Positions 1 to 41,763 of a stretch of DNA of 41,763 nucleotides are shown here, one piece after another. Position numbers and translations under genes: made by a program. The notes beneath the pieces were generated by a model. It had not been told where the DNA came from. It was given only the letters and a program-made list of their open reading frames with translations, and did no database searches. Every line of letters starts with the position of its first letter. The first letter of the stretch is position 1. The stretch comes from Pseudomonadota bacterium (lineage in GTDB: Bacteria > Pseudomonadota > Gammaproteobacteria > Burkholderiales > Rhodocyclaceae). The stretch is taken from the NCBI GenBank assembly GCA_963205435.1, contig CAUJIV010000041.1, positions 1-41,763 on the forward strand, read 5' to 3'.

Positions 1-270
1 GAGGCCGAGCAGGCTGCCGGCGGCGATCGACAGCGCCAGCCCGATCAGGGCGCGGCGCGCCGTGACGGCGAGTTCCGGCCAGGCGGCGCCGCTGCGCGCG
101 AGCTCGGCCAGGGTGGCGAAGGTGCTGAGCGGATCGGGCAGGATCAGCGGCCCGTAGACTTCGCTGGCGCCCTCCCAGGCGGCGAGCATCAGCAGCAGGC
201 TGGCGATGGCGCCCCAGCCGCTCCACAGATAGGCCGGCAGGCTGCCCAGCCAGGAACGCAGCAGGCTCAT
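1..270 (-). CDS. ABC transporter permease, NitT/TauT (SsuC/TauC) type, partial
   Basis: This is the N-terminal 90 residues of an inner-membrane permease; the rest lies beyond the left edge. The translation starts MSLLRSWLGSLPAYLWSGWG and has a hydrophobic helix at about residues 15-32. It is followed by a GPLILPDPLSTFATLAEL stretch typical of SsuC/TauC permeases, where the words 'LPxPxxv' precede the periplasmic segment. A second helix begins near residue 70. The start codon overlaps the stop of the upstream binding-protein gene in an ATGA arrangement, so the two are translationally coupled. An ATPase gene would be expected further left. The substrate cannot be read from the sequence; the Fur box upstream of the operon suggests an iron-linked compound. 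Confidence 0.8.
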   Translation of the reverse strand, partial: MSLLRSWLGSLPAYLWSGWGAIASLLLMLAAWEGASEVYGPLILPDPLSTFATLAELARSGAAWPELAVTARRALIGLALSIAAGSLLGL

Positions 271-1277
271 TTGCTGCCGTAGTAGAAATCGTCGGGCGGC
301 AGCCGGCCGCCGATCAGCTGGGGCTGGCGCTCGAGCAGCCTGGCATAGAAGAACTCCAGCTCGGGCCGTGCCTCGCGCGCGGTGACGAAGGCGGCCTGGC
401 CGCTGCGCACGGCGTCGGCGACGGCTTCCGGCGTCAGGATGTCGATGTGCCGGGCGACCATGGCGCCGCAGGCCTCGGGCTCGGACTGGCACCATTTCAG
501 CGAGGCGGCGTAGGCCCGCTGGAAACGCTCGACCAGCGCCGTGTTGTCGAGCGCCTTGCCCATGACGGCGATGCCCGCCTGCGGCATGCGCGGCGGCCGC
601 TCGAACAGCCGGCCCCACTCCTTCTGCAGGTCGACGCTGCGATGCAGCTCGGGCGCGATCAGGCTCACCGGAAACGACTTCGTCTTGCGCAGCGCCATCG
701 ACACGCCCGGCTCGGAGAGCACGACATGGTCGGCGCGGCGCGTGACCATCAGCTGCATGGCGTCGAAGGGCGAGGCGACGTAGCGCAGCCTGAAGTCGCG
801 CTTCGGGTCGAGGCCGGCCTTCTCCGCCAGGGTCTGGAAGATGATGTCGGGCATGTCGGCGCGGAAGGGCATGACGATCTCGCGGCCCTTGAAGTCGGCC
901 AGCGTCTTCGCGTTGGCGTCGCGCGACACCAGCCAGAGCATGCCCCAGACCGAGACGTTGATCAGGCGCAGGCGCACGCCGCGGTTGTGGAGGTTGGCCG
1001 CGACGCTGCTCGGCGTGGCGAGGAAATCGGCCTGCATCTTGCCGTCGATGGCCATCGCTCGCAGCTGGTCGGGGTTCTTCCAGGCGACGAATTCGACGGA
1101 CTCGGCGACGTCCTTGAGGGCGCCGCTCTCGACCATGTGGATGAGCGGGAAGGAGACGGCGGCGAAGGGCCCGGTGAGCACCAGCTTCGGCAAGCGCCCG
1201 GCGGCCTGGGCACTCGTGCCTGCCAGCAGGGCGGCCGCCAGCAGGCAGCCGCCGAGCAGACGATACAGGCCTTGCAT
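267..1277 (-). CDS. ABC transporter periplasmic substrate-binding protein, NMT1/SsuA-like
   Basis: This is the 336-residue binding protein of the ABC importer. I chose the ATG at 1277 rather than the longer frame to 1370 because AAAGGAGG lies just upstream and the new N-terminus is a normal signal peptide (MQGLYRLLGGCLLAAALLAG, cleavage near SAQA-AG). The mature part shows NMT1/THI5-like features: a TGPFAAVSFPLIHMVESG opening, a KTLADFKGREIVMPF hinge-type segment and a late ARPELEFFYARL region. Such proteins bind nitrate, sulfonates, pyrimidine precursors or other small organics; the ligand here is unknown. The operon lies directly downstream of a strong Fur box. Regulation by iron is inferred from that box. 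Confidence 0.85.
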   Translation of the reverse strand: MQGLYRLLGGCLLAAALLAGTSAQAAGRLPKLVLTGPFAAVSFPLIHMVESGALKDVAESVEFVAWKNPDQLRAMAIDGKMQADFLATPSSVAANLHNRGVRLRLINVSVWGMLWLVSRDANAKTLADFKGREIVMPFRADMPDIIFQTLAEKAGLDPKRDFRLRYVASPFDAMQLMVTRRADHVVLSEPGVSMALRKTKSFPVSLIAPELHRSVDLQKEWGRLFERPPRMPQAGIAVMGKALDNTALVERFQRAYAASLKWCQSEPEACGAMVARHIDILTPEAVADAVRSGQAAFVTAREARPELEFFYARLLERQPQLIGGRLPPDDFYYGSK

Positions 1278-1379
1278 CCAGCGCCTCCTTTCAAGACTGA
1301 GGGCGGCAGCTTGCCGGATGCCGCTCTTGTCCGGCCCGCCCTGCCAATCGAATTCCGATCCAGCGTGCATGATACTAAA

Positions 1380-1394
1380 TGATAATGATTCTCA
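1380..1394 (-). promoter_or_regulatory. Fur box upstream of the ABC transporter operon
   Basis: TGATAATGATTCTCA matches the 7-1-7 Fur core TGATAATNATTATCA at all but one defined position. It lies about 100 bp upstream of the binding-protein start, in an AT-rich island inside GC-rich DNA. TATCAT-like -10 sequences on the minus strand overlap it. The MFS gene ends at 1437 on the same strand, so the box controls the ABC genes rather than the MFS gene. Confidence 0.85.
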
Positions 1395-1436
1395 CTTGAT
1401 GCGAATCAAGCTTGAAACCCTTGCCCGGAGGGGCAT

Positions 1437-2675
1437 TCAGCGACGGGGCAGGGCGGGCAGGCGGCTCGCCAGCAGCATGCCGACGACACAGGCCGCGCCG
1501 GTGACGGCCCAGGTCCATTGCCAGCCGCCGGCGTTGCCGGCCACCCAGGCGACCAGCGGCGCGCCGGCGAACTGGCCGAAGGCGGAGCATTGCTGCACCC
1601 AGCCGACGCTGGTCGACACCGTGCGCTCGCCCGGCGCCAGGCGCACCGCCAGCATGAACAGGGTGGCAGGGATCATGCCGCCCATGCCGGAGAAGAGCAG
1701 CACGCCGGCGTAGCGCAGGGCGGCCGGTGCGGCGTCGAGGCCGAAGGCGGCGAAGGCGCCGAGAATCATGGCGACGAAGCCGGCGTTCAGCAGCCGGCGT
1801 GGCGCGACATGGCGGTGCAGCAGGCGGCCGGCGCTGACGTTGCCGATCACGTTGCTCGCCGAGGCGAGCGCCGTCAGGGCGCCGGCGAGTTCGCCGGAGA
1901 CGCCGGCCTGGTCGTAGATCGTGGGCAGGAAGCCGATCACCGCCAGCCACTGGCCGGAATAGACGGCAAAGATCAGCGCCACCAGCCAGGGACCCCGGGC
2001 CGTCAGGGTCAGGCGCAGGCGCTGCCACCAGCGCTCGCCGCTGGCGCCCTGCGGTGCGGCGGCGGCCGCCGCGGCCTGGTGCCGCATCGCATCGCCCGGC
2101 ACGCGCAGCGCCATCCACAGCGCCATGGCGGCGGCAAGCGCGGCGAGGCTCCACCACCACCCTGGCCAGCCGAGCGCCTCGATCACCCAGGGTCCGGCAA
2201 GCAGCGCCAGCGCCGCGCCCAGGGGCATGTAGGTGCTCCACAGGCCGAGCCGCAGGCTGAGCCGCTCCGGCGGCACCAGTTGGCGGATCAGGCTCGGCGC
2301 CGGCAGCACCACCAGCAGGAAGCCGCAGCTTTCGGCGCCGCGCAGCCAGAGCAATTCCTCGGCGCTGCGCGCCCAGCCGCCGAGCGCGCCGGCGAGGGCC
2401 AGAATCGACAGCCCGACCAGCATGCTGCGGCGCAGGCCGATGCTGTCCGCCGTCAGGCCCAGCGCCAGGCCGAGCGTCATGCCGGCCACCTGCACCAGTG
2501 AGAGCAGGAAGCCGGCCTGCAGCAGGGTGACGCCAAGCGCCTCGCGCAGCGCCGGCAGGGCCGGCGGCAGCTTGCCGACGTACAGGGCCGCACAGACGCC
2601 GCTGAGGATGACGACGAGGTCGGCAGGCAGCGCTTGGCGCGAGGGGGCGGACAAGGTTGGCGGCACGGATGTCAA
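1437..2675 (-). CDS. MFS transporter (CynX/NimT-like)
   Basis: This is a 412-residue inner-membrane transporter with about twelve hydrophobic segments. The family signature between helices 2 and 3 appears as GLTADSIGLRRSMLVGL (residues ~72-90), and the two halves are separated by a central hydrophilic loop around residue 200. The start is TTG at 2675, giving MTSVPPTLS; upstream the Shine-Dalgarno is weak (GGCGGG), so the start is somewhat uncertain. It is divergent from the mscS gene with only a short shared promoter region. The fold resembles the CynX/NimT group, which exports small anions or drugs, but nothing in the sequence fixes the substrate. Confidence 0.8.
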   Translation of the reverse strand: MTSVPPTLSAPSRQALPADLVVILSGVCAALYVGKLPPALPALREALGVTLLQAGFLLSLVQVAGMTLGLALGLTADSIGLRRSMLVGLSILALAGALGGWARSAEELLWLRGAESCGFLLVVLPAPSLIRQLVPPERLSLRLGLWSTYMPLGAALALLAGPWVIEALGWPGWWWSLAALAAAMALWMALRVPGDAMRHQAAAAAAAPQGASGERWWQRLRLTLTARGPWLVALIFAVYSGQWLAVIGFLPTIYDQAGVSGELAGALTALASASNVIGNVSAGRLLHRHVAPRRLLNAGFVAMILGAFAAFGLDAAPAALRYAGVLLFSGMGGMIPATLFMLAVRLAPGERTVSTSVGWVQQCSAFGQFAGAPLVAWVAGNAGGWQWTWAVTGAACVVGMLLASRLPALPRR

Positions 2676-2686
2676 AACCCGCCGAG

Positions 2687-2692
2687 TATAAT
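2687..2692 (+). promoter_or_regulatory. TATAAT -10-like box upstream of the mscS-family gene
   Basis: A perfect TATAAT lies 49 bp before the mscS ATG. No good -35 was found at 16-18 bp spacing. The same GTATAAT motif precedes several other genes in this window (29293, 35111, 35887), which supports it as a real -10 element. Confidence 0.5.
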
Positions 2693-2740
2693 TTCAAACA
2701 ACTCCGCCTGCCGGGCGGATGCCGCTTCGCGAGGTGCGCC

Positions 2741-3574
2741 ATGCCAAACCAGATCGCCGCGCTCGACCAGGCGCAGAACACCTTCATCGACCTTGCCGTC
2801 AAGTTCGGGCCGAAGGTGCTGGTTGCTGTCCTCATCATCGTCGCCGGCTACGCCGTCGGCCGCTGGGTTGGCCGCTTCGTCGACCGCTGGCTGGGCAGGC
2901 TCGGCCTCGAGCCGCCGGTGCAGCTGCTCATCGTGCGCCTGGCGCGGCTGGCGGTGCTCGCGCTGTTCTTCGTCATGGCGCTGCAGAACCTCGGCGTCGA
3001 CCTGCTGCCGCTGATCGCCGGCCTCGGCGTCGTCGGCGCCGGCATTGCGCTGGCGATGCAGGGCGTCCTCGGCAACCTGGCGGCCGGCCTCGTCATCATC
3101 TTCACGCGGCCGTTTCGCGTCGGCGAGTACGTCTCGATGGTGGGCGTCGAGGGCGAGGTGCGCGAGATCGACCTGTTCTCCACCCGGCTCGGCCACCCCG
3201 ATCAGTCAGTCGTCGTCGTGCCCAACCGCAAGATCGTCGGCGAGATCCTGCACAACTACGGACAGGTGCGCCAGCTCGACCTGAGCGTGACGATTGCCCG
3301 CGCGGCGGACATCGAGCGGGCGCTGGCGCTGGTGAACGAAGTGGTGGCGGGCAACCCGCGCGTGCTCAAGGAGCCGGCGCCGGTCGTCGGCGTTGCGGCC
3401 CTTGGCGAGCGGGCGATCGGCATCGCCATCAAGCCGTGGACCAGCGTGGCGGACTTCCTGCCGGCGCAGGCGGAAATCAACCGCGCCATCGTCGAGCGGT
3501 TGGCCGAGGCCGGCGTCGATTATCCCGAGGCGGCGCGCGAGATCCGCCTGGTCGGCGCCCTGCCCGCGCGCTGA
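2741..3574 (+). CDS. MscS-family small-conductance mechanosensitive channel
   Basis: This 277-residue inner-membrane channel opens under membrane tension to release solutes during hypo-osmotic shock. The start at 2741 is preceded by GAGGTG at good spacing. Three transmembrane helices fall at about residues 20-40, 60-80 and 85-115. The pore-lining third helix is Gly/Ala rich (LIAGLGVVGAGIALAMQGVL) and runs into the conserved NLAAGLVIIFTRPFRVGEYV, the MscS signature. A beta domain (EGEVREIDLFSTRL, VVVPNRKIVGEILHN) and an alpha/beta C-terminal domain follow. The length matches E. coli MscS (286 residues). It ends 16 bp from a convergent unknown gene. Confidence 0.93.
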   Translation: MPNQIAALDQAQNTFIDLAVKFGPKVLVAVLIIVAGYAVGRWVGRFVDRWLGRLGLEPPVQLLIVRLARLAVLALFFVMALQNLGVDLLPLIAGLGVVGAGIALAMQGVLGNLAAGLVIIFTRPFRVGEYVSMVGVEGEVREIDLFSTRLGHPDQSVVVVPNRKIVGEILHNYGQVRQLDLSVTIARAADIERALALVNEVVAGNPRVLKEPAPVVGVAALGERAIGIAIKPWTSVADFLPAQAEINRAIVERLAEAGVDYPEAAREIRLVGALPAR

Positions 3575-3590
3575 AGCGAGTTCCGCGGCC

Positions 3591-3953
3591 TCAGGGCCCG
3601 GCGCAGCCGCGCTCGCGATCCTCGAAGCTGCAGCCGGTGGCGTGGATGTGGCCCGGATAGTGCTGCTCGAACGAGCGGCACAACTCCGGCCGCGTCATCC
3701 AGCGCCCTCCGGCGCCGACGAAGCGCCGGGCGTCGATCGGCGTCTCGCGTTCCTGGAAGATCTCGAAGATTTCCGTTGCCGCCGGATCGACGCGGTTGCG
3801 CTCGAGGTGCTCGACCAACCCGCAGATGGTGTCGGAGAGATAGGTCTTGGGATCGCTGCCATCTTCGAAGACGCGCACGCGTGCCTCATAGCTGTAGGGC
3901 AGGCTTTTTTCGTATTTCGATTTCGGGCCGAGAATCCTGGCGACCAGTCCCAT
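3591..3953 (-). CDS. Conserved-looking hypothetical protein, 120 residues
   Basis: I do not recognise a family. The start at 3953 (MGLVARILGPKSKYEKSLPY) is supported by AGGAGG 5 bp upstream; the longer frame to 4178 would overlap the M1-like gene and is rejected. The protein is soluble, has no signal peptide, and is mixed charge. A segment around residues 35-65 (SDTICGLVEHLERN...EIFEIFQERETPID) looks like an alpha/beta unit. The C-terminal part holds three Cys residues and an HYPGHIH stretch that could bind a metal, but this is only a guess. It stands alone, convergent with mscS. Confidence 0.7.
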   Translation of the reverse strand: MGLVARILGPKSKYEKSLPYSYEARVRVFEDGSDPKTYLSDTICGLVEHLERNRVDPAATEIFEIFQERETPIDARRFVGAGGRWMTRPELCRSFEQHYPGHIHATGCSFEDRERGCAGP

Positions 3954-4035
3954 GCTGCCTCCTCGAAACCATTCTTGCGGTGGGGTAAATGTAGGCCAAG
4001 GGCGGCGGCTTGGCAATGACCGCGGCAATTCCGGC

Positions 4036-6054
4036 TCAGGGCTGGCGCACGACCGGCAGCAAAGGCCCTGGCGCCGGCCAGACGCCGCGCGCCAGCAGGC
4101 GCCCGTTCTCGAAGGCGAGCCAGCTCTGGCCGCCGTAGTGCGGCAGCGGGCGGGCGAGGGCGGCGAGGGCGGCGGCATCGCGCGCCGAGACCACCAGCAG
4201 GGGGCTGCCCTTTTCGCGCAGCACGGTCCACGCCCGGGCGTCGCCGCGGCCTTGAAGCGCGGCCGGGGGCGGCGGCAGGCCGGCCTGCGCCAGGGCGGCG
4301 GCGACCCCGGCGTCCGCGCCGATCAGCAGCATCGGCTGGTCCTCCTGGTCGAGCGCCGCCAGGGAGGCGGTGCGCGGCGAATTCTCGAATAGCCGCCGCG
4401 CCACCGCGGCGGCGGCTTCAGCCAGCGAGGGATCGTTGCCGGCCAGCGCCAGGCGCGGCGCCCGCGCGGTGATCCACTGGCGCAGGATCGGCGGCAGCTG
4501 CGCAACGTCGAGGCGCCGCCACAGCCGCAGCTCGGGGTCGAGCCGCACGCCTTCAGGTGGCCACGAGGCTTCGAGAGTCACGGACTGGCGCGGGCGGTCG
4601 AGGGCGATGCGCCGCGTCTCGCTGGCGCCGTCGGCAAACACCAGCCCCACCGGAACATCCAGCGCATACGCCGGCTCGGGCTGCTCGAAATCGAGCGTGA
4701 GCAGCGCCTTGCCATCGCGCGAGACGGCGCGCGCCGCGACGATGCGCGGCTGCGGCATGTCGGCGCGCTCCAGCCACTGCGAGAAGAAGCCCGCCAGCGG
4801 CTGCCCGGCCGCCTGCTCGAAGGCCGCCTGCAGGTCGCGCCAGGAGGCGGCGCGAAAGCGCTGCGCCTGCCAGAAGCCGCGCAGTCCGCGGCGGAAAGCC
4901 TCGATGCCGATCGCGTCGCGCAGCATGAGGAAGAGCATCGCCGACTTGCCGTAGCCGACCGCGGCATCGGCGCCGTGGCTGCGCGCGCGGAAGGCGGCGA
5001 GCGGCGCCTGGCTATCCGGCGGCAGGCTGGCGGCATCGCGCAGCCAGCCGAGGCGCATCTCGCGCGCGGCCTCTGCCGAGGCCTCCTCGCGATAGGCGTA
5101 ATCGGCCATGAAGGTGGTGAGTCCTTCGCTCCAGTTGCCGCCGGCGTAGTCGACGAAGACGCCGTTGCCCCACCAGTTGTGCAGCACCTCGTGGCCGAGC
5201 GAGGTGGCGCGGATGAAGGGCAGCCTGAGCACCTCGGCGCCGAGGTAGGCCAGCGTCGGCATGCCGAAGCCGGTCGGCAGCGGGCTGGCCACCACCGAGA
5301 ACTCGCCGTAGGGATAGGGGCCGATCTCGGCGGCGTAGCGCTCGAGGTAGCGCTGCGTGTCCTCGAGATAGCCCTCGGCCAGTCCGGGCAGGGCGTCGAG
5401 TTCGGCGGTGAAGTAGGTGCGCAGCCGCAGGGCCGTGCCGCCGCTGCGCGGCGCGATCTTCTCGCGCACTTGGTAGGGTCCCGCCATCAGGTCGATGCCG
5501 TCGGCGGGCCGCTCGAAGGCGAAGCGGGCGTGGTAACCGCCGTCGGCGACGGATTCGGAGACCAGGCGCCCCGGCACCAGCCCGCGCTGGTCCGCCGGCA
5601 AAGTCAGGGCGACCGCGTAGCTGAACGGCCGCGCCGGCTGCGGATACCAGCCGGAGCCGGCGGGCAGGAAGCTTCCCGATGCCGAAGCCATCGGCGCCAG
5701 TCCGCCCAGCACGTCGCGATGGTCGAGGCGGCGGTCCAGCGGCGGCAGGACGCCGCCGTAGGCCAGTTGCAGCCGGCGCGCGCCGGCCGGCAGGGCGATG
5801 CGCCAGGCGCGCAGCGGACCGTGCGCGCCAAGCCGCTCGACCTGCAGCGGCCGGCCGTCGGCGCTGGCGGCCTCGACTGCCAGCGATTCGTGAAGCGTGA
5901 AGCGGAACTCGCGCGCGGGCGCCTCGAACCGCGCCACGGCATCGAGGCGGCGCGAATCCGGATCGAGGGCGACCTCGAGGTCGAGGCCGGCGGCGTGCAG
6001 CGACCCCTGCAATCCGAGCAAGAGGGCGAGCAGCGCGGCGCGGCGGCCGCTCAT
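4036..6054 (-). CDS. M1-like metallopeptidase family protein, exported
   Basis: The protein has 672 residues. The start at 6054 (MSGRRAALLALLLGLQGSLH) gives a signal peptide cleaved near HAA-GL. An N-terminal beta-sandwich is followed by a gluzincin catalytic region. HEVLH sits at residues 288-292, followed by NWWGN, and the third zinc ligand is probably the Glu of NWSEGLTTF at residue 310. The HExxH-to-Glu spacing is 17 residues, not the usual 18 of M1 aminopeptidases. The GAMEN exopeptidase motif is replaced by GFGMP, so classical aminopeptidase activity should not be assumed. About 160 C-terminal residues form an extra domain of unknown role. The ATG overlaps the stop of the ChaN-PDZ gene (ATGA), so the two are coupled. 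Confidence 0.85.
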   Translation of the reverse strand: MSGRRAALLALLLGLQGSLHAAGLDLEVALDPDSRRLDAVARFEAPAREFRFTLHESLAVEAASADGRPLQVERLGAHGPLRAWRIALPAGARRLQLAYGGVLPPLDRRLDHRDVLGGLAPMASASGSFLPAGSGWYPQPARPFSYAVALTLPADQRGLVPGRLVSESVADGGYHARFAFERPADGIDLMAGPYQVREKIAPRSGGTALRLRTYFTAELDALPGLAEGYLEDTQRYLERYAAEIGPYPYGEFSVVASPLPTGFGMPTLAYLGAEVLRLPFIRATSLGHEVLHNWWGNGVFVDYAGGNWSEGLTTFMADYAYREEASAEAAREMRLGWLRDAASLPPDSQAPLAAFRARSHGADAAVGYGKSAMLFLMLRDAIGIEAFRRGLRGFWQAQRFRAASWRDLQAAFEQAAGQPLAGFFSQWLERADMPQPRIVAARAVSRDGKALLTLDFEQPEPAYALDVPVGLVFADGASETRRIALDRPRQSVTLEASWPPEGVRLDPELRLWRRLDVAQLPPILRQWITARAPRLALAGNDPSLAEAAAAVARRLFENSPRTASLAALDQEDQPMLLIGADAGVAAALAQAGLPPPPAALQGRGDARAWTVLREKGSPLLVVSARDAAALAALARPLPHYGGQSWLAFENGRLLARGVWPAPGPLLPVVRQP

Positions 6055-7232
6055 GGGCTTGCCGGCGGAAACTTGACGACCAGCTCCAGGGTTTCCTCGC
6101 CGCGCCTGAGCTTCACCGGCAGCCAGGTGCCGGCCGGCTGCAGCCGCACCATGCCGACGGCGACGAGCGATTTCTTCAGCGGCTGGCCGGCCATCTCGAC
6201 GATGAAATCGCCTTCCTTCAGCCCGCTGCGCTCGGCCAGGCTGCCAGGAGTGACGGCGAGGATGCGCACGCCTTCCGGCCGGTCTTCCAGCTGGATGCCG
6301 AGTCGCGGCGGGGGCGGCTGCTCCCGGGGCTGGGCCGGCAGCATGAAAACGGCATCGGCCAGGCCGGCGACCAGCTCCTTGCAATCGCCGCCGGCGGACA
6401 CCGGCAGCAGGGTGCCGATGTCTTTCACGCCGAGATCGCGCAGCTGGTGCGGCACGCCATGGCCATGGCGGATGTGGCCGCTGCCCATGATGCCGACTTG
6501 CAGCGGCTTGCCGGCGCCGGTGCCCCGCGCCAGCGCCTCGGCCATGGCGCGGTCCCAGGCCAGCTGCGATTCGACGAAGCGGCGGAAGGCCGGATCGCCG
6601 CGCTCCGGCGGGGGCGCCTTATCGCCCCTGCGTTTCGCATCGGGGTGCTGGCGATAGACCTCGAACAGGCTGTCACGGTAGGCCTCGCCCGGCGGCGCCG
6701 GGCGGCCGAGGCCCTCGCGCCCGGCTTCCGGCACGGCCTCCCAGCCCTTCTCGCCGATGGCGCGGCTCAGCCTGCGCTCGATGTTGAGGGCCAGCATCGG
6801 AATGCGGTTGATGCGGGCGAACTCGAAGAGCGGCAAGTAGAGCTCGGCCGGCATGTTCCAGTTGGCATGCCATTCGGCTTGCTCGAGGAACTGTCTTGCC
6901 GTCAGTTCGCCCGCCACCCAGCGGTCGAGGACGGGCTGGACGCGCCGCGGAAACATCTCGAAGCCGATGACCATGTCCGGCCGGCGCACGTGCAGGGCAG
7001 CGAGCGTCTGCAGCTGCCAGGCGTGGTGGTCGGCGTTGTCGTGCTGCTCGCCGAGCAGCAGCACTTCGCGCGCGGCGGCACGCTCGATGAGGGCGGCTGC
7101 GGCGACGCCGCGCGGTTGCGGACCCTCGAGAGCGGCCCAGCTTGCCGCCTCGGGACAGGACTGGGCGCGCGCGGTCGTGAAGCCGATCAGAAGGGCAAGG
7201 CAGGCAAGCAGACGCAAGGTGGCAGGAGACAT
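6051..7232 (-). CDS. ChaN-family (Tiki-like) protein with C-terminal PDZ domain
   Basis: This exported protein has 393 residues and a signal peptide (MSPATLRLLACLALLIGFTT, cleavage near ARA-Q). Residues ~45-270 form a ChaN/Tiki-superfamily domain. The marks are LLGEQHDNADHHAW near the start, GFEMFPRRVQP, WHANWNMPAELYLPLFEFA and the late GIMGSGHIRHGHGVPHQL. ChaN of Campylobacter binds haem, and related proteins sit in iron-regulated loci; Tiki enzymes are metalloproteases with similar Glu/His ligands. Residues ~305-390 form a PDZ domain (RLGIQLED...TPGSLAERSGLKEGDFIVEMAG). The following gene, an M1-like metalloprotein, overlaps by 4 bp. A role in haem or iron handling, or in periplasmic proteolysis, is inferred only. 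Confidence 0.85.
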   Translation of the reverse strand: MSPATLRLLACLALLIGFTTARAQSCPEAASWAALEGPQPRGVAAAALIERAAAREVLLLGEQHDNADHHAWQLQTLAALHVRRPDMVIGFEMFPRRVQPVLDRWVAGELTARQFLEQAEWHANWNMPAELYLPLFEFARINRIPMLALNIERRLSRAIGEKGWEAVPEAGREGLGRPAPPGEAYRDSLFEVYRQHPDAKRRGDKAPPPERGDPAFRRFVESQLAWDRAMAEALARGTGAGKPLQVGIMGSGHIRHGHGVPHQLRDLGVKDIGTLLPVSAGGDCKELVAGLADAVFMLPAQPREQPPPPRLGIQLEDRPEGVRILAVTPGSLAERSGLKEGDFIVEMAGQPLKKSLVAVGMVRLQPAGTWLPVKLRRGEETLELVVKFPPASP

Positions 7233-7373
7233 GGCGCGGCAGGGCGGTTCGGGGATCGGTCCATGGCAAGCTTAACAGGCTGCCGACGGAAAGACTGCCG
7301 CGGCTCGCCAGCGGCGGGGGTCGCGCTTGCCGGCCCGGCAGATTTCCGCGGCAAATGATATTAGAATCCGGCG

Positions 7374-8066
7374 ATGGATCCCGAGTCGGCGCAAATCATT
7401 ATCAATCTGATGGCCGCGCTGGTCGCCGGCAGCATCATCGGCCTGGAACGCAGCTATCACGGCCGGCCGGCCGGCTTCCGCACCCACGCGCTGGTTTGCC
7501 TCGCCTCCAGCCTGCTGATGCTGGTGACCGTGCACCAGAGCAAGTGGCTGACCGGCATCCCGCTCGAGGCGGTGCGCACCGATCCCACGCGCATGGCCCA
7601 GGGCATCATGACCGGCATTGGCTTCCTCGGCGCCGGCGTCATCTTCAAGGAAGGCCTCTCGGTGCGCGGCCTGACCACGGCCGCCTCGATCTGGATCACC
7701 GCCGCCATCGGCATCCTGATGGGCATCGGCTTCTACCTGCCGGCGATCTTCGCGACGCTGGTGACGATCGCCACGCTGTCCCTGTTCCGCCTGATTGAAA
7801 GCGGCCTGCCGTCGCACTTCTACGCCCATCATTTCGTCCGCTTCGACCGCGACAAGGTCATGTCGGAGATGGAATTGCGGCAATTCCTCGAGCGGCACGG
7901 CTTCAAGGTGGCGAACATGAGCCACATCCTCTCCGACGACGGGGCGCAATTCGAATACCGCATGGTCATCTGGACCATCGATCCGAAACGGCTGTCCGAG
8001 CTGTCCTCGGCACTGCGCGACATGAGCACGGTGCGCGCCTTCCGCATCTCTCCCACCGGCGACTGA
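7374..8066 (+). CDS. MgtC/SapB family membrane protein
   Basis: This inner-membrane protein has 230 residues. The N-terminal domain carries the MgtC signature: GSIIGLERSYHGRPAGFRTH, then a helix with ASSLLMLV, and GIGFLGAGVIFKEG followed by VRGLTTAASIW, spanning residues ~18-125 with four to five helices. The C-terminal ~85 residues form a soluble ACT-like domain. MgtC relatives help survival in low magnesium and modulate ATP synthase in pathogens; others are simple membrane proteins of unknown activity. The start ATG is 8 bp after an AT-rich GATATTAGAAT stretch that may be part of its promoter, and there is no strong Shine-Dalgarno. Confidence 0.9.
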   Translation: MDPESAQIIINLMAALVAGSIIGLERSYHGRPAGFRTHALVCLASSLLMLVTVHQSKWLTGIPLEAVRTDPTRMAQGIMTGIGFLGAGVIFKEGLSVRGLTTAASIWITAAIGILMGIGFYLPAIFATLVTIATLSLFRLIESGLPSHFYAHHFVRFDRDKVMSEMELRQFLERHGFKVANMSHILSDDGAQFEYRMVIWTIDPKRLSELSSALRDMSTVRAFRISPTGD

Positions 8067-8205
8067 GCGCGGCAACCGCTGCGCGGCCGGCGGCAGGCTT
8101 GATCTTCCGCGCGGTTCACGCCAGCATGCGGGCATGGGGCGTGCGGCCCCGCCGGAGCAGTCCGGCTTCCAGCTTCGCAATCCCCCGGGAAAGGATGGGG
8201 CACCG

Positions 8206-9639
8206 ATGAGCGATTCACGGTCGTCGGGCGCTTTTGCCGGTCGCCTGGTCATGATCGGCTGCGGCAGCATTGGCCAGGCCGTCCTGCCGGCGATCGGCCG
8301 CCATCTCGACGACATGCGAGGGCGCATCACCGTCTTCTCGGCTGACGAGTTCGGCCGCGGCATCGCCGCGCGCTGCGGTGCGCGCTTCATCCATTGCAAC
8401 CTGACGCCCGGCAACTTCCGCGCCATGCTGCAGGAGCATGTCGCGGCGGGCGACTTCCTGCTGAACCTGTCGATCGACATCTCCAGCCTCGACCTGATCC
8501 GCTTCTGCGCCGAGCGCGGCGCCCTCTATGCCGACACCTCGGTCGAGCCGTGGCCCGGCGTGTTCGACAATCCGATGCTGGAGCTGAGCCAGCGCACCAA
8601 CTACGCCATCCGCGAGAAGGTTCTGGCGCTGGCCAGGGAACTCGGGCCGGACGCGCCCACCGCGGTGGTCGATCACGGCGCCAATCCGGGCCTCGTCTCG
8701 CATTTCGTCAAGCAGGCCTTGGTCGACCTCGACCGCGCCATCCGCGGCGGCGATGCCAGGCCGCGCACGCGCGAGGAGTGGGCGCGGCTGGCCTGCGAGC
8801 TGGGCGTCACCACCATCCAGATCTCCGAGCGCGACACGCAGGCCAGCCAGCGGCCGAAGCGCCACGGCGAGTTCATCAACACCTGGTCGATCGACGGCTT
8901 CATCGACGAGCTGATGCAGCCGGCAGAACTGTCCTTCGGCAGCTTCGAGCGGCAGCGGCCGCGCGGCGGCCGCGAGCACGCCCCCGGCTCCGGCACGCTC
9001 TACCTCGAGCGGCCCGGGGCGAGCACCTTCGCCCGCAGCTGGACGCCCTCGGTCGGCGGCTTCCAGGGCATGCTCGTCACCCACGACGAGGTCTTCTCCA
9101 TCGCCGACTACCTGACCATTCGCGACGGCGAGGGCTTTGCCTACCGGCCGAGCGTGATGTTCGTCTACCACCCCTGCGACGACGCCATGCTGTCGGCGCT
9201 CGAGCTGGAGGGTCGCGGCTGGGCGCCGCAGCCCGTTCGCCGCCGCCTCGGCGCCGATGTCGTCGAGGGCATGGACGAGCTCGGCGTCCTGCTGGCGGGT
9301 CACGAGCGCAATGCCTACTGGTACGGCTCGCAGCTCGCCATTGCGGACGCGCGGCGCCACGTCGATTTCGCCAATGCCACCACCCTGCAGGTGGTGGCCG
9401 GCGCGCTCTCCGCCATGCTCTGGGCGATGCGCCATCCGCGGCGCGGCATCGTCGAGCCAGAGGATCTGGATTTCGAGGAATGCCTGGCGCTGGCCGCGCC
9501 CTATCTCGGCCGCATGACCGGCGAATTCACCGACTGGACGCCGCTCGAGGGGCGCGGCCGCTATTTCCCCGAGAAGCTCGATGACCTCAGCCCCTGGCAG
9601 TTGCAGAACATCCTCGGCCGCCAGTGGCTGGATGACTGA
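8206..9639 (+). CDS. hss: Homospermidine synthase
   Basis: This cytosolic NAD-dependent enzyme makes sym-homospermidine from two putrescines, or from putrescine plus spermidine (EC 2.5.1.44). It has 477 residues, the same length as I recall for the Blastochloris viridis enzyme. A Rossmann motif opens the protein (VMIGCGSIGQAVLP). Family features include YADTSVEPWPGVFDN, VDHGANPGLVSHFVKQAL and the late ATTLQVVAGALSAMLWAMRHP. The start at 8206 is preceded by GGAAAGGATGGGG; a longer frame to 8134 is not supported. It stands alone on the plus strand and is convergent with the 4Fe-4S gene, 9 bp apart. Confidence 0.93.
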   Translation: MSDSRSSGAFAGRLVMIGCGSIGQAVLPAIGRHLDDMRGRITVFSADEFGRGIAARCGARFIHCNLTPGNFRAMLQEHVAAGDFLLNLSIDISSLDLIRFCAERGALYADTSVEPWPGVFDNPMLELSQRTNYAIREKVLALARELGPDAPTAVVDHGANPGLVSHFVKQALVDLDRAIRGGDARPRTREEWARLACELGVTTIQISERDTQASQRPKRHGEFINTWSIDGFIDELMQPAELSFGSFERQRPRGGREHAPGSGTLYLERPGASTFARSWTPSVGGFQGMLVTHDEVFSIADYLTIRDGEGFAYRPSVMFVYHPCDDAMLSALELEGRGWAPQPVRRRLGADVVEGMDELGVLLAGHERNAYWYGSQLAIADARRHVDFANATTLQVVAGALSAMLWAMRHPRRGIVEPEDLDFEECLALAAPYLGRMTGEFTDWTPLEGRGRYFPEKLDDLSPWQLQNILGRQWLDD

Positions 9640-9648
9640 AGCCCGGCG

Positions 9649-10644
9649 CTAGCGGGGAATGGACCCCAGGCGGCGCAGGCCCGCCGGCGGCCGGCCGAAG
9701 GCGCGCCAGAGCCAGAGCGCGATCAGGGCGAAGGCGGCAGCGCGAATGACGAGCGCGGCGCCGGCGCCCAGCGCGAGATGGCCGGCGATGACCGGCCCGG
9801 CGAACCAGTAATAGAGGCCGATGGCCAGGGCGCCGAGCAGCCGCAGCGCGGTGTCGGCGGAAAGCCGCAGGCCGCGCACCAGCAACTGGCTGGCCGCATG
9901 GCTCGCCAGCATGGCGGCGGCGACGGTCAGATAGACGGAGCCGGCGCCGGAAGGCGGACCGTCCGTCGTGAGGTAGTAGCCCAGCACGAAGCCGGGGAAA
10001 CTGGTGGCGAAGACGCCGTAGCCGGTTTTCAGCCAGGCGTGCGAGCAGCCCGCGCGGCCGAGCGTCTGGGCGACGGATTTGGCCGGCGCGACATCGATGC
10101 AGGCGCGCGGAACGCACTGGCTGCAATCGGCGCAATGGGCGCTGCCGATCTTCACCAGCGGACTTTGGCCGTAGAGGCGCTCGACCGGCAGCACCGGGCA
10201 GACGGCGTTGCAGAAGCCGCCCTTGCGCCGGAACAAGGCGCCGAGCGAGAGCGCCAGCGCGGCGACCGCGAGGATGGCCAGCGCCAGCGCCGTCCCGTTC
10301 GTGTTGAAGAGGAAGCGGCGCGCCGGCACCATCAGCAGCAGCAGCGCGATGCCGGCGCCATTGGCACCGGCGAGCAGCCGCCCGGGCAGCGGATTGTCGC
10401 GCAGGCGGCCGCTGGCGAGCATGTTGAGCGTGCCGAGCGGGCAGACGTTGCGCCAGATGACCGGGTTGATGAGGAAGGTCGCCGGCAGGATCGGGATGGC
10501 GATGTCCCACAGCAGGCTCAGCGCCGCCTCGGGCGCGACGAAGAAGCCGCAGATCAGCGCCGCGGTGAGGACGAGGCCAATCAGCTGCGCCGCGCGCCAG
10601 AGGCGGCCGGCGAGGGCAGCGGAAGTTCCCTGGCGGCGAGCCAT
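9649..10644 (-). CDS. Polytopic membrane protein with a 4Fe-4S cluster motif (NapH/NosR-like)
   Basis: This 331-residue inner-membrane protein has about seven to eight hydrophobic segments. Membrane-edge motifs of the NapH/NosR/CcoG kind are present: NVCPLGTLN near residue 67 and FCNAVCPVLPVE near residue 145. They are followed by a ferredoxin-like Cys set, CADCSQCVPRAC (C-x2-C-x2-C-x4-C), around residues 170-181. This spacing differs from the usual Cx2Cx2Cx3CP, and there is room for only one ordinary cluster. It is the last gene of the tonB operon, 13 bp after the DUF1513 gene, with GGAAGACTGGA as ribosome-binding site. An electron-transfer role is likely from the fold. Reduction of imported ferric iron is my inference from the context. 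Confidence 0.8.
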   Translation of the reverse strand: MARRQGTSAALAGRLWRAAQLIGLVLTAALICGFFVAPEAALSLLWDIAIPILPATFLINPVIWRNVCPLGTLNMLASGRLRDNPLPGRLLAGANGAGIALLLLMVPARRFLFNTNGTALALAILAVAALALSLGALFRRKGGFCNAVCPVLPVERLYGQSPLVKIGSAHCADCSQCVPRACIDVAPAKSVAQTLGRAGCSHAWLKTGYGVFATSFPGFVLGYYLTTDGPPSGAGSVYLTVAAAMLASHAASQLLVRGLRLSADTALRLLGALAIGLYYWFAGPVIAGHLALGAGAALVIRAAAFALIALWLWRAFGRPPAGLRRLGSIPR

Positions 10645-10657
10645 TCCAGTCTTCCGC

Positions 10658-11785
10658 TCAGGCTTCGCTCAGCAGCGCCCAGTGGTTGTCGATAGCCATC
10701 GGCTGCGGCCAGGCGAGGATTTGCGCCTTCGCTTCGGGATGCCAGCGCACCAGGCCGACCGCGGCGGCGACCAGCGCGCCGCCGCCCCGCCCCGGGCCGT
10801 GCCAGGGCGCCAGCGCGTAGGCCTCTTCCATCTCGATGATGGTCTGCAGCTTTCCCGGGATGCCCGGATGCCACAGCAGCGCCTTGCCGGCGATGCTGGT
10901 GAGGGCGAAGCCGCCGCGATGGGCCGGCGCGATGTTGCCGCAGTAGCCGGCGCCATCGCCGAGGTGCGTCGGCAGGACGAAGGTTTTGCCGTCGAAGACG
11001 GCGAGCACGGGCGCCGAGCGACGCCGCTCGGCTTCCCTGTGCTCGGCCTGCAGGGCGAGTCCGAGCAGCGCGCCCGGCTCGGCGGCCGGGCGGTTCCAGG
11101 CCATGTGGCGGATCGACAGGCGCGAGTCGGGCAGCCGCCACTGGCCGAGCAGGTCGCCGTTGCGACCGTCGAGACGCACCAGCGAGGGATCCATGTCGTC
11201 GAGGGGAAGCTTGCTGTCGTCCTCGGGCCGGCGCGGCACGCCGCCGTTGGCGACGAGCAGGCTGCCGTCGTGATCCACTTCGATCTGGTGCGGGTCCACG
11301 CCGCGGGTTTCCCATTCGCCGATCTTCTTGAAGCTGCGCGGGTCGCGCGCGCTGACCCAGCCGCGGCCGCTGCGAACGTCGGTCTCGGTCGTGTAGAGCG
11401 CCGAGCGGTCGGGGCTGTACACGGCATGGCCGCAGAGCAGGCGGCCGCCCTCGGCCTCCAGCGTGTGGCGCTGCGCCTCCCGGCCCTCGCTGTCGCAGCG
11501 CAGCAGCCAGTTGCCGAAGCGGTAGGCGACGACGAGCAGACCGCCGTCCGGCTCGGCGCGTACGTCATGGGCGCGGCCGGGCAGCGGCAGCGAATGGCGG
11601 ATCACGACCTTGCGGCTGTCCCAGTCTGCCTGCAGCACGCCGGCAAGATGGGGATCGCCCTTGTTCGGGCCGCGCCATGCCGCGCCGATCGCCACCCGAT
11701 GGTCGCTGTCGGCCAGGGCGAGCCGCGGCAGGCCGGCCAGCGCCGCCAGTCCGGGCAGGGTGAGCAGGGCTTGTCTTCGGTCCAT
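10658..11785 (-). CDS. DUF1513-family exported protein (predicted Tat substrate, beta-propeller-like)
   Basis: The protein has 375 residues. The start at 11785 follows AAGGAAAGGA. The N-terminus MDRRQALLTLPGLAALAG has a twin-arginine pattern and a short hydrophobic core, with a cleavage site near ALA-DS. The mature protein has repeating blade-like segments such as AHDVRAEPDGGLLVVAYRFG, GHAVYSPDRSALYTTE, PHQIEVDHDGSLLVANGG and IRHMAWNRP. This matches the DUF1513 group as I know it, often found in iron-regulated loci near imelysins. No imelysin is present here; the gene lies between the siderophore receptor and the 4Fe-4S membrane protein. Its molecular function is unknown. Confidence 0.82.
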   Translation of the reverse strand: MDRRQALLTLPGLAALAGLPRLALADSDHRVAIGAAWRGPNKGDPHLAGVLQADWDSRKVVIRHSLPLPGRAHDVRAEPDGGLLVVAYRFGNWLLRCDSEGREAQRHTLEAEGGRLLCGHAVYSPDRSALYTTETDVRSGRGWVSARDPRSFKKIGEWETRGVDPHQIEVDHDGSLLVANGGVPRRPEDDSKLPLDDMDPSLVRLDGRNGDLLGQWRLPDSRLSIRHMAWNRPAAEPGALLGLALQAEHREAERRRSAPVLAVFDGKTFVLPTHLGDGAGYCGNIAPAHRGGFALTSIAGKALLWHPGIPGKLQTIIEMEEAYALAPWHGPGRGGGALVAAAVGLVRWHPEAKAQILAWPQPMAIDNHWALLSEA

Positions 11786-11802
11786 TCGGATTCCTTTCCT
11801 TC

Positions 11803-14007
11803 TCAGAACTTCAGCTCGCCGGTGAGGATGACGGCGCGGCGCGGCCCCGGTATGGCGAAGCCGCCGTTGTCGTAGAGCGAGTCCCAGTAGACCTTGTTGA
11901 AGAGGTTGCGGATGTTGAGACGCGCCCCCCAGGTCTTCTGCTCGTAGGAGAGCATGGCGTCCCAGCGCGTGTAGGCCGGTGCGGTGTTGGGGTGGTACTT
12001 GCCGTTCAGGGTCGGCAGCGGGCCGGCGCCGCTCGGGTTCATGCCGTGGCGATCGCCCTTGGCCTCGACGCCGCCGCCGAGCTTCCAGCCGCCGCCGAGC
12101 TTGTAGGTGGTCCACAGGTTGAAGGTATAGCGCGGCGTGTTGCGGGCGCGCTTGCCCTCGTAGCCCGGATTGCCGAAGGTGACGGCGCCGGTGGTCGGGT
12201 TGACGTTCTCCGCCACCTCGAGGATCCTGGCGTTCATCAGGGCAAGGCCGGAGAAGACTTCCCAGTCCTCCGAGAGGCGGCCGGCGGCCTCCAGCTCGAG
12301 GCCGTCGGTGCGCCGCTTCTTGGTGAGAATGGCGGCGGTCGATTCGAGGTCGGTGTTGCGCTCCCAGAACTTGGTGGCCCGGTAGAGCGCGGCGCGCAGC
12401 GCCAGGTCGCCGTCGAGGAGCAGCCACTTGGCGCCAAGCTCGATCACCTCGCTGCGCTCCGGCGGCTGCGGCTTGACGGTGAGCTGGTAGAGGTCGGCCG
12501 TCGGGCTGAAGGAGTCGCTGTAGCCCAGGTAGTAATGGGTATCGCTGCTCGGGTGGAAGGAGAGCGCGCCGCGATAGCTCCACTCGCGGAACTTCAGTTG
12601 CGGCGAGGTGACGCTGGCGTAGTCGGCGTCCATGCGGTCGTGACGGGCGCCGAGGGTGAGCTTCCATTGCGGGATGAACTCGATGGTGTCCTGGGCGTAG
12701 AGGCCGTACGATTTGCCCTTGAAGGAGACCGGAGTGCCGGCCGTGTTGGCGAGATAGGGCTCGAAGTACGGCGGGTTGGCGACCGTCGTGCCGCCGAGGT
12801 TCAGCAGCGAATGACGGAAGCTGTCTTCCTTCAGGTATTCGAAACCGATCAGCGCCTCGTGCTGCATGCCGGCAGCGGCAAACTGGGTGGTGTAGTCGGT
12901 CTGGAACGTCACGGTATTGTAGTCGGCCGTGCGCGTCGGGCCGGCGTTGCAGTTCGTCGTGCCGCCGCCGCCGGTGCAGACTAGGCTGCCCGCGTTGGGG
13001 GCGATCGTCAGGTTCGGTGTGCGCACCCAGTAGCTGCGGTCATAATCGGCGACGCGCAACTGGCTTCTGAGCTGGCTTTTCGGCGAGAAGTGGTATTCAT
13101 GCACGAGCGTGGTCATCGACGTCTTGCTCTTGTCGAAGTTGAGGTCGGTGCCCCAGAAAGTGCTTGCCGGGAAACGCTTGTTCGGCTTGCGCGTGGCGGC
13201 ATCGAAGCTGATGCCGTAGTCCTGGTTGTCGTCGGTCCACAGCGTGGAGTGGTTGATCCAGATCGGGCTGTTCGTGTCCTGTGCAAGGGCCAGGCTGATG
13301 CCGATGCCCTTGCGGTGGATGTCCGGTTCGTCGCCGGTGACCGGATTGCTGCGCCAGCTGCCTTCGTCGCGTCGCATGAGGTTCACGCGCAGCCCTGTGC
13401 CCGGTGAGAACACCTTGTTGAGATCCGCGGTGACTTCGCGGTAATCGTGGCTGCCGAGGCTGCCGGTGAGCTTGTACTGGTCGAAGCGCAGCGGCGTCTT
13501 GGTCACCTGGTTGATGACGCCGCCGGCCTGGCCGCGGCCGAAGAGCATGGCGCCGGCGCCGCGCAGCACGTCGACCTGCTCGAGGTTGAAGGTCTCGCGG
13601 TTGTACTGGGCGGTGTCGCGGATGCCGTCGAGGTACATGTCGCCGAAGGTGTAGAAGCCGCGCAGGTTCATGTTGTCGCCCGAGCGGCCGCCCTCGGCGG
13701 CGTTGAAGGAGACGCCGGAGACGTTGCGCATCGCCTCCTTCAGGCTGCCGACCTGCTGCTCCTCCATCAGCTGGCTGGTGACGGTGGTCACCGCCTGCGG
13801 GATGTCGTGCGGATCCTGCAGCACCTTGCCGACGCGGGTGGTGGTGGCGCGGTAGCCGTCGGGCGGCTCGGCATCGGCCGAGACATTGACCGTCGGCAGC
13901 TCCTTCGCCGCCTCGGCACTCTTGTCCTGGGCGAAGGCGGGCAGGGCGCAGGCGGCCAGGATGCCGAAGCCGAGCAGGCGGGAGGAGCGCCTTGCCCAGT
14001 CTTGCAT
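11803..14007 (-). CDS. TonB-dependent siderophore receptor (catecholate/FepA-Fiu-like)
   Basis: This outer-membrane receptor imports a ferric siderophore using TonB energy. With the start at 14007 the protein has 734 residues and begins with a normal signal peptide (MQDWARRSSRLLGFGILAAC...AFA-Q); GGGGGCGGC precedes the ATG. In-frame ATGs also exist at 14067, 14106 and 14145, inside a 39-bp tandem repeat, so the start is uncertain and up to 46 residues could be added. A TonB-box-like ELPTVNVSAD follows the signal. The plug holds MNLRGFYTFGDMYLDGIRDT and VDVLRGAGAMLFGRGQAGGVINQVTK, the siderophore-receptor signature. The barrel ends in the expected terminal Phe (ILTGELKF). It is 4th in the Fur-controlled operon. 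Confidence 0.93.
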   Translation of the reverse strand: MQDWARRSSRLLGFGILAACALPAFAQDKSAEAAKELPTVNVSADAEPPDGYRATTTRVGKVLQDPHDIPQAVTTVTSQLMEEQQVGSLKEAMRNVSGVSFNAAEGGRSGDNMNLRGFYTFGDMYLDGIRDTAQYNRETFNLEQVDVLRGAGAMLFGRGQAGGVINQVTKTPLRFDQYKLTGSLGSHDYREVTADLNKVFSPGTGLRVNLMRRDEGSWRSNPVTGDEPDIHRKGIGISLALAQDTNSPIWINHSTLWTDDNQDYGISFDAATRKPNKRFPASTFWGTDLNFDKSKTSMTTLVHEYHFSPKSQLRSQLRVADYDRSYWVRTPNLTIAPNAGSLVCTGGGGTTNCNAGPTRTADYNTVTFQTDYTTQFAAAGMQHEALIGFEYLKEDSFRHSLLNLGGTTVANPPYFEPYLANTAGTPVSFKGKSYGLYAQDTIEFIPQWKLTLGARHDRMDADYASVTSPQLKFREWSYRGALSFHPSSDTHYYLGYSDSFSPTADLYQLTVKPQPPERSEVIELGAKWLLLDGDLALRAALYRATKFWERNTDLESTAAILTKKRRTDGLELEAAGRLSEDWEVFSGLALMNARILEVAENVNPTTGAVTFGNPGYEGKRARNTPRYTFNLWTTYKLGGGWKLGGGVEAKGDRHGMNPSGAGPLPTLNGKYHPNTAPAYTRWDAMLSYEQKTWGARLNIRNLFNKVYWDSLYDNGGFAIPGPRRAVILTGELKF

Positions 14008-14030
14008 GCCGCCCCCGTCGCCGGCCGCCA

Positions 14031-14160
14031 GCTGGTGTCTCCCGGCATCGGTCTTGCTGCACTTCATGAGCCTGTGTCTCCCTCTATCGGTTCTGCTGCG
14101 TTTCATGAACTTGTATCTCCCCGATTTGATTCCGTTGCGTTGCATGAGCTTGTGTCTAGC
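14031..14160 (-). repeat. 39-bp tandem repeat carrying SD + ATG modules
   Basis: Three full copies (14044-14160) and one partial copy (14031-14043) of a 39-bp unit lie at the exbD/receptor junction. On the minus strand each unit has the form GGGAGACACA-GGCTC-ATG followed by AAGTGCAGCAAGACCGAT or a variant. If translated, the units give a 13-residue repeat of the form M-K-x-S-x-T-D-x-G-R-H-x-L. Copies have diverged by several bases each. The stop codon of exbD lies inside the first copy. The repeat therefore duplicates potential translation starts for the receptor. Confidence 0.85.
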
Positions 14161-14575
14161 GTGTTTTCGGCTCGGTGACGAAGCCGATACGGGTCAGTCC
14201 GTCGCGCGCCGCCGCCGACATCACCTCGGCGACCTTTTCGTAGGGCGTGCTGCGCTCGGCGCGCAGGTGCAGCTCCGGCTGTGGCGCCAGCGCGGCGGCG
14301 GCCTTGATGCGCTGCTCGAGCGCGGCGGCGTCCACCGCCTCGCCGTTCCAGTAAACCTGGCCTGCCGCGTCGATGGCGAGCTGCACGTTCTCCGGCTGCG
14401 TCAGGTTGGGTGACGAGCTGGCCTTGGGCAGGTCGACCTTGACGGCGTGGGTGAGCAGCGGCGCGGTGACGATGAAGATCACCAGCAGGACCAGCATGAC
14501 GTCGATCAGCGGAATCATGTTGATCTCGGTCAGGTCGCCGTCGGGCTCGCTGTCGCTGAAGGTTCCGAAGGTCAT
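14156..14575 (-). CDS. exbD: Biopolymer transport protein ExbD
   Basis: This 139-residue inner-membrane protein forms the proton-driven motor with ExbB that energises TonB. It has a short cytoplasmic N-terminus, one transmembrane helix around residues 20-42 (NMIPLIDVMLVLLVIFIVTA) with the essential Asp in PLIDVMLVLL, and a periplasmic domain ending in DGLTRIGFVTEP. The start at 14575 has GAGGAGG upstream, 11 bp after the exbB stop. The last codons fall in the 39-bp tandem repeat. Immediate linkage to tonB, exbB and a siderophore receptor marks it as an iron-import ExbD rather than TolR. Confidence 0.93.
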   Translation of the reverse strand: MTFGTFSDSEPDGDLTEINMIPLIDVMLVLLVIFIVTAPLLTHAVKVDLPKASSSPNLTQPENVQLAIDAAGQVYWNGEAVDAAALEQRIKAAAALAPQPELHLRAERSTPYEKVAEVMSAAARDGLTRIGFVTEPKTR

Positions 14576-14585
14576 GGCGTCCTCC

Positions 14586-15341
14586 TCAGGCCGAGCGCGC
14601 GGCGACGCGGGCGAGGATGCGCTCCGAGGTGGCGGCGACCTCGTCGTCGGCGGGATCCGTCTTCAGGCCGGTGGCGAGGAAGGCGAAGACGTCGTGGGCG
14701 AAGGAGTCGAGCTCGGCGAGGATGTTGCGATTGACGCGGGCGAAGGCGTTGTAGGCGATGGCGGCGGGAATCGCCACGGCGAGGCCGATGGCCGTCATGA
14801 TGAGCGCCTCGCCGACCGGGCCGGCCACCTTGTCGAGCGTGCCCTGGCCGCTCATGCCGATCGCCATCAGGGCGTGATAGATGCCCCAGACGGTGCCGAA
14901 GAGGCCGACGAAGGGCGCGCTGGAGGCGACCGTGGCGAGGAAGGTCTGGCCGTATTCGAGGCGCGACTTGTCCTGCACGATGGCGCGGCGCAGCGCGCGC
15001 GTGAGGAACTCGTCGGGCGTGCCGGCGTCGATCAGGCCGCGGCTGCCGTCGCGCCCGGCGCGATGCTGCTCGATGGCGGTGAAGCCGTGGTGGACCAGGT
15101 GCGAGAACGGCTCGTTGATGCCGCGCTCGTAGAGGCGCTGGGCCACGGTGTCGAGGTTGGGCGCGCGCCAGAAGAGGGCGAGGAACTCGCGGCTGCGCCG
15201 CTGCGAGAGCAGGCCGCGCACGCCCTTGGTGACGATCAGGTACCAGCTGCCGACCGACATGACCAGCATGATGGCGAGCACCACGCGGGCGACGCCGTCG
15301 GTGCTGGCGAGGAAGTGGGCGAAGCCCAGGTTGTATTCCAT
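14586..15341 (-). CDS. exbB: MotA/TolQ/ExbB proton channel family protein, ExbB
   Basis: This 251-residue inner-membrane subunit is the proton-channel partner of ExbD. It has three transmembrane helices, one near residues 15-40 and two after a long cytoplasmic loop (about 135-160 and 175-200). The second pair carries the family motif VGLFGTVWGIYHALMAIG and EALIMTAIGLAVAIPAAIAYNAF. The start at 15341 follows GAAGGAGT, and the tonB stop overlaps this ribosome-binding region, so translation is probably coupled. It is longer at the C-terminus than minimal TolQ proteins. Confidence 0.93.
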   Translation of the reverse strand: MEYNLGFAHFLASTDGVARVVLAIMLVMSVGSWYLIVTKGVRGLLSQRRSREFLALFWRAPNLDTVAQRLYERGINEPFSHLVHHGFTAIEQHRAGRDGSRGLIDAGTPDEFLTRALRRAIVQDKSRLEYGQTFLATVASSAPFVGLFGTVWGIYHALMAIGMSGQGTLDKVAGPVGEALIMTAIGLAVAIPAAIAYNAFARVNRNILAELDSFAHDVFAFLATGLKTDPADDEVAATSERILARVAARSA

Positions 15342-15343
15342 GG

Positions 15344-16015
15344 TTACTCCTTCAGCTTGAACGCGATCGGGACGAGGACCCAGGCCGCCACCGGCTCGTT
15401 GCCGAGCCGGGCGGGAACGAATTTCCAGCGGCGCACCGTCTGCAGGGCCGACTGGTCGAGGCGCGGCGAGCCGCTCGAACCGTGCAGCTGCACCTCGTCG
15501 GGGTTGCCGTCGGCGCCGACATGCACGCGCAGCACGACGCGGCCCTGCTCGCCCATGCGGCGCGACAGGGGCGGATAGTGCGGCTTGGGGTTGTCGAGGT
15601 AGTCGGCGTCGAAGCGCGGCCGGGTCGGCTGCGGCGCCGGCGGCGCGGCGGCGGGCGGCGCCGGCTCCGGCTGGGCGGGGACGACGGCGGCAGCCGGCGC
15701 CGGTGAGGCTTCCGGCGCGGCGATCTGGACCGGCTTCGGCGCCACGACCGGCCTCGGCTTGACCGGCTTGGGCTGCGGCGGCGTTATCTCCGGTTGCGGC
15801 TTGGCGACCTCGACCGGCAGGATCAGGCTGACGGTGAGCACCGAAAGCTGCTCCGGCAGCTGGATGACGTTGGCGCGCAGCAGCAGCCAGAAGACGAGGG
15901 CGTGCAGCAGCAGCACGACGGCCAGGCCGCTGCGGGAAAGCCGCGGCCGGTGCGAAGAGGAGACCGAAAAATCCAGTCGCGGCGCGGCGGGGCGGTGCAG
16001 TGTGACTGAGGCCAT
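15344..16015 (-). CDS. tonB: Energy transducer TonB
   Basis: This 223-residue inner-membrane anchored protein passes proton-motive energy to the receptor. A single N-terminal helix (SGLAVVLLLHALVFWLLLRA, ~28-48) is followed by a long Pro/Lys/Ala-rich periplasmic stalk (residues ~70-130). The C-terminal TonB domain contains PHYPPLSRRMGEQGRVVLRV, the YP motif, and SGSPRLDQSALQTVRRWKFVP near the end. It is the first gene of the operon, about 245 nt downstream of the predicted transcription start. The Shine-Dalgarno is weak. Confidence 0.93.
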   Translation of the reverse strand: MASVTLHRPAAPRLDFSVSSSHRPRLSRSGLAVVLLLHALVFWLLLRANVIQLPEQLSVLTVSLILPVEVAKPQPEITPPQPKPVKPRPVVAPKPVQIAAPEASPAPAAAVVPAQPEPAPPAAAPPAPQPTRPRFDADYLDNPKPHYPPLSRRMGEQGRVVLRVHVGADGNPDEVQLHGSSGSPRLDQSALQTVRRWKFVPARLGNEPVAAWVLVPIAFKLKE

Positions 16016-16250
16016 GGCGAGGCTTTCGCTCTAACTCCGATCGTTCCGGCTGTCCGCTTGCCGGAAACGCGGCTGGAAACTTCCCGCTGCAAGCGTCAGA
16101 TGCATGGCGATGCTTGCCGGGTCATCTCGGACGCGCAGGTTCATCCCCTGGCCCCGTCCGGACGAGTGCCCGGCCGCATCGAACACGGACGAGACGAAAG
16201 GTTTGCGATGCTGGCGAATATCCTCTGCGCAAACATGCTTATTCAATGCA

Positions 16251-16269
16251 AATGCGAACGATTCGCATT
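16251..16269 (-). promoter_or_regulatory. Fur box of the tonB operon
   Basis: AATGCGAACGATTCGCATT is a near-perfect inverted repeat: eight bases (AATGCGAA) are mirrored exactly around a 3-bp centre. It fits the proteobacterial Fur pattern ATGCGAAT-N-ATTCGCAT. It overlaps the -10 box of the minus-strand promoter, the classical position for iron-dependent repression. Confidence 0.88.
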
Positions 16270-16296
16270 ATGACGTGATACCAATTTCGCTGTCAA
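16267..16296 (-). promoter_or_regulatory. Sigma-70 promoter of the tonB operon
   Basis: On the minus strand there is a perfect -35 TTGACA (16291-16296), an 18-bp spacer, and -10 CATAAT (16267-16272). The -10 overlaps the Fur box, so Fur-Fe would block polymerase. A start of transcription near 16260 leaves a 5' leader of about 245 nt before tonB. Confidence 0.85.
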
Positions 16297-16475
16297 GGGG
16301 AATTCTGGCAGGGTTCCCTGTGCTGGCCCGTCCGGGTAATTCATTTTCGTCGGCAGCCTGCGGGTACGGTCGTGCGGCGCCGGAACGGCCGAAAGAAGAT
16401 GGTAGGCGGGGCGGTGACAAGCCTGTAGGTGTACGCGTGAATGCGGCAGACTGGTTGCCTGGTGGCGCCTGCGAC

Positions 16476-16499
16476 AAAAAGCAGGCACCGACCCGGTGC
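16476..16499 (-). terminator. Candidate intrinsic terminator after dapL
   Basis: On the minus strand GCACCG-GGT-CGGTGC forms a 6-bp GC-rich stem with a 3-nt loop, 47 bp past the dapL stop. It is followed by CTGC and TTTTT (plus-strand AAAAA at 16476-16480). A competing hairpin (GCCTGC with GCAGGC around the T-run) overlaps it. Confidence 0.6.
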
Positions 16500-16545
16500 T
16501 TCCGGTTTCGAACGGCCCTTCAGGAGCCGCGACGCGCGTTGAGGC

Positions 16546-17763
16546 TCAAAGAACGGCGAGCATGCGCTCGAGGGCTTCCTGCGTGTTGTCGGGCGTGTTG
16601 AAGGCCGTCAGGCGAAAGTAGCCTTCTCCGGACGGGCCAAAGCCCGACCCCGGAGTGCCGACGACCTGCGCCTGATGCAGCAGCAGGTCGAAGAATTGCC
16701 AGGAATCGCGTCCATGCGGCGCCCGGAGCCAGACATAGGGTGCGTTGATGCCGCCATGGACCTGCAGGCCCGCGCCTTCGAGCGCGGTCACGATGCGCCG
16801 GGCGTTGTCCATGTAAACGCGGATTTGCTCGGCCACCTGCGCCTGCCCGACCGGCGACAGTGCTGCGGCGGCCGCCCTTTGCACCGGATAGGAGACGCCA
16901 TTCTGCCGGCTGGCGATGCGCCGTTTCCAGAGCGCGTTCAACGAAACCCTGCGGCCCTCCAGTTCGGCCTGCAAGGCCCGCGGGATGACCGTGTAGGCGC
17001 AGCGCATGCCGGTGAAGCCGGCCGACTTGGAGAACGAGCAGCATTCGATGGCGATGTTCTCGGCCCCTTCGATCTGGTAGATCGAGCGGGGAATCGACGG
17101 ATCGGTGACGTAGGCCTTGTAAGCGGCATCGAACAGGATCAGCGTGCCGGTCTGGCGCGCATGGTCGACGAAGCGCGCCAGCCGCTCGCGCGTCAGCACC
17201 GTGCCGGTCGGATTGTTCGGATAGCAAAGATAGAGCAGGTCGACCGGCGTGGAAGGAGGCTCCGGGGCGAATCCGTTGTCGGGCGAGCAGGGCAGGGTGA
17301 CGAGTTTCGTCCAGGCGCCGTTCGCGTGCCGGCCGAGCCGACCGGCCATGGCATTGGCATCGATGTAGGCCGGGTATACCGGGTCGGTGATTGCCACCCG
17401 CGCATCGGCCGCCAGCAGTTCGGGCAGGGCCGAGGTGTCGGTCTTGGCGCCGTCGGAGACGAACACCTCGTCCGCATCAAGAGCGACGCCGAGCGGCGCG
17501 TAGTCGGCGTCGATGATCGCCTGCCGCAGGAACGGATGGCCCTGATCTGGCGGATAGCCGCGGAAGCCGTCGGCAGTACCCATTTCACGGGCGCACTCCA
17601 CGAGGGCCTGCACGATGGCCGGCGCCAGGGGCTGGGTCACGTCGCCAATGCCGAGGTGGATGAGCCTGCGCGGAGCGGCCGCCTCGTATTCCTTCACCCG
17701 GCGCGCGATCTCGGCAAAGAGGTAGTTGCCGGGCAGGTTGGCGAGATGGGCATTCAGGCGCAC
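16546..17763 (-). CDS. dapL: LL-diaminopimelate aminotransferase
   Basis: This 405-residue PLP enzyme converts tetrahydrodipicolinate directly to LL-diaminopimelate with glutamate as amino donor, bypassing DapD, DapC and DapE. The start is GTG at 17763, 1 bp after the dapF stop, with GGGAG at good spacing. The N-terminus (NLPGNYLFAEIARRV, then LGIGDVTQPLAPAIV) is the DapL hallmark. CYPNNPTGTVLTRERL and the PLP lysine in SFSKSAGFTGMRCAY follow. The length fits the ~410-residue family. In my recollection the sequence style is closer to DapL of anaerobes (Clostridia, Bacteroidetes) than to betaproteobacterial aminotransferases; horizontal transfer is plausible but not tested. It is the last gene of glnA-dapF-dapL. 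Confidence 0.92.
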   Translation of the reverse strand: MRLNAHLANLPGNYLFAEIARRVKEYEAAAPRRLIHLGIGDVTQPLAPAIVQALVECAREMGTADGFRGYPPDQGHPFLRQAIIDADYAPLGVALDADEVFVSDGAKTDTSALPELLAADARVAITDPVYPAYIDANAMAGRLGRHANGAWTKLVTLPCSPDNGFAPEPPSTPVDLLYLCYPNNPTGTVLTRERLARFVDHARQTGTLILFDAAYKAYVTDPSIPRSIYQIEGAENIAIECCSFSKSAGFTGMRCAYTVIPRALQAELEGRRVSLNALWKRRIASRQNGVSYPVQRAAAAALSPVGQAQVAEQIRVYMDNARRIVTALEGAGLQVHGGINAPYVWLRAPHGRDSWQFFDLLLHQAQVVGTPGSGFGPSGEGYFRLTAFNTPDNTQEALERMLAVL

Positions 17764-17764
17764 G

Positions 17765-18601
17765 TCAGTCTCCCAGCCAGACGCCATCGAAGACGAAGGC
17801 GGCCGGTCCAGTCTGGTAAACGCGGTTGTCGCCAGCATCCCAGCTGACCTGTAGTTCCCCGCCGGCCAGCCGGATGCGCGCGGCGCGATCGGCGCGATCC
17901 TCGAGGACGGCAGCGACCAGCGCCGCCGCCGCTCCCGTGCCGCAGGCCAGCGTCTCGCCGCTGCCGCGCTCCCAGACGCGCATTTCCAGCAGGTCGCGCC
18001 TTGCGACGCGGACGAATTCGACATTGGTCCGTTCTGGGAACAGCGCATGGTTTTCGATGGCAGCGCCGATGGTGGCGACGTCCGTCGCCGACGGGTCGTC
18101 GACAAAGATCACGGCATGGGGGTTGCCCATGCCGACACAGGTGATACGGACGCTTCTGCCGGCCGCCTCGAGCGGAACGCCGACGGCCCGCTTTCCCGGC
18201 AGGCCGACCGGAATGCGCGCGGGCGCCAGCGCCGGCTCGCCCATGTCCACCCGGACCCGTGCGACGCGGCCGCCTTCGACGTCCAGCTCGAGCGTTCGCC
18301 GGCCGGCCCGGGTGGCGAGCGTCAGGCGGGTTTTTCGGGTAATGCCGCGGTCATAGACATACTTGCCGATGCAGCGGGCGGCGTTGCCGCACATCCCCGC
18401 CTCGGAGCCGTCCGCGTTGAACATGCGCATGGCGAAATCGTCGGTAGCGGACGCCTCGATCAGGACAAGGCCGTCGGCATGGACGCCGAAGTGGGGCCGC
18501 GACATGGCGATGGCCAGCGCGGGCGGGTCGCGCACTTCCTGCTCGAGCGCGTCGATGTAGACGTAGTCGTTGCCGAGGCCGTGCATCTTGGTGAATCTCA
18601 T
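17765..18601 (-). CDS. dapF: Diaminopimelate epimerase
   Basis: This 278-residue cofactor-independent racemase turns LL- into meso-diaminopimelate for lysine and peptidoglycan. The two catalytic Cys are visible in GSEAGMCGNAARCIGKYV and in SGETLACGTGAAAALV. The N-terminus FTKMHGLGNDYVYIDAL is standard. The active-site neighbourhood reads HFGVHADGLVLI, where proteobacterial DapF usually has HFGxGxDQ; this resembles the form I recall from dapL-bearing anaerobes. It starts 12 bp after the glnA stop and is followed at once by dapL, so the three genes form one transcription unit. A second, housekeeping dapF may exist elsewhere in the genome. Confidence 0.94.
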   Translation of the reverse strand: MRFTKMHGLGNDYVYIDALEQEVRDPPALAIAMSRPHFGVHADGLVLIEASATDDFAMRMFNADGSEAGMCGNAARCIGKYVYDRGITRKTRLTLATRAGRRTLELDVEGGRVARVRVDMGEPALAPARIPVGLPGKRAVGVPLEAAGRSVRITCVGMGNPHAVIFVDDPSATDVATIGAAIENHALFPERTNVEFVRVARRDLLEMRVWERGSGETLACGTGAAAALVAAVLEDRADRAARIRLAGGELQVSWDAGDNRVYQTGPAAFVFDGVWLGD

Positions 18602-18613
18602 GACGCGGTGCTC

Positions 18614-20029
18614 TCACAGGCTGTAATACAGGTCGAACTCGGCCGGATGGGTGGTCATGCGGATGCGCGTGACCTCCGCCATCTTCAGCTCGAGGTAGGC
18701 GTCGATCATGGCGTCGGTGAATACGCCGCCCTTGACGAGGAAGCCGCGGTCCCGGTCGAGAGCCTCCAGCGCCTGGTCGAGGCTGTGGCAGACGGTCGGA
18801 ATCCTGGCGTTTTCTTCCGGTGGCAGGTGATAGAGGTCCTTGTCCATCGCGTCGCCGGGATGGATCCGGTTCTCTATGCCGTCGAGCCCGGCCATCAGCA
18901 GGGCGGCGAAGGCCAGATACGGATTGGCCGTCGGGTCGGGAAAGCGCACCTCGATGCGGCGGCCGTGCGGATTTGCCGTGTACGGAATGCGGATGGCGGC
19001 CGAACGGTTGCGCGCGCTGTAGGCGAGCTTCACCGGCGCCTCGAAGCCGGGCACCAGCCGCTTGTAGGAATTGGTGCCCGGGTTGGTCAGGGCGTTCAGC
19101 GCCGGCGCGTGGCGGATGATGCCGCCGATGTAGTGCAGGGCCAGTTCGCTCAGCCCGGCGTAGCCGTTGCCGGCGAACAGGTTCCGTCCTCCCTTCCACA
19201 TCGACTGGTGCACGTGCATGCCGGAGCCGTTGTCGCCGACGATCGGCTTGGGCATGAAGGTGGCCGTCTTGCCGTGCCGCTGGGCGACGTTGTGGATCAC
19301 GTATTTCTGCAGCTGCAGCCAGTCGGCACGCTGCACCAGCGTGCTGTATTTGGTCCCCAGCTCCATCTGCCCGGCGGTGGCCACCTCGTGATGATGCACC
19401 TCGACGGGGATGCCCAGCGCCTCGATCAGCTGGCACATTTCGGAGCGCATGTCCTGGAAGCTGTCGACCGGCGGCACGGGGAAGTAGCCGCCCTTGACCG
19501 CCGGTCGGTGGCCGGGGTTGCCGCCGGCGAAATCCCGGGCGCTGCTCCAGGCGGCCTCCGCGGAATCGATCTCGACGAAGCAGCCCGACATGCCGATGTT
19601 CCAGCGCACGCTGTCGAAGACGAAAAACTCGGGTTCCGGGCCGAAATAGGCGACGTCGCCGATGCCGCTGTGCAGCAGATGGGCTTCGGCGCGCCGGGCC
19701 AGCGAACGCGGGTCGCGCTCATAGGGCTTGCCGTCGACCGGTTCGTGCACGCTGCAGGTGAGGATCAGCGTCGGCTGGGCGAAGAAGGGGTCGAGGTTGG
19801 CGGTGTCCGCCTCGGGCATCAGCAGCATGTCCGAGGCCTGGATGCCTTTCCAGCCGGCGATCGAGGAGCCGTCGAATGGATGGCCGTCACTGAACTTGTC
19901 CTCGCCGAAAGAGGCTGCCGGCACGGTCACATGCTGCTCCTTGCCGAGCGTGTCCGTGAAACGCAGATCGATGAACCGGATGCCTTTCTCCTTAATCATC
20001 GCCATGATGTCGGTTGGCGTCTTAGCCAT
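18614..20029 (-). CDS. glnA: Glutamine synthetase, type I
   Basis: This 471-residue enzyme makes glutamine from glutamate, ammonia and ATP. The start at 20029 ([19 protein letters not shown]) has GGAGCAGG upstream. Landmarks include the latch [17 protein letters not shown], the metal/ATP region [13 protein letters not shown] and [29 protein letters not shown], and NRSAAIRIP. The adenylylation region reads [11 protein letters not shown] with Tyr retained, so GlnE control is expected. The upstream sigma-54 promoter and NtrC site indicate induction under nitrogen limitation. Unusually for this group, ntrBC is divergent rather than downstream, and dapF-dapL follow glnA instead. Whether this is the only glnA of the genome is not visible. 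Confidence 0.95.
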
Positions 20030-20066
20030 TTGCCTGCTCCATGCTGATTGGGTGACGATGGTCATG

Positions 20067-20082
20067 TGCAGGATTCGTGCCC
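20067..20082 (-). promoter_or_regulatory. Sigma-54 (-24/-12) promoter of glnA-dapF-dapL
   Basis: On the minus strand GGGCACGAATCCTGCA matches TGGCACG-N4-TTGCA at all but two positions and keeps the invariant GG and GC with correct spacing. Transcription would start near 20055, giving a ~25-nt leader before glnA. Confidence 0.78.
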
Positions 20083-20237
20083 GTTGCGTTTCTCGGCCCG
20101 AACCGCATGGCGGGCGACAAGGGCAGGGCGATGGTTTCCATTGGCGCGGACAGACCATCTGGCCGTGTCTGGATGCAGGACCTGGGCAAGAGACGGGGGC
20201 GTTGCGTGCGGATCGCCCTGGTCGCTCTCGCTTCAGG

Positions 20238-20254
20238 CGCACTGCCGTGGTGCA
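20238..20254. promoter_or_regulatory. NtrC-binding site (enhancer)
   Basis: CGCACTGCCGTGGTGCA contains GCAC-N7-GTGC and the full TGGTGCA half-site; it matches the enteric glnA enhancer pattern TGCACT-N4/5-TGGTGCA. It lies about 160-185 bp upstream of the sigma-54 promoter, a typical enhancer distance. It could also serve the divergent ntrB gene. Confidence 0.75.
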
Positions 20255-20306
20255 ACTTTCGCAAGTCAGGCGACATTTTGGTGCTCGCCTTGCGCGCGCT
20301 GGTTGA

Positions 20307-20331
20307 TAATTCGAAGCCAATCATCGAATTA
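20307..20331. promoter_or_regulatory. Perfect inverted repeat, operator-like, unassigned
   Basis: TAATTCGA-N9-TCGAATTA is an exact 8-bp inverted repeat in a locally AT-rich stretch between the NtrC site and ntrB. There is no T-run to suggest a terminator. The size and symmetry fit a dimeric regulator, but I do not recognise the motif. Confidence 0.5.
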
Positions 20332-20639
20332 GGCCTCGATCTTCTCCTGGTACATTTGCTGCTTGCAATCGCGGACATGAGCGGCATTCCAGAAAGCACA
20401 TCGATTTCCATCGGATTTGCCATGCCTCTCCGGCGTCTGCGGGCTGGAAGGCTGCTCGGCATCACGAAGCGGCGGCAGGCCGCTGGCGCAAGCGGCGCGG
20501 AGTGGGCAGACCGTCCGGCGGCCGCTGCGGAGCGAAGCCGGAAACGGCGGCCGCCGGTCGGCCTGGGCGCGGCCTTGCGGCACTTGACAGGCTTTTCACG
20601 CAGGTCGCAATGTGGCGATGATTCCCGGATACGATCCTG

Positions 20640-21745
20640 ATGCGCAGCTTGCGGAAGACTCCTGCCATGCGTGAACAGGCTGGCGACAGTGGCGCCGCGG
20701 CCTTTGCCGGTCTCGAGCTTCTCGTATCGGCCGTCATCCTGCTCGACCGGCGGCTGTGCGTCCGCTACTGCAACCCGGCGGCGGAGAACCTGTTCGCCAT
20801 CAGCCGCCACGCCTGCATCGGCAAATCCTTCCCTCGGCTCATCAGCGCGCCGCCTTCCCTCGTTGCCACCCTGGAGAGACTGCTGGCCGATCGCTGGAGC
20901 TACACCAAGCACGACATCGTCGTCCTGTCCCGCGGCAGTGACCCGGTTCACCTCGATTGCACGATCAGCCCGCTGGCCATCGCCGAGGCGCAACTGCTGC
21001 TGGAATTCCGCCCGATCGACCAGCAGCTGCAGACGGTGCGCGAGGAGCGCGAGGCCCTGCAGCAGTTCGCCAGCCGCGAACTGATCCGCAACCTGGCGCA
21101 TGAGATCAAGAACCCGCTCGGCGGCATCCGCGGCTCGGCCCAGCTGCTGGCCCTCGAACTCGGCGACGCCGCCCTCAGGCAATACACCCAGGTCATCATC
21201 GACGAGGCCGATCGCCTGCAGGCCCTGCTCCGGCGGCTGCTCTCCTCGCATCGCGCCGCGCAGCCGGCGCAGGTCAACATCCACGAGGTGCTGGAGCCGG
21301 CGAGAAAGCTGATCTGCGCCGAGTTCCCGGCGCTGCGCGTGCGGCGTGACTACGACATCTCGCTGCCCGACATCACCGCCGACCGCGAGCAGCTGATCCA
21401 GGCCATGCTCAACATCATGCTGAATGCCGCCCAGGCCGTCGAGGGAAAGGGCGAGATCGTCCTGCACACGCGCATCCGGCGGCAGATGACGCTGGCCAAG
21501 AAGCGCCACCCGCTGGTGGTGGAGGTGCAGGTCATCGACGACGGCCCCGGCGTGCCGGAAGAGATCCGCGAGCGGATTTTCTATCCGCTGGTGGCCGCCC
21601 GCGCCGGGGGCAACGGACTGGGGCTGGCGCTGGCGTGCGACTTCATCCAGCAGCACCAGGGCGCCATCGAGGTCGAGTCGGTGCCGGGCCGCACCTGCTT
21701 CACCGTCCGCCTGCCCCTGACCGGCATGACGGCGAGGGAAGCCTG

Positions 21746-21746
<1 letters not shown>
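20640..21746 (+). CDS. ntrB: Nitrogen regulation sensor histidine kinase NtrB
   Basis: This cytosolic kinase/phosphatase of 368 residues controls NtrC phosphorylation and is itself controlled by PII (GlnB). An N-terminal PAS domain spans residues ~20-130 (SAVILLDRRLCVRYCNPAAENLF). The H-box is LAHEIKNPLGGIRGSAQLL, with the phosphorylated His near residue 160. The N-box is MLNIMLNAAQAV. The G-boxes are VIDDGPGVPEEIRERIFYPLVA and GNGLGLALACDFIQQH. No transmembrane segment is present. The start is ambiguous between 20640 and the ATG at 20667 (MREQAG), which has GGAAG upstream. The stop overlaps the ntrC ATG by one base (TGATG). Confidence 0.95.
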
Positions 21747-23155
<1,409 letters not shown>

Positions 23156-23156
23156 G

Positions 23157-27793
<4,637 letters not shown>

Positions 27794-27794
<1 letters not shown>

Positions 27795-29254
27795 TGGGCA
27801 AGCCGACCGGATTCCTGGAATTCGAGCGCCTGTCCGAGGCTCATGAGCCGGCCGAGGCGCGCGTCAGGCACTATCGCGAGTTCGTCGCCCGCCTGGGCGA
27901 CGCCGACGCCAGCGTGCAGGCCGCCCGCTGCATGGACTGCGGCATCCCGTTCTGCAGCAACGGCTGCCCGGTCAACAACAACATCCCCGACTTCAACGAC
28001 GCGGTGTACCGGGGCAACTGGCGCCAGGCGATCGACATCCTGCACTCGACGAACAACTTCCCCGAGATCACCGGCCGCATCTGCCCGGCTCCCTGCGAGG
28101 CGGCCTGCACGCTGAACATCAACCTCGAGCCGGTCGGCATCAAGTCGCTCGAGCGCGCCATCATCGACAAGGCCGGCGAAAGCGGCTGGGTGCTGCCGCA
28201 GCCGCCGGCGCGGAAGACCGGCAAGCGGGTGGCCATCGTCGGTTCCGGCCCGGCGGGACTGGCCTGCGCCCAGCAGCTGGCGCGCGCCGGCCACGACGTC
28301 ACGGTGTTCGAGAAGAACGACCGCATCGGCGGCCTGTTGCGCTACGGCATCCCCGACTTCAAGCTCGACAAGCGCCTGCTCGACTGGCGCATGGCGCAGA
28401 TTCGGGAGGAGGGCGTCACCTTCCGCACGCGCACCCTGATCGGGCCCGATTTGCCGGGCGGCGTCGCCTGCGACGCGCTGCGGCGCATCGCCCCTCGGGA
28501 ACTCCTGCAGGACTTCGATGCCGTGGTGCTGGCCGGCGGCGCCGAAACGCCACGCGATCTGCCGATTCCGGGCCGCGACCTGGACGGCGTGCATTTCGCG
28601 CTGGAGTTCCTGATTCCGCAGAACCGCGAAGTGGCGGGCGGCCGCAAGAACGTCATCAACGCCGCCGGCAAGCACGTGGTGGTGATCGGCGGCGGCGACA
28701 CCGGCTCCGACTGCGTCGGCACGGCCAACCGCCAGGGCGCCGCCTCGGTGACCCAGTTCGAGCTGCTGCCGCGCCCGCCCGAGCAGGAGGACAAGCCGCT
28801 GACCTGGCCCTACTGGCCGCTCAAGCTGCGCACCTCCACCTCGCACCACGAAGGCTGCTCGCGCGAGTGGTCCGTCGTCACCAGGGCCTGTGTTGGCGAG
28901 AAGGGCAAGCTGCAGGCGCTGAAATGCGCGCGCCTCGAGTGGAAGGACGGCAAGATGGGCGAAATCCCCGGCAGCGAGTTTACGGTCAAGGCCGATCTGA
29001 TGTTCCTGGCGATGGGCTTCGTTTCTCCCGTCGCCGGCCTGCTCGACGCCTTCGACGTGGCCAGGGACAGCCGCGGCAACGCCCGGGCGACGAGCGATGG
29101 CGAGGGCTGCTACCAGACCAGCGTCGGCAAGGTGTTTGCCGCCGGCGACATGCGCCGCGGCCAGTCGCTGGTCGTCTGGGCGATCCGCGAAGGCCGCCAG
29201 TGCGCCCGCGCCGTCGACGCTTTCCTGATGGGGGCTTCGCTCCTGCCGCGCTGA
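27794..29254 (+). CDS. gltD: Glutamate synthase (NADPH) small subunit
   Basis: This 486-residue FAD- and 4Fe-4S-containing subunit takes electrons from NAD(P)H and passes them to GltB. The N-terminal Cys sets are [18 protein letters not shown] and [15 protein letters not shown]. The FAD-binding motif is [22 protein letters not shown] near residue 150, and the NAD(P)H-binding motif is [15 protein letters not shown] near residue 300. A C-terminal [20 protein letters not shown] closes the FAD site. I use the ATG at 27794 overlapping the gltB stop; a GTG one codon upstream is also in frame. Confidence 0.96.
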
Positions 29255-29292
29255 CCGGCCGGACGCTGGCGGCCTTCATCGCATGAAATACG

Positions 29293-29298
29293 TATAAT
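29293..29298 (+). promoter_or_regulatory. TATAAT -10-like box upstream of ppa
   Basis: A perfect TATAAT lies 34 bp before the ppa ATG. No clear -35 is seen at normal spacing. It suggests ppa has its own promoter apart from the gltBD transcript. Confidence 0.55.
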
Positions 29299-29331
29299 CG
29301 GCGCCTTGCCGAAGAACAGCGGAAAGCCGCC

Positions 29332-29871
29332 ATGAACCTCGATCGCGTCACCTCGGGCAGCGACGTCCCCAACGACGTGAACGTCATCGTCGAGATCCCG
29401 ATGAATGCCGAGCCGATCAAGTACGAGGTGGACAAGTCGTCCGGCGCCGTCTTCGTCGACCGCTTCATGTCGACGGCGATGCACTACCCCTGCAACTACG
29501 GCTACATCCCGCACACCATCTCCGCCGACGGCGATCCGGTCGACGTGCTGGTGCTCTCGCCGGTGCCGCGGATCACCGGGGTGGTGGTGCGCTGCCGCCC
29601 GGTCGGCATGCTCAACATGGAAGATGAGGCCGGCGGCGACGCCAAGGTGCTCGCCGTGCCGATCGACAAGCTGTCCAGCTATTACCGCCAGATCCAGTCG
29701 CCGCGCGACCTGCCCGACATGGTGCTCTCGCAGATCTCGCACTTCTTCGAGCACTACAAGGATCTCGAGGCCGGCAAGTGGGCCAAGGTGAGGGGCTGGG
29801 TTGGTCCCGAGGAAGCCAAGAAAGAGATCCTCGACGGCGTCGCCCGCTTCGCCGCGGCCCCGCCGCGCTAG
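29332..29871 (+). CDS. ppa: Inorganic pyrophosphatase
   Basis: This 179-residue cytosolic family I enzyme hydrolyses pyrophosphate and so drives biosynthetic reactions forward. The family signature with metal-binding Asp residues is [12 protein letters not shown] (residues ~65-76). Other conserved parts are [33 protein letters not shown] and the late [19 protein letters not shown]. The length matches E. coli Ppa (176). GGAAAG precedes the ATG. It stands between gltD and nadE on the same strand; both glutamine-using synthesis and NAD synthesis release pyrophosphate, but a functional link is only suggested. Confidence 0.96.
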
Positions 29872-29893
29872 CCGGCCGCGGCCCCGTCCGCCG

Positions 29894-35866
<5,973 letters not shown>

Positions 35867-35886
35867 GAGCCATTGCCGCGGCGGCG

Positions 35887-35892
35887 TATAAT
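35887..35892 (+). promoter_or_regulatory. TATAAT -10-like box upstream of ftsK
   Basis: GCGTATAATCCGCC contains a perfect -10 48 bp before the ftsK GTG, just after the Crp/Fnr stop. It suggests ftsK-lolA has its own promoter. Confidence 0.5.
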
Positions 35893-35939
35893 CCGCCATC
35901 GTCCGGCCGCCAGACCGGGCCCTGTGAGCAACGTCCAGC

Positions 35940-38218
<2,279 letters not shown>

Positions 38219-38219
<1 letters not shown>

Positions 38220-38902
38220 TGACGAACAAAACCTCTTTCAACGCAGAGAACGCAAAGGCGCAGAGGACGCAAAGAAAACCAACAGGAATTTTTGCGATCT
38301 TTGCGCTCTTTGCGTTGAATGCGTTTGCCGTGGGTATTGCCGAGGCCGCCGCGCTCGACAGGCTGAAGGCCTTCGTCGAGGGCACGCGCAGCGGCCGCGC
38401 CGATTTCGTCCAGACCGTCGCCGCGAAGAGCGGCCGCAAGCCGCAGCTGGCCGCCGGCAGCATGCTGTTCCTGCGCCCCGGCAAGTTCCGCTGGACCTAC
38501 GAGAAGCCCTACCATCAGCTGATCGTCGGCGACGGCGAGAAGCTGTGGGTATACGACCGCGACCTCAACCAGGTCAGCGTCAAGCGGCTGGCCGAGGCCC
38601 TCGGCAGCAGCCCGGCGGCGCTGCTCGCCGGCGACAACGCGCTGGAGAAGAATTTCGAGCTCGCCGAAGGCGGCAGCCGCGACGGCATCGAATGGGTCGA
38701 CGCGCGGCCGAAGGCGCAGGACAGCGGCTTTCAGGCGATGCGCCTCGGTTTCGTCGGCGACACGCTGCGGGCGATGGAGCTGACCGACAGCTTCGGCCAG
38801 GTGACGACCATCGCCTTCGAGAACTTCGAGCGCAATCCGCGGCTGTCGCCGTCCCAGTTCGCCTTCACGCCGCCGCCCGGGGCCGATGTCCTCGGCGAAT
38901 AG
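38219..38902 (+). CDS. lolA: Outer-membrane lipoprotein carrier protein LolA with repeat-derived signal peptide
   Basis: This 227-residue periplasmic chaperone ferries lipoproteins from LolCDE to LolB. The ATG at 38219 overlaps the ftsK stop (TGATG) and follows GAGAGGGG. The mature domain begins near AALDRLKAFVEGTRSGRADF and has LolA marks such as GSMLFLRPGKFRWTYEKPY, IVGDGEKLWVYDRDLNQV and FGQVTTIAFENFERNP. The signal peptide is odd: residues 7-20 (FNAENAKAQRTQRK) and the hydrophobic core IFAIFALFALNAF are encoded by the two arms of a palindromic repeat. Only the last residues before the likely cleavage site (GIAEA-A) come from outside it. The gene order ftsK-lolA-rarA-serS is conserved in proteobacteria. 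Confidence 0.93.
38237..38319. repeat. Imperfect palindromic dispersed-type repeat inside lolA
   Basis: The left arm (38237-38276) reads TTCAACGCAGAGAACGCAAA and continues with further cGCAGAG/CGCAAAG units. The right arm (38287-38319) is its approximate reverse complement, ending TCTTTGCGTTGAA. Each arm is made of 8-10-bp sub-units of the type ACGCAAAG. I recognise this as a repeat type scattered in many environmental bacterial genomes, usually between genes. Here it is within the reading frame. Confidence 0.85.
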
Positions 38903-38956
38903 CGCGGCCATGGAGGCGACGGCAGGCCGCCGCAGTCCGGGCGCGGGGAGGGGCCG

Positions 38957-41573
<2,617 letters not shown>

Positions 41574-41586
41574 GAATTTCGGTGAA

Positions 41587-41613
41587 GGCTGGCTTGCCTG
41601 CGGCAAGCCAGCC
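41587..41613 (+). terminator. Hairpin after serS, probable terminator
   Basis: GGCTGGCTTGCC-TGC-GGCAAGCCAGCC is a perfect 12-bp stem with a 3-nt loop, 13 bp past the serS stop. The downstream tail (GAAACCAAAATTT) is T-poor, so the termination efficiency is uncertain. Confidence 0.65.
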
Positions 41614-41674
41614 GAAACCAAAATTTACTCACTAGTCGATAAATAAGGCGACAATCGTTGAACTTTGTGCAGCC

Positions 41675-41763
41675 ATGATGATCTCATTGTTCATGAAGAG
41701 AGACGGACGGACATTGGATCGGCAGACGCTTGAGGCGATTCGCCTGATGGCGGTAGAGCGCGT
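41675..41763 (+). mobile_element. IS630-family-like transposase, N-terminal fragment cut by the window edge
   Basis: The frame opens MMISLFMKRDGRTLDRQTLE and continues AIRLMAVERV to the edge. The K-R-D-G-R-x-L-D-x-x-T-L-E-x-I-R-x-x-A-V pattern resembles the opening of IS630-type transposases, whose first domain is a helix-turn-helix. Starts at 41675, 41678 and 41693 are all in frame. Only about 29 residues are visible, so the family call is tentative. The AT-rich DNA from 41614 to 41674 may hold the left end of the element; the other end is out of view. Confidence 0.6.

Follow-up and report, generated by a model that had tools for sequence, protein, structure and literature searches.

The window, i.e. 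the whole stretch of 41,763 nucleotides that was analysed, contains an ftsK gene followed immediately by lolA, the TGA stop codon of ftsK (38217–38219) overlapping the lolA start codon in the sequence TGATG; the window has further ORFs in the direction of these two genes (see Table 1). The lolA product was assigned by its scores against the models PF03548 (158.5 bits, cut-off 23.6) and TIGR00547 (237.9 bits, cut-off 112); against the narrower LolA model NF000661 it scores 244.9, under the cut-off of 255 of that model. LolA is essential in E. coli and is needed for construction of the outer membrane. The best match among solved structures is the mature LolA 8orn, whose alignment begins at residue 44 of the window protein, and the part behind the presumed cleavage point begins with AALDRLK. 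In eight comparisons with the window sequence the mature part appears to be under purifying selection (Ka 0.11–0.16, Ks 0.33–0.47).

Table 1. Features at the ftsK-lolA junction (positions in the window)
Feature	Position	Strand	Basis
ftsK	35940..38219	+	ORF; Pfam FtsK_SpoIIIE, FtsK_4TM, FtsK_alpha, FtsK_gamma
lolA, 227 aa	38219..38902	+	start ATG 38219; PF03548, TIGR00547
putative 43-residue signal peptide, cleavage after AEA (A43/A44)	38219..38347	+	frame and alignment of solved LolA 8orn
dispersed palindromic repeat copy (AACCTCTTTCAACGC ... GCGTTGAATGCGTTT)	38230..38326		inverted repeat; genome copies compared
left arm of inverted repeat	38230..38257	+	inverted-repeat search
right arm of inverted repeat	38299..38326	+	inverted-repeat search
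left repeat half, charged n-region NAENAKAQRTQRK	38240..38278	+	translation
right repeat half, hydrophobic h-region FAIFALFALNAF	38291..38326	+	translation; hydropathy window 3.04
remnant AVGIAEA, outside repeat	38327..38347	+	terminal AEA also in repeat-free congeners G008, G010

The start of lolA is largely made up of a repeat copy of about 97 bp, with arms that are 82% complementary over 28 nt and are read through in frame. The original prediction had described a palindrome covering 38219–38360; the inverted repeat itself is real, and its span turned out to be shorter. The left half is indeed translated into a charged segment and the right half into a hydrophobic one, as first noted. RNA folding of positions 38219–38350 gave -55.7 kcal/mol, compared to a mean of -35.2 for 200 shuffled sequences (z = -5.25). 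No Rfam 15 family matched positions 37900–38700 at gathering score; there were five sub-threshold matches, the best being mir-2763 with 30.5 bits against the 50 required.

The start codon and the final seven residues of the putative signal peptide, with the AEA cleavage motif, lie outside the repeat copy. A net charge of +3 precedes the most hydrophobic part, and the suggested end at GIAEA-A agrees with the alanines at positions -3 and -1 and with the start of the 8orn alignment. The N-terminus would thereby offer what Sec and signal peptidase I recognize, namely a basic n-region, an h-region and small residues at -3 and -1. A downstream start with another signal peptide, which the original prediction had itself raised as the alternative, was searched for among in-frame ATG, GTG and TTG codons up to position 38410, and no usable one was found: the only candidates are TTG 38315, which lies within the repeat, and GTG 38330, with which the signal peptide would shrink to VGIAEA. 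There is no gap between ftsK and lolA, and no usable downstream start; LolA would have no signal peptide without the repeat.

A dispersed repeat family with a coding bias

The repeat is dispersed in the window's own genome, as had been supposed: a BLAST search with a 181-bp query gave at least 42 matches (E<=0.001), a lower bound because only 40 of 103 first-look candidates were scored. Within the window, the lolA copy is the only one found, and a search with the short unit pattern, two mismatches allowed, gave one match with 1.17 expected, i.e. chance level. Copies are mostly palindromes of 70–120 bp, built of CRCARAG-type heptads 8–9 bp apart with often three or four units per arm, and their ends, judged by eye in the copies listed, read AACC...GGTT or similar. 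The first 2.4 Mb of the congener G002 contain 35 clusters of at least four units (0 in one order-1 Markov control), and a unit-independent hairpin search of the same 2.4 Mb found 44 long hairpins, 27 of which hold at least three units. Most of the 35 clusters (22) lie clear of any predicted gene, 6 extend partly into one and 7 are wholly contained in one, according to a simple codon-score gene caller that picks antisense frames in high-GC DNA and misses lolA, and that was used for location only. The mix of repeats differs among genomes, as four frame queries matched 20, 6, 7 and 2 of 100 genomes at the thresholds used. Genome G011 has 31 matches for the type with 9-bp spacing and G005 has 11 for CACCAAG units; the CACAGAG-frame query gave four matches in G010 and none in G001, where a further repeat search likewise found no match.

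It had been proposed that the strand asymmetry of the palindrome yields one charged and one hydrophobic arm. This was evaluated on 40 copies (30 from G002 and 10 from G000) in six frames, i.e. 240 frames, restricted to clusters whose arms hold three or four units each, arranged forward-then-reverse; the lolA and nirN copies of G002 were left out and a copy in a transporter ORF was kept. Frames were counted if they were open and if their first half had a net positive charge and their second half was hydrophobic, by loose thresholds of our own setting. As many as 33.8% of the frames were open and charged-then-hydrophobic, and 0% showed the reverse order, which supports the proposal. The charged-then-hydrophobic order was found in 0.9% of mononucleotide shuffles, 0.9% of random palindromes and 2.1% of random 96-mers from G002. 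When the 5' arm of random palindromes was set to 70% purine, 4.2% was reached (0.2% for the reverse order), and with 30% purine the figures swap, to 0.2% and 4.6%, respectively; purine bias alone explains little of the coding bias. Palindromes made from shuffled left arms reached 19.4%, and therefore arm composition in combination with the palindrome accounts for over half of the effect; the difference from 33.8% means that another part comes from letter order. The 5' arm contains 41% A and 7% T. The order of charged and hydrophobic parts is independent of orientation, because a palindrome reads alike on both strands. The frame used by the copies with 8-bp spacing in four lolA and two NirN-like genes, reading LCLCVSVV or LCLCASVV, is open and is among the most hydrophobic frames in the copies listed.

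Putative repeat-made signal peptides and their probable turnover in related genomes

A lolA gene was found in 55 of the 60 genomes searched, including the window's own; there was no lolA match in the congeners G003, G006 and G015. The comparison within the genus comprised 13 genomes, window included, in all of which the flanking ftsK was found. Seven of these genomes have a repeat-made lolA signal peptide, of three repeat types: CGCAAAG-type units in the window and G004, CACAGAG units 8 bp apart in G002, G005, G007 and G012, and CACAGAG units 9 bp apart in G011. The six others have repeat-free signal peptides, e.g. MRLAAILLFALLPVVAEA in G010 and MMRIALILLVLLPPFAEA in G008. The concern in the original prediction that the relatives might all share one N-terminus did not materialize, as six of the twelve congeners are repeat-free and the palindrome is of a different kind in five; only in G004 is it similar. 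The lolA start of G009, counted here as repeat-free, has a GCATTC/GCATTTG run that might be a worn repeat.

The repeat-made h-regions of the seven LolA proteins have hydropathy values of 2.46–3.07. These fall inside the span of 1.70–3.44 (median 2.66) covered by 87 LolA N-termini without a repeat, and all seven signal peptides have Ala at -3 and -1. Left out of the set of 87 were L071, L079, L081, L087 and L101 (repeat-bearing, adjacent or doubtful), the duplicate L065, L091 and L035 with unclear frame, and duplicate rows. The LolA of G011 has a net charge of 0 before the hydrophobic window and an acidic left arm, i.e. a poor n-region. The part behind the repeat varies in length, being FALFALLPALAEA in G007, VLFSTVAQA in G005, FAVGIAEA in the window and VSAEA in G004; G007 combines the repeat with a still hydrophobic part that matches the repeat-free congeners. 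At six loci (L009, L020, L013, L016, L019 and L011) the reading frame from an upstream start continues across the repeat into lolA. In G005 (locus L010) the start beside the ftsK stop does not lead into the lolA frame, and the sole fitting start is an ATG within the repeat's loop, so that here the repeat may supply the start codon as well, barring a frameshift error in the draft. The four lolA copies with CACAGAG units 8 bp apart have a common right-hand end, GGTGAGTGG, and three of them have similar flanks behind it.

Outside the genus, 80 named relatives were surveyed, five of which are identical in sequence to congeners. Other palindromes lie in the signal-peptide frame of two lolA genes, L087 (ACACGAATG-type) and L101 (CGCGAAGG-type), and in L081 a palindrome is located just upstream of an ordinary start codon. 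Four units resembling the right arm occur in L071, cut by the contig end, and L079 is doubtful.

A second host gene was identified in G002. It encodes a protein in which cytochrome c and cytochrome d1 domains are recognized and whose N-terminus, MNNLFRHRDTETQRKARRFLFSLCLCVSVVNGFAFA, is formed by a repeat copy at 905,410–905,488. Among solved structures the protein is nearest to 6rtd, entered as cytochrome c, which we take to be NirN, and the gene is preceded by one for a radical SAM protein, presumably NirJ. As at lolA, the start overlaps the preceding stop (ATGA). A repeat-made signal peptide is found in six of the 13 congeners that have this gene, again of several types: CACAGAG in G002 and G007, CACCAAG in G005 and G014, CACAGAG with 9-bp spacing in G011, and CACGGAG/CACAGAG in G004. 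An ordinary signal peptide, MKxGFILRGLLPLLLA..., is common to G001, G008, G010 and G012, with a longer form in G013, and G000 and G009 have other signal peptides. This survey left out G003 and G006, and G015 gave a distant paralogue only. The expectation that the same repeat creates signal peptides elsewhere thus holds for the NirN-like protein and for lolA of other genera; it fails as a general rule, since in the 2.4 Mb of G002 only two of the 35 clusters (lolA and the NirN-like gene) are used in this way.

Further candidates for repeat-made signal peptides, sought in the 2.4 Mb of G002, in 16 regions of G000 and in L055–L062, L283–L312 and L337–L348, were rejected because on inspection they looked like antisense frames or like extensions upstream of an evident start, as with a MurC-like and a Gph-like protein. 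This leaves lolA and the NirN-like gene as the two host genes found in the genus. A G002 repeat at 766922–767016 lies in frame inside a transporter-like ORF of about 1,090 residues (765362–768640, L181), presumably of the RND type, and adds KHTAFNTENTENTEDTEKIKKISVSSVPSVLNAVF. A different palindrome family (GTTTCGGG/CCCGAAAC) is found at 59080–59150 of G002 (L145), where a lipoprotein-like ORF (...NPKRETRNPKLFLLLGFLLLAACGK) begins; it would provide only the n-region of that product.

A species tree was built from seven proteins (14 rows, 2,124 columns), in which 6 of the 11 inner branches are weak. The minimum number of changes on this tree is five for lolA and four for nirN when presence or absence of a repeat is scored, and seven and six, respectively, when its type is scored. 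The sisters G004 and G012 (support 100/100) differ in lolA repeat type, and the sisters G001 and G002 (support 99/97) differ in repeat presence at both lolA and the NirN-like gene; change is therefore shown by two well-supported pairs despite the weakness of the tree. Trees forcing repeat-bearing sequences into one clade were rejected for all six groups tested (p-AU 0.003 or less), with p-AU values of 0.0006 for all repeat-bearing lolA, 3e-5 for the four CACAGAG copies and 0.0005 for the two CGCAAAG copies. A smaller tree, which left out L023, L025 and L026, likewise rejects the one-clade lolA groupings.

The occupancy of shared sites was compared by blastn for 21 repeat sites, taken from G000 regions chosen by repeat match and from the window. 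Twelve of these have a syntenic gap in the G002 part, of which ten are occupied, lolA included (one being a loose 1.4-kb gap), and two are empty. Empty sites are so unlike filled ones that no target-site duplication can be read by eye. At seven of the ten occupied sites the G000 copy consists mainly of CGCAAAG and the G002 copy mainly of CACAGAG units. The gap before a gene that we take to encode an acyl-CoA dehydrogenase, inspected by eye in 11 genomes, holds CGCAAAG units in three, CACAGAG in two, CACCAAG in one, another palindrome in two and none in three; the gap before a gene assumed to be gph holds a repeat in five of 13 genomes. Some gaps therefore keep repeats across species while the family changes. 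The idea that G000 and G002 merely share common insertions, whose units were converted in concert from CGCAAAG to CACAGAG, is insufficient alone, as the loops and spacings show different occupants of one gap in different genomes, with three unit types and another palindrome.

The other palindrome (GGTGTCCGATTCCC...) upstream of the acyl-CoA dehydrogenase-like gene is carried by G001 and G010 (L315, L316). One syntenic pair, 3243–3339 of L046 (G000) and 1400649–1400867 of G002, is by eye far more alike than the others, as if recently exchanged or conserved. Two copies in L039 (G000 contig C17; 1160–1261 and 2822–2938) are 1.6 kb apart, and the matching gaps, about 1.5 kb apart, are occupied in G002.

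A proposed origin of signal peptides and its relation to known repeats

We propose that repeats lying where genes overlap come to be translated as signal peptides in place of the old one, and that repeat families turn over at these sites; we consider this very probable. A palindromic repeat of about 100 bp would have settled where the ftsK stop overlaps the lolA start, directly after the start codon. Its left arm would supply the basic polar n-region and its right arm the h-region, with the start codon and the AEA c-region coming from outside; the repeat arm would assume the role of the former h-region, leaving the latter to decay. Where one arm has codons for Lys, Arg, Gln, Glu and Thr, the other would have those for Phe, Leu, Cys, Ser and Val, and the repeat would often work as a signal peptide because its 5' arm is A-rich and T-poor. 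In either orientation the charged arm would come first and the hydrophobic arm second, the order needed by a Sec signal peptide. Since families turn over at the sites, the signal peptide would change with the resident family. The relatives contain what look like the stages of such a process, i.e. an ordinary signal peptide, a repeat with the old h-region, a repeat with a stub, and another repeat. The hairpins of three cases, at -56 to -76 kcal/mol directly behind the start codon, could hinder translation. Both lolA and the NirN-like gene have an overlapping start and a product that, by its family, is exported; as a guess from two cases, the overlapping starts may explain why such strong hairpins are tolerated. 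In a wider form, for which we have only a slight preference, palindromes with A-rich, T-poor 5' arms would be orientation-independent signal-peptide cassettes, sometimes including a start codon, and a general route for the origin and turnover of signal peptides. Such a cassette could become the signal peptide wherever it settles after a translationally coupled start of an exported protein, and from then on the signal peptide of an essential protein would evolve by exchange of repeat families.

The repeat could instead be an intergenic RNA or DNA element (a hairpin, a processing or a binding site) whose frame is incidental, LolA being started downstream or otherwise made. Such a role would suit the many G002 copies outside predicted genes, the very stable hairpin at the lolA junction and the L081 palindrome upstream of an ordinary start, but is improbable given the gapless TGATG overlap and the lack of a usable downstream start in the window, the starts in frame through the repeat at six lolA loci, and the in-frame ATG in the loop of L010. 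Mis-joining of repeats to gene starts in metagenome bins is still less probable: although the window stems from a draft genome of 134 contigs that is 85% complete, the arrangement recurs in separate assemblies, including the single-contig genome G002 for both genes and the public contig JAEUNH010000053.1 (L065, identical in sequence to G007), and ftsK flanks lolA in each of the 13 congeners.

The repeat could also have been inserted just once, in an ancestor that predates the split of the genus, and then have been lost in some lineages and altered in others by gene conversion from other resident repeats; this is a possibility of some weight, albeit one that we consider doubtful. It would account for the common right-hand end of the four CACAGAG copies and the similar flanks of three, for the filling of other gaps in several congeners (including 10 of the 12 syntenic sites) and for some loops that are common by eye. 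Against it stand the variation of the copies in unit, spacing and unit number, the unrelated palindromes at lolA outside the genus, and the rejection of one-clade trees, although conversion plus loss would pass the latter; between-species recombination, or loss and gene conversion, could likewise mimic repeated capture. Repeated capture and turnover is the reading that we prefer.

Signal peptides are loosely constrained and evolve fast. The source of new ones is little documented in the open-licence papers searched. The present sequences show one concretely, and the genetic code offers a simple reason why a repeat of this kind has a good chance of serving as a signal peptide. If this is true, other copies should export a reporter in an appreciable share of their frames, whichever way they are oriented, and signal-peptide replacements should be commoner in repeat-rich than in repeat-poor lineages. 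For annotation it is a warning that peptides like TTETQRHRE...SLCLCVSVV at protein starts can be real.

Dispersed palindromes of which some lie in frame in conserved genes place the present family with the protein-coding palindromic repeats of the RPE and RU-2 types, which measure about 100–150 bp against mostly 70–120 bp for the copies here. Rickettsia palindromic elements (RPE; Ogata 2000, 2002, as cited in PMC2229807) are described there as 105–146 bp long, in frame in conserved genes and also intergenic, and in this they resemble our repeats. The most detailed example in that account, an insert in gmk, is described as neutral, whereas here the insert gives a putative export signal; the tandem CRCARAG-type heptads 8–9 bp apart and the hosts differ as well. 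Bacterial MITEs (NEMIS/Correia, ERIC/RU-1, RUP), which the same source gives as about 100–200 bp with long stem-loops, mostly intergenic and in some cases read as ORFs, are similar in all these respects; their TA ends are absent here, judged by eye from the copies listed. Another heptad repeat, the TAACTGA direct repeats of Beggiatoaceae, is reported in PMC4679880. Strings of 15–17 bases from the repeat units had no match in the open-licence papers searched, which is weak as a sign of absence.

A close precedent is the RU-2/YPAL repeat of Yersinia, which makes the predicted signal peptide of YPO1552; the signal peptides predicted for the homologues of this protein are unrelated to the repeat (Delihas 2007, PMC2759123; PMC2229807). 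That case concerns a single putative exported protein and a single family of repeats. Protein-coding palindromes and one repeat-derived predicted signal peptide are thus already known, from Rickettsia and Yersinia YPO1552, respectively. In contrast to the Yersinia case, the present one involves two proteins, LolA and a NirN-like cytochrome; it extends over several genomes and several repeat families, and combines a near-complete replacement of the signal peptide with an orientation-independent coding reason for it. What the present case adds is the recurrence at lolA and at a second gene, the several families per site, the apparent intermediates and the measured coding bias.
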